Source: Haliotis asinina (Eukaryota > Mollusca > Gastropoda > Lepetellida > Haliotidae). Taken from it: a stretch of DNA of 64,000 nucleotides. Made by a program: the position numbers and the translations under genes. The notes beneath the pieces were generated by a model that worked only from the letters and a program-made list of their open reading frames with translations, searched no databases and was not told the origin of the DNA. Positions 1 through 64,000 of the stretch are shown piece after piece; the first letter of the stretch is position 1; each line of letters opens with the position of its first letter. The stretch spans positions 37,719,001 through 37,783,000 of the forward strand of contig NC_090291.1 in assembly GCF_037392515.1 (NCBI RefSeq). Reading direction: 5' to 3'.

Positions 1-302
1 TTTCTCAGAACTCCCAACTCCCAAACAGTAGGCCTACATGTACTTGTACCACATACATATGTTCCACTGATGGACTAGTTCTCTATTTTTAATCCTACCT
101 ACCTGTTCCTCTCAGCAGCTGCCCTGTTGCCGTCTATGCTGTTCGCGGATGTATGCTCTCATGCCAAACTCGACTATTGATTATTTTTGCCGTCCTTGAA
201 AGACCAGAGGCTTGTGAACAGAGACTTGTTGAGATGTCAACCATGCGTGTTATTATTGTATACCGAGCCAAAAAAGAAACTTCACATTGTTTCTTCAGGG
301 CA
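1..302. other. intergenic, nothing recognised
   Basis: No exon-like reading frame, tandem repeat or recognisable mobile element is visible. The stretch borders a Tc1-like transposase remnant and may hold decayed parts of it. Confidence 0.4.
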
Positions 303-650
303 CTATAAAAGAACAAGAGATGGACGTCGAGAATGGAGACTGACAGCCCGCAACCGATTTCGAATGGTCTGTGAGGACAGTCGACATCTAAACATCTCAG
401 CCCTGGTTTGTGTAGCCGGCAGAAATCTGTCACGTAGGTGCCGTAGGGCGATTTGACGGTCTTCTGCTCCTGACGTCACACTTGGACGACCCGACCTTGG
501 GCGATCAGAAGTGGTGCCAGTTTGTTGTAGACGACCTCGCAAGTCATACACAGAACCACGGCTGCATCCCATTGCTCTTGCGACGTCAATAACCGATCTT
601 CCCGCTTGCAGCATGACAACAGCACGTTCACGTTGCGCATTTGACAATCA
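303..650 (-). pseudogene. Tc1/mariner transposase, N-terminal remnant
   Basis: The minus strand is open for about 114 codons and reads like the paired-domain-like DNA-binding head of a Tc1-type transposase. The first helix-turn-helix is seen as RERAVVMLQAGRSVIDVARA followed by CSRGSVYDLRGRLQQTG. A GRP-type linker (DRPRSGRPSVTS) leads into a second helix region (DRQIALRHLRDRF, SQTIRNRLRAV). The frame ends before any of the DD34E catalytic core, so this is a fragment of a roughly 340-residue protein. No in-frame ATG is evident at its start and no terminal inverted repeats were found around it. The family call is firm; the exact ends are approximate. Confidence 0.75.
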
Positions 651-1149
651 TGGCATTTAAAGTACCGTTAGAACTGTGGTTTAAAAGTGTTTATTTTCAA
701 TTCTTGAGGCCAATGCAAACACGTGCAAATGAAGAAAACTTCGATGCGAAGATCACGTGATCGACTGCATGTGCAAAACCTGATTTTACTCTTACGTCAT
801 TAACACGACGAATGGATGGGTTTGAGTGGGTTTTGGTAACGTTTTTCTAGAGTCGAAAGATTGGATACCATCTCGGATACATATATGTATCATCAGAGAA
901 AAATTATTCATCATTTTTCAGAATTACATTTTGTGAAGTTCCTTTTTTGACTCAGTATACATGTTCCCATCGCCTGATGTAAGATCCTGGTTGGAACCGG
1001 GAAAGAATCCTCCAAAAATGACATCAAATGAATATCGATAAGTCGTTTTCCTTACCTTTCAGTCATAATTTATAGGTGTGATTCTGTCATATATCAAAGG
1101 TAAACATTCAAGATCTTTTAAGTATCGCCTCAAGGACTAATGTGCGTAC
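651..1149. other. intergenic, nothing recognised
   Basis: AT-rich, with no supported gene. It lies between the Tc1 remnant and a tRNA-derived SINE. No tandem repeat or terminal inverted repeat was seen. Confidence 0.4.
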
Positions 1150-1360
1150 CTGATCGCCTGCGTGGTGTAGTGGTTAGAGCGTCCGCCCGGAGAGGTCGCG
1201 GGTTAGATCCCCGCCGCAAAAAAAGACGTTAAAATATTGTCCTTGTTGATACTGGCGCTAGGCATTAATGGGTACGTCAGGGATTAGTCGGCACGTAGTC
1301 AGTATTAATCTATTATGTGTTTGAGTAGGTAGTTATGCTTAACTGTGGCATGGTATCTGA
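1150..1360 (+). mobile_element. tRNA-derived SINE
   Basis: The 5' end carries a clear polymerase III promoter. A box-A-like TGGTGTAGTGG lies near 1162, and a box-B-like GGTTAGATCC lies about 40 bases later, near 1201. This is the spacing of a tRNA gene. The rest of a tRNA (acceptor stem pairing, CCA end) is not formed, and an unrelated body of about 130 bp follows. It abuts a (GAGT)n run that begins another SINE on the opposite strand. A functional tRNA gene is unlikely. Confidence 0.6.
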
Positions 1361-1446
1361 GTGAGTGAGTGAGTGAGTTTAGTTATACGCTGCTTTTAGC
1401 AATATTCCAGCAATATCACGCGGGGGACACCAGAAATGTGAGCTAG
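1361..1446 (-). mobile_element. SINE family A, 3' fragment
   Basis: Only the 3' part is kept: the CACTC tail (seen as GAGTGAGTGAG on the plus strand), the GCAATATTCCAGCAATATCAC block and the start of the GGGGACACCAGAAATG block. The tRNA-like head is missing. Confidence 0.7.
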
Positions 1447-1623
1447 CGCTATAAAATCGGCTAAGTCTGGGCAAGTACAAGCAAGCACACATACACACGC
1501 ATGTGCGTCGTCATTCTATGAGAGACCATTAAACCATTAAAACCCATTTCCCTCATATTATTATTATTTTGAACCCCTCTAGCAGACATGTGAAATGACA
1601 TTTGACTTCTTTTCAGCCCTTTC

Positions 1624-2662
1624 CAGGCCCCCCTAAGTAATTGAAGGAATTACAGCAAATTTGAAGGAATTGCATCTCAAATGTAAACAAACGCAGCCCA
1701 CTAGCGAAACAATTGCAGCGATATCGGTAGTTTAGCGGTAATAACAGAAACACATCGGCCCTATCGGAAGCAATGTCGGTAATACTGGAAACACGATCGG
1801 CCATCTTCGGAGATTTTTCGGTCGCGAGCGGAAACTCACGCAGCAAAACATGGCGTCGTTGGAAGAAGCACCCGTCTCGGTGAGATTTGTTTTTAGTTCC
1901 TACTATTACATTTTCATACTTATCCATCTTTGACCACCCGCGTTGAATTCGTTTAGGTATGAGGTGTTGTCGGGGCAATAGCTTATGTTTTTAGGAAAAG
2001 ATTGTCACTGCAGAAGAGTGTCACAAGTCATGCCCCTGGAGATTGTTTACATCTGAACATCGAAGTCGTGCCGATGATTACGAACATCATGAACGTGCGC
2101 CATGAAGAAGTTTATGAGCCATACTTTTTCTTGCTACGAAGTGCAATTGACAAATTTAAACACATTTTACAAAAAAAATGATGTTATACCTGGCGCACGT
2201 TCGTAATCATCGGCACGACTTCGATGTTCAGATGTAAACAAACTACAGGGGCATGACTTGTGACACTCTCCTAGAGTGACTATCTTTTCCTAAAAACATA
2301 AGCTATTGCCCCGACAACACCTCATACCTAAACGCATTCAACACGGGTGGTCAAAGATGGATAAGTATAAAAATGTAATAGTAGAAACTAAAAACAAATC
2401 TCACCGAGACGGGTGCTTCTTCCAACGACGCCATGTTTTGCTGCGTGAGTTTCCGCTCGCGACCGAAAAATCTCCGAAGATGGCCGATCGTGCTTCCAGT
2501 ATTACCGACATTGCTTCCGATAGGGCCGATGTATTTCTGTTATTACCGCTAAATTACCAATATCGCTGCTATTGTTTCGCGAGTGGGCTGCGTTTGTTTA
2601 CATTTGAGATGCAATTCCTTCAAATTTGCTGTAATTCCTTCAATTACTTATAGGGGGGCCTG
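1624..2662. mobile_element. long-arm inverted-repeat (foldback) DNA element
   Basis: Two arms of about 475 bp (roughly 1624-2105 and 2186-2662) are near-perfect reverse complements, separated by a spacer of about 80 bp. The outer ends read CAGGCCCCCCTA on both strands, and the element is bounded by an identical 5-bp direct repeat, CTTTC, at 1619-1623 and 2663-2667. This points to DNA-mediated insertion. The arms differ by a few substitutions and small indels, for example a 2-bp difference next to each terminus. Reading frames of 121 and 115 codons in the two arms are mirror images of one sequence and have no homology I recognise, so they are probably not genes. A 5-bp target duplication is unusual. 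Transib is one superfamily known for it, but its ends start with CAC, so the superfamily is left open. Confidence 0.8.
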
Positions 2663-2667
2663 CTTTC

Positions 2668-3034
2668 AAAGTGATTATATTTCAGCATGCGAGTTTGTGT
2701 ATTGCGTAAGCATAGGACATACGAGGTTTCCATAAAATCTTGGATCATGTTTGTGTTGCGTTTCTTTTGTTCATGAGGCTGAATGAATAGAATGGAAACG
2801 AGAGCCTTGGTCAAAAGTGTCATTTTACATTCTAACGTGCTGTTATAGTGTCTACTTCAGCCCAGCCATGTCCAAATATTTCTAAAGACTAAAAAACTAT
2901 GTACCAAGGCCATATAATATTTAGTTGTTATTATTATTCAGTCTGCATTCTTAAATTTTCTCACTACCATAGCGTACATTGTTTTGTCAGCTACCCTGTT
3001 CCTCTTTGTCACTCCCATTAATTACCTTTATTGG
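2668..3034. other. intergenic, nothing recognised
   Basis: AT-rich spacer with no exon, repeat array or mobile element that I can support. Confidence 0.4.
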
Positions 3035-3190
3035 TCACCCCCAATTGGAACCGATGACATATGCCAACCAAGTCAGCAAGCCTGACCACCCGATCCCGTT
3101 AGTCGTCTCTTACGACAAGCACAGTCGCCTTTTATGGATGGCAAGCATGGGTTGCTGAAGGCCTATTTTACCCCGGAACCTTCACGTGTA
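3035..3190 (-). mobile_element. SINE family B, 5' fragment
   Basis: It carries the conserved blocks of the family: CCAACCAAGTCAGCAAGCCTG, then GACCACCCGATCCCGTTAGTCG, then TTACGACAAGCA and GGGTTGCTGAAGGCC. It ends in the ACCTTCACG motif that forms the family's 5' end on the minus strand. The 3' half is absent. Confidence 0.7.
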
Positions 3191-3415
3191 AACTAAAGAA
3201 GCTCGAACTAAACTATGCTTAGTTCTCTTCATCTGATACCGAACACATTCCAGTCACCCTATCCACCCGTTTATAACTGGTGTATTCATTTGTCATTATC
3301 AACGTATTCATTCGTTTTCGTCGATGTAATATTCATTCGTTTTCGCCAATGTAATGTTCATCCTAATCATGAGCTAATTTTCCTTGTCAACCGTATCCAC
3401 CCGTTGACAGTGCTT

Positions 3416-3578
3416 AGAGGCGGGGGTAGTCTAGTGGTTAAAGCGTTCGCTCGTCACGTCGAAGATCTGTGTTTGAATCCCCACATGGGTATAACGTGTG
3501 AAGCCAATTTCTGGTGTCCCTTACCGTGATATTGCTGGAGTATTGCTAAAAGTGGAATAAAACCATCCTCACTCATTC
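3416..3578 (+). mobile_element. SINE family A, near full length
   Basis: This is the best copy for defining family A. A tRNA-like head contains box A (TAGTCTAGTGGTTAAAGCG) and a box-B-like sequence (GTTTGAATCC) about 35 bases later. It is followed by the CCCACATGGGTA block, the CTGGTGTCCC block, the GTGATATTGCTGGAGTATTGC block and a CCTCACTCATT tail. Confidence 0.8.
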
Positions 3579-3685
3579 CAAAGGGCTTAATCAGCACATG
3601 CCTGTAAAGGATATAGTGCACACCTAAAGGTAGTCCTCTTCGATTTGTCAAATTCCAAAATTATTTCTGCTACATGATGTAGCTG

Positions 3686-3752
3686 TGAAAGTGCTGGAAT
3701 ATTGCTGGAATATTGCTAAAATCGGCGTAAACCAAACTTATTCACTCCACCT
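3686..3752 (+). mobile_element. SINE family A, tail fragment
   Basis: Only the last part is present: the tandem TGCTGGAATATTGC blocks, a GGCGTAAACCAAACT block and the CACTC-type tail. Confidence 0.55.
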
Positions 3753-3754
3753 GT

Positions 3755-4500
3755 GTGGGCACGCTTTCTGGAATCAAGACATGTGCCTGCCTCAGTTCCT
3801 GACATTCTACTCAAGATGCCACGACGATGTTCGTATGTGACACCTTACATGCTTAAGTGGCCCATCAAAGATGCCGTGGAGTATACGGCTGTACGATACA
3901 ATATTATTCAGAAACAAGCTGTCAAAAACACTTTGCATGTCTATGTCAGCGCCAGTGTGACGTGACAATTTTCACAAAGAGTCTTTGAACAGTTTTTACA
4001 CGTCTACTCGTACATACATGAATAATGTATGACGCACAGATAAACTGACAGTATCAGGTTGTTTAAATCGTTCACATCCGTCTTTCTGATTATATCATAG
4101 GCGGATCCAGAGGGCGGACCCCACCCCTATTTTCTCCCTAACATTTATTAAATGACCTTTGAAAACAGGTGAAATCCCTCCTTCTTAAGAACAACGTTCA
4201 AAGAATTGGACGTACCGGTTACGAACGTGTCCAGCGTATTTCCCCCTTGTGAGTTGTACCGAGTGACCCCGTGGAATGTTTCGCGGTTGTCATTGAATTT
4301 GCTGTGTATCTCGGGTAGATTACCTCGACCTTCCTCAAGTATGCACCCGTGTCATTCATGTTGGTTTGTAATTCATTTCTGATAAGTTGACAGCGTGCAA
4401 TCTGGCAGATAGTTATCATGTTTCCGGGAAAGATTTTATCGCTTTTGTTAACTGCTGAACATTAGAGATGTGACGTCACATTAATGTTTTCATGGCTTTA
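3755..4500. other. intergenic, no gene supported
   Basis: Short open frames occur here but none shows splice context or family resemblance. The segment near 4100-4200 looks like decayed mobile DNA without identifiable ends. Confidence 0.35.
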
Positions 4501-4504
4501 TTAT

Positions 4505-4786
4505 GAGTGAGTGAGTTTAGTTTTACGCCGCACTCAGCATTATTCCGACTATATGGCGGCGGTCTGTAAATAATCGAGTCTGGACCAGACAATCCAGTGA
4601 TCAACAACATGAGCATCGATCTGCGCACTTGGGAACCGATCACATGTGTCAACCAAGTCAGCGAGCCTGACCATCCGATCCCGTTAGTCGTCTCGTACGA
4701 CAAGCACAGTCGCCTTTTATGGCAGGCATGAGTTGCCGAAGGCCTATATATTCTACCCTGAGACCTTTTCGGGTCGGCCTTATTAT
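4505..4786 (-). mobile_element. SINE family B, near full length
   Basis: On the plus strand it runs from GAGTGAGTTTAGTTTTACGCC through ATGGCGGCGGTCTGTAAATA, CTGGACCAGACAATCCAGTG, the GTCAACCAAGTCAGCGAGCCTG block and GATCCCGTTAGTCG to a GACCTTTTCGGGTC end. The CACTC tail therefore lies on the minus strand. This copy keeps all family blocks. Confidence 0.8.
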
Positions 4787-4892
4787 GACGCAACAAGGTC
4801 CAGTCAATCGTATAGCATAAACAATTTTGAATTTGACGAATGGAAGAGGATGCACTATATCCTTTAAGGGTTATGTGGTGATTGAGCCATTT

Positions 4893-5046
4893 AGTGTGAG
4901 TGAGTATGGTATCACGTAGCCTTTTGTAATACCCCAGTAATATCACGGTGAGGGACAACAGACATGGGCTTCAGATTTTGTGCTCATGTGGGGAGTCGAA
5001 TCTGGATCTTCAACGTGACGAGCGAACGCTTTAACCACTAGCCTAC
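4893..5046 (-). mobile_element. SINE family A, near full length
   Basis: Reverse orientation. The head near 5046 reads TAGGCTAGTGGTTAAAGCG on the minus strand, with a box-B-like GATTCGACTCC. Its 5' end runs directly into a poly-C tract. Confidence 0.75.
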
Positions 5047-5069
5047 CCCCCCCCCCCCCCCCCCCCCCC
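5046..5069. repeat. poly-C tract (24 C)
   Basis: An uninterrupted run of 24 cytosines sits at the 5' boundary of a family A SINE, whose normal 5' end is already C-rich on this strand. It probably grew by slippage, and its true length may be uncertain in assembly. Confidence 0.85.
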
Positions 5070-5587
5070 AGAGCTGGATAGAAATAAGAACAAAACCATG
5101 TTTATCTCTACTTGATGATAGTGAACTGTCACATTATCAGCAAACTGCATTGTCTGAAACTGCTTTTTGATAACTTCTTATGTCACACAGCTTATGATAC
5201 GTTGACTGAACTAATATTACCATTTTGTCACCATATTTGAAATGAGTATTGATTTGAAATGTCTTCAAAATTATCAATTGTTGGAAACTGTCACATTTAT
5301 TTTGTTTAACTTCTGTCAGACCGAATGAGACTGAAAAGTTGCATGTATTTGTTGAGTAGCGTCCATTATTGCAATGTCCCATTGTTACACAAGAAGAAAC
5401 GCTGTAGTGAGAACAACTGTGCGATAAAAAGCTTTAATGGTCCATTGTATGCACTGATATAAATCTCAACATAGCTTTCATGCATCTTAAACATGTTGTG
5501 GCTGTGAAGATATACATAGTGAAATAACTGAAAAAATATGTAAGACCGATTTTATGTGGGTAAAAACATAGGACATCTACTGAATCA
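5070..5587. other. intergenic, nothing recognised
   Basis: AT-rich sequence between two SINEs, with no exon-like or repeat structure visible. Confidence 0.4.
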
Positions 5588-5842
5588 GAGTGAGTGAGTT
5601 TAGTTTTATGCCACACTCAGCATTATTCCAGCTATATGGCGGCGGTCTGTAAATAATCGAGTCTGGACCAGACAATCCAGTGATCGACAACATCAGCATT
5701 GATCAGCGCAATTGGGAACCAATGGCACGTGTCAACCAAGTCAGCGAGCCTGATCACCCGATCTCGTTAGTCGCTTCTTATGACAAGCACAATCGCCTTT
5801 AATGGCAAGCATGGGTTGCTGAAGGCCGAACCTTCACGGGTC
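5588..5842 (-). mobile_element. SINE family B, near full length
   Basis: All blocks from GAGTGAGTTTAGTTTTATGCC to ACCTTCACGGGTC are present on the plus strand, so its tail points to lower coordinates. A second, inverted fragment of the same family follows within 65 bp. Confidence 0.8.
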
Positions 5843-5904
5843 TATTGAATCAGACGCTCAGTCTTGGTGACTTTGTTGATTGTCATTGTATCCGGGTGGG
5901 GCTT

Positions 5905-6020
5905 GATCCTCAGTAACTCACGCTTGTCGTAAGTGGCGACTAACGAGAATCGGGTGGTCTGGCTCGCAGACCTGGTTGATACATACCATCGTACCCCTGG
6001 TGCGTTGATCCACAGACAAA
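5905..6020 (+). mobile_element. SINE family B, 5' fragment
   Basis: It shows the GCTTGTCGTAAGTGGCGACTAACG block, the ATCGGGTGGTC block and the GACCTGGTTGATACAT block in sense orientation. The 3' half and tail are missing. Confidence 0.6.
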
Positions 6021-6099
6021 TGGGGTATCCTTTGTTTAGGCGGGGTACCGCATAATGGACCCTCAGTTTTAGCTGAAATCAGGCATTAACAGAACCCCA

Positions 6100-6424
6100 G
6101 CTTCTATTTCACTCACTAGATCATTAACTTCATTTATTGGATCATTAACTTCACTTATTGGATCATTAACTTCATTCACTAGATCATTAACTCCATTCAC
6201 TAGATCATTAACTTCATTCACTGGATCATTAACTTCATTCACTAGATCATTAACTTTATTCACTAGATCATTAACTTCATTCACTAGATCATTAACTTCA
6301 TTCACTAGATCATTAACTTCATTCACTAGATCATTAACTCCATTCACTAGATCATTAACTTCATTCATAAGATCATTAACTCCATTCACTAGATCATTAA
6401 CTCCATTCACTACATCATTAACTT
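6100..6424. repeat. 21-bp minisatellite, left block (about 15 copies)
   Basis: The unit is ATTAACTTCATTCACTAGATC with scattered substitutions (TGGATC for TAGATC, CTCC for CTTC). The identical unit makes up the 2.4-kb array that starts at 12352. This block stops at the TAA run that borders a LINE, and the array resumes beyond the LINEs. The two arrays are therefore best read as one array split by insertion. Confidence 0.9.
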
Positions 6425-6440
6425 CATAATAATAATAATA
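6425..6440. repeat. (TAA)n run at LINE 5' junction
   Basis: Five TAA-type units separate the minisatellite from the truncated LINE copy. They are the remains of the TAA tract into which the LINE inserted. Confidence 0.8.
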
Positions 6441-8080
6441 ATGACTCGAGAAATGTAATACTCTTCATCTGAAACGTGGCAAGGTAACTAATGATGGATC
6501 GGTCATGTTACAAGGGGGAGGAGTTATTGAGCATCTTGTGGAAGATCAGGCCTACACCTTTCTTGGAATGCAAGTTCGAGACAAGCTCCAGAATGCCCAG
6601 ATTCAAGATAAACTTCGGGCCGAGTATAAATCTCGTTTAAAGAAAATCTGGAGTTCAGAGCTAAATGCTCGAAACAAAGTCAAAGCCACCAATACCTTTG
6701 CTGTGCCAGTCCTCTCCTATTTCTTTGGAGTAGTTGATTGGACAAAACAAGACATCCAGAATCTTGACCGCCTGACCAGAAGGATCATGTCTGATAACAG
6801 AGCACACCACCCTCGTTCCTCTCTTAATCGTTTATATATGCCAATCAATTCTGGAGGTCGGGGTTTGATTAATGTGGAAGCTCTTCATGACAGAATGTTA
6901 TTGTGTACTTTTGCACATATTTATTTGTCAGATGATCCTCTGGTGATGCACGTCAAGATTCATGATGAAAGCAAGGAATTCCACAGCTACTTTAAGCGTG
7001 CCAAGGTTGTTGGACACAATTTGAAATTTGAAGTTGATTTTGTTGATGGCGATGTACTGCTGGACGGTACAGTGATGGGAGTAAACCAGGTGAAGTCTTT
7101 CACCAAGTCTGCCCAGAGTCGGTCCTTTGTGGAGAAGCTGTCTGAGAAGCCATTGCATCGTGTGTATATGCAGTGTGTGGAACAGAACAGCAATCCAACC
7201 GACTCCTTCGCCTGGATGAAGTCGGCTGGTCTCAAATGTGAAACTGAGGGCTTCCTTTTTGCTGCTCAGGACCAGTCACTTCCCACTCGCAATCGCCAGA
7301 ATGTGATTCTCAAAGAAAATATCAATATGAAATGTCGTCTTTGCAATGAATTTACAGAGACTGTCCAACACCTTGTCAGTGGATGCCCTTCCTTGGCACA
7401 AACAGCATATCTTAAAAGACATGATGGCATGGCTCGCTGCTTTTATTATCGTCTCCGCCATGCCTGTGGCTTTGACTCTGAGGTCCATCCATGGTACGAC
7501 CCTGAACATGTTCAGGGCGTCCTGGAAAATGATGCTTTTAAACTTCTCTGGAATAGGCCAATATACAGCCTGAGACGAATTCCAGCCAACAAACCTGATC
7601 TTGTCCTTTTTGATAAAGCCAATGAAATTATTTATATCATAGAATTTTCTGTCCCTTTTGACAGCAATGTGATTGGCAAGATTCAGGAAAAGCATGATAA
7701 ATATGCGGACCTCGCCTTTGAAATGTCTCGCTTGCATCCCAAGTACACTGTCGTCAGGCTCCCCATTGTTCTCGGTGCCCTTGGTTTGGTACCTCCTGAT
7801 CTCTTGGCGCAGATCAGGAGAGTGCCCGGGTTCTCCACCGGGAGCACAGCCCTTCTGACAATCTGGGTAATGCAGAAGGCTGCAGTGTTGGGGAGCCTTC
7901 ATATTCTCCGAAAAGTTCTTGGTGGGTTCGACTAGGCAGTGTTTCCTGGGAGAAGTCCCATTCGCTGTCTGGGCTGCGTGTAGAGGGGGTGAGGGCCCTG
8001 AGCTGATGATGAGCTTGACCAGCCTGACTGTGCCAGGATCACCCAAACCCTCTCTGCTGCATTTCTATCTCAATCTGTAA
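6441..8080 (+). mobile_element. R4/Dong-type LINE, 5'-truncated copy
   Basis: The sequence is almost identical to 9857-11494 of the full copy downstream. It starts inside the reverse transcriptase, just after the YMDD region, and runs to the same 3' end. An open frame covers 6505-7935 (about 476 codons). It keeps the CCHC-like zinc knuckle (CRLCNEFTETVQHLVSGC) and the restriction-like endonuclease core (KPDLVLF...IIEFSVP). It lacks the catalytic part of the reverse transcriptase, so it cannot move on its own. Differences from the full copy are few (for example AFK against SYK near the endonuclease), so both insertions are recent. A 5' truncation is typical of target-primed reverse transcription. 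Confidence 0.85.
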
Positions 8081-8109
8081 AAAAAAAATAATAATAATAA
8101 TGATAATAG
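8081..8109. repeat. A-rich/(TAA)n junction between two LINE copies
   Basis: A short A run is followed by TAA units and one TGA variant. It is at once the 3' tail of the truncated copy and the target of the full copy. Confidence 0.75.
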
Positions 8110-11100
8110 CAAAATGCTCAAGTGGCAGCAGACCCAAAACTTCTGATGGACGTCCGCGTCAACCTCTTCCCTCTTCCTGGTGGAAACTCTTCCGAGAAAG
8201 AGCCAATTGGCCCCGAAATTTTGGACCCTCACTCTTCCTCTTCTTCAGTTGCAGACCTTACCGAAAACCCTGTTTATATTTTGTTTACATCTATTTATGA
8301 GGAAATTTGTAATTTACCTTTAGAGAAACGCAGGCCAATTAAACAACTAAACGTGTCTTTTCCCAAAAAGGAAATTGATTTACTTAATGAAATTATCTCT
8401 TTAAAACTTCCTGCGGACTGTTCGTTACATGAAGTAAATTGTTGTGTCTATGCTGCCGCTCGAACTTTGGAGGAACTTCACACAGTTTCCAAAGAACAAT
8501 CTCCCAATACTAAGAACAATAAACGAAAGAAAAACCGGTTTCAAGTTAAACTAACAGAAACAAGAAAACATATTTCCTGGATAGAGCTGTGCCTGAAATT
8601 AAGATCATTAGGGAATCCCATGTCTAAACGACAAAAGGCAATTTGGAGAAAATTAAAATTACAGTACAAAACAACAAAAGAAAAGGTACTGCTCCAAATT
8701 GTCGATTCCCTTAAGGCAAAAATAAAAGTTTGGACTGAAAGAAAGAAAAAATGGGAAAAGAAAAACAAATTTATCAAACAAAATAAACTTTTCAAAAATA
8801 ATGAAAAGCAATTCTATAGGCAACTTAAAACAGGTGGTGATGGTGAGCATGATAAACGGCCTCCCATGGCTGCCAATGAAAGGTTCTGGAAACAGTTGTG
8901 GTCTGTACCCGGCGACTGTAACCTGGAGGCACCATGGGTTAGTGATTATGACCATGCAATGCATGAGAAAGTAACTAGGTCGTTTGTCTGTTACATCTCC
9001 CCAGATTGCCTGAAAAGTGTCATTAAAAAGTCCAAATCTAATACAGCTCCAGGGCCTGATGGCATTCGAAACCGGTATTGGAAACTGTTTCCCTGTGTCC
9101 AAACACCATTGCTTCACTGTTTCAATTCTCTTGTGGACACAGGTGATGTTCCTCCATGGTTCTGCAAAGGTCGCACAATACTCCTTCCCAAAAAGGGAGA
9201 CTTGACTGATCCCAAAAGCTTCCGCCCTATCACGTGTTTGAATACTCAATATAAATTATTCACAGGGTGTTTAACAAACCTCGTGTCATCTTACTGCTCG
9301 TCCAATGAGATAATTTACAGAGAGCAGAAGGGGGCGAGAAAGGGATGTTGGGGGTGCAAGGATCAACTTCTTGTACAGAAAATGATTTTGGAAGAGGCTA
9401 AAACATACCACCGCAACCTCTCCATGTGCTGGATAGACTACAAAAAGGCATATGACTCTGTCCCTCACGAATGGATTCTGAAGTCTCTTCAGTGTATTGA
9501 CCTCCCTGAGCGACTACTTGATTTACTCAAGTCTTTAATGAGCTGCTGGTCGACTCAACTTGAGATGTACTCGCAAGGAGAGGTGCAGACTTCGGAATCT
9601 ATTCCAATCAGAAGGGGAATTTTCCAGGGGGACTCCTTCAGTCCTTTGCTTTTTTGTCTGTCTCTGAATCCTTTGAGTTTTCTGCTCAATAGGGAGGAGG
9701 GCTATCATCCCGGACCTCCTCAGCACAGATCCCCAACACCTCTTACTCATCTCCTCTATATGGATGACATCGAGCTCCTTGTCAAAGGAGAGACCAATTT
9801 GAAAGAACAGGTTCTCCTTGTCGAGTCCTTCTCTAATGATATTGGCATGACATTTGGACTCGACAAATGTAATACTCTTCATCTGAAACGTGGCAAGGTA
9901 ACTAATGATGGATCGGTCAAGTTACAAGGGGGAGGAGTTATTGAGCATCTTGTGGAAGATCAGGCCTACACCTATCTTGGAATGCAAGTTCGAGACACGC
10001 TCCAGAATGCCCAGATTCAAGATAAACTTCGGGCCGAGTATAAATCTCGTTTAAAGAAAATCTGGAGTTCAGAGCTAAATGCTCGAAACAAAGTCAAAGC
10101 CACCAATACCTTTGCTGTGCCAGTCCTCTCCTATTCCTTTGGAGTAGTTGATTGGACAAAACAAGACATCCAGAATCTTGACCGCCTGACCAGAAGGATC
10201 ATGTCTGATAACAGAGCACACCACCCTCGTTCCTCTCTTAATCGTTTATATATGCCAATCAATTCTGGAGGTCGGGGTTTGATTAATGTGGAAGCTCTTC
10301 ATGACAGAATGTTATTGTGTACTTTTGCACATATTTATTTGTCAGATGATCCTCTGGTGATGCACGTCAAGATTCATGATGAAAGCAAGGAATTCCACAG
10401 CTACTTTAAGCGTGCCAAGGTTGTTGGACACAATTTGAAATTTGAAGTTGATTTTGTTGATGGCGATGTACTGCTGGACGGTACAGTGATGGGAGTAAAC
10501 CAGGTGAAGTCTTTCACCAAGTCTGCCCAGAGTCGGTCCTTTGTGGAGAAGCTGTCTGAGAAGCCATTGCATCGTGTGTATATGCAGTGTGTGGAACAGA
10601 ACAGCAATCCAACCGACTCCTTTGCCTGGATGAAGTCGGCTGGTCTCAAATGTGAAACTGAGGGCTTCCTTTTTGCTGCTCAGGACCAGTCACTTCCCAC
10701 TCGCAATCGCCAGAATGTGATTCTTAAAGAAAATATCAATATGAAATGTCGTCTTTGCAATGAATTTACAGAGACTGTCCAACACCTTGTCAGTGGATGC
10801 CCTTCCTTGGCACAAACAGCATATCTTAAAAGACATGATGGCATGGCTCGCTGCTTTTATTATCGTCTCCGCCATGCCTGTGGCTTTGACTCCGAGGTCC
10901 ATCCATGGTATGACCCTGAACATGTCCAGGGCGTCCTGGAAAATGACAGCTACAAACTTCTCTGGAATAGGCCAGTATACAGCCTGAGACGAATTCCAGC
11001 CAACAAACCTGATCTTGTCCTTTTTGATAAAGCCAATGAAATTATTTATATCATAGAATTTTCTGTCCCTTTTGACAGCAATGTGATTGGCAAGATTCAG

Positions 11101-11494
11101 GAAAAGCATGATAAATATGCGGACCTCGCCCTTGAAATGTCTCGCTTGCATCCCAAGTACACTGTCGTCAGGCTCCCCATTGTTCTCGGTGCCCTTGGTT
11201 TGGTACCTCCTGATCTCTTGGCGCAGATGAGGAGAGTGCCCGGGTTCTCCACCGGGAGCACAGCCCTTCTGACAATCTGGGTAATGCAGAAGGCTGCAGT
11301 GTTGGGGAGCCTTCATATTCTCCGAAAAGTTCTTGGTGGGTTCGACTAGGCAGTGTTTCCTGGGAGAAGTCCCATTCGCTGTCTGGGCTGCGTGTAGAGG
11401 GGGCGAGGGCCCTGAGCTGATGATGAGCTTGACCAGCCTGACTGTGCCAGGATCACCCGAACCCTCTCTGCTGCATTTCAATTTTTTAATCTGT
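8110..11494 (+). mobile_element. R4/Dong-type LINE, apparently full-length
   Basis: A non-LTR retrotransposon with a single long ORF and about 110 bp of 3' sequence after the stop. It ends in CTGTAAAATAATAATAA. It begins directly at a (TAA)n run and ends in another, the target preference known for the Dong branch of the R4 clade. The endonuclease is of the restriction-like type rather than the APE type used by L1, L2 or Jockey elements. The 5' untranslated part is only about 36 bp, so loss of a little 5' sequence cannot be excluded. No stop interrupts the ORF. Confidence 0.85.
8146..11349 (+). CDS. LINE polyprotein: reverse transcriptase plus restriction-like endonuclease
   Basis: Single ORF of 1,067 codons from the first in-frame ATG at 8146; an in-frame stop lies upstream at 8107-8109. 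The N-terminal quarter is lysine-rich, probably for nucleic-acid binding. The reverse transcriptase follows. It has APGPDGI and FRPITCL blocks, the first catalytic aspartate in WIDYKKAYDSVP, the GIFQGDSFSPLLF block, and YMDD at residues 538-541. A CCHC-like knuckle starts near residue 868 (C-x2-C, then H and C). The C-terminal endonuclease has a PD pair at 955-956 and a glutamate at 971 in IIEFSVP, the PD-(D/E)XK layout of R2, R4 and NeSL elements. The protein would nick its target and prime reverse transcription from the nick. The clade call rests on domain order plus the TAA flanks; R2, NeSL or HERO relatives are alternatives. Confidence 0.85.
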   Translation: MDVRVNLFPLPGGNSSEKEPIGPEILDPHSSSSSVADLTENPVYILFTSIYEEICNLPLEKRRPIKQLNVSFPKKEIDLLNEIISLKLPADCSLHEVNCCVYAAARTLEELHTVSKEQSPNTKNNKRKKNRFQVKLTETRKHISWIELCLKLRSLGNPMSKRQKAIWRKLKLQYKTTKEKVLLQIVDSLKAKIKVWTERKKKWEKKNKFIKQNKLFKNNEKQFYRQLKTGGDGEHDKRPPMAANERFWKQLWSVPGDCNLEAPWVSDYDHAMHEKVTRSFVCYISPDCLKSVIKKSKSNTAPGPDGIRNRYWKLFPCVQTPLLHCFNSLVDTGDVPPWFCKGRTILLPKKGDLTDPKSFRPITCLNTQYKLFTGCLTNLVSSYCSSNEIIYREQKGARKGCWGCKDQLLVQKMILEEAKTYHRNLSMCWIDYKKAYDSVPHEWILKSLQCIDLPERLLDLLKSLMSCWSTQLEMYSQGEVQTSESIPIRRGIFQGDSFSPLLFCLSLNPLSFLLNREEGYHPGPPQHRSPTPLTHLLYMDDIELLVKGETNLKEQVLLVESFSNDIGMTFGLDKCNTLHLKRGKVTNDGSVKLQGGGVIEHLVEDQAYTYLGMQVRDTLQNAQIQDKLRAEYKSRLKKIWSSELNARNKVKATNTFAVPVLSYSFGVVDWTKQDIQNLDRLTRRIMSDNRAHHPRSSLNRLYMPINSGGRGLINVEALHDRMLLCTFAHIYLSDDPLVMHVKIHDESKEFHSYFKRAKVVGHNLKFEVDFVDGDVLLDGTVMGVNQVKSFTKSAQSRSFVEKLSEKPLHRVYMQCVEQNSNPTDSFAWMKSAGLKCETEGFLFAAQDQSLPTRNRQNVILKENINMKCRLCNEFTETVQHLVSGCPSLAQTAYLKRHDGMARCFYYRLRHACGFDSEVHPWYDPEHVQGVLENDSYKLLWNRPVYSLRRIPANKPDLVLFDKANEIIYIIEFSVPFDSNVIGKIQEKHDKYADLALEMSRLHPKYTVVRLPIVLGALGLVPPDLLAQMRRVPGFSTGSTALLTIWVMQKAAVLGSLHILRKVLGGFD

Positions 11495-11520
11495 AAAATA
11501 ATAATAATAATAATAATAAT
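11495..11520. repeat. (TAA)n run shared by two LINE tails
   Basis: About eight TAA units join the 3' end of the R4/Dong-type element to the 3' end of a minus-strand L2-type LINE. L2-type tails are TAA/ATT-like, so this tract probably came from the older element. Confidence 0.8.
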
Positions 11521-12352
11521 GCACATTTATAATGTGCCTTTTCCACGCCCTTAGGTATGCTCAAAGCGCTACAGAAATAAATAGAAATATGTACAAAGAT
11601 GAAGATGGGTTAAATTATGTGAAGTATAATGAGAAAAGGTGGGTTTTCAGTTTTGCTTTGAAACTGTCAAAACTTTTGGAGTCTTTGATATCACATGGAA
11701 GAGCATTCCAGAGGACTGGTGCTGTGTAGGAGAAGCTGCGGTGTCCGAAAGATTTCAGTCTGTAGGTGGGTATCACAAGAATATTCTGAGAGTTGGAACG
11801 GAGGGTGCGGGCTGGTACATATGGGCGAAGCAGGTTAGACAGGTAGGAAGGGGCCAAGCCACGAAGACATTTATATGTCAGGCAGAGTATTTTGAAGTCA
11901 ATTCTTGCTTTGACTGGTAGCCAGTGGAGTTCTTTCAGGATAGGAGTGATGTGGGCACATTTGGAAGTTCTACTGATAATGCAGGCAGAGGTGTTTTGTA
12001 TCCTCTGCAGTTTAACAGCCAGATTGGAGTTAATGCCAGAAAGAACACTGTTACAATAGTCGAGCCTGGATGTTACCAGAGCTCGAACCAGGGCTTGAGT
12101 TGCTGCAGAAGTCAAGTACTGGCGAATGTTGCTGATCGACCGGAGATGGAAGAAGCATACTTTGCTCACTTGGTTGACATGGGCATTGAACGTCAAAGAA
12201 GAATCAATGTGAACGCCAAGATTCCTCACAACATCTGATGGGCAGATATCCGCATCTGCAACTTTGAGGATGACAGCTTCCACCTTGCTTAGATGTTGTC
12301 TTGTGCCTACAAGGAGAGCTTCGGTTTTCGTGTCGTTCAGCTTGAGCTTAAT
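11521..12352 (-). mobile_element. L2/CR1-type LINE, 5'-truncated
   Basis: The minus strand encodes the C-terminal part of an L2/CR1-superfamily ORF2. In order it shows KLKLNDTKTEALLVG, VRNLGVHIDSSLTF, SRLDYCNSVLSGI, LHWLPVKARIDFKILCLTYK, GLAPSYLSNLL and APVLWNALP. About 245 codons stay open (11615-12352). The 3' end has the typical GCGCTTTGAGCATACC and AAGGCACATTATAAATG motifs and then an ATT-type microsatellite tail. The 5' end is cut abruptly where the 21-bp minisatellite resumes, so the element inserted as a 5'-truncated copy within that array. Confidence 0.85.
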
Positions 12353-14768
12353 TCATTCACTAGATCATTAACTTCATTCACTAGATCATTTACTTTATTC
12401 ACTAGATCATTAACTTCATTCACTAGATCATTAACTTCATTCACTGGATCATTAACTTCATTCACTAGATCATTAACTTCATTCACTAGATCATTAACTT
12501 CATTCACTAGATCATTAACTTCATTCACTGGATCATTAACTTCATTCACTAGATCATTTACTTTATTCACTAGATCATTAACTTCATTCACTGGATCATT
12601 AACTTCATTCACTAGATCATTAACTTCATTCACTAGATCATTAACTTCATTCACTAGATCATTAACTTCATTCACTAGATCATTAACTTCATTCACTGGA
12701 TCATTAACTTCATTCACTAGATCATTAACATCATTCACTAGATCATTAACTTCATTCACTAGATCATTAACTTCATTCACTAGATCATTAACTTCATTCA
12801 CTGGATCATTAACTTCATTCACTAGATCATTAACTTCATTCACTGGATCATTAACTTCATTCACTAGATCATTAACTTCATTCACTAGATCATTAACTTC
12901 ATTCACTAGATCATTTACTTTATTCACTAGATCATTAACTTCATTCACTAGATCATTAACTTTATTCACTAGATCATTAACTTCATTCACTGGATCATTT
13001 TCTTCATTCACTAGATCATTAACTTCATTCACTGGATCATTAACATCATTCACTAGATCATTAACTTCATTCACTAGATCATTAACTTCATTCACTAGAC
13101 CATTAACTTCATTCACTAGATCATTAACTTCATTCACTAGATCATTAACTTCATTCACTAGATCATTAACTAGATCATTAACTTCATTCACTAGATCATT
13201 AACTTCATTCACTAGACCATTAACTTCATTCACTAGATCATTAACTTCATTCACTAGATCATTAACTTCATTCACTAGATCATTAACTTCATTCACTAGA
13301 CCATTAACTTTATTCACTAGATCATTAACTTCATTCACTAGATCATTAACTTCATTCACTAGATCATTAACTTCATTCACTAGATCATTAACTTCATTCA
13401 CTGGATCATTAACATCATTCACTAGATCATTAACTTCATTCACTAGATCATTAACTTCATTCACTAGATCATTAACTTCATTCACTAGACCATTAACTTT
13501 ATTCACTAGATCATTAACTTCATTCACTAGACCATTAACTTCATTCACTGGATCATTAACATCATTCACTAGATCATTAACTTCATTCACTAGATCATTA
13601 ACTTCATTCACTAGACCATTAACTTTATTCACTAGATCATTAACTTCATTCACTAGACCATTCACTTCATTCACTGGATCATTAACTTCATTCACTAGAT
13701 CATTAACTTCATTCACTAGACCATTAACTTCATTCACTGGATCAATAACTTCATTCACTGGATCATTAACTTCATTCACTAGATCATTAACTTCATTCAC
13801 TGGATCATTAACTTTATTCACTAGATCATTAAGTTCATTCACTAGATCATTAACTTCATTCACTGGATCATTAACTTCATTCACTAGATCATTAACTTCA
13901 TTCACTAGATCATTAACTTCATTCACTAGATCATTAACTGCATTCACTAGATCACTAACTTCATTCACTAGATCATTAACTGCATTCACTAGATCACTAA
14001 CTTCATTCACTGGATCATTAACTTCATTCACTAGATCATTAACTTCATTCACTGGATCATTAACTTCATTCACTAGATCATTAACTTCATTCACTAGATC
14101 ATTAACTTCATTCACTGGATCATTAACTTCATTCACTAGATCATTAACTTCATTCACTAGATCATTAACTTCATTCACTGGATCATTAACTTCATTCACT
14201 AGATCATTAACTTCATTCACTAGATCATTTACTTCATTCACTAGATCATTTACTTCATTCACTGGATCATTAACTTCATTCACTAGACCATTCACTTCAT
14301 TCACTGGATCATTAACTTCATTCACTAGATCATTAACTTCATTCACTGGACCATTAACATCATTCATTGGATCATTAACTTTATTCACTAGATCATTAAC
14401 TTCATTCACTAGATCATTAACTTCATTCACTAGATCATTAACTTCATTCACTGGATCATTAACTTCATTCACTAGATCATTAACTTCATTCACTGGATCA
14501 TTAACTTCATTCACTGGATCATTAACTTCATTCACTAGATCATTAACTTCACTGGATCATTAACTTCACTGGATCATTAACTTCATTCACTGGATCATTA
14601 TCCTCATTCACTGGATCATTAACTTCACTGGATCATTAACTTCATTCACTGGATCATTAACTTCATTCACTGGATCATTAACTTCACTGGATCATTATCC
14701 TCATTCACTGGATCATTAACTTCATTCACTAGATCATTTACTTTATTCACTGGATCATTAACTTCAAT
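12353..14768. repeat. 21-bp minisatellite, main array (about 115 copies)
   Basis: Same unit as the block at 6100-6424. Two main variants alternate irregularly (CTAGATC and CTGGATC), with rarer forms in which TTC becomes TTT, ATC or TGC. Between about 14545 and 14700 a shortened 17-bp form (TTCACT for TTCATTCACT) appears. Since 21 is a multiple of three, both strands stay open for more than 730 codons, reading TSFTRSL on plus and NDLVNEV on minus. Most variants change the amino acid in either frame, which argues against coding. Confidence 0.95.
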
Positions 14769-15240
14769 CTCTATATTATTAATTTTCTTAATAACTCTCT
14801 TAACTTTCTTCCATGTTACAGAAATTAACAGAAATGTATGTGTACCGAAGCCATAAATACTTTATACACATCCTCAAATTTACCCTTATTATTTGTCCAG
14901 AAAGGATTATGGTATTATGACTTGGCAAGCCAAATCTGACTCACAGTCCCTGAACTGCATCATTATCATCCCTGCAATACTAAGCACTGGTCTACCGGTG
15001 AAGCCAAGCTTGTTGTTCACAAACATTCCAACATCAAACGTCTGTAACCAGTGAGTTTCAGTAATTATCTTGATCTAGGCCAATCTGGTATGAAAACATT
15101 CTCTGGTTGAGAGGCCCATAGGAATAACTACTGATAAGATTAACCAACGATAAAGACTCTCTGAACTGAGTACATACCCTAATTATTCAGCTGATCAAAG
15201 CAGCTCATATGCCATGTCCTCCTTTGGCCATAAACTTACA
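14769..15240. other. intergenic, nothing recognised
   Basis: The array decays into TA-rich sequence and then single-copy-looking DNA. No exon or element ends were seen. Confidence 0.4.
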
Positions 15241-15585
15241 TTAGGCCAGATTAATTTTATTTCTTGCATTACAGATTTTTGTTATCAGAAAACCTAAAGG
15301 TAAGAGGGAAAGAAAGAACAAAGTAAACCACCAAAGTAACATTCCTTTCAAATACTAAAAGTGTTTTACTTTCGGGAATTCATAAAGTGTATATGGGTAA
15401 ACAAAGATAGTAAAAAACATTTTTTGTAAGCTTACATTTTTGGCCAATAAAAACACTCGGATTTTATTTTTTAAAGAGGAAATTTTTTTTTTTTTTCTTA
15501 TTCTTGAAAAAATTCGACCTGCAGATCCATAAAACAAGATATACACTTGGTCTGGTCTTGTAACAGGGGCATTATAAGCAGGTAT
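15241..15585. mobile_element. MITE family G (TTAGGCCA ends), copy 1
   Basis: The left end TTAGGCCAGATTAATTTTAT and the right end (reverse complement AAGACCAGACCAAGTG) are degenerate inverted repeats. The interior shares AT-rich blocks (ATTTTTGGCCAATAAAAAC, GTGTTTTACTTT) with copies near 25.95 kb and 32.06 kb. There is no coding capacity. Confidence 0.55.
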
Positions 15586-16000
15586 TTTGACATTTGGTCT
15601 GAAAAAAGTTGGCACCGGCATTTCAGTTGCTGAAAATCTGTTCTGGAATATTGTGGTTTTACAGCCAGTGTGTACTGTAGCTCATTTTCATATGTTTTAT
15701 CTTTTATGCTAAAATGTACGTTTATATTTTAAAGTCTCACAAAGAAAAAAGTACCAGTTATTGTGAAAACCACACAAAATGCATGTGACAACAGTTTGAG
15801 TGACACTAATGTATGAAATACTGATGGGGTTACAATGAAGTGAGTCTGTATTATTCATGAGATGCAACATCTGAATGTTCAGCTGAGCTGTTGGAAGAAC
15901 TGCCCAAACAAGTGTAATCATGTGACCAGTCATGTGATCCACTAGCGACCGACGTCACTAACGTCAGTCTCGCTCTGTGTATTCCCCACGAGGAGACGAA
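15586..16000. other. intergenic, nothing recognised
   Basis: No repeat or coding feature stands out up to the small open frame at 16001. Confidence 0.35.
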
Positions 16001-16237
16001 ATGTCGGACGAATACCAAAAAGCACAACCAGTCTCGTTAGATGAAATTGCTGACAAACTAAATACAGTTCTTCTCCGGCAAAACGACATAGAGCAGCGTT
16101 TTGAGCAACAATCTCGATCGTTTTCCCGTCAAAAGTCATCAAGCGTGAATCAAACAATACAGAATATTTCATGGTTTTATAATTACCTTCCACCATGTCA
16201 GTTTGTGTTCTTGTTGAATGACGAACAAAAATTCTAA
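16001..16237 (+). CDS. possible short exon or small ORF, unknown
   Basis: From the ATG at 16001 the frame reads MSDEYQKAQPVSLDEIADKL and continues polar and Q/S-rich (NDIEQRFEQQSRSF) for 79 codons. Its composition is more protein-like than other short frames nearby, and the first 55 residues could form a helix. I recognise no family. No convincing donor site or partner exon was found within reach, so it may be a lone first exon, an old gene fragment or chance. Confidence 0.22.
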   Translation: MSDEYQKAQPVSLDEIADKLNTVLLRQNDIEQRFEQQSRSFSRQKSSSVNQTIQNISWFYNYLPPCQFVFLLNDEQKF

Positions 16238-16305
16238 AGTAACAGTTAGTGCAACATAGGTGCAAGTACGTCATAGTCCCTGCACCTTTATTTCCTTATG
16301 TCATT

Positions 16306-16473
16306 AGTGAGTGAGTGGGTTTAGCTTTACACCACTTTCAGCAATTTTCCAGCAATACCACATCTGGGCATACCAGAGATAGGCTTCACACATTGTATCC
16401 ATGTAGGAAATCAAACCAGAGTCTTCAGCGTGCCAAGCAAACGCTTTAACCACTAGGCTACCCCACCACCCTT
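16306..16473 (-). mobile_element. SINE family A, near full length
   Basis: Reverse orientation, with the tail at 16306 (GTGAGTGAGTGGG) and the tRNA-like head near 16465 (GGTAGCCTAGTGGTTAAAGCG on the minus strand). Confidence 0.75.
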
Positions 16474-16559
16474 TATCTCCATCTATTGCCCTTGTTTTTT
16501 TTTCCCAAGTCCTATTGCAGTGCATACATAGTGCCATTTATGAAAAAGTCTGATACAAT

Positions 16560-16700
16560 GCATGTTATATCTCAGATTACACTTTCTCAGTTAAGTACAG
16601 ATTCTAGTACTTTTACTGGGTTGAGTCCCATCTTGGATTCGAACCCAAATAGGGCACCTAATAGCCAACACACAAAGCCATCTAACCCACTCAACCCCTG
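16560..16700. repeat. dispersed repeat family H, copy 1
   Basis: The blocks ATTACACTTTCTCAGTTAAG and ACAGATTCTAGTACTTTTAC, then GGGTTGAGTCCC and CCAACACACAAAGCCATCTA, recur in related form near 27690-27790 and 53530-53680; a shorter match lies near 17015-17070. This is an unclassified short dispersed repeat. Confidence 0.45.
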
Positions 16701-17190
16701 AGAAAGTGTACCCCCAAATGGATTATGTACCGATTTCCACAGGGTCTAATCCTTCCATTTCAATACAGCTTCTATTCAGTATTAATGAAGCATGTGCCCC
16801 TTCTACTGCATCCCACAAGACCAATTCTCAACATCCTGATTGCACTGACTTACCTGATAAAGCCTGCTACATACAGTTGCTGCCTCTACTGGGAAAATAT
16901 TTAAGGGGTGTAAAGTACCACCTGCTTTGCCAGTATACACCACAGACATGGCTGTGTTGGACGGAACACAATGTAACACATGTTATCTTGAGGAAGTGAT
17001 CAATGGTAACATATGGGGATTACACATTCTCAATAAAGTACAGATTCTAGTAATCTTGTTAGCTTGAGTCACATGTGCGATTTAAGGACAGACACCAGTA
17101 GCCTTTAGCACACTGATTGACTGACTGAGTTTAGATTTACGACGCATATTTTTGCAGCTGTTACAGTTCGATGAACCTAGCATGTAACAT
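16701..17190. other. intergenic with a short family H match
   Basis: No gene supported. A partial family H match (ACACATTCTCAATAAAGTAC then AGATTCTAGTA) lies near 17024-17055. Confidence 0.35.
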
Positions 17191-17191
17191 G

Positions 17192-17412
17192 AGTGAGTGA
17201 GGTTAGTATTATACTGGACTCAGCAATATCCCAGCTATATGGCTGTGGTCTGTAAATAATTGAGACTGGACCAGACAATCCAATGATCAACAAAATGAGT
17301 GTTGATCTGTGCCATTGGAAGACCATGACAAGTGTCAACCAATCCCATTAGTCACCTCCTATGACAAGCATGGGTTACTGAAGATCAATTCTAACCCAGA
17401 TCTTCATGGGTA
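17192..17412 (-). mobile_element. SINE family B, diverged
   Basis: It starts GAGTGAGTGAGGTTAGTATT on plus, keeps the CTGGACCAGACAATCCAATG block and CCTATGACAAGCATGGGTTA, and ends near ATCTTCATGGGT. A stretch in the middle of the usual 5' half is deleted. Confidence 0.7.
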
Positions 17413-18317
17413 TCTCTTACACATAAAGTCAGGCATCGATCCCACTCAGACTGATGGTGATTAGGTGTCTGACTCTGAGAGAGTGTCTTGAAATCCTAGA
17501 TGGGGCACAACCTAACAAAAGAACTTGAATTTGTACTTTACTAAACATGTGTAATGCCAACCCTACCCCTCTTCACCCACCACAATCCTTTCCATCAGCT
17601 CCCCCGATAATAGGAACACCGAAACAGGTAATGAAATGTATGAGCTCACCTCAGGATATCCAGTGAGATATTCCAGTCTCTCCTCCCAACACATCCACAC
17701 ATGTCAGATACCTGTCTCTGTGCTCTTCAAGGTTATTGACAGTGCACAATGTTGCTAATCAATACAAGCAGACAAAATGTTGTTGGGGGATCAATCAATA
17801 ATGGCAATCATGTTTTCATGGTAGAACATGCTACAGGAACATCCCTTGACAGTATTAATAATGTAACACACTCGATGCTGTATATACTTGTACCCAGTGC
17901 TAAGCCCATGGATGTGTAGTAATTCTAACCTTTAAAGAAGCATCTCTAATTAAGCTAACAAGACAGTCTAAGGACACCAGTCTGTTATTTATAAAGTTTA
18001 GAAACTGCCATGATAACTATTAACAAGAAGGCACAGTCATCAATATCCCCACATTACCTCCAATTTCAGTCTAAGTCACACTTGTTGCCATGGAAACCAA
18101 AAAAATATTTTATTAAGAATACCCAAACTACCAAACAGCACTAAAACACCACCAGATCTATCTATGTGCCAAGTTTGGTGAAGAAATATAGAACGTTTTT
18201 AAAGTTCTGCTCTGGAAAAGATAAATGTGCACAGACGGACGCACAGACAGATGCACGGATGGGGTGCATTTTAATACCTCCCACAAAACAAGTTACAGGG
18301 GATAATCATTACCTCAG
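17413..18317. other. intergenic, nothing recognised
   Basis: Roughly 900 bp of AT-rich, apparently non-coding DNA. No repeat array or element termini seen. Confidence 0.4.
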
Positions 18318-18435
18318 TGTGAGTGAGTGAGTGAGTTTAGGTTAGAGTGGGGCACCAGATATCGGCTTCACACATTTTGCCCACATGGGGAATCGAACCC
18401 AGACCTTTGACATGGTCACCAGTGAATCGCTGAGT
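18318..18435 (-). mobile_element. SINE family A, internally deleted
   Basis: The GAGTGAGTGAGTTTAG tail is joined directly to the GGGGCACCAGATATCGGC block, so the ATATTCCAGCAATATC block is lost. The box-B-like GGAATCGAACCC is kept. Confidence 0.6.
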
Positions 18436-19286
18436 GCAATGTAAAACTAAACTTATTCACTCACTCACCCATCCTGCAATGCTAAAGGGTTAAATGAAGC
18501 AAGTTAAGATTTCCTCAGGTTCTGAATCTCCCATCTTTCTGGGGCTTCCTTTGTTTTTATCAAAATTTTAAGTAGTTAAAAGCTAAACGTTAATCTGGAG
18601 CATAACAGTAATACGTAGCAATAAACACAAGGGCGAAGTTTCAGCATGAGTCGACTAGGTCCATGAGACTGACAATATCACAAATATTCAAATATCACAA
18701 TTTTGTGTCCCATAAAATTACATGTAGTTATAAAATCGGTGAACAAAGCCATGCTTCCACTTTTCCAACTGCTTTCTAAGCTAACACACACGTAGATCAC
18801 TTCGGTCAATGCAGCCAATAAGAATCGCCAGACCCCAGCTGATTTTCCGCTGAAATCACTATCATCTGTTGCCATCGCAGTGCTCAACCTGTTATTACAG
18901 AAGGTACAATAATAATTTAATGTTATCTAATAATAGCAGTCCACTTTCATAGCTCCATTCCAGGATAAATATCTTGCTCAAAGTGCTATTAACATTACTA
19001 CCCTGGATAACCCAAGCTGCCTGTGCGGCACAAGAATTTTAATAGTCACATGACATATCCTACCTGGTACCCATTTTCAGCTGGGTGAACTGAGGTGAGA
19101 CCACATGTATGACATGTGCTTCATTGTGGGACAGGACTGAAGTCCAAGACACTCATGGATCAAACTGTCAAACTGGGTTAGTCAACCATCTATCGACTAT
19201 CTGTGACCAATGTTGCTTAAACTTTAACTGATTTGTGACCTGAGCTCTATGCACAGGACCACACTCCACAACAGTGTTGCTTCAAA
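18436..19286. other. intergenic; contains family F-related fragment
   Basis: Near 18493-18560 it matches part of the foldback repeat at 51.4 kb (GATTTCCTCAGGTTCTGAATC, TCTGGGGCTTCCTTT). Otherwise no gene or array is visible before the satellite begins. Confidence 0.4.
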
Positions 19287-22200
19287 ATGCATTTGTTCAA
19301 ACTTGTCCACAAAAAGAAAACATATCAACAGCTTTGTAAATGGACAGTATGACAAGAGACACCCATCACTGAAACATCACATTATTACCATTATTATTAG
19401 CAACAGGTGTATCAGACCAGCTACCACTGTCTGTTCTTTATATCATATTTGTGAATTGCTGCACTTTATAAATGCATGTATTATTATCATCAGTCTGTTC
19501 TTAAAAATGCATTTGTTCAAACTTGTCCACAAAAAGAAAACATATCAACAGCTTTGTAAATGGACTTATGACAAGAGACACCCATCACTGAAACATCATA
19601 TTATTACCATTATTATTAGCAACAGGTGTATCAGACCAGCTACCACTGTCTGTTCTTTATATCATATTTGTGAATTGCTGCACTTTATAAATGCATGTAT
19701 TATTATCATCAGTCTGTTCTTAAAAATGCATTTGTTCAAACTTGTCCACAAAAAGAAAACATATCAACAGCTTTGTAAATGGACTTATGACAAGAGACAC
19801 CCATCACTGAAACATCATATTATTACCATTATTATTAGCAACAGGTATATCAGACCAGCTACCACTGTCTGTTCTTTATATCATATTTGTGAATTGCTGC
19901 ACTTTATAAATGCATGTATTATTATCATCAGTCTGTTCTTAAAAATGCATTTGTTCAAACTTGTCCACAAAAAGAAAACATATCAACAGCTTTGTAAATG
20001 GACTTATGACAAGAGACACCCATCACTGAAACATCATATTATTACCATTATTATTAGCAACAGGTGTATCAGACCAGCTACCACTGTCTGTTCTTTATAT
20101 CATATTTGTGAATTGCTGCACTTTATAAATGCATGTATTATTATCATCAGTCTGTTCTTAAAAATGCATTTGTTCAAACTTGTCCACAAAAAGAAAACAT
20201 ATCAACAGCTTTGTAAATGGACTTATGACAAGAGACACCCATCACTGAAACATCATATTATTACCATTATTATTAGCAACAGGTGTATCAGACCAGCTAC
20301 CACTGTCTGTTCTTTATATCATATTTGTGAATTGCTGCACTTTATAAATGCATGTATTATTATCATCAGTCTGTTCTTAAAAATGCATTTGTTCAAACTT
20401 GTCCACAAAAAGAAAACATATCAACAGCTTTGTAAATGGACTTATGACAAGAGACACCCATCACTGAAACATCATATTATTACCATTATTATTAGCAACA
20501 GGTGTATCAGACCAGCTACCACTGTCTGTTCTTTATATCATATTTGTGAATTGCTGCACTTTATAAATGCATGTATTATTATCATCAGTCTGTTCTTTAA
20601 AATGCATTTGTTCAAACTTGTCCACAAAAAGAAAACATATCAACAGCTTTGTAAATGGACTTATGACAAGAGACACCCATCACTGAAACATCATATTATT
20701 ACCATTATTATTAGCAACAGGTGTATCAGACCAGCTACCACTGTCTGTTCTTTATATCATATTTGTGAATTGCTGCACTTTATAAATGCATGTATTATTA
20801 TCATCAGTCTGTTCTTAAAAATGCATTTGTTCAAACTTGTCCACAAAAAGAAAACATATCAACAGCTTTGTAAATGGACTTATGACAAGAGACACCCATC
20901 ACTGAAACATCATATTATTACCATTATTATTAGCAACAGGTGTATCAGACCAGCTACCACTGTCTGTTCTTTATATCATATTTGTGAATTGCTGCACTTT
21001 ATAAATGCATGTATTATTATCATCAGTCTGTTCTTAAAAATGCATTTGTTCAAACTTGTCCACAAAAAGAAAACATATCAACAGCTTTGTAAATGGACTT
21101 ATGACAAGAGACACCCATCACTGAAACATCATATTATTACCATTATTATTAGCAACAGGTGTATCAGACCAGCTACCACTGTCTGTTCTTTATATCATAT
21201 TTGTGAATTGCTGCACTTTATAAATGCATGTATTATTATCATCAGTCTGTTCTTAAAAATGCATTTGTTCAAACTTGTCCACAAAAAGAAAACATATCAA
21301 CAGCTTTGTAAATGGACAGTATGACAAGAGACACCCATCACTGAAACATCATATTATTACCATTATTATTAGCAACAGGTGTATCAGACCAGCTACCACT
21401 GTCTGTTCTTTATATCATATTTGTGAATTGCTGCACTTTATAAATGCATGTATTATTATCATCAGTCTGTTCTTAAAAATGCATTTGTTCAAACTTGTCC
21501 ACAAAAAGAAAACATATCAACAGCTTTGTAAATGGACTTATGACAAGAGACACCCATCACTGAAACATCATATTATTACCATTATTATTAGCAACAGGTG
21601 TATCAGACCAGCTACCACTGTCTGTTCTTTATATCATATTTGTGAATTGCTGCACTTTATAAATGCATGTATTATTATCATCAGTCTGTTCTTAAAAATG
21701 CATTTGTTCAAACTTGTCCACAAAAAGAAAACATATCAACAGCTTTGTAAATGGACTTATGACAAGAGACACCCATCACTGAAACATCATATTATTACCA
21801 TTATTATTAGCAACAGGTGTATCAGACCAGCTACCACTGTCTGTTCTTTATATCATATTTGTGAATTGCTGCACTTTATAAATGCATGTATTATTATCAT
21901 CAGTCTGTTCTTAAAAATGCATTTGTTCAAACTTGTCCACAAAAAGAAAACATATCAACAGCTTTGTAAATGGACTTATGACAAGAGACACCCATCACTG
22001 AAACATCATATTATTACCATTATTATTAGCAACAGGTGTATCAGACCAGCTACCACTGTCTGTTCTTTATATCATATTTGTGAATTGCTGCACTTTATAA
22101 ATGCATGTATTATTATCATCAGTCTGTTCTTAAAAATGCATTTGTTCAAACTTGTCCACAAAAAGAAAACATATCAACAGCTTTGTAAATGGACTTATGA

Positions 22201-23232
22201 CAAGAGACACCCATCACTGAAACATCATATTATTACCATTATTATTAGCAACAGGTGTATCAGACCAGCTACCACTGTCTGTTCTTTATATCATATTTGT
22301 GAATTGCTGCACTTTATAAATGCATGTATTATTATCATCAGTCTGTTCTTAAAAATGCATTTGTTCAAACTTGTCCACAAAAAGAAAACATATCAACAGC
22401 TTTGTAAATGGACAGTATGACAAGAGACACCCATCACTGAAACATCATATTATTACCATTATTATTAGCAACAGGTGTATCAGACCAGCTACCACTGTCT
22501 GTTCTTTATATCATATTTGTGAATTGCTGCACTTTATAAATGCATGTATTATTATCATCAGTCTGTTCTTAAAAATGCATTTGTTCAAACTTGTCCACAA
22601 AAAGAAAACATATCAACAGCTTTGTAAATGGACTTATGACAAGAGACACCCATCACTGAAACATCATATTATTACCATTATTATTAGCAACAGGTGTATC
22701 AGACCAGCTACCACTGTCTGTTCTTTATATCATATTTGTGAATTGCTGCACTTTATAAATGCATGTATTATTATCATCAGTCTGTTCTTAAAAATGCATT
22801 TGTTCAAACTTGTCCACAAAAAGAAAACATATCAACAGCTTTGTAAATGGACTTATGACAAGAGACACCCATCACTGAAACATCATATTATTACCATTAT
22901 TATTAGCAACAGGTGTATCAGACCAGCTACCACTGTCTGTTCTTTATATCATATTTGTGAATTGCTGCACTTTATAAATGCATGTATTATTATCATCAGT
23001 CTGTTCTTAAAAATGCATTTGTTCAAACTTGTCCACAAAAAGAAAACATATCAACAGCTTTGTAAATGGACTTATGACAAGAGACACCCATCACTGAAAC
23101 ATCATATTATTACCATTATTATTAGCAACAGGTGTATCAGACCAGCTACCACTGTCTGTTCTTTATATCATATTTGTGAATTGCTGCACTTTATATATGC
23201 ATGTATTATTATCATCAGTCTGTTCTTAAAAA
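19287..23232. repeat. 219-bp satellite, about 18 tandem copies
   Basis: Each unit begins ATGCATTTGTTCAAACTTG and ends CATCAGTCTGTTCTTAAAA. The period is 219 bp, except for three 220-bp units in which GGACTTATG is replaced by GGACAGTATG (near 19343, 21316 and 22412, that is units 1, 10 and 15). Copies are nearly identical; I saw only isolated changes, such as GTGTATC to GTATATC near 19846. A period divisible by three keeps long frames open (691, 381 and 306 codons), each broken by a 220-bp unit, so coding is unlikely. There is no terminal inverted repeat at the edges. Copy number may be compressed in assembly. Confidence 0.95.
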
Positions 23233-23310
23233 TAACACAGGTATGCATTCAGATTATCCTCCCTAAGTCAGAAGCATTGTTGTTACAATAGCACTAGTAA
23301 TAGTACAGTG

Positions 23311-23480
23311 TATGAGTGAGTGACTTTAGTTTTACCCTGCACTCAGCAATATTCCAGCTATACACCTGTATGACAGAAGATGTAAAGAATCATACCTGGA
23401 CCACAGTATCCAGTGATTCAAACGGTGATGACATACATCAAATCAAACTTGACCCATAAGTGGCTTCTTGTAACAAGCTT
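23311..23480 (-). mobile_element. SINE family B, degenerate
   Basis: It keeps GAGTGAGTGACTTTAGTTTT and GCACTCAGCAATATTCCAGC but later blocks are strongly altered, for example CTGGACCACAGTATCCAGTG. Confidence 0.55.
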
Positions 23481-23669
23481 TGTTTGCCACAGACCAATTC
23501 CAACCAAGATATGTCTTTGAATGGCACTTGGAACCAATACACGTAAATGCAAAAACCATGACAAACATGACTTTTGGAATAGATGAATTGGTAAATAATA
23601 TAAATTTACATGTACTCATAAATAAACATCAAGCTTTGTTTAAATTGAAAAGGAACACCAGTGAGATGG

Positions 23670-23790
23670 TTACTTCTTGAGGAAATCTAGACATGCTTCA
23701 TTTAGGGTCTTATCAATGCAGGGAGGGCTGGGCAGTGAGGAAAATAATATAGATCAGAGATTGTGAGACAGACTACTCTGAGGCCAGCTC
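23670..23790. repeat. family F foldback repeat, half-copy
   Basis: GAGGAAATCTAGACATGCTTC and the following AGGGAGGGCTGGGCAGTGAGG segment match one arm of the element at 51360-51805. Confidence 0.45.
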
Positions 23791-25051
23791 AGTGTAAAAG
23801 TGATAAGCTGACTGTGTGGTGGAAAACTTTTTTGGCCGCAAAAAAGAACATGACTTCCCATTTTCACTGCCATTTTTCTTACCCAACTGGAAAACAAGAA
23901 AAGCAATGAATAGGATGCATGCTTTATGCTCTATCAATCCCTAAACAGCTGCACTCACACACACCTAAGTATAGGACTACAGAATTTGAATGGCATCAGA
24001 TTAAAGAGCTCAGTGGCTCATATACTGCATAAAAAAATGCAGTGTTTTTGTATGAACCGGTAGAGTTAATTTTAGTACAGCGTTCCACACTGTTGCCTTA
24101 TCTTCATTTCATGGAAGCTGCACACGTGGTATGTACAGCCTTCCTGGCATATAAATTCCCGATGTGTATATACTAGTTTTTATCTTGAGGATCAGACTTT
24201 TGGGTAATTTAACTCAAAGTACAAACATTTCTATTTAACTAATTATATAGTCCATATACTGTCACTCAAGTCGACAATAGTTTGCAACAGGAAAAGTAGA
24301 TGTAAACATGCTTTTAATAAGATCTAAAATGTAGATGCCACAATGACAATTTAATGCGGAAACATGTTTTCATTTAATATGGCCAAAACATGAAACATGC
24401 AAGGCAACCATTTTCCCTGGCATGTTTAAACCAAACTGGTTTTATTTCAATTCCTGCACGCCATGTTTTACTACACACTGAATTGCATGTACACGTATCT
24501 CTTTAATGTATGAGCTTTATATCCTATTTAGATCACATGGTCCCCAATACTCTCTTGTAACAAAATGGCTCTCGACAACACCTATGACTGAGGAAAACCT
24601 TTTAATAAAAAGCACACATTTCAGTATTCTCAAATCAAACCTAAACAGCTGACATCTTATTGGGGACCACATGTAACAAGTTGCAAGGAATTGGATAAAA
24701 CAATCCAGAAATTTATAAGTTTTAACAAATTTTGCAGTGTAATGTATTTTTCATGCCCCTATGCTTTAAAAATCCAAAACATTGCATCCACTAATCCCTC
24801 CCTTAAACGGTAGGAGAATGCTGTTCACCCGTGATATGAATTATTATTTGATATTCACATACTCAGACTAGACAGCACATTTATTGTTTCCATAATAAAT
24901 CCCAAATAATGACCTTGACCTATGATGACCTTGAGAGATGACCTGAATTGAGTCCACTGTGTGATTACCATCCTGTCAGTATATCATGTGCAAGGTCAAC
25001 AGGAACAGGTCATTTCCCTCTATGTCTGAACATTTTAAAGCATGACAACAT
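23791..25051. other. intergenic, nothing recognised
   Basis: About 1.26 kb of AT-rich DNA without exon-like frames, arrays or terminal repeats that I can support. Confidence 0.4.
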
Positions 25052-25320
25052 TGGGGAGTGATTGAGTGAGTTTAGTTTTATGCCGCACTCAGCAATATTC
25101 CAGCTATATGGTGCCGGTGTGTAAATAATGAAGTCTGGACCAGACAATCCAGTGATCAACAACATGAGCATCAATCAGCGCAGTTGGGGACCAATGTGTC
25201 AACCAAGTCAGCGAGCCTGACCACCCGATCCCATTAGTCGCCTCTTACGACAGGCATGGTCGCCTTTTATGGTAAGCATAGGTTGCTGAAGGCCTATTCT
25301 ACCCCTGGACCTACACAGGT
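25052..25320 (-). mobile_element. SINE family B, near full length
   Basis: Complete set of blocks from GATTGAGTGAGTTTAG to GGACCTACACAGGTC on the plus strand, with few changes. Confidence 0.8.
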
Positions 25321-25505
25321 CACACCACTGGGAATCAAAGCTTCCACACACTGGCACCAGAGACTAGCCAGGATAGTTTCCTGATAGAAGAAATCCAGTG
25401 AGGTCAGCAACAAAATATGCAGGATGAATGGTGCAACAGTTTTAATATTAGTAGTGAAGGGTGTTCTATGCAGTATGTACGTATGATCTGGTGGCATTTT
25501 GTTAC

Positions 25506-25600
25506 AGTGAGTGTGTTTTTGGCTGCTTTTAGCAATATTCCAGCAATATCATGATGGTGGACACCAGGTATGGGTTCCAGTGTGGGGAATCCAACATGAC
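25506..25600 (-). mobile_element. SINE family A, fragment
   Basis: Contains GCTTTTAGCAATATTCCAGC, AATATCATGATGG and GGACACCAGGTATGGG, then a shortened GTGTGGGGAATC. The tRNA-like head is truncated. Confidence 0.6.
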
Positions 25601-25948
25601 AGTTAGTCAACAATGATGATGATGATTTGAAGATTTGAGGCTCTCTGACTGTGAGAAGGGTGATTTGATTGAAAGACAACCTGAGGGTGACTTACAGTAT
25701 GATTAAATTTGTATCATGAATTTTGAATTTTGGAAATTTGCCAAATCTGATTACAGGCACATTTACATAGTCAAGTAATATTTAGCTAGTTGATAACTGT
25801 GCTTGAGTTGGTCCAATATGAATTTCATATTTGCCCCAAACATGCTTTTCATAACACCAGGCACCATGGAAGATATGCGTTATGTGCTTCACAAGGGGCT
25901 GAATCACACAGGGCACCACATCGATCTTGCACATATTTTTTAATATGG

Positions 25949-26252
25949 TTAGGCCAAACCAATTTTATTTTCTGTTTTACAGATCCTCTGATCGTAATTT
26001 TTCAAGAATAAAAAAACTAAAACAAACAAAATCCTTATATTTTTATAGGCCAAAAATGTAAACTTACTAGAATTGTTTTTAAGATTAAGATTGCCCAATA
26101 CACACTTCAAAACTTGCCAAAAGTAAAACACTTTTAGTTTTGAAAATCGATATTACTTTGACTGGTGATTTTAATTTTTATTTTCCCTCCTGCCTTTAGG
26201 TTTTCTAATTACAAAAATCCATCAAACAAAAAATAAAATTGTTTTGGCCTTA
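25949..26252. mobile_element. MITE family G, copy 2
   Basis: The clearest copy. The left end is TTAGGCCAAACCAATTTTAT and the right end, reverse complemented, is TAAGGCCAAAACAATTTTAT. The interior is AT-rich and shares a block resembling GGCCAAAAATGTAAACTTAC with copies 1 and 3. About 300 bp, no coding capacity, superfamily unresolved. Confidence 0.7.
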
Positions 26253-26648
26253 TCAAAAAAATGTCATTAAATTTGTTTAACCTTCTTTGAATGTTGGCGA
26301 TGTATTAAATAGACAGCTGCAGTCAGACCCTGGTAGTCAAACAATTACTTCGGACTTAATAGCATAGTACAATTCAATTAACACACACAATACAAGGAAT
26401 TGCATGAGTACAGTTCATTTCGTACAAGAACGATCAATTATTGCCTTCTCTACCGCAATGGGTGCATGAAGTCTAGGGCTCTGATAAAAGCACACTTCAT
26501 TGTGAGCATGCATTTAAGATGAACCTATTTATGTTCGAAAAATTAACTAGGTCACAAACTAACCACTCCCTTAATTGATGGGGTAGATATGCAATATAAA
26601 TCTATACTACAAACAAAAATATAAATCACCCTAAAATTTGATAGTCGT
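26253..26648. other. intergenic, nothing recognised
   Basis: AT-rich spacer between two DNA-transposon derivatives. Confidence 0.4.
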
Positions 26649-27402
26649 ATATAACTTAATTGTGGTGAGGTGATTTATACTCTGAGGTAAATGTAACATT
26701 TTGTGTGCTTAATGGGCACTTTAAACAACATGTTGGAACTGACGCAACTGACTGAATACTTGTTGAGTTTGAGTGAAATGAAACATTGTCAAAAACAGCA
26801 AAAATCAAAGGACTGTTTGAAAAAAAGGGATCAATTTTATTCAAACTTACGAAACACAACAGTTTAGTGTATGTGGAAGACAGACTTCCTATGCAGGTTA
26901 TGGCAACATTTCCTTTAAAAGGAGTGACTTCATCATGTCGCATTGCAGACTGTTAAGCGCCCATGACAGAAGCAGGACCATTGTATGGTTACAAGATGGT
27001 GAATCCATTTATAAGAAGTGTTACTCTGTGCAGGTGTCTCCCACCGTCATACAGAGACTGAGGGACAGGTTCCAGGCCAGAGTACAGGGCCACCTCTCTA
27101 AACATCAAGGGCATATGACTGGTATGTTGAGTTCTAAGCCTTTCTGAACCGATTCACAACTGCCAGTGTCCAACTGCCACAAGCTGCATAGGAAGTCTGA
27201 CTTCCTCATGCATTTGGTTGTTGTGTTGACTTCGAATCAAAAATGGTGTTTCAACACCCTGTTCTTGACAATGTTTCATTTAACTCAAACTCAGCGAATA
27301 TTGAATAGTTGCTTCATGTCATTTAAAGTGCCCATTAAGCACACAAAAAGTTGCATTTACCATAGAGTACATATAAATGTCCTCACCACGTATAAGTATA
27401 TA
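26649..27402. mobile_element. Tc1/mariner element with long TIRs, non-autonomous
   Basis: Imperfect inverted repeats of at least 150 bp flank the element. The left arm reads GTGGTGAGG, TTTTGTGTGCTTAATGGGCA and GTTTGAGTGAAATGAAACAT. The right arm carries the same blocks reversed, including GTGCCCATTAAGCACACAAA. Between the arms, 26935-27147 on plus keeps a transposase N-terminal piece (DRSRTIVWLQDGESI, VSPTVIQRLRDRFQA) of Tc1 type. Catalytic parts are missing, so it depends on transposase from elsewhere. Exact termini are uncertain by a few bases. Confidence 0.75.
26935..27147 (+). pseudogene. Tc1-type transposase, N-terminal fragment
   Basis: A 70-codon frame with helix-turn-helix-like segments and the VSPTVIQRLRDRF motif seen in Tc1-like proteins. 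It is cut off by the right inverted repeat. The original protein would have been around 340 residues with a DD34E core that is absent here. Confidence 0.65.
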
Positions 27403-27475
27403 CAGCGGAAGCTGTCTAAACCAACACTCATTGGGACTGAAGAAATAATCCAGTTTAGACAATATAGTGCTGATG
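27403..27475. mobile_element. pogo/Tigger-like terminus fragment
   Basis: CAGCGGAAGCTGTCTAAACC, CATTGGGACTGAAGAAAT and CCAGTTTAGACAAT resemble one end of pogo/Tigger elements. A second end was not found nearby. Confidence 0.35.
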
Positions 27476-27689
27476 ATAAATGTACAAGCCACAATGGGAC
27501 TACTTCTCAGACTGGACACATATGAGCAAAAAGATTTGACAGAGCTATCAAACATCACAGGATTATCTGATTCATTAAGATATGTGATAATATGCATTAT
27601 GTCCTGACCTCAACTTTGTATCATAAGTTGTTTGGGAGCATGGTCGTATAAGCTGTAACAGGTTGTTTACCAATTGTAACACATTATAT

Positions 27690-27795
27690 TTGGGATTACG
27701 CTTTCTCACAAAAATACAGATTTTAGTACTTTTGTTGAGCTGAAATCCCAGCACACTAAGTCAGCCATCCAACCCACTCAGCCGATGCAGCTTTC
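27690..27795. repeat. dispersed repeat family H, copy 2
   Basis: Shares GATTACGCTTTCTCAC, ACAGATTTTAGTACTTTTGT and GCCATCCAACCCACTCAGCC with the copy near 16.6 kb. Confidence 0.4.
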
Positions 27796-27858
27796 ACAAT
27801 TAAGGAAGTCAGACAACTGGTAGGCTAGACTACAGACTCTGAATACACAAGGCCATTT

Positions 27859-28038
27859 TGTGAGTGTGTGAGTTTGGTTTCATATCGCTTTTTAAGCAAT
27901 ATTTCAGATATATCATGGCAGGGGGACACCAGAAATGAGCTTCTCACAAAGTACACACAAAGTACACATGGGGGGAATTGAAGCCATGTCTTGGGAGTGA
28001 CAAGCAAACGCCATAACCACGAAACTACCCCACCGCCC
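27859..28038 (-). mobile_element. SINE family A, near full length
   Basis: Reverse orientation, from a GTGTGTGAGTTTGGTTTCAT tail end to the C-rich TACCCCACCGCCC 5' end. The CACAAAGTACA block has a short duplication. Confidence 0.7.
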
Positions 28039-29427
28039 TAAAATCCCAAATATAACATGTTACATCTGACTGTTGTCTAAATGAAATTGTGTACTAATTG
28101 ATAACGTATCACTATTCATTTACGACTACAAACATGTTTAAATCATACATCACAGGAAAAATGCTGATTATTCAATCCTCCCACCCAACTGGGACTGAAG
28201 AATGACCACTCTTTACACCATACCATGAAATCAGAATTTTCATTTGTCAGTGGGCTATTAACCTGGAATCTAACCCTAGGGTGGGTGCTTGTGTTATATA
28301 CCCCTTCCAGAACTGTGATAAGCGCATGATAGGATGTAATGACCTATGAAATCTCTTTTATGCATTAGGAACCACAGAAATGAGTCATAATTATTTGCTG
28401 TAAGTCAACACCGTTCACACATAATTGGCCACAAAACTGAGTAGCCCACTGAGTAGCCCACTGAATGGTTGATGAGTTCGTAAAAGCATAGGCTCTCCTG
28501 TTATCACTGTTAAATGTTCTCAACCTTGTAAGAGCTCACAGATACCAAAGATGAGTTTTTTCATCTGTATTGTCAAGGATGTTTTTGTTATATGATTGCT
28601 TGACATAGGTGGACATGGTCACTCCATTTGAGCTAGGCAAAATAAAAATTATCATTAGAATTTGATGAAACTATCTCTACTGCATGGTTTCATCAATTTA
28701 TGGGACAAGTCTATGTTACATAAAAGTCAACAGTAATAAAAAAAATGAATTCCTGAATTGTATTATCTTTCCAGTCAGTGGAGATAAACTGGAAATAACT
28801 AAATCCCCACACATATCACATGACTGTTATTAATGTGAAGGTTACTTTGAAGGTCATTCACCGGTGAATCAACCCAAAATAGTTACATTCAAATGCAAAG
28901 GAGAATTCATGTTCGTAACTCAAGTTATCTTTCTCATTGGATTACAGTGAAGTGACACAGTCAGTAAGAGTGAATAACACATCCCAATAAACTTTTAAAG
29001 CTGCTGCTTTTAAAGAATGTGATAACTGTAGCAGAAGCATGTGACATAAACACGTTTTACTTCTTATCAGCACATTTTAAATTCTTTACAAAAATAACAT
29101 CATTGTCCCTTACGCAAACACACTCTTGAGTATAGTGTCATAGATATACTGCAATTATCATTTATGCATGAGCGATGATTTGGAGATTTATCTGCGCTCT
29201 TTGACATGCATAAGCTATAAAATTTGTAAACTGCAGTGTAGGAAAGTTTACAGAGCGAGACATCGAGTCTGAGGTATGTAAAAGTACTGGTACAGATACA
29301 TATAGCTATTTATTCTAATCCTTATGCTTTGCAATGACTGTATTGGCTGTTAAAATGTCACAGTAAAGTGTGCAGTTACATTCAAGGGTAAACATAGTAC
29401 TGGTACACGCCACCAAGCAGGAAATAT
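28039..29427. other. intergenic, nothing recognised
   Basis: About 1.4 kb of AT-rich DNA. No exon, array or element ends were identified. Confidence 0.4.
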
Positions 29428-29592
29428 GTTAGCAGAGCAGTGGAGTAGCCTATTGCTTAAGGAATCACTCGTCAGGCCTGGGTTCAATTCCCTGCATGGG
29501 CACAATGTTTGAACCCTACTTCTGGTGTCCCCAACCGTGATATTGTTGGAATACTGCTAAAAAGTGGCGTGAAACTAAACTCACTCACTCAC
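29428..29592 (+). mobile_element. SINE family A, near full length
   Basis: The head GTGGAGTAGCCTATTGCTTA is diverged in box A. Box B (GGGTTCAATTCC) is well kept, followed by all body blocks and an ACTCACTCACTCAC tail. Confidence 0.75.
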
Positions 29593-29735
29593 TAGTGAAT
29601 CAGTTTAAACTTCACCCAGCATAACAAATATTCCATGATTTCCTTCTTTGGAGTAAGAGATGACTTCATCCAAAAACCCAGCTTCAACACCCCACATGTA
29701 CAATGTGTGAACTTTTCAGCCTAGGAGAATGGGCT

Positions 29736-29865
29736 ATAAGGTAGCCTCGTGGTTAAAGCAGACTCTCATAACACTGAAGACCCAGGTTTAATTGCCCACT
29801 TGGGTACAATGTATGAAACCCATTTATGAGGTCCCATACTGTGATATCACTATACTCGCTCAATA
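29736..29865 (+). mobile_element. SINE family A, 3'-truncated
   Basis: The head GGTAGCCTCGTGGTTAAAGC, GACCCAGGTTTAATTG and CACTTGGGTACAATGTATG are visible. The similarity fades after CTGTGATATCAC. Confidence 0.65.
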
Positions 29866-30002
29866 GGGCTCAATTTGGGCTAGTAGGTCTCGGATAGTGA
29901 GGATATTTGCTCATGCTATCAGTCCCTTAAATGTTGGACTTTAATTCTTAGATATAGATCAGTGACTGAGTGAGTTTAGTTGTAGCAATATCCCAGATAT
30001 AT

Positions 30003-30108
30003 GAAGGTCCGGGTTAGAATATTGATCTTCAGTAAACCATGCTTGTCATAAGAGAACACAAACGGGATCGGGTGGTCAGACTCGCTAACTCACTCACTAT
30101 TGATACAG
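30003..30108 (+). mobile_element. SINE family B, internally deleted
   Basis: The 5' blocks (GAAGGTCCGGGTTAGAATA, CATGCTTGTCATAAGAG, GATCGGGTGGTCAGACTCGC) are joined directly to a short CTCACTCACT tail. Confidence 0.6.
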
Positions 30109-30466
30109 ATAAAGAAAATTACTGACTCTATATTTCTGTCCAGGTGATTCTGCTTGTGAACCTACTCACTGCCAACAAGTGTTCTGTTCTCACAAAGGGT
30201 GAATGAAAGCTCAATCAAAACGCAAACAGAAACTCAATAACAGTAACATTTTATATCAGTAAGATACATTATTTGATCATGTAAAAGGACTAGAGTAAAT
30301 ATTCTGTGTATGTACATGCATACCTGAATGTCATATACCATTTTTACATCATAAAATGAATCAAGCAGCATTTATAAAATATGTATTGAAAAGGATCACA
30401 GACATTCCCTGGATTTGAAACGCTATATCATTTAATACCACTGACTTATTCACAGCTGTGGAAGAG

Positions 30467-33400
30467 TCAGGCTTTCTCTAGTGTAACATTCATTTTCTTG
30501 TATGTGGCTGCATCTCTTGCCCTCCACTCATGCACTGTGTTATAAAGCTCCATCACTTGTTGATCCAACCTCGGACATTGGGCCATATCAGCAAGCTCAT
30601 CATTGTATGCCCACTGCCTGGGGCCCATGTGATGGGCGTATCTAGGGAGCAGTCCTTGAGACAGTCGATGTTGGTAGTCCTTCTCTATGTCTTGGTTCAT
30701 GTCATTCTGTGATGGCAACTTCAAGGACCCATCTAATACTGACAGAGCGACTAGAACTTGAAAATGGAACTGTGGGAAGGGGCAGACAACTTTGCAAATT
30801 CCTATAAAAGACAGTGTTGGGAATTCTGTATGGATTAGATGCTTGTAAAGGGGGGTAACTCTTTCATTTTCTATCTTGAGATTGCAAGATTCAGACAGAA
30901 AAGGGAAGGTGTATTTGTATCCAGTGCAGAAAACAACAGAGTCAATCTTTTGTTCATCCTCGTTTGAGAAGATGACCGAATCTTCCGTGAAGCGGACTAT
31001 CCCAGGCTTCTGTTCTACGTTGGAGGGCAGTTTGGATGTAAGCGGGGCCTTGTTATGACTGATGAACACCTAAAACAGACAAGACTTACATAGTCATTTC
31101 TTCCTAATTCAGCTTTAGTTATCATAATAAATATATTTGTAACTGCGATATTTGTTTTCTTAAAGGCACAGTAAAAAATAGTACATTGTGGTAACTTATT
31201 AGGGATTGACAAATCAGGAAGTTACTTTGCAACTGCTGGCAATGCATGTCATTAGTGAAAACACTTAACTGACTCAGTACATCTACCTAAAAGTATATCT
31301 ACAAAAGGAAATATTCCTCGTAGTAAGCCATAAACTCTACTTTTCACAAAAGGAGGAGGGGTTATGCAAGAAGTTGAAGAGTTAACTCATCACACTAAAG
31401 ACCCTGGTTTGATTCTCCACACTATGATATTGCTAGAACACTGCTAAAAATATTAAGTGAAATACTAAACTTACTCACACTGTTTTGTCTCACCCAATAA
31501 AATGAATTTATTGGGAATTTTAGATCATGAAGAGTAAGTTGGGGATGGTCTTCATGAAAAAATGGCACTCTCTTGTCAAAGGTCAAAAGTTAAATCCAAC
31601 ATATTTGTTAACAACCACTTCAACCCATGCATGCCCATATAAGAACTCTCATCTATCAAATGGACCATTTGACTGTCGTAAAACAAATGCAGTTTCATGA
31701 GAATGTATTTGTCCCTGCAGAAGCTATAGTTACATTCTTACACAATACCAGAATTCTGGGGGAAAAACTCACTGTTTTCATGTATAACTGAAAAACCTCC
31801 CTGTCAATGATATCATAACAAGCACATGTTGAGTAGACAATGACTCCATTACAATATCCTGTAGGTTTTCAGAGAATAGATACACTGGTATCAACTCATG
31901 AAGGGACAAGCACATGTTGAGTAGTCGGTGGTCATATGGTGCAAAACCTCTTCCCAGCACATACACACTAGAAACAGTAGTTGAGACGTTGAGATGGACA
32001 ATCTATGTTGACTTGTCCTGAAGACCAACAGTTTTCTTTCTGATAATAACCAATTTACTTATAAGGCCATACCACACCAGTTTTGTTTCTTGTTTTACGA
32101 TTGTTTGTCTGGAGCATAAAATAGATAGAAACAAAACCACCAATCAAAGTAATATTCCTTCTTAATATTTTCTCTGGGCAATTCATGACGTATATGGGCC
32201 AAAAAAAAATCTGAAAACATTTTCTTGTAAGTTTATGTTTGGAGCAGGGAAATGTTCTTTCCTTATCTTGAACAAATATGACAAGCACATCTGCAAAAAC
32301 AAGAAATAACATTGGTATGGCCTGAAAATATAACAATAATCAACTAAATGTTGTTATACAGAATCCGTCTGAATTACTGACTTGTTTGACACATACCATC
32401 ATATCCCAATTGTTTAGATCAATGCTCATGATGTTGATCACTGGATTGGGTGGTCCTTGTAGCGGGAACATTGCTGAGTGTGGCATTTGACAACAAATGA
32501 ATATGACTTACTGTCTGAGCCACAGTGCTGAGTTCCACCATTATGTCCATGCCTGACGACTGAGCACCAAGACAAACCACACGCTTCTGTTTGAAGGCAT
32601 CTGGCTCCCGATAGTCATGGCTGTGGAGCACACGACCCTTGAACTTGTCCAGACCGGGAATGTCTGGGACCAAGGGAATAGAATAATGCCTGAAGCAAAG
32701 TAATCATGATTTTCACTACATTTCAAATTTACCCACTGCAACTTCTTATTAAATTGGTGTTTGTTTAAAAAAGGTTGATGCACATGTGATGCACTTGTAG
32801 CAGGGAGTGGAGTCCTCCCACAGGGGACGTCCTTACCATGTCAGCTTGCTGACGGGGTTAACCTCTTTGGTTATGTGGACAGGGAATCCATAGAAAGGTC
32901 ACACAGAAGATTATCTTTTGTGTCATGTCGTCTTTAGTCATGTCCACTTCTCGGAATTTAACCTAAACTCTGAAGATATCTCAGGAACATAGTTAGAATC
33001 ACAAGCCTAACACCGAGAACATAGATTTGGAGCTTACTACAATAGCAGATTGACGTGCTTTATCCCAATATCAAATTTTCAAGATTAAACTCATAGTGAC
33101 GCAAAACATTACTGACGAAAGCCTGTTCATCTCCGCTCTCTGCCATCTTTGACAATATTTATGCCATTTCAGGATGCCATGACTGAGGTTTTTGGGTGCT
33201 CTGACTGCTGTTTTGTATGCTCAGTGTCAGTTCTCGGGTGCAAGTTTTGTTTCCATTTCAAACGATTAGGTTTGCATTACAGCGAGTTTGTTTCAGTTTT
33301 AGAGGATATTGTTGCAGTTTATATTCCTATTTTGGTGAATTTTGTTCTGTTTTGGTGTATATCAGTTCACTTTTGATGATTTGTTCATTATTTGTATTTT

Positions 33401-35834
33401 ATACACCACAACTTTTGTATAAATGGTGTCCAAGTATGGTTCTACTGCATCCAGCATTTCACACTGCTGGCTCTCTGAACAGCTCCTTATAACTGGAATA
33501 TTGCTGGATGTGACGTAAAAAAAACTCACTCACTCATTTTAACAAACGGCCACCCACTCATGGATGTTGACAACATACATCGAGTACCACATGATATACC
33601 TACCCATTGCAAACAATGACAGCATCAAACAATTCCGTCTGTTTCTTTGTTTGGCTGAAGACATTGCAATACTGCACTTCCCACTTTGGTTCTGAGTTGT
33701 TACTCTTCAAAGGACGAACACTATCTACTCTGGTCTGAAACTGCAAATGGAAATAACAAAAAGGCATTGTTGGAATATTTTTTGGCTTCAAAAATATCCT
33801 AACCAGATCTAATATCTTCAGGACATAAACCTGATTTGTTGTTTCTGTATGCAGTGTTCATCATGGTCGAATGTTGGTGATTTCATAATGTTAGGTGCCA
33901 TGAGGGGCCAAGTTACTAGATACTGAGATGCTTCTGATCATTCCTGGTTCAAATCCCACTTTTGATTGTCTGTACACACAATTAGGATACAATGACATAT
34001 GTCAACCAAGTCAATCCAGTGATCAACAACATGAGCATCGATCAGGGCAGTTGGGGACCAATGACATGTCAACCAAGTCAGCAAGCCTGACCACCCGATC
34101 CCATTAGTCGGGGGATCAAACTAAGATTGTGGAGACCTGTTGTAACATAGGTCTTCATGAGTATTCAGAAGTAATAGACCACTGGACATGTCCTACATGA
34201 TGGTGGGTATGTTTCAGAATTTGCAACAAGCTACCAATAACAATCTGACATGCTGCTACATGTCCTGGATGTGTGTGCAGTGTGCATTATGTGTAGGGAA
34301 AAACAATTCTAGCATAAGATATTTACTCACCATATATTTCCTTCATATTGTAAATTATAGCTAAAACATTTTAAATTTCAAAAAGGAAATAGATATCTGA
34401 AGTAAAACCTGCCATGTGAATAAACAGTAAACCTATTTCCAGCAACTGTACCTTGATTTTGTCTGTGACATTGAAGTGGTCGCTGTAGTCTTGCAAATAC
34501 TGCAGGACCTCTTGGTGAAATACAAATGATGGTAAATTATCCTTGAAAGGGAAGTCAGGAAATGCCATTACTTCTTTTGGCAGATTTGTCCTAAAACAAG
34601 AACATTTCACAACATTTAGTACAAGCGGTAACCTTCACCTTCATAACTTATTATGACAGCAGTGTGAAGGTTGTTGGAAAGGTGCTGCGGTAGAAAACAT
34701 CCTTATCGCTACGACTGCATTAAGTCTATGTTAAGGTATAGAAGCTACGGAGACCTTAGTTCTATGACTGCATTAAGTCCATGTTAAGGTATAGAAGCTA
34801 CGGTGACCTTAGTTCTACGACTGCATTAAGTCCATGTTAAGGTATTGCAGCTACGGTGACCTTAGTTCTACGACTGCATTAAGTAAATGATAAGGTATTG
34901 CAGCTACTGTCACCTTAGTGCTACAACTACATTAAGTAAATATTGGGGTATAGAAGCTACGGTGACCTTAGTTCTATGACTGCATTAAGTCTATGTTAAG
35001 GTATTACAGCTACTGTCACCTTAGTGCTACGACTGCATTAAGTAAATATTAAGGTATAGAAGCTATGGTGACCTTAGTTCTACGACTGCATTAAGTCCAC
35101 GTTAAGGTATAGAAGCTACGGTGACCTTAGTTCTACGACTGCATTAAGTAAATGTTAAGGTATTGCAGCTAATGTCACCTTAGTGCTACGACTGCATTAA
35201 GTAAATATTAAGGTATAGAAGCTACGGTGACCTTAGTTCTACGACTGCGTTAAGTCTATGTTAAGGTATTGCAGCTACTGTCACCTTAGTGCTACGACTG
35301 CCTTAAGTCTTTGTTAAGATATGGGAGTTACAGTCTCCTTAGCTAAGACTGCTTTTACAATGCGAACCCTGGAAAGGGTACTGGGTACATACTTTTACCC
35401 ATATCCACACAGGTATGTAATGGTCAGAATATTGTCCAAATACAATGGATGGAGGTGATGTGCTTTGATGTGCTCACGTGGTTCATAGAATGTAAATACA
35501 ACACCATTAAAGCCATGCAGATAAATGTTGATCAATATCAATGCTGGGTTTATTCCATTTCACTGTGGCTTACCAAATTTTCAAATTGAAATATATTGTA
35601 TATCAAAAGATTTCTCTAAGTCTTCAGCACACACCTGAGGTTTTTGTACATGCTGGAGTGTACTGGAAGTCCGTATTCATCAGTTCCAACTCTGTCTGTG
35701 TACACCCATGTCCCTCCAACTATCGGACACTGTTCAAAACAGACCCCGTCAAACACGTCCGGTCTGGCCAACAGGTGCCGCATGGCACAAAGTCCACCCG
35801 CACCAGCGCCGATCACGGCCACTCGTATCGGCAT
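30467..35834 (-). CDS. flavin-containing monooxygenase, gene 1 of tandem pair
   Basis: Five coding exons, read on minus: 35834-35635, 34590-34452, 33740-33604, 32689-32512, 31069-30467. All introns are GT-AG, and the frame stays open through the joins, giving 418 aa. FAD site GAGAGG is at residues 9-14, the FMO signature FKGRVLHSHDY near 175-185, the NADPH-site Rossmann loop GAQSSG at 200-205 and FCTGY at 265-269. The enzyme should use NADPH and O2 to oxygenate N or S atoms of small nucleophiles. It resembles the shorter, about 430-residue FMOs of invertebrates and plants (FMO GS-OX-like, senecionine N-oxygenase-like) and has no C-terminal membrane anchor. The start chosen matches gene 2. An in-frame ATG 31 codons upstream (35927) would add MFRKICLTVL..., but an AG acceptor-like site just before the chosen ATG suggests a separate 5' UTR exon. 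Intron 1 holds a 53-bp minisatellite. Substrate is unknown. Confidence 0.9.
31364..31486 (+). mobile_element. SINE family A, diverged, in FMO gene 1 intron 4
   Basis: Shows AGACCCTGGTTTGATTCTCC (box B region), then ACTATGATATTGCTAGAACA and a short TACTCACACTG tail. The middle block is deleted. Confidence 0.5.
32063..32323. mobile_element. MITE family G, copy 3, in FMO gene 1 intron 4
   Basis: The left end AAGGCCATACCACACCAGTT and the right end, reverse complemented as CAGGCCATACCAATGTTATT, pair as inverted repeats. Further in, TTCTTGTTTTACG on the left pairs with CAAGAAATAAC-type sequence on the right. Confidence 0.6.
32378..32455 (+). mobile_element. SINE family B, central fragment
   Basis: ACTTGTTTGACACATACCAT, then GATCAATGCTCATGATGTTG and ATCACTGGATTG match the centre of family B in sense orientation. 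Confidence 0.5.
33486..33538 (+). mobile_element. SINE family A, tail fragment
   Basis: Only CTGGAATATTGCTGGATGTG and the ACTCACTCACTCATT tail remain. Confidence 0.55.
34010..34160 (-). mobile_element. SINE family B, fragment, in FMO gene 1 intron 2
   Basis: Contains CAATCCAGTGATCAACAACA, GACATGTCAACCAAGTCAGC and CCACCCGATCCCATTAGTCG, then the 5' end region with a deletion. The tail half is lost. Confidence 0.6.
34700..35345. repeat. 53-bp minisatellite, about 12 copies, in FMO gene 1 intron 1
   Basis: The unit is TACGACTGCATTAAGTCCAT, GTTAAGGTATAGAAGCTACG and GTGACCTTAGTTC in sequence, with a period of 53 bp (unit starts near 34713, 34766 and 34819). Two subtypes alternate in the later copies, one with GAAGCTACGGTGACC and one with GCAGCTACTGTCACC. 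Confidence 0.9.
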
Positions 35835-36498
35835 ATTTCTGGGTAGAAACAATGAATGAAAGCGTCTTTGGGTGAACTCGGCAGGCCTAAAACACGTTAA
35901 TACAGTAAGACAGATCTTACGAAACATCGGTCAGGTTATCCATCGTCTGCAGGTGCACGCTGGTACTTTTCGACAGACCATTCATGTAATCGTGTGGCAA
36001 ACGTTAAGCGAACAGCATTACGAGTCAGTGACTTTTCGCCCCGACTAACGTTTAAAACAAGGCTCTGTGACTTTCTATTATGCTACACGATCTTAAGGTG
36101 AAAACAAGGGGTGTGGAATCGATGGGTTCAAGCTGTTTACTATCGGAATTAAGTACATTGTTAAGCATTGCACGGCTGCACAAGAAACTACATGATAACA
36201 TACAAATCAGCCTTGTGCTAATGACGCGACCTGCATTGTATAATTAAGTGGATATTACCAACAACTTTGACATGAAAACGTCAGCTAGCAACTGGGGCAC
36301 AATCGAGCCTTATACAAATATACTATTGTTTGATGCAACCAGTGCATGCTAATACCGGTACTTTAGAACTTCCTTTGAGTAGTAGATCATATATAGTCCT
36401 TAGTAAGTGGACATTTGTCCAGTTAGATCATAATTATATAACTGATCTTTAACAGCTAAACTGTGAGCAGTACCTCTGCTCACCCTACAGTGAATAAA

Positions 36499-36750
36499 TG
36501 AGTGAGTGAGGTTAGTTTTACGCCGCTTTCAGCTATAAGGAATGCCTGTCACCTGGCGGTCTGTAAACAATCGAGTCTCGACCAGACAATTCAGTGATCA
36601 ACAACATGAGCATCGAACTGCGCAACTGGAAACTGATGACATGTGTCAACCAAGTCAGAGAGTCTGACCACGATCCCGTTAATCACCTCTTACGACAAGC
36701 ATGGGGTACAGGAAAATAATATTCTACCCCGGACCTCCACGGATCTACTG
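36499..36750 (-). mobile_element. SINE family B
   Basis: Nearly all blocks are present on the plus strand from GAGTGAGTGAGGTTAG to CCCCGGACCTCCACGGATC. It has small deletions, including part of the ATATTCCAGC block. Confidence 0.7.
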
Positions 36751-37044
36751 TCATACTGTCCAGCCACATATCTCTAATCCCGCTAAAACCAAAATTTCGC
36801 CTGGTAAGCAGGACCACGAAAACCTGCATCTGGTTGGAAATATTCATGTCACACATTTCACTTGTGCTGTTCTGTTAACAGCATACATCTCCATGCATGC
36901 GTGTGATCTTTATGGGGGAAATGGCGAGCTCACTTTGAGTTGTGGTGGAGCTTGTTCATGTGGTGCTTTGAGTCACTGAATGTGGTTCTACACTGCTTTC
37001 AGACAGCAGTATTAAGACTGGGGACACTCAAAATGGGAAGAATT

Positions 37045-37236
37045 GTTTTGTTCCTGAAGTGGGCTTCACACACTGCAATCACGTGCGGAATCGAACATGG
37101 CATGGCAAGCAGACACTATACAGCCTCTGACAAAAACGTTCGATTCCTCACATAGGTACAATGAGTGAAGCCCATTTCTGATGTCCCCAGTCGTGAAGTT
37201 CTTGGAATATTGCTAAGAGCAAAGTAAAACTCACTG
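37045..37236 (+). mobile_element. SINE family A, rearranged
   Basis: The sense part keeps TACAGCCTC, GTTCGATTCCTCACATAGGT, CCCATTTCTGATGTCCCCAG and TTGGAATATTGCTAAGAGC, then ACTCACTGAC. Just upstream (36985-37100) an inverted, strongly diverged copy is suggested by GTGGGCTTCACACACTGCAA. Confidence 0.5.
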
Positions 37237-38322
37237 ACAGATGGTCGTTTCAACACCATGCGCCATGCAGCATAACACTTGATCTGCCCTGAACCACTAG
37301 ACTATAAATAACATCATGTCTGTCAATAATGACCTACCTCGTACTTGCTTGTCTTCAGCGATATACCATAGGCTTATCTCCAATCAAAATATCCGCCAGG
37401 TTGTATCCGACGTTTCGCTGTGTCATAGAAGCGAAACCGTGATGGTAACTTACATACGTTATCTTATCTCCACCACGCGTGATCTTGCAGCTGGGAGAGC
37501 TATTACAATACTGAGAACAGGTATGTTGAACCCACAATGGTCTTAAGCACACACGTGGCCCCGACGTTATGCCGTATTAACGTTACGACCGTCGCCACTC
37601 CTCCGAAGACCACGGACGTTGTCGTACTCATTTTCAAGTTTGTCTGGGTTTTTTTACCTACATAGTAAACTTAGTGCAGCGCACTCACATATTTAAACGT
37701 GCTTCAGTGACAAAACCGATCCGATGCAACTTCCCAGTTGACTTGTACCATACGTTCTTGAATTATTTCGAGCGAACAAAGACTTAGCAAATATTTATGA
37801 GGGGTGCCACCGGTGGGGCGGGATACGCCCGCCACTTCGATTGTCTGATCCAGATTCGATTTGTTTACTTCGTATCGCATAGTAATAATCACTGGGTTGT
37901 CTGGTCCAGATTAGATTTGTTTTCAAACAATATTGTACATGTGCAGCTGCAATAGTGCTGAAACAAGTACACACTCAAGATATAGTCAGAACTTTGCAGT
38001 AGACTCTGCCTGTCAGCAGAGATTTCTTATTAATGTTGAAAGGGTTTTGTTGATTATATTTATAAGTGAATAGTGAATAACCCAGAAAAAAGTGTGTCCG
38101 AATTGGATATTGGTAGTTCTTGAAAAAACGACAAGATGATTGGAATTCCTATTGCTTTTATGATAATAATTGAACATCGTTTTTTTTAAATAATACATGC
38201 TTATTTACATACAAACCCATGTCTATAGAAGTATGACCCCGGAATGTTTAATGTTGACTTTATTGGGGAATGTGAACATTCAAAATGTTATTTTGTGTGT
38301 CTTACACAATTCAAGGTCAATA

Positions 38323-38526
38323 GTGAGTGTACCCTTTATGTGACTGTATGACAGCCAGTACTCTCCTCATACCCCCTGCCAGCCGGCTGATCATCTGAAG
38401 GAGCAGTCTACGCCACTCCTCGAGTAAAGCTTTCAACTGGGACAGGTTCTGTAGAGGAGGGTCCCTTTGATGCCATTAGTTTTATAGGTCCCAGATATGC
38501 TCCATGGAGTTCAGATCGTGGCTCAT
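38323..38526 (-). pseudogene. Tc1/mariner transposase, C-terminal remnant
   Basis: Read on the minus strand, HDLNSMEHIWDL matches the conserved segment holding the third catalytic residue (E) of DD34E transposases. It is followed by RDPPLQNLSQLKALLEEWRR and RLAGGMRRVLAVIQSHKG, the usual C-terminal end. Two in-frame stops follow HIWDL, so the copy is dead. The N-terminal two thirds and terminal repeats were not found nearby. Confidence 0.75.
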
Positions 38527-38870
38527 TCAATCGTGATTTATTACTCGCCCGTGGAAAATACTGCAGTGTAATATTTTACGGCGATATTACACTAGTGTAT
38601 TATCGCTTCATGTATGATGTCATAATGATTCACAGTTTTGACGTCACAATCGCCTCTGCCGCAACAGACTGCGCTGTCTATATTAATTGACATGATGAAA
38701 GTGGCATATATGGTTCTGACATAACTTATATCTTATTACACAGGCATTTTATTAAATGTTGATATCTGAGTAAACGATATTAGTTGGTGTCTTTTTGGAC
38801 ACATGCACTATTGTGCAACGAATGTTTTTGAAGGCTCAACTGAACTGGAAGCATTACTAACACATCAGTG

Positions 38871-38979
38871 CCCAGCTTTCCGAAGCTCTCTTATCGCTAG
38901 GATAGTCGCAAGTGACATACATTAACATTAACTTACGACTATATTAGCGCTAAGAGAGCTTCGAAACTCTAGGCCCAGG
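38871..38979. mobile_element. about 100-bp hairpin element family P, copy 1
   Basis: Near-palindromic. GAAGCTCTCTTATCGCTAGG and GATAGTCGCAAGT on one side pair with CTTACGACTATATTAGCGC and TAAGAGAGCTTCGAAACTC on the other, ending CTAGGCCCAGGA. The loop contains ATACATTAACATTA. Confidence 0.75.
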
Positions 38980-39449
38980 ATTATTAAACTCAACAAGGCT
39001 TATCGTCAAAGGTGACGTGTAATTGTAGTTGAAACGTGAGCTATAGGGTTTACTAGTCACCCTCGCTGCACTGATGGTGATGATAGCAAGGATGGCATCA
39101 GCCACTAACCATCTTCAGTCATTCAAATCTAGTTTGTTCTTACATATATTCAGTAATGAATGCTGTTGATTGCTATAATTTAGTTTGAATATTTGTCCAG
39201 TTTGTAGTCGTGTCATTTCATGACACAATATTTGTTAAACTACTGACGCACATTACGCAATCTCAAGTAAGTCACCTTCATTCAAGTGACGTATATATAA
39301 TCAAACTTCACCTGACAGATAAGAGTCCTGTAATTAAAAAACTACTCTGACAAATTCATTATTTGGAGCTAAAGAATCACACAAAAGTTGAATTGATGCG
39401 TTGACTCAATATGATGAAGTTCTCAATTTTCAGTTTAAGACCAGGAACC

Positions 39450-39560
39450 AGGAATGATTTTCGAAATTCTCGTAGCGATAAGATAGTCATCAGTGCCATA
39501 CATTAACATTACCTTACAACTATCCTAGCGCCAAAAGAGCTTCGAAAATCTAGGCCCAGG
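39450..39560. mobile_element. hairpin element family P, copy 2
   Basis: Same layout as copy 1, including the CATACATTAACATTA loop and the TTCGAAAATCTAGGCCCAGG end. It lies only about 470 bp from copy 1. Confidence 0.75.
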
Positions 39561-39845
39561 ATGGAATCTCGTGAGGTTCATGGGGAAAACACACCTAAAT
39601 ATATTTAGAAGATTGAAGGTCTCAACAAAAAACTGTGTGCTTGTGCTGGCAATAATCTCTATGTTTCAATCAGTTTAAGAAAAGACTGACAAATAAATTC
39701 AGCGATAGCGGTCATCGGTCCACAATGCAAGTATATTTAAAATGTATCATCCTACATATATAGGCATCGATTGTATATGTTCTTAGAGTAATTGCAAAGG
39801 TTTTAGCATAACATGATCCAGTACTGTGTATAGAATATCCATCAC

Positions 39846-39851
39846 TTTATT
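39846..39851 (-). terminator. candidate poly(A) signal, FMO gene 2
   Basis: AATAAA on the minus strand, 135 bp beyond the stop codon of FMO gene 2. It is the nearest canonical signal. Confidence 0.5.
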
Positions 39852-39985
39852 TCTCGAGGTAGATACATTGCTCAGATATTACACTGGAGGTTTCATAGTT
39901 CGTCACACGTCTTCCCTGCAATAGTCTCTGGTAAGACATTTGCAGTTATATAAATGTTAAACATATTAACACATTCCCTTAACAC

Positions 39986-42900
39986 TTATCTCTCAACATG
40001 AAAGTTATCGTTTCCAACACGGACATATTTTTCTTTCTTATATCCGATTAAATTCTTTATCCTTGTTCGATGTACATAATCATAAATGTTTTTCACGTTG
40101 GCTGGTATCGGATCTTGGAACCCGCCTAGCTGTGCCAGCTGGCCATGGTATTCCCATTGGTGAGGACCCATCTGATGCGCGTGTCTCCTTGGCAACCCAC
40201 GTGCCATGCGAGCAGCAAGATCATTGGCTTCATCCTCCTCCATCTCTTCTTTTGATGGCAGTTGAACATTTCCGCTAAGGATGGATATCACGGTACTTAT
40301 CTGAATGTGGAATTGTGGGAAAGGGCATACAGTTTTACACAAACCAACCAAGAACAAAGATGGAAACTTGGAATGAACTAGATGCTTGTAAAGGGGAGTA
40401 ACTCGCTGATCTCCGTCGACCTTGACCCCAACTTTGGGGTCAAGGAAAGGGAAGGTGTACTGATAACCAGTGCAGAAGAGAAGAGTGTCAATCGTAGCTT
40501 CCTGGCCGTTCTCGAAAACAACTGATCTTTCCTTTAAACGCTTTATTCCAGGAACTAGATGGACGTTTTCCGGCAACGGACATTGTAATGGCGCCTTTCT
40601 GCTGCTTAGGAATACCTGTAAAATAATTTGGGCCAAGTTGTTTTCAGAGAGCATGTGGATGTAGAACTTTGCATTGGGAACAAAAATTACAGAGAATATA
40701 CATAAGACGATATGATTACATTTAAAAAAACATATTTATCTCCACCATTACCAAACAATTCATAAATAAACCAGCGTATGGTGGAAAATTACTTCCGATA
40801 AGGACAAACTTTGTAGATGAACATCTTCTTTATTCAAGTGATAAGACGTTTCGATACACATTCTTCTATAGTTGTCAAGCAAGTATCCCTGCAAGAATCT
40901 GTATCAAAACGTCGCACTACCTGAATATAGAAGATGTTCATCAATAACGTATGTCCTTATCTGACTCTCCATCTTCTAAAAATGACATTCAAAGCACTTG
41001 TAACTACAAACTGGCGAATTCACTATTTTTGAGATAGTCAATGGCACCCTTCAGCTTCAGGTAATATTCAAGATTAACCACTATTTTCTCACCACATTCC
41101 TCGGTCACACGATTGCCACGTCCAGCTTAATATTTGCATTAGTTGCATATAGGTACCACGTTCCACAAAGACCCCATATACCTCTTTGGCTTCTGGGCTA
41201 ACGTCAATGGCGATATCCTGCCCCGAGGCTCCGGCTCCGAGCAGTACCACTCGCTTCCCCCTGAAGGCTGAAGGTATCCTGTAGTTGTGGCTGTGAAGAA
41301 CCTCCCCCTCAAACACGTCCAGCCCGGGGGTGTCCGGTATCAGCGGGGTGGAATAGTGCCTTAAAATACACAACGTTATATATTCTTGTTATTCGTCAGA
41401 AATGTCACTTTGGTTTCACATAATCCTATTCCTAATTGATCTTTTTTTTTCAAATGTTTTCATTTAATAATAAGTTCATGTCACTGAAAACATCAACTGT
41501 TTATGTTTTGTTGTTTTAGTTTTTCGATCATGGACATTTGACGAAAATAATCATGTCTGATTTTGTCATCGTAAAAACACAGTTTTGAGTCAGTTAAATT
41601 TATGTTGACACTCAGGCCTAGTGAACACCGTCAAGCTAGTATCTGTCTGTCTGTCTGTCTGTCTGTCTATACACGTACCCATTGCAGACGATAACAGATT
41701 CAAACTCTTCTGTCGTCTGCTTCTTCCTATCGTCTGCTTCAGAATACGTCACCTTCCATTTGACGGCAGGAGTGTTTGGTTGACACACGGGTGTAACATG
41801 TTCAACCACCGTCTTGAACTAAAATCCACACAGTACAGAATAGTGAAAGCTTCTATACTACACGCAAAAAAAAACATTCCATGCAAAAAACAAGGGCAAT
41901 AGTAAAGAATCCGTAAGTACATATAGTTCTAGATTTTTATTTAACAATACGTCAACAACTCATACTGTATGATTTCCCAGAACTTTGAGACGAACAAATC
42001 GATGTTTTTCTTTGTTTCTTTTCTAGATAAACAACCATAAACAAGGTCCTAAAACACTATTCTAAGGTTAACGCACATATGTATCCGGAATGGTTCAGTT
42101 AGTTAATTCAAGTACACCTTGGGGTCTCATTCACATTCACAAAGCGTTCGCAGAACTTCGATATTCGTAACCCTAAACAAAGTAGACAGACAGTCCATAA
42201 CGTTGCGAGCAGCTTGTGGTTTCTGGGCATTACGAAATTTGTAAGTCTAAATAAAGTAGACAGACAGTAACGTTACGAGCAACCTGTGGCCAACTGGGGT
42301 ACTAATCTTGTGTTAAAAGTAAGTGATTTGGTCAACCATCGCTTTGAACAACATTCCGGGTACATCATGGTGTGTAAGCATGGCATAACAGAAAGGTCAT
42401 ACCGGCTTACAATTTCAGTATGAGTAAGTCAATCAGTATGGTTTTGTGCCGCTTTTAGCAATATTCCAGCAATATCACGGGAGGGGACACTGGGAACGGG
42501 GACTCGAACCTGGGTCTGTAGCGTGGCACGGCTACCCCCATCGCAAAACACACACCTTGAGAGTAAAAGGCAGCAATAGACTGGTTCTGTCTGGTTCGAA
42601 TCCACAATTACAGCGCTGTAATACTGTCGAAATGATACACAAATCAACATGAATTAAAACTGGTAGATAGATCTGATTCTTTAACTACTTATACATAAAT
42701 TCATCGACAGTGCCCTTAATCTTTGAAAATCATCATATCGTTACTACCTTAATAAATTTGTAAAGTTCAAAATGTCGTGCGTATCGTCGAAGGTATTCGG
42801 CGACATCCGTGTGATGGACGAAAGACGGCAGACTTGAATCGAACGGGAAGTCGGGGAATGCCATGATCTCCTTCGGCAGGTTGGTACTAAAGCGATACAG

Positions 42901-44409
42901 TCATATACTCAGTGATCAAAGTAGAATATATCATGAGGATAGTATAACGATGTATCGTTTCACCTTGACAGAGCGGAGTTTACACGGACGTCGATAAACG
43001 ACAGGTTCACGTGCATATTGTTTGTGATTTACAAGTCAGGATCAAAACTTTGAAATATCGCAATTTGTTTGGTTTTTGAGAATAGTAACAGATCACCAGA
43101 TGTATACATCAGTTTAATATAGCACAATGACATTCCTTAAGAGTCACGTTCCTATGAATTATATATCGACTGGTAGACCTAGGAATGCACTAACATATAA
43201 AAGCAGATTGTTAAAGAGCATGTGCAAATGTTTCTCTTAAATTGTCAATATCTACTAATCAAATCAATGGCACAAATCGGGTAAACACATGTCATGGATT
43301 CCCAAATGCGTAGAGACTCATGGTATAATTCACCGGGTTGTCTGGTCCAGACTCAATTATTTAAAGATCGCCATATAGCTGTAATATTGCTGAGCGCAGC
43401 GTTAAACAACAAACAAGCGACATGGAACGATTTTAGATCTGTCTGTTAACAGATATCCCAAATGTTTTCAGTTTGCACGTGGCTTTGTGTTTATGGCTGA
43501 AATACACTTACGACGGTGTATACATATACTCTCCCTACCAATCAATGTATAATAAATTATTGACTGATCGATGGCAGGAGAGGTTTCATACACCAAATAC
43601 AGTATGCACGGAAAACACTAGACCGCAACTCATAACAACATGGATAAAACACTCCTCTTTAGACCGCATTCTCTTCCCACAAAGGTTACTTGTCATATCG
43701 TCCTACGAACGTCCGAATCTCTGTGGGAACGTTCGTCAGAAGATATGACAAGCAACCTCTGTATACGTACGTGGGATGAGATTGGATCTTTCGACGAAAG
43801 ACTGCAACCAAAATATCTTTTAGAAACAAAATCAAGTTACAACAGCTGTGATGCCACAGCGATTAGCCAGTGGTTGTCTCCCTTAAAAGTCTGAACGTAT
43901 TACAAGGGGGCGTGCTTATCGGTTATGGAGCTGAATCGGGTTTGTAGGCTGAAACAGAACGTGAAACGCGGTCAGATTGCCTCATTTACCTGACTGTGGC
44001 ATTCGTTAAAATATATTGAATATAAATTACTATAAGCTGTGCTAACTGATTAACTCAAGAAGAATAACTCTTGCAGGCAGAACCCACGTCAATATTTCAC
44101 TAAACAATACTTTTAATCTGCCATAATCAGAGACCATATACTCAAGGACCATATAATTGATATGGTCTCTGATATAATATAATCTATCACATGGCCTCTG
44201 TCATAATGGACTCACCGAAGATTCTTGTACATGCTAGACTGAATCGGCAGGCCTCGCTCATCTGTTCCGGTTTTATCTGTGTAATTCCATGTTCCCCCAA
44301 CATCTGCACTAAGCTCGAACCCCACCGGACTGAAACCCTGCGGGTGTACCTTGAGAAGTCGTAAGGCACAGAGACCCGCAGCCCCACATCCTATAACAGC
44401 GACCCTCAT
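39986..44409 (-). CDS. flavin-containing monooxygenase, gene 2 of tandem pair
   Basis: Five coding exons, read on minus: 44409-44216, 42886-42748, 41818-41679, 41359-41182, 40615-39986, joined by GT-AG introns into 426 aa. Intron positions and phases equal those of gene 1; exons 2 and 4 have identical lengths (139 and 178 nt). FAD site GCGAAG is at residues 7-12, the FMO signature FEGEVLHSHNY near 174-184, the NADPH-site loop GAGASG at 199-204, and FCTGYQYTFPFL from 264. The shared TNLPKE.MAFPDFPF at the start of exon 2 and VCPFPQFH in exon 5 mark the two genes as paralogues. As in gene 1 there is no C-terminal anchor; the protein ends in a charged tail (GYKKEKYVRVGNDNFHVER). It should be an NADPH- and O2-dependent N/S-oxygenase with unknown substrate. 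A (CTGT)n run lies about 10 bp past the exon 3 donor. Confidence 0.92.
40797..40961. mobile_element. short inverted-repeat MITE in FMO gene 2 intron 4
   Basis: GATAAGGACAAACTTTGTAG, ATGAACATCTTCTTTATTCA and GACGTTTCGATACA on the left pair with their complements on the right (CCTGAATATAGAAGATGTTC, AACGTATGTCCTTATC). Arms are about 70 bp, total about 165 bp, with no coding capacity. Confidence 0.75.
41643..41668. repeat. (CTGT)n microsatellite
   Basis: About 6.5 tetranucleotide units, in FMO gene 2 intron 3, close to the exon 3 donor. Confidence 0.9.
42425..42545 (-). mobile_element. SINE family A, fragment, in FMO gene 2 intron 2
   Basis: From GCTTTTAGCAATATTCCAGC through GGAGGGGACACTGGGAACGG to GGACTCGAACCTGGGTCTG. 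Part of the CACATTG block is deleted. Confidence 0.65.
43333..43412 (+). mobile_element. SINE family B, 3' fragment
   Basis: GGGTTGTCTGGTCCAGACTC, AATTATTTAAAGATCGCCAT, CTGTAATATTGCTGAGCGC and AGCGTTAAAC. The 5' half is missing. Confidence 0.6.
43683..43765. repeat. about 80-bp inverted repeat (hairpin)
   Basis: AGGTTACTTGTCATATCGTC followed by TACGAACGT pairs with ACGTTCGTCAGAAGATATG then ACAAGCAACCTCTGT. A single copy in the window, lying in FMO gene 2 intron 1. Origin unknown. Confidence 0.6.
44132..44180. repeat. short palindrome family Q, copy 1
   Basis: CAGAGACCATATACTC and the reverse TGATATGGTCTCTGA form an inverted repeat around an AT-rich centre. A decayed half-copy follows (CATGGCCTCTGTCATAAT). 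A cleaner relative is at 56306-56355. Confidence 0.55.
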
Positions 44410-44684
44410 ACTGTCAGTGTAGGGCCGTCTTATCAATATTCTGTACTCTCAGAATAATCAGTGTGGAAAGTAAGGTAGTAGGTAAACACCTGAGTAAAAT
44501 AGTTAGGTCGATACATGCTCCACATCAGCGCGTACTCACTGCGCCGTTCGGAAAGGAACCATTCAATTTCGATAACGCTGTCTGGAGTTCGGAGTCGCAT
44601 CCTTCCCACACATAATGCTGTGCATAGCCTACTGTGGACACTATGAGCACCGGGATGGCTCGACTTGGTCTTTCCTACAGACAC

Positions 44685-44692
44685 TATATATA
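44685..44692 (-). promoter_or_regulatory. candidate TATA box for FMO gene 2
   Basis: TATATATA about 280 bp upstream of the ATG, with an AG acceptor-like site immediately before the ATG that would allow a spliced 5' UTR. AT-rich matches are common here, so this is tentative. Confidence 0.25.
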
Positions 44693-44814
44693 ATGTATCA
44701 AACAATTGTTAATGTGTTCATTAAAATAATGTTAATAACAGTTAGATGTCAGTGAAATGAATTCATACCATTGATACTGATTAGGCCTTTGACATGAAAT
44801 GTTGCCATGTTTAG

Positions 44815-45085
44815 AGTGAATGACTTTAGTTTTACGCAGCACTCAGCAATATTCCAGCTATATGGCGGCGGTCTGTACATTATCGAGTCTGGGTCAGACA
44901 AACCAGTGATCAACAGCATGAGCATCAATCTGCACAATTGGGAACTGATGACATGTGCCAACCAAGTTAGGGAGCCTGACCACCCAACCCCGTTAGTCTC
45001 CTCTTATGACAAGCAGAGTCGCCTGTTATGGCAAGCATGGGTTGCTGGAGGCCTATTCTACCCAGGGACCTTCAGGGGTCTCCCA
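44815..45085 (-). mobile_element. SINE family B, near full length
   Basis: Between the divergent FMO gene 2 and PSMG2. It runs on plus from GAGTGAATGACTTTAG to ACCTTCAGGGGTC with all blocks. Confidence 0.8.
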
Positions 45086-45615
45086 TGTGTAGATACGGTT
45101 ACGGGGAGCTCAAGACATTGCACAGCGTAATATCACATTTATTACAGCTTATACAATTTTGAAATGGCTAAAATACATGGAGCAAACCTGACAGACGGTG
45201 AGCGGAATAGTTTCCATATTTGGCGAGCCAGTCGGGCTAGCTATGCCTGGAACTAAGCAAGAAATTACAGAGGGATAAAATACCACCAAAAACAAATCAG
45301 AAAACACGTGTATGAAATATTTTGTTCGTGTTCAAGTAAGTCATCATTAAACCGGTAATATGATGAACATCTTGATCAGGCCAAAATCTTGCATGATGTC
45401 AAAGTGTATTGTAACTAATAAGTCGGAGAGAGTGATCTGTTTACATAATGACCCCGTTAAAATTCACTTGCCAGTCAGGTCAGTGGCTAGTGAGATTTAC
45501 TGGCCAGATATGATTTTCACTACCCATGGGCTAGCGGGCCAGGTGCTGTTTCGCACACAGGTGACAGGTGACACTGTATCAGGGATAATCTACAGCTTAG
45601 GAGATTATATAGTGA
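45086..45615. other. intergenic, nothing recognised
   Basis: Part of the spacer between divergent FMO gene 2 and PSMG2. No gene or element boundary supported. Confidence 0.35.
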
Positions 45616-45790
45616 TTGCATATGATACAGATACAGGCTATATACAGATTGTATATGATACAGATACAGGCTATATACAGATTGTATATGATACAGATAC
45701 AGGCTATATACAGATTGTATATGATACAGATACAGGCTATATACAGATTGTATATGATACAGATACAGGCTATGTACAGATTGTATATGT
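45616..45790. repeat. 33-bp tandem repeat, about 5 copies
   Basis: The unit is ATATGATACAGATACAGGCT followed by ATATACAGATTGT. The period is 33 bp, so frames stay open on both strands without evidence of coding. Short flanks are inverted: GGGATAATCTAC on the left, GTAGATTATCCC on the right. Confidence 0.9.
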
Positions 45791-46350
45791 AGATTATCCC
45801 TGGTCTTATAGTCTCCCTGTACCGTGACTTCATAGGAGAATGGCATATATTCAGGAATCAGGAAAGAAGTTCATTGGTTACCCCGCGAGAAATAAATTTA
45901 GTTTCCAAATTTTGTATACAAATTATGTATCAAAGAAGTGGTTCTAACCTTACCATTCGATCTCGTTAGTCGCCTGTATTAACAAAATTCGATCGTCACC
46001 TCTGGCGCCAAGCATTTGTTGCTATATCGACTGTTCTGACCCGAACATTAACGTGTCGAACCACGAAGAAACAAGAAATATAGCGATGTCACGAAGCTTA
46101 TGATTATGTGATATATGAAAACTATTTACTGCTCAAAAAACCGATTGGCGATATCATTGAGATATCAATCATTCGCTTCACTGATATCTAAATGTATTTA
46201 TATGTTTTCAAATTGAATGTTGTATTTGTACATATTGACGAAACGGGGTCATTGTACGTCTGTGCAACGAAGAACGGAAAGTGGTGTTATCTTGTTCGTC
46301 TCGTGGTTGTTGTGTGGACAAACAGGGTATGAAGGAAAGTACCAGTTCTC

Positions 46351-46360
46351 AATGGCGGCG
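46351..46360 (+). promoter_or_regulatory. candidate YY1-like motif / uORF start upstream of PSMG2
   Basis: AATGGCGGCG resembles the YY1 core (ATGGCGGC) often found downstream of TATA-less start sites of housekeeping genes. It lies 120 bp before the PSMG2 ATG. The same ATG opens a seven-codon upstream ORF (MAASMKA) if it is in the transcript. Confidence 0.3.
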
Positions 46361-46478
46361 TCCATGAAAGCATGATATGTTGGAAACAGCAGTATTTTGA
46401 GTGTTGACAAATTACAAAGAACGTTTGTGGGTTTGGGGGATTCAGTCTTTTTGTGAAGTGTTGACTCATACGTTAAGT

Positions 46479-49400
46479 ATGTTCGTCTCAGCTGATGACA
46501 AGGAAAGGAACTGGGAGGATTACACATTTATTTTGGTAAGTGATTAGTGACTGTCACTAATGAAGGAATATTCATAATGATTCTTTTAATCATAACCAAC
46601 CGACAAGATTTGCAGTTTATTGCTTAAATGGTGAGTTCTTTTATAGGGTCGATGGTTGAGGGGTGGGGTGTTGGGTGTTGGGTGTTGGGATACGGGCGGA
46701 CCCGTCCTTACCCCTCCCTTTTATATACAGTAGAAGGGAGTCCTTCGCCGGAGTAACATTCCAAGGCTGAAATAAGCTCATTGATACTTTTAAATGCATG
46801 TTCAAGTTTTTTAAATATAAATTTAGGGTGAGGCATGCATGTAAGTTCGTAATTTTAGTTTTTGATAGGGTTGGCGGGAAAGGTTACCCTTTTGTATATC
46901 ATAAGTAATATAAGAACGTATTTGTGTTATTGAAGTAATTGATTATGATTATAGTTTTTGAATGGGTATCGACTAGAATATTGCCATATAAATATGAAAT
47001 TGTTATTTGGATAAAGCTTCTTCTAAACTTAAAGGGGCACTGATGCGGAGCGAATAATGTTTCTCGCCAACGGTCGAATTGCGAAACCAAACCGCAAATT
47101 GGTCAGCGCCCGCTCCTTCGACCGTGACGGACAAAGGAACTGGGCTCCTGTCCATATTAGCAGAATTTCTTCACCTAAACAATCAGGAGGCCGGATGCCC
47201 ATCATATGCCATTTGTTTAAAAATATCCATGGTATTCCTTGTCTGATCGTAACCAAATATCCCAGCAGTGTAGTTCTGTTCGGATGCTTGGATGGTATAG
47301 TTACTGATCCAATTTGATCCTATTTCTGTGTTTTTAACCTCGATATTTAATCATGTTACATGAAAATATGATGTCTACACGCACGTAGCAAACCATTTGT
47401 TTCAGTACGGAAGATTGCAAAGCTTTATATATATAGGTAGTTTTGAGTGTTGGTTCAGCTGTGATAGCAAATATCATACGTAAATTTTGGTAGCTATGGT
47501 AGCTACAATGGTTTATTATTTATGATAATAAAAACACACAGTTGATTTATTTGAATTCGTAAACAAAAAGCGATGACTTTGCCTTTGGTAGAGAAATCTG
47601 AAAATTTTCTTACGTAAAAAACCCTTATTTCACCTATTTACCCAAGTACACAGCAAATGCCTGTCTGTATTCCTTATGTAACGAAATTTCGTTGGTATCC
47701 TCAAAACAGTTTCGGCACATAAGTGTTTTCAGGCTGCATGCGACACAGAGATTACATCTTCCTTGCTGTAACTCGCGTTTGATTCTCTACACCTGCACGT
47801 GTTATTTGTCATCATTTCTCTGGATGGTCAATTAATGAATTTATAACAGGTATAATTAGTAGTAACACCACTTCGGTTACTCAACAAAGGTTCCCATTTG
47901 GCATTTCTCCTGTCTGGAGTAAATACTCAACATTATAAATTAAGGTCTGTAATGGCAAATGTATTGTATGTTATGTAATATGTGCATGTAAGTGATGCAA
48001 GAGGGTTTATCAGCTGAGTTACAAAAACAAACATCGATCAAAGGATTAACCGATAACACACTGATTGATTAATTACTTTTATCTTCTGGCGGATTTGTCA
48101 AAAGGCAGTGTGTGTAGATGACTACACCCTGTCGTAAAGAGTGAGTGCAAAAACAACATCCTCCCTTCAAAGAATTAACCACCCTTGCGTTGATTGATTG
48201 ATTGCTCATTATTGGTTAACTAAATTACTTAGGATAGTGGACATCATACAAATAGTTTGCCAAGTGTGCTATCTTGGGAGACCAATGAGAGATTTATCTG
48301 GTTTTCACCAACGAAAGACGTGAAACGATGTGTTACTTTTTCGCAAACTAGACAGTTGTAAGGCACGCGACACAGAGCAGGATTATTTACCAGCTGCAGA
48401 TGAATGGAATGCGATTTCTTTTACGTGGATATTGATGGATACATTCCTGAACAAGGTAGTAGCCTGACATTGTTGCTATAAAATTAGTCTGTTTTACATT
48501 CATTATTTGCATTTTGTTTTATTTTATTTGTTGTAGCATTCAGCAGAATCTATATGACAGAAAACACACACTAGATCGCGTATGTGTGTGAAATAGGATC
48601 CACATTGGCATTCTATACAATGTATAAATGTTGCTGTTATGTTAGAAATTTACTATGAGTATAAGCAGATCGTGTGTTCTTTTATTAATTTTCAGAATCA
48701 TACAAATATGACAATAAACTAATTAGGGTTATGAGACAAAATATAGAGACGTACATTGGCTTCGTTATTTTTCCGTCCTAATAGTTTTTTTCCATTTCTA
48801 CCACTGGCAGATGATTAACCTTCAAAGTGTTTCATTTGTTTTCATAATACATTTGTTATGAAGTAAAAATGACTTCACCTAAGTTGATCTGTCTATAATT
48901 AAACTATCAATTGCGCTTACGGAATGCGCAGCAGAGGTCACGAACCAGTCACCAATGCTGGGATATCATCCGGGTACTCACGGGAGAAAAACAATAACAA
49001 AAGTTTACACCAGTCCACGGAAAATGCTCCGCATCAGTGCCCCTTTAAAGTCATATTTGTAATTTCTCTTGTAATTCTTGTGTAAAGTTTTGTTAATGGT
49101 TATAGTTTATATTAATTTCTAAATATTATTTGTGATGGGGGAACGGGAACAACTCATACTTTTATTTTTCCAAGACCTTTGCCATGGACATGTCATGAAA
49201 ATAATGAAGCAAGACTTGATTATTTACAGACTCTTGTCATGTGGCTGGAATGTTGCTAAACAAGAAACAAAGCAGATCAGTGAGATGCAATATCTCACTA
49301 TATTAAGATCCCCAAAATACAGTGCAGGTGTAACCTGTATTATGAATGGAAACAATCCTTACAGTTCAAAATATCTCTGACTGTATGCATGTTATGTGAG

Positions 49401-52400
49401 ATATTACACAGAAAATTGACCTTTGAAGATAAAACATGTAATCCAACCGATAGATTAATTTTATCCATAAAATGTACTATAGAGGTTAATAACTTTATTC
49501 TTTTTGATGATGTCTTGTTGTAAATTATTAAAACACAAGCTATATGATTTCATTGTTAAGTTGCAGGTTATGTAATGGTATATCTATTTGCTAAGGGTTC
49601 TGCCCTGACCCCCTTGAATTGTATTCTGTTGTATTTTGATTACCTTCAAGTCTTGTTAATCTGACATCGTCCGTTGCACAGCAGATTGTCTGATTAACGG
49701 GGATGTTGGACTAAATAATTGAGACTAACTTACGTTTTTTTTTATTTCTTACCAACAAAAGCTTTGGATAAAGCCAATTGTGGGATAAACGGAGGTCGAA
49801 TTAATGAAACTTGACTGTAGGATTTCTAGGGGATAGCGTTTAAATTTAGTATTATGTTTGGTATAGGGTTAGGGTTGGTTTTATGTGAAAAAATATCTAT
49901 TCAAGCATTGAATGATTAAAAAACAGGGCTTATGGGTGGAAATCTTTCCATCTATTGTGGTATTTGCACAAAGATCACTGGAGCAGATTTGAATTATTTG
50001 TAATTTTCTGTATGCACCTGGCCAGAATAATATCAGCTATGATCCCAATTATCCAATACATGACTATAGCTCTTGTTTGTTTGTGTTGGCATTCTGATTG
50101 AGTAATGCAACAGTTTTTACTTATATGACTTTATGTAGTCCACTGAACCTTTTCTCAGACAGAAATAACATTTGAAATATACAGTTTATTGTGATCTTGC
50201 TCTTACCAAGCTAATAAGATAGCAACAATTTTAACCATAAAATTGACATGCAAGTGTTTAGTAGTAAAAGTGTAATCGCATTGCTAGGCCTAGTCTGTCT
50301 CAAAGTCCATGGAACCATATTATTTTCCCAACTGCCTCACCCTCCCTGCTATGTGAAAACTTCATATAAAGCACGGTTCTGAATCTCCCATGTCATTGGG
50401 GTTCCTTTTCATTTTAAATGAGTTTATTTGTTACTATCAAAATTATAAATATTCAGAGACTACACTTAGTCTGAGCAAGGCTGTGTGGCATTTCAGTGAC
50501 TTAATGTTGATACCCTGATTATTTTCACTACACTGCAAGCACAGTTGTTAGCAGTATGAAACATCAACATGGTAAATTTCATTAAAGATATTTTTGTATG
50601 AACAAAACTGTAGTCTTTGTGATTTGCATTGTACATGATATCAGTATCAAATATATTGATAACATTTCATCAGTGTGAAAAGGATGTAATTTTTCTTTTT
50701 TGTATTTTGTGTAAGGACTTCTTCACTGACTGCCATCAAACTGCTTAGAGAGGCATTAAACGAACAGTATTGCAGTATGTTTAGTATATGTGATAGATTG
50801 TCACAAGTATTTTCTATTGCCTGTTCTTTGTTTGAGTTATGTACCCTACCAGGTAGGGCTTAAAAAATAAGTCTTAAGACTCATTGAGTTGTTCCTCCCC
50901 ACGGAAATCTTTAGTAAAAGGCGAAAGATTTATGCGAGGTGAAGAGAAACCAGAGCTACAGTGGAGAAGTTTAAATCAGATTGTATACCATCCCGACAGT
51001 GTTTTCAGGTCAGGTGACTTCACAGAGAAATCCTGATAATTATAATCACATGACGTTTGAATCATGTGTTACTTCCACACTTAAGAATCTAGCCTGTTTG
51101 AACTCATTTGTGATATTTTTAAAAAATTTAACTGATGACCCGTAATAAAGCTACAGTCACATGATGTGAACATTTGAACACAATGAGATATACGTTTCCC
51201 TCCAGATCCAGGTTTGAGCGTAACTGAGCTATTTTTAGCACCGCCTTTGTGAGCCAGTATCAGCTAGTGGTGTCAGCTGTGTCCTCACAGTAGGGCTATA
51301 TATAGATAGTCAGAAACAGGTCCAATTCAGCAACTGAGCCATGACCAACATGAATAGTCTGAGACTAATCTAAATATTAGTCTCTCTCACAGTCTCCGAG
51401 CCTTATTATTTTCCATACAGCCTAGCCCTATCTGCAGTGATTAAGTCTTAAATGGAGCAAGTCTAGATTTCCTCAGGTTCTGAATCTCTGCTCTCCTTGG
51501 GGCTCCTTTTCAATTTTACGATGTGAGTGAGAGCCCAACTCAATTGAACATTTTCAATTAAAATGGGTTAGTTACTATCAAAGTTACATATATTCAGTGA
51601 CCAAGTGTTAGTCTAGCTAAGGATATGTACATGTGATAGAAACAAATAACTGTTTAACTAGAAAAGGAGACACGGTGAAAGAGAAGATTCTGAATTTGGG
51701 GAATATGTAGACTTGCTTCATTTAGGGCTTTAACATCACGGAGCAACTGGAGAGGAGAGGAAATATAATATTATTGAGGAACTGCGAACCTGACTAGTAC
51801 AATGTATATCCCAACTACAGTCTCTTAATCAACATCTGCAATGACTGGAAGTTACGTTTGTTATGAAATAACACAAGCTGCTGGTACCTTCCAAAAAGTA
51901 ATCAAAGCTGTTTGTGCTTGTGTAGGATCAGTTTTTCTGCTATCCAATCACAGATTATGTATTATTGCTAGACAAACTTCTCTAATGTGTTTTTTAATGC
52001 TTGTCTTCTCTAAATCTATGTTTTATTTTATATGTAATTTTGTTTTTGTGATATCACTAAGTAGATTTTGCTGTAAAATGTTTATTAAATGGTTGAAAAT
52101 TTTAGAAATACATAGAGTAGCATCTTCCCAGGAACTGCATGGGCAAGAGATAATATTGAAATGTGATAAGCATTAGAGCTGTGATGATGTATCATTGCAT
52201 CAATAATCATGATACTTTATCGGACAATAAATATATTAGCGATACTTTTTTCGTATTGTGATACATGTCATTGACCTTAAAATTATTAACTTTCATTAAA
52301 AATTGACGGTTATATCAAAACTGTTGCTTGCCAAATTCAGTGACTGTGTAGATTTACCAACGTGACTAAATTTCTACAAGCCACAATCAGCCTCCGCAAG

Positions 52401-53796
52401 ATCTCCGTACAATCTATGAACAGTGGCCTCCATAGAGGTTTTCCAAGGCCTGTCCACAAGGAAATCACATGATGTCCTAAAATAATGTCAACACAAACGT
52501 CATAACCTGTAGTCATCCACGAAGCCTAAAAAGTTGTATGGAAAATCATAGACTACTTTATCTATCGTACAGCACTTGTGTCAAATGAGATTCAGTTATA
52601 AGATGCATGCCATTATGAGGACTTGTATGCTTGCTTCCAGCCCTGTGTGTCCGTGGGGAATGTTGGCCAGCTGACGGCTGACCTGGTCATCTCAACCTTG
52701 TGGATGGAGAGAGTTGGGTTCGTCTACCATGAAAGCATCCTCCCTATGGTCGGCAACAACCCCTTCGCTCACCATGATGCCAACATCTGTAAACTCACCA
52801 CCAGCTGCGAAGGTAACTACAGCGTTTCCCAAATGTCATCTTGTCAAACATAACCAGTTTAAGTAGCTTTCAATAAACGTAACACAAGTTATATCAGTCT
52901 AAGTAAACTTATCCTCAGTACTTTTTGTTACACTCCACTACTGAGTTTAACAAAACCTTATGTGAGGTTGCATCAGGTAACCTTTGTGATTGACCAATCA
53001 GAACACAGCTTACCAGATTGTGAAAGTGGAAATTCGCACCTACCTTTTGAATATTATATCTCGGAAAGGTTCGTACCCGAATGATTCTGAATGCTATTTA
53101 GCGTACTCTCGCTTCCAGAGGATGCAGAAGGCGTACGTACAACCATGACAACTGTGAGTAAACAGTCGCTGAAAATAGTGTTTTTGGCAATATTCAAGGA
53201 TCTTATCTTGTGGAAATATTAACTGATGGTAACCATGTCAACAGAAATCCAAAAGCGTACATGCTGCAGGTCAAATAATTGTGTTATATGGGGATATTTG
53301 TTTGTAGAGAGATCTGTGTCAGTGACCTGAACATTCTGAAAGTCCCTCCAATGCCTAGAAAGTAGCTGTTGTCTGATTGGTTAAATCTGTTTAACTGTCT
53401 CACGTTTGATTCGACGGTCATTGGTCACTCAAAGGTTACCTGATGCGACCTTCTGCTAGGTTTTGTAAGACTCAGTGGTGGAGTGTAATGAATAACACTG
53501 AGGCTAAGTTTACTTAGACTGCATGTTATATATAGAATTACATTTTCCTAGTTATTTATGGATTCTAGTTCTTTTGTTGGGATGAGCACACAGTGTCAGT
53601 GCCCTGACCTGCTCAGTCACTGTGGCTTCCACATTCGTATCCAAAGTTACGATTGTGAGTATATGGGTTCAAATCATCAGTGGAACACAAGCCAATAAAA
53701 GTACTGTTGGAAATAGGAAAAATCTTTTTTCACGTGAAGCATGTTTTTAGTTTGGAGACTTGTTTGGTCTTGTAGGCTTATGTGGTGTGGTGTGTC

Positions 53797-53842
<46 letters not shown>

Positions 53843-56800
53843 GATGCAGTAGTGACTATGCTGAAAATACCATTGATGTCGCTTGCTTGACCTAACTTGT
53901 GAACATCTGAATTGAAGTTGTTTATAACCAGCTACTATTTGATGGTCAGACTCACCTATTTGGTTGATGATGTCATTGTACCCCATGATTTGTACTCATG
54001 ATGGCAATCACTGGATTGTTTGGTCCAGATTTTCATCATATAGCTGCAATCTTGTTGACAAATATGTTAAACAACAAAGTCTTTCCTGCATGTATCAGTA
54101 TGGAATGTGATATTTGGTATGACAATAATATTTTGAGGGCATATCTTGAGTTTAAGCAATCTATGGCCTTTATACCAGATTTGTTAAAATATGCAAATGT
54201 TTTTCACTTATTTGAACCTTCTACCCAAATGATGTGTCTGTGCGTACCATCTCATAGGATTCATATTGTGTTAAAACAGAAAAAGCAAAGCAATTTGCAT
54301 CAACATGGGCTTTTTCAGTTATCCTATGTATTTTGTCCTCTTTGGAATGATATCTATTGTAGATTCATTTGCAAGCTTTGTAACAAGCACCTGTTCAGAC
54401 TGTTGTGATGAATCAGGTGATATATTTGCAACAAGCACATGTTGAGACAGTATGTGATGTATCCAGTTGTATATTTGCAACAAGCGCCTGTTCAGACTGT
54501 ATGTGATGTATCTGGCGGTATATTTGCAACAAGCACATGTTCAGACAGTGTGTGATGTATCCAGTTGTATATTTACAACAAGCACCTGTTGAAAGTGTAT
54601 GTGATGTATCCAGTTGTATATTTGCAACAAGCACCTGTTCAGACTGTATGTGATGTATCCAGTGGTGTATTTGCAACAAGCACTTCTTTGCACTTTATGT
54701 GATGTTTCCTGGGCTATATCAGAAGCAAGCACCTGTTAAGACATGTTTTTTTCTATTACAGTATATGAAAGTCAGAGCAACAAATTAGTTGTCCTTCAAC
54801 AGAGGTCACCATTTGTCAAGGTTGGTAATATTGTGTTGCCAATTACTCAGAGTAACCCATCTTCAGATCCCACATTTGGATTCTAGTGTCCTCAAACCAG
54901 TATAGTGGACTTCAGTAACATGTCTTCACAATCCCATGTACGATGACATCACCAACATTGATTAGAGTAATTGTTTTAGTCAGTGTAATCCCCGCCTAGC
55001 AATCATCAGTTATGTCAAGGTCCCTGATGACATCACTTGTAGTGACAAAGGTCACTGTTCCAGCTTGTGTGACACCGGAAACTGGCAGGGGTAATGGAGG
55101 TGAAGAATGATCTGACTACCACAAATGGCATTTTAAATATTGAATAAAGCATATTTCACATGAGTAAATATGGGGTTGGAAATCTGAGAGCACAACCCAG
55201 TGCGGAAATGGGAGTGTACCTTGGATGGTGGCGATATTTTATTTTGACATGGAAAATATTTTTTTAACCGTAGCAAGGGAAGTGCGTTGCCTACCTTTGC
55301 TTGCTTCGCTCACATATACATATACATGTATTTACTAAATATCAAGGTAGGGTTCTGCAAGATGACCTCTATGTCTGAGAAGGACGTTGAGTAAGATGTC
55401 TGTGTATCTGCATGTATGTCTCTGTTAATTCAGGGCAAGAAGAAGAAATTCATGAGTTGGCTTGCTGAGTGGACAAGGCTTCAGAGGTTCCATCAGGTAG
55501 TCATACTGACCAGTAGCTACGCAGAGGAGAGACTCGATGTGCAGTTACAAGGGTACGTTTAAGAGTCAGATCATTGCTATAAACATTAGCAGCTATGCAT
55601 GGAGGCTGTCAAGCTCAGATATAAACTTGTCTCTACATTTCTGCTTCTCATTATTTTTATGCTATTACACATACTGGTCCCAAACATAACATGACTTCTC
55701 CCAGCGGTATAGGTACCACTGTACATCTGAGTTGCCTCCCTTAGCAGCCAATCAACGGTTTTCAGTGGATGGAAATTCAGAATTCACAATTGTGATGAGT
55801 GAATGAGTGAGATGGGGTTTACACTACTTTGAGCAATAATCGAGCAATATCATGGCAAGGGACACCAGAGATGGCCTTCCCATGTTGTGCCTATATGGGT
55901 TATCGACCTCAGGTCTTCAGTGTGACAAGCAAATGCTTTAACCACTAAGTTTGCCCTACATAGTAGGCTTTGATAGAACTGAAACAGTAATACACTCAAG
56001 CCAATGTAACATTTCGTAGAGGGAATGAGAGACAAGTCTGATGTATGATTGAATCTGCTCTTTCTGTGGAAGGTCCCAGTTCCGCTTCATCCCATCAGAG
56101 TCAATGGACAGGAAGTGTGGTGATCTGTTCCGCACAAAACTGGGTTGGCAGGAACTGGAGCGGAGAGCTACCCCGACTGAACTCGCCATCGATGGCAGCT
56201 TGGAACCAACAGTGCTGTACATGCCAGGAAGTGGCATAGCGAAACAACTCTTCGAGAACCTGTGAGTTGGTTTGATGTCTGTCATCTCTGGTGTTCTGCT
56301 GTATCTATTAGCAGAGACCATATAATAGATTATTATATGGTCTCTGCTATTAGTATATATACTTGGATGCATTCACCATCATTTATATCTATAACAACTG
56401 AAGCAGCACTATGTCCAAAACTTAGTTCACAATGTTGCGACACACGGCCTAGATTTTCAAAGCTCTCCTAAGATAGTCATAAGTTAATCTTATTGTGTGG
56501 TACTTACGACTGTCTTACAGATAAGAGACCTTTGAAATCTAGGCCCAGGACCTCTGGAAGCAGAAGGTTTAGAATAAATAAATGTTCGTCTCTTCATGAA
56601 GTCCCTTATATGTTAAGCAATGTCAGTCTATGCGACACAGAAGAGAAATGTTAGTCATTGGTTTTCATCTCAAGAGTATGGAATAGGAAAAATGGAGTAT
56701 GACTTCGCTTCAAGACAAAGCAATGGTGGAGCGTAGTTACCATTCATGAAGTGTCTTCAAGATAATCAAAGATGAATGTCTGTCAAGTTTCAGTGATTCA

Positions 56801-58576
56801 TCAGGATCACTTTTAGTCCTGCTCATATTTGGTTTCATTTCTTCCTGTATCCACAAATCTTTTGCTAACTGACCAATGGTGTCCACATGAATATGTACAA
56901 ACACCTAGTTGCAGGTTCAGGAACATGCAGTAAACTTGAAGAAAGTACTGTGACAATGTGAACCAGTCTGACCATCTGTGAATGGGTATTTTGTAAGGAT
57001 GGGAAGGACTCATTAGCTTGGTGCATCTTTTGGCTGCATGAGGTGTATGACCCCAGGGAGTCGAGATAGAAAATAAAAAATATGATGTGCCATTGAGATT
57101 GACATCCAGTGATCGTAGGAAAAGAAAGCACTGTAGGTATGCATGTTGATAGATTTGTGTGTTATGTAAATATAATAATATAATATAATATACATAATAT
57201 AATATATATATAATATATATATAATGTATAATATAATATATATAATATGATAATATCATATGTTCAGTCTAGATCCTTATACAAGGTAAAGCCAGACTGG
57301 CTGTTTTTTAAAAAATAGCTGGAGTGGTTACAAAACACATAACAATTACTGGTAATTGTGAATGTTATGTGCATACGGGGCCTCCAGCCACAAAACAACC
57401 TTATCTCTAAGGTTAACAGAGATGAGAATTTTCCACAAATCCACAGAATTCCGTGTATTTGATGGCACTGGTGTCATTCATGATATATGTTATATTGTTT
57501 CAGTTAAGATGCCCATCCCATTGTCATCTTATTTCACTCACCCATTCTCATCCCTGGGTTAACCTTATCGTTAGGATTTCCACCTTGGACCTTCACTAAG
57601 GTCTCCTTTCATTAAGCAACCTTAGCTTACGTTAACCTTATCTTTAGGGTTTCAACCTTGGACCTTTACTAAGGTCTCCTTTCACTAAACAACCTTAGCT
57701 TAGGTGAATTTTATGTAAAGTGAAAACACTAAGGTTGGCTTGATTCCAGTCTAAGTAAACTTAGTCTCATTACTTTTCATTATACTCCACCAATGAGTCT
57801 AACAAAACCTTATGTTAGGTCGCGTCAGGTAACCTTTGAGCAACCAATGACTGTCCAATCAAACGGGAGACAGTTAAATAGATTTAACCAATCAGACAAC
57901 GGCTACTATTTGGGGATCGGAGGGACTTTCAAAATATTCAGGTCACTGACACAGATCTCTCCACAAACAAAAATCTGCATATAACACAATTATTTGACCT
58001 GCAGTATATACGCTTTGGGGTTTCTGTTGACATGGTTACCATTAGCTAATATTTCCACAAGATGACATCCTTGAATATTACCAAAAACACCATTTTCAGC
58101 GTCTGTTTACTGGTCGTTCTCATGGTTGTACGTAAGCCGTGTGCATCACTTGGAAGCGAGTGTGAGCTGAATAGCATTCAGATTCATTTGGGTACGAACC
58201 ATTTCAAGATAAAAAGTTCAAAAGGTATGTGCGAATGTCCACTTGGTAAGCTGTGTTCTGATTGGTCAATCTCAAAGGTTACCTGACGCGACCTCCCATA
58301 AGGTTTTGTCATACTCAGTGGTATGAATGTTATTGCACTTTGTATGTGTTTGCTGGACTGACAATGTTTGAACTATTCCATGATGGTGTGTATGTTATTG
58401 TTTCAGCAAAACTGACACATCAGTTGTTGTGATGATGATGTTCTGTTCAGAAGGGGACAATGCCCATGATGCTGTTGCCATGGTTACACAGTTAAATAAT
58501 TGGCTAGGGATTGTCTCTTTAAAGGTAAGCAGAGGTCTGCCGTCTTACATATACACAGTGACATAAGATTACTATG

Positions 58577-58632
<56 letters not shown>

Positions 58633-59914
58633 AATCAAATCAAATCAATTTTTTGTCTTCTTGTGACAAGGGTTCAAATTACTGTTTTGACAATAATTTC
58701 TCATTTTGTTTTTTTTGTGTTTTTGTTAACATATATTTCAAATTTCAAAAGCCCATGTTTCTTATGATCACAGTGGCTCATGAATACACTACACAACAGC
58801 ATCCTGCTTACGTCATACATAGTGTTACCCTCCACACAAAGGCTTGTCACACTTGTTCTCTTTTGGTGTTACCTAACAATTGAGATCATCTATGCTCAGT
58901 CAGATATGAAGAAGCAATCATTTGCTGTTTTAAGGAAGTTAGAGGAAGCTGTTACACCAAATAGAGGAACAATAGAGTGAGTGAGTGAGTTTAGTTTTAC
59001 GCCACACCCATGCCAGCAATAGTCCCAGGTATATGGCAGCAGTCAGTAAATAAAGTCTGGACCAGACAGTCCAGTGATCAACAGCATGAGTATCGATCTA
59101 CACACTTGGGATACAATGACATGTGCCTACCAAGTCTGTGAGCCTTACCACCCGATTCCAATAGATGCATTTTACAACAAGCATGAGTTACTGAAGATCA
59201 GTTCTAACCTGGATCTTCATGGAGGAAGAGACTAATTTAAAAAATATTTTCAACTAAACTCAGTATTTGAATTAGCATTATGACTCCTGTAAACTTTGGC
59301 CCATGGTTTTCCAAATCCCAGTTTTGAATATTTTTTCACTTGTTGTGTCTCTTAAACAGTTTGAAATCTCATATGTATCCCTGAAACCAGATGCTGCCTG
59401 TTCACATTAATGAGACATAGTCTCAAACCTTTCTGACCTGTGAAGGTCCTGGGGTAGAAGAGGCCTTCAGCCACCCATGCTTGCCATAGAAGGCGAATTA
59501 ACTAACAGGATCAGGTGGTCAGGCTTGCTGACTTGGTTGACACATGTCATCGGTTCCGTATTGCGCAGATCGATGATCATGTTGTTGATTACTGGATTGT
59601 CTGGTCCAGACTCAATTATTTACAGACTGCCACCATATAGCTGGAATATTGCTGAGTGGGGCATAAAACTAAACTCACACACACACTTAAACTTTTCTAT
59701 CCAAAGTAAACCTTATTTTTCATCACTTGAAGCCTGGACCCATTTAAACTCCATTGCGTGAAGCCTTGTATTTGTTGACACCATGCTATCATGTGATTAG
59801 GCTGCTCCTGGTAGCGAGGTGGGGAAGGAGGCGACCGGACCGACTGAGTGGAAGGTTCCAGTATCATGGCGTCTGGTCTTTGGGACAAGAGCAGATCGAA
59901 CACTATTCCACTAA
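46479..59914 (+). CDS. PSMG2: proteasome assembly chaperone 2
   Basis: Seven exons: 46479-46535, 52641-52812, 54762-54820, 55434-55552, 56073-56261, 58407-58524, 59801-59914. GT-AG introns join one frame of 275 aa (human PSMG2 has 264). Matches to the family run the whole length: an MFV start, CVSVGNVGQLTADLVISTL, PMVGNNPFA, LVVLQQRSPFVK, WLAEW...VVILTSSYA, YMPGSGIAKQLFENL, SEGDNA, and WKVPVSWRLVFGTR at the C terminus. In animals PSMG2 pairs with PSMG1 and scaffolds assembly of the 20S proteasome alpha ring. The tail ends RTLFH. Intron 1 (6.1 kb) holds a 2-kb TTAA-flanked element and a pogo-type MITE; introns 2 and 5 hold two copies of one MITE; intron 2 ends in a 49-bp tandem repeat. The ATG is supported by the family-like first residues and a good donor after TFIL. 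Confidence 0.95.
47033..49043. mobile_element. TTAA-flanked DNA transposon, about 2.0 kb, non-autonomous
   Basis: Inverted ends AGGGGCACTGATGCGGAGC (19 bp) are identical on both sides, and each is flanked by TTAA (47029-47032 and 49044-49047). A TTAA target is used by piggyBac and Kolobok elements. No transposase is visible. A minus-strand frame of about 75 codons next to the left end (IRQGIPWIFLNKWHMMG, PPDCLGEEILL) looks more protein-like than its surroundings and may be a relic. The element lies wholly in PSMG2 intron 1. Confidence 0.75.
49643..49817. mobile_element. pogo/Tigger-like MITE in PSMG2 intron 1
   Basis: Degenerate inverted ends (CCTTCAAGTCTTGTTAATCT and, reversed, CAGTCAAGTTTCATTAATTC), each followed by a Tigger-like CGACCTCCGTTTATCC or GACATCGTCCG segment. 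TA lies at both borders. About 175 bp, no ORF. Confidence 0.65.
50285..50480. repeat. family F foldback repeat, half-copy
   Basis: AGTCTGTCTCAAAGTCCATG, ATATTATTTTCCCAACTGCC and GGTTCTGAATCTCCCATGTC match the left arm of the element at 51360-51805. Confidence 0.5.
51360..51805. mobile_element. foldback-type repeat family F in PSMG2 intron 1
   Basis: The left arm (TTATTATTTTCCATACAGCC, AAATGGAGCAAGTCTAGATT, GGTTCTGAATCTC) and the right arm (GATTCTGAATTTGGGGAATA, AGACTTGCTTCATTTAGGGC, GAGGAAATATAATATTATTG) are inverted relative to each other. Fragments also lie near 18.5, 23.7 and 50.3 kb. No coding capacity. Confidence 0.55.
52897..53521. mobile_element. MITE family M, copy 1, in PSMG2 intron 2
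   Basis: Inverted ends of at least 100 bp. The left end has CAGTCTAAGTAAACTTATCC, TACACTCCACTACTGAGT and GGTTGCATCAGGTAACCTTT. The right end carries the same blocks reversed, ending GGCTAAGTTTACTTAGACTG. About 625 bp with no credible transposase. No clean target duplication was found. Confidence 0.8.
53530..53690. repeat. dispersed repeat family H, copy 3
   Basis: TATGGATTCTAGTTCTTTTG, TTGGGATGAGCACAC and TGGGTTCAAATC resemble the copies near 16.6 and 27.7 kb. Confidence 0.4.
53797..53840. repeat. (GTCT)11 microsatellite
   Basis: 44 bp of perfect tetranucleotide repeat in PSMG2 intron 2. Confidence 0.95.
53940..54080 (+). mobile_element. SINE family B, fragment
   Basis: TGATGGTCAGACTCACC, ATTTGGTTGATGATGTCAT, CACTGGATTGTTTGGTCCAG and ATATAGCTGCAATCTTG, then GTTAAACAACAAA. 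The 5' end and tail are lost. Confidence 0.55.
54415..54750. repeat. 49-bp tandem repeat, about 7 copies, just upstream of PSMG2 exon 3
   Basis: The unit is CAAGCACCTGTTCAGACTGT, ATGTGATGTATCCAGTTGTA and TATTTGCAA. Starts lie at 54432, 54481, 54530, 54579, 54628, 54677 and 54726, a strict 49-bp spacing. The array stops about 15 bp before the acceptor of exon 3, so it occupies the usual branch-point region. Confidence 0.92.
55797..55961 (-). mobile_element. SINE family A, near full length, in PSMG2 intron 4
   Basis: Reverse orientation, from GAATGAGTGAGATGGGGTTT to CTTTAACCACTAAGTTTGCC. The box-B region is diverged (GGTTATCGACCTCAGG). Confidence 0.7.
56306..56355. repeat. short palindrome family Q, copy 2
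   Basis: TATTAGCAGAGACCATATAA and TTATATGGTCTCTGCTATTA are almost perfect reverse complements separated by a few bases. In PSMG2 intron 5. Confidence 0.75.
56446..56549. mobile_element. hairpin element family P, copy 3, in PSMG2 intron 5
   Basis: GGCCTAGATTTTCAAAGCTC and AAGATAGTCATAAGTT pair with TACTTACGACTGTCTTACAG and TTTGAAATCTAGGCCCAGG. Confidence 0.7.
57166..57260. repeat. AT-rich low-complexity (TATAA)n
   Basis: Irregular TATAA and TATATA units with self-complementarity, in PSMG2 intron 5. Confidence 0.85.
57555..57705. repeat. two-copy tandem duplication (about 75 bp)
   Basis: AACCTTATCGTTAGGATTTC, CACCTTGGACCTTCACTAAG and GTCTCCTTTCATTAAGCAAC recur at once with small changes, adjacent to MITE family M copy 2. 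Confidence 0.7.
57748..58322. mobile_element. MITE family M, copy 2, in PSMG2 intron 5
   Basis: The left end CAGTCTAAGTAAACTTAGTC, the TACTCCACCAATGAGTC block and GGTAACCTTTGAGCAACCAA match the right arm of copy 1 reversed. The interior is also inverted relative to copy 1. The right arm stops at ACTCAGTGG, so about 30 bp of terminus is missing. It ends about 85 bp before the exon 6 acceptor. Confidence 0.75.
58577..58632. repeat. (TGCG)14 microsatellite
   Basis: 56 bp of perfect repeat beginning about 52 bp past PSMG2 exon 6. Alternating purine-pyrimidine sequence of this kind can adopt Z-DNA. Confidence 0.95.
58975..59222 (-). mobile_element. SINE family B, in PSMG2 intron 6
   Basis: From GAGTGAGTGAGTGAGTTTAG to GGATCTTCATGG on plus, moderately diverged. 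An inverted copy of the same family lies 215 bp away. Confidence 0.75.
59440..59690 (+). mobile_element. SINE family B, near full length, in PSMG2 intron 6
   Basis: Sense copy from CTGTGAAGGTCCTGGGGTAG through GTTGACACATGTCATCGGTT to a CTAAACTCACACACACAC tail, about 110 bp before the last PSMG2 exon. Confidence 0.8.
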
Positions 59915-60269
59915 CAGAATATTGTCAAAACCAGTAAACATCAGGCTGGAATTTCTCCAGCCACCACTGTGAGTGAACTGGAACAAGATGTCCTCGATGT
60001 ACCATGGTGGACCAGAAATTTTTCAGAACTTGTGTCAACATGTCAGCTACTCCACAAGGGCTCATTAGGTACATTACAATCACTCAGAATTATTCTGATT
60101 TATACCGCATACCATGGTCAGCTGTATCATCCTGCAAAACATGGTGGACTTAAACAACAAAGTAAGCAAAACATCAGGTTTGGATGATCTCAAATAAGCC
60201 ATCTTCAAAAGGGTCTTCCTCCCAAATCACAGCTTTTGTCTGGCACGATATCACACCACACTTCTCTGA

Positions 60270-60275
60270 AATAAA
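60270..60275 (+). terminator. candidate poly(A) signal, PSMG2
   Basis: First AATAAA found beyond the PSMG2 stop, about 355 bp downstream. Confidence 0.4.
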
Positions 60276-63135
60276 TAATGCATTCCTCTCAGTGATACTA
60301 TCAGCCCTCATTGAAACTATTATATAATTTATTCCAAAGGAATTTACAGATTTAAACTACAGTAATGAAAAGTTGTTTACTTTCCATATTTGGCAAGTGT
60401 TCTCTAGAAGCTGCCCACCTCTAAGTTTCAGTTATCGATTTGAGGCAAGTCGAAAGGGTTAATAAGTGTTCTGTTGCATCAACAGGAAGCTAAACTGAGT
60501 GTATATGCACACATGTAATATAGGCCAAAATAGAATACATTTCTTATTGTTTGTATATCATCTTAAATTTAGTAGTCATATGAGTAGACCCGGACATTTG
60601 GGCCTTCAGTTGCTTGGCAACCTTGGTAATTGTTGTCACAGCAAGCTTGATGTGAGCCATTTGGGGAATTTGGGAGGAGGTGCCTTTTTATTATGAGAGT
60701 CCATTTGCACAATCTTTTCATGTTTTCAGATGATGCTATAAATTATTTTACTTACATGACTGGTTAGTCTCTCATGGAATTGACATTTTAATATTAGTCC
60801 TTTCCTGTAACATGGGAAAGGCCAAACAGTCAAGCAGTGAGCACTTTTAGATTGAATACTTTTAATTACAGGTACAGTAAAAGCTGAAAGTTAATTTGGC
60901 CTTCTTATACTTGTATACTATTAGATTTAACATTGTTTCATTAATTTTAATTTTACATTCTGAAAATGGCTTGAGCTATGACATCAGTTAATATGTGTAT
61001 CACATCATGTGTGCCATTATCTTACCTCGCACATAAATGTTGTTTTCCCATTGGCTTTCTCCTATTATTTTCAATGTACCCCTATTACAAGCAAAGTACA
61101 CTTTAATGTACCTGGTTGCCGATGGCAACTCATTCGGTACATGGTTACAGAACATCTGTATCTCAAATAACCAGTTGAGGTTCCAGATTCTTTGAATATA
61201 GTCCTGCTTTGGGGTACAAATAAACATTTAAATCCATATGAATTATACCATAGCGACTTTACTAAGACAGGTACCTATGGGGAAAAACATCAAGATGCAA
61301 GATTCAAATCTTTTGATTCACTCAAGTTGGCTAAAGTGTACAATCTGAACAGTTCAAAACTCACATTGAGGTGTTTGAGCAAGATAGATACGTCGTTCAC
61401 AGGTCCCTCTGGCCCATGTGTTGATGTACCTTTGATGTTTGCATATGATCCCCTCACTCTTCAGGCTCAGGGAACAAAAACAAACATTGACGGTACATGA
61501 ACCCATGCCCCCTTCATGAAAAAATGAATTTCCACTGTAGAGCTACTTGGTTGTGGGACTACCTGTTGCTGACACACTCTACACTACAATTGTTATGTTG
61601 CTTTGTTCAGAAATTCTACATTTGAAAGACCTTTTGAACCTCTCATTTTCATATTCATAACATCTGAATCATATTGCTGCAAGGATTCATTCTTTGCATC
61701 ATGAACATGAAAACATTTGTATAAAAATATTTTTAAAAATGATGTTGTCTTTGTTTTCTTTTGAGATGGACAGCAACCCCTGGTTAACTTAATATCTCAA
61801 TTTGGGTTTGTCATTTTCATTACCATCAGAACCCTGTAGAAAGCGACCGGGAAAGTTTGGGTTTGATTTCACCAATACCACATGAATGCATTTGAAAGTT
61901 CTCCAAGTGAACATGACTTCACAAGCTTGTTCCAACCCATGATGCCTTTGTTGATCTGCCACACGGTTGGTCTTATCAAAGGTCATCCTATTAAAGACAC
62001 AAGTGTTTATTGGTTTCTTAATTTATTCACATAGCATTAGATTACATAATTACAGAGAAGAAATGACTCAAGGGCATGGAAAGATACAGAAGGGAGAAAA
62101 GACAGGCAGGCATGGGCAACTCTGAGCAGAGGTACACACATTTAGCAACCTCTCCACTTGTATGTACAACTAAATGCAGCATCAGTTCTTCAATGGTTTC
62201 AAAGACACCAGCAACAAAGTATATGGATATCTATATACTTGTTCTCAATAACAATGATTATTGGTCTGCCACCAGATCATACCATCACACTTTGTAAAAT
62301 CTAAATCTACAGCATATCCCACAAACAAGTTTGCTTGTAAGCATATGACCTTGGATACAGCAGTCACTGAGCAGCACTACACATTGCACTTGCACAATCA
62401 AACAATCAGACCTCTCTTGGGCATTGGCCTGGAAGTTAACAGTTTTGCTGCATGCCATAATATGATGTTAAATATATTATAATGAAGAAGCTTTGTCATT
62501 AAAAACTCACAATTCTGAAAATTGGTTTGCATTTTCTACAAGGTTATTGTTGAAGGTCTGTTGTGAACCTTGGCAGATGAAAACAAATTGTCTATGTTGG
62601 AAATGTTGGATTGTCATGTAATCCAATAAAAGAGTATTGCCTTATGATACATCTGTATATTCATGAAGGAACTCTGAATCCACTGGTAAGCTTGCAACAA
62701 ACAAATGATAGTTACAAAATGCTGTTTTAACGATAAATAAAATCTAATATAAACATAAATAAAAATGCTTACACAGAAGCAATGCTTTTTCATAAAATGA
62801 GCATAAATTTGTTCCACCGAAGATGTTACAATATTCAACATTTGATCATGATTCTGGAAATAAGACCTGTTACATCTTTGATTCCAGTGAAGGAATAAAG
62901 GTATGATTTCCTAAAAATCGAATCTAATCATATGCAGTTCTAGGGCATAGTCAAGTGCTGTTGACGTATCTGTACAATACTGAAGTCAGAAATATGTACA
63001 GTGTTTTGTATCCAAGATTCTGTTCGATGGCTATTGATGAGATGGATCCATATTGGCTGTCTGCAACAGTCAGCTGGATGTGTTCTCACACATGTATGAA
63101 TATATGAATGAAGAGATATCAGTACCAACTGAAGC
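60276..63135. other. spacer between convergent PSMG2 and TPX2
   Basis: About 2.9 kb, AT-rich. One plus-strand frame at 61192-61500 (102 codons) has no recognisable domain or splice partner. The TPX2 3' UTR must occupy part of the right side, but no close AATAAA was seen on minus (nearest near 62008-62031). Confidence 0.4.
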
Positions 63136-63425
63136 TTATACTCGGACTTTGCCTCTTAGTCTATCTGAGAATCTAGGCGACTCCGGACATGTTGGTGGTT
63201 TCTCACTGCCGTGGACAATGACCTGTTTGAATTTTCTGATTGGGTTGGACTTGTGAACCATTTCTGCTCGCAGTTTTGCAATAGCAGCCTTCTCTTCCTC
63301 CATCTTCTGAGCTTCCCGTTCATGGTTCAGTTCTGCCAGCTGAGCCTCCCGTGCCTTCTTCCTCATTTCATACTCATCCCGGTCAACAGCTCGTCTCTCT
63401 GTGTTCAGGGTCAACTCACTCACAT
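63136..63425 (-). CDS. TPX2: TPX2 microtubule nucleation factor, last coding exon (partial gene)
   Basis: The minus strand opens at a splice acceptor (TTTCCTGTTTAG before 63425) with two bases completing a codon, then 95 residues and a stop at 63136. The residues match the C-terminal TPX2 domain: ELTLNTERRAVDR, a long charged helix (EAQLAELNHEREAQKMEEEK), AKLRAEMVHKSNPIRKF, and CPESPRFSDRLRGK at the end. Vertebrate TPX2 ends with closely similar LVHKANPIRKY and PVSPKFSTR. The protein activates Aurora A and nucleates spindle microtubules near chromosomes; in vertebrates its C terminus binds kinesin-5. Upstream exons are not in the window, so intactness cannot be judged. It is convergent with PSMG2. 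Confidence 0.9.
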
Positions 63426-64000
63426 CTAAACAGGAAACTACCATTAGAACTCAGTGAACAGTACAATGTGAAACAAACAATATGTATTGCAATATTTTTT
63501 CATTGTTGCATTTGTATAACAGGTAAACAAAGTTTTCCACAATATAAAGTGCCTACGAGTTTTCTATCACTTGCAGATTTAAGAGACAATAAGGCAACGA
63601 AGACATTCCTTTAGAGAACAATAAATAAATCAAGATATACTGCATGATTTTGGATGACACAATCATAACATCAACTTTAACTATCAAATCTAAATTTGAG
63701 ATGGCTGTTATCAGAATCTCAGAATGTAATAGGATCTGCATGTACACTCAGTGTCACTGTATTAACACTTTATTTCACAATATATTGCAGTATGAATGAT
63801 CCTCCTTCAAACTTAATGTTCAAATTGGTAATCATTCAAATAAGCAATATGTTATGGGCAATAAGAGAACCTCAAGACATTTTTACCAATTCTACATTTC
63901 CCACATTGATTCAATGAATCTGGTGATTTCAAATTACACCTATGCAATGACCTTATGGAGTTATCACCTTTAGGTGGGTTTTCAGTTGTGAAATTAGCCC
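63426..64000 (-). other. TPX2 intron (partial)
   Basis: AT-rich, with no second TPX2-like exon visible on minus, so the last intron extends past the window edge. Confidence 0.6.

Follow-up and report, generated by a model that had tools for sequence, protein, structure and literature searches.

How did an L2-type LINE and two R4/Dong-type LINEs come to lie one within another, enclosed by a 21-bp tandem array, in the genome of the abalone Haliotis asinina, and does the tail of one LINE serve as a landing site for another elsewhere in this genome? An earlier note on the DNA had read the order of events directly from the layout, i.e., array first, L2-type LINE second and R4/Dong-type elements last. 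The window analysed here, the whole stretch of 64,000 nucleotides, covers C12:37719001-37783000 of a 1.14-Gb genome assembly in 159 contigs, and coordinates given below without a contig name are positions in the window.

An L2-type LINE within a single-locus array

The 21-bp unit is found on both outer sides of the composite, as the earlier note had proposed. TRF reports a period of 21 bp over 6108-6427 and 12348-14782; the flanking blocks therefore stand, with their ends corrected to 6427 and 14782. The left block (6108..6427, forward strand) holds 15.2 units and the right block (12352..14782, forward strand) about 116, the TRF start at 12348 lying inside the L2 edge. A two-unit 42-mer probe, allowing up to three mismatches, matched 114 times in the whole 1.14-Gb genome and 114 times in the window, with 0 matches expected by shuffling. 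Since all genome-wide matches fall inside the window, the two blocks belong to a single array that an insertion has split, and at the probe sensitivity used the array is a single-locus marker, its unit being seen only here. The unit contains no TAA repeat, i.e., no direct R4 target. The pentamer TTCAT, of which an unbroken array would have one, is present at both outer edges of the whole composite (6423..6427 and 12352..12356, forward strand, read from the sequence), forming a 5-bp target duplication; with a tandem array as target, its length is ambiguous (5 + n x 21 bp). A single extra base (12351) lies at the 5' junction of the L2-type fragment.

The L2-type LINE occupies 11521..12350 on the reverse strand and, in agreement with the earlier description, is 5'-truncated, with its 3' end at 11521 and its TAA tail towards the left array. 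The 3' end, with its conserved stem, scores 51.6 bits against a model built from 20 other tails, and 827 of 831 bases are identical to a genomic copy (L202) whose 690-aa frame contains RVT_1 (5.5e-29). A Pfam search of the window fragment alone (open frame 11615-12352) gave no match; a protein search with the fragment returned at least 25 matches at 97% identity or higher, the window copy included and some of them partial. The name L2 for this antisense LINE rests on features that we presume to be characteristic of such elements. Like UnaL2 (PMC3747384), it is 5'-truncated and has a short tandem repeat after its conserved 3' stem; UnaL2 ends in TGTAA repeats, whereas the tail here is (TAA)n when read on the antisense strand and is a target for another LINE.

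Two truncated R4/Dong-type copies in the L2 tail

Two R4/Dong-type copies, arranged head-to-tail on the forward strand, interrupt the (TAA)n tail, with a TAA run next to the left array on one outer side of the pair and one next to the L2 3' end on the other. The left portion of the split tail, (TAA/AAT)n at 6428..6442, precedes the 5'-truncated copy 1 (6443..8081), whose open frame (6445-7935, 496 aa) covers the zinc knuckle and endonuclease part. A TAA run with a single break (about 8088..8108) separates it from copy 2 (8109..11497), and the right portion of the L2 tail (11498..11520) follows copy 2 on its 3' side. The earlier account of two R4/Dong-type copies bordered by TAA runs is thus upheld, and is amended in that copy 2 is 5'-truncated too: about 0.47 kb of its 5' end is missing, the copy being 464-476 nt shorter than the seven longer copies measured, of eight tried.

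The open frame of copy 2 (8110-11349, 1079 aa) comprises a reverse transcriptase (RT), a CCHC knuckle and a PD-type endonuclease motif. Pfam assigns RVT_1 (4e-27) and zf-RVT to copy 2, its best relatives among solved structures are R2 proteins (4e-36), and it carries CRLCNEFTETVQHLVSGC at 880, KPD...EF at 966 and KHDKY at 999, which we take to be the knuckle and endonuclease motifs. Two features of the R4/Dong clade were found, namely an RT with a C-terminal CCHC knuckle and a restriction-like endonuclease in copy 2, and insertion into (TAA)n. As in Dong, these protein parts share one frame and TAA runs lie on both sides.

At the 5' end of the longer R4 copies, a putative HDV-like ribozyme beginning at the junction can be drawn. 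Of 17 distinct 5' ends (exact 10-mer among L001-L060, with the doubled 5' end of L014 counted once), 16 accommodate a 7-bp P1 by script and the 17th (L015) does so by eye given one more G-U pair; P2 to P4 were traced by eye, and L028 is without one P2 strand. An Rfam search of six loci returned no ribozyme match, and the fold is offered as a reading of the sequence, not as proof. A Dong ribozyme with TAA repeats upstream is described in PMC3774820. Both window copies lack the ribozyme-like 5' part and also the N-terminal part of the protein, for which PMC7998251 reports a divergent Myb/SANT-like domain.

Were the two copies made in one event or in two? They are 98.4% identical over 1642 bp, with 24 substitutions between them; private substitutions, judged against the other R4 copies compared, number 0 and 1, which marks both as young and, given the 24 differences, as derived from different sources. 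They end in different 3' UTR types, their truncation points differ, and they are no more alike than unrelated copies are (a fraction of 0.33 of the others being at least as similar). The different 3' UTR types, the 0 and 1 private substitutions and the unremarkable identity between neighbours favour two events, as judged by sequence comparison. Template jumping has been reported for R2-type RTs, and a jump between two different RNAs could yield two truncated copies at once; a single event of target-primed reverse transcription (TPRT), with a jump from one RNA to a second, would suit the head-to-tail order and the short spacer, yet it is unlikely, given that the copies differ at 24 sites while their private substitutions number 0 and 1, and that the spacer has its own TAA run. 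Local duplication by unequal crossing-over is hardly credible for this pair, being contradicted by the unequal truncation points and the differing 3' UTR types, even if three identical R4-to-R4 junctions exactly 3,870 bp apart (C12:51.939-51.947 Mb) speak for such a process. Of 31 comparisons between neighbouring copies, which are not independent because several loci overlap, 8 gave an unusually high similarity (a fraction of at most 0.08); local duplication or concatemers therefore also occur in R4 chains. Two R4 pieces in series were likewise found in a second L2 tail (L203).

R4/Dong-type copies beside LINE ends across the genome

The R4 3' end is present at 1025 + 999 places genome-wide (up to three mismatches). 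We classified 80 junctions, taken from the first 100 exact places listed among the 2024 in total, with 20 left out; the set includes near-duplicate pairs, e.g., L062/L063, L066/L067, L087/L088 and L096/L097. Another R4 copy in the same direction follows in 26 of the 80, an L2-type tail in 15, and other sequence, neither R4 nor L2-type tail, in 39. About half of the sampled landings (41/80) hence adjoin a retrotransposon end, L2-type or R4. Wherever the R4 end runs into an L2-type tail, the two elements are antiparallel (15/15, two-sided p 6e-5). Within 45 nt, 70 junctions have a TAA-type run of two or more units and 10 have none; ATT-type runs were looked for within 60 nt and found at no junction (0/80). 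To the eye, some other junctions resemble L2, but the model did not match them and they were left out of the count. Many R4 ends also lead into R4 in a set ranked by similarity, which is biased and was likewise left uncounted.

Searches starting from either kind of end gave the same neighbours. Genome-wide and with the window included, nine R4 end words precede the tail motif of the window L2 (two variants). Among 583 strict generic L2 tails, a pattern that the window's own tail fails, 18 have an adjoining R4 end; the R4 end word has 9 bases, and we estimate about 0.1 chance neighbours among 583 tails. Reversed-pattern controls for both tail motifs gave 0. Matches of the L2 tail motif beside AATAAT (113 + 43) were not used, since overlapping matches are counted. 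From the 5' side, 46 of 106 exact R4 5'-end places have an R4 3' end within 33 nt before them, where 106 overstates the copy number because some 5' ends contain the 19-mer more than once; TAA precedes many full R4 5' ends. The proposal that one LINE's tail serves as another's landing site accordingly extends beyond the window, with recurrence at 15 of 80 junctions and 18 of 583 strict L2 tails.

A background of 40 TAA runs was drawn from the first 45 listed among 634, five beside known R4 places being skipped. L2-type tails adjoin 16 of the 40, and 6 lead into R4, a low estimate because runs beside known R4 places were skipped; 1 of the 17 background matches to the model, that at L174, is upstream of the TAA run and was excluded from the count. 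No preference of R4 for L2 was found: L2-type tails account for 15 of 54 non-self landings and for 16 of 34 non-R4 TAA runs, a difference that points the other way (p 0.07). Several L2-model matches in both sets are weak (E-values 0.05 to 0.4); the weakest junction match scores 13.6 bits and three background matches score lower, so that a common cut-off of 13.6 bits leaves 13 of 34 background runs as L2-type. Of the landings with a TAA run of at least 12 nt, 7 of 16 are in L2. Because TAA runs in general adjoin L2 tails at least as often as R4 landings do, a special attraction to L2 is not supported: R4/Dong goes with TAA, and much of the available TAA comes from LINE tails.

Order of insertion and the supply of TAA targets

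The locus is very probably best explained by an array that came first, an L2-type LINE that followed, and two R4 insertions into the TAA of the L2 tail. This order, which the earlier note had read from the layout, follows from the single-locus array on both sides, the TTCAT duplication that brackets the composite and the array unit without TAA runs. The steps from array to L2 to R4 are thus supported; the order of R4 copies 1 and 2 is not readable, as their private substitutions (0 and 1) gave no age ranking. By TPRT, the L2-type LINE would have entered the 21-bp array, leaving the TTCAT duplication and a (TAA)n tail, and the TAA-targeting R4/Dong-type LINE would later have entered that tail twice, with 5' truncation both times. 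The antiparallel orientation may reflect that only the TAA strand of the tail offers the right target. TAA runs flank the R4 copies themselves, so that each landing would leave new landing sites; head-to-tail chains would be explained in this way, with R4 tails probably serving as targets of later R4 copies.

The junction of L2 and R4 fits the reverse order equally well in its geometry: had R4 first landed in a TAA run and an L2-type LINE then inserted into the TAA tail of R4, pairing of the L2 tail with the TAA strand would yield the identical antiparallel arrangement, and R4 3' ends, at 2024 places, are plentiful. At this locus such a history is quite improbable, because the target of L2 is the 21-bp array on both sides, TTCAT sits at the outer edges of the composite and the array unit has no TAA run; across the genome, it is opposed by the 16 of 34 non-R4 TAA runs that adjoin an L2-type tail with no R4 downstream. 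Outside this locus both orders would produce one and the same geometry; three further loci (L203; L204 with L205; L206) were examined for L2-then-R4 order, and none had a readable duplication, the right flank being a tandem repeat at L203 and the L2 end not being reached at the others. Repeats on every side might also have misled the assembler, but artefactual junctions are very improbable: junctions of R4 with an L2 tail are repeated at 18 strict places and those of R4 with an R4 5' end at 46, their TAA counts vary, and the contig has a length of 58 Mb.

That R4/Dong targets TAA is already known, molluscs included: PMC7998251 gives (TAA)n as the Dong target of D. stevensoni and likewise of most insects, molluscs and cnidarians. 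The mainly open-access literature searched yielded no mention of Dong using another LINE's tail or its own tails. Compared with Dong as described, the TAA here comes in good part from the tails of other retrotransposons and from the element's own copies in head-to-tail chains. In PMC2887409, RTE LINEs of Lepidoptera generate microsatellite families, a LINE producing microsatellites as here; the TAA targets of Dong are regarded in the same text as pre-existing and not increased by insertion, whereas here the L2-type and R4 tails themselves provide TAA targets.

The array confined to one locus gives an unusually clear order of insertion. With the junction counts added, what began as one nested site becomes a dependence between two LINE types that can be measured. 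Whether the niche of R4/Dong is built by retrotransposons is, in our judgement, evenly balanced: L2-type tails would give much of the TAA, each R4 copy would add runs that receive the next, the pool of targets would grow with the parasite, and readthrough RNA of the chains could be freed by the putative 5' ribozyme of full-length copies. Host repeats are the targets usually ascribed to target-specific elements; in this genome, other mobile elements and the element itself make a good part of the target.

Other features of the window

A tandem array of a 219-bp unit (18 copies, 99% matches by TRF) occupies window 19275-23233, and a weak L2-type tail match (E 0.21) lies beside it at 18939-18994. 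On the minus strand, a U5 spliceosomal RNA gene or copy is found at 50843-50958 (90.2 bits).

A second L2-type tail with two R4 pieces

At locus L203 elsewhere in the assembly (C4:7729200-7735800), another L2-type tail carries two R4 pieces in series, resembling the double nest of the window.

Repeated R4 5′ ends and tandem R4 units

In some R4 copies, the element's own 19-base 5′ end is repeated in tandem two to four times, as at C1:5430141-5430225, C4:63866107-63866148 and C11:26273073-26273110 (locus L014); this is a stutter at the 5′ end. At C12:51939334-51947107, three junctions, all identical, join an R4 3′ end to a full R4 5′ end, spaced exactly 3,870 bp apart, a distance corresponding to one full R4 element plus a short spacer. 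This region comprises at least two complete R4 units arranged head to tail.
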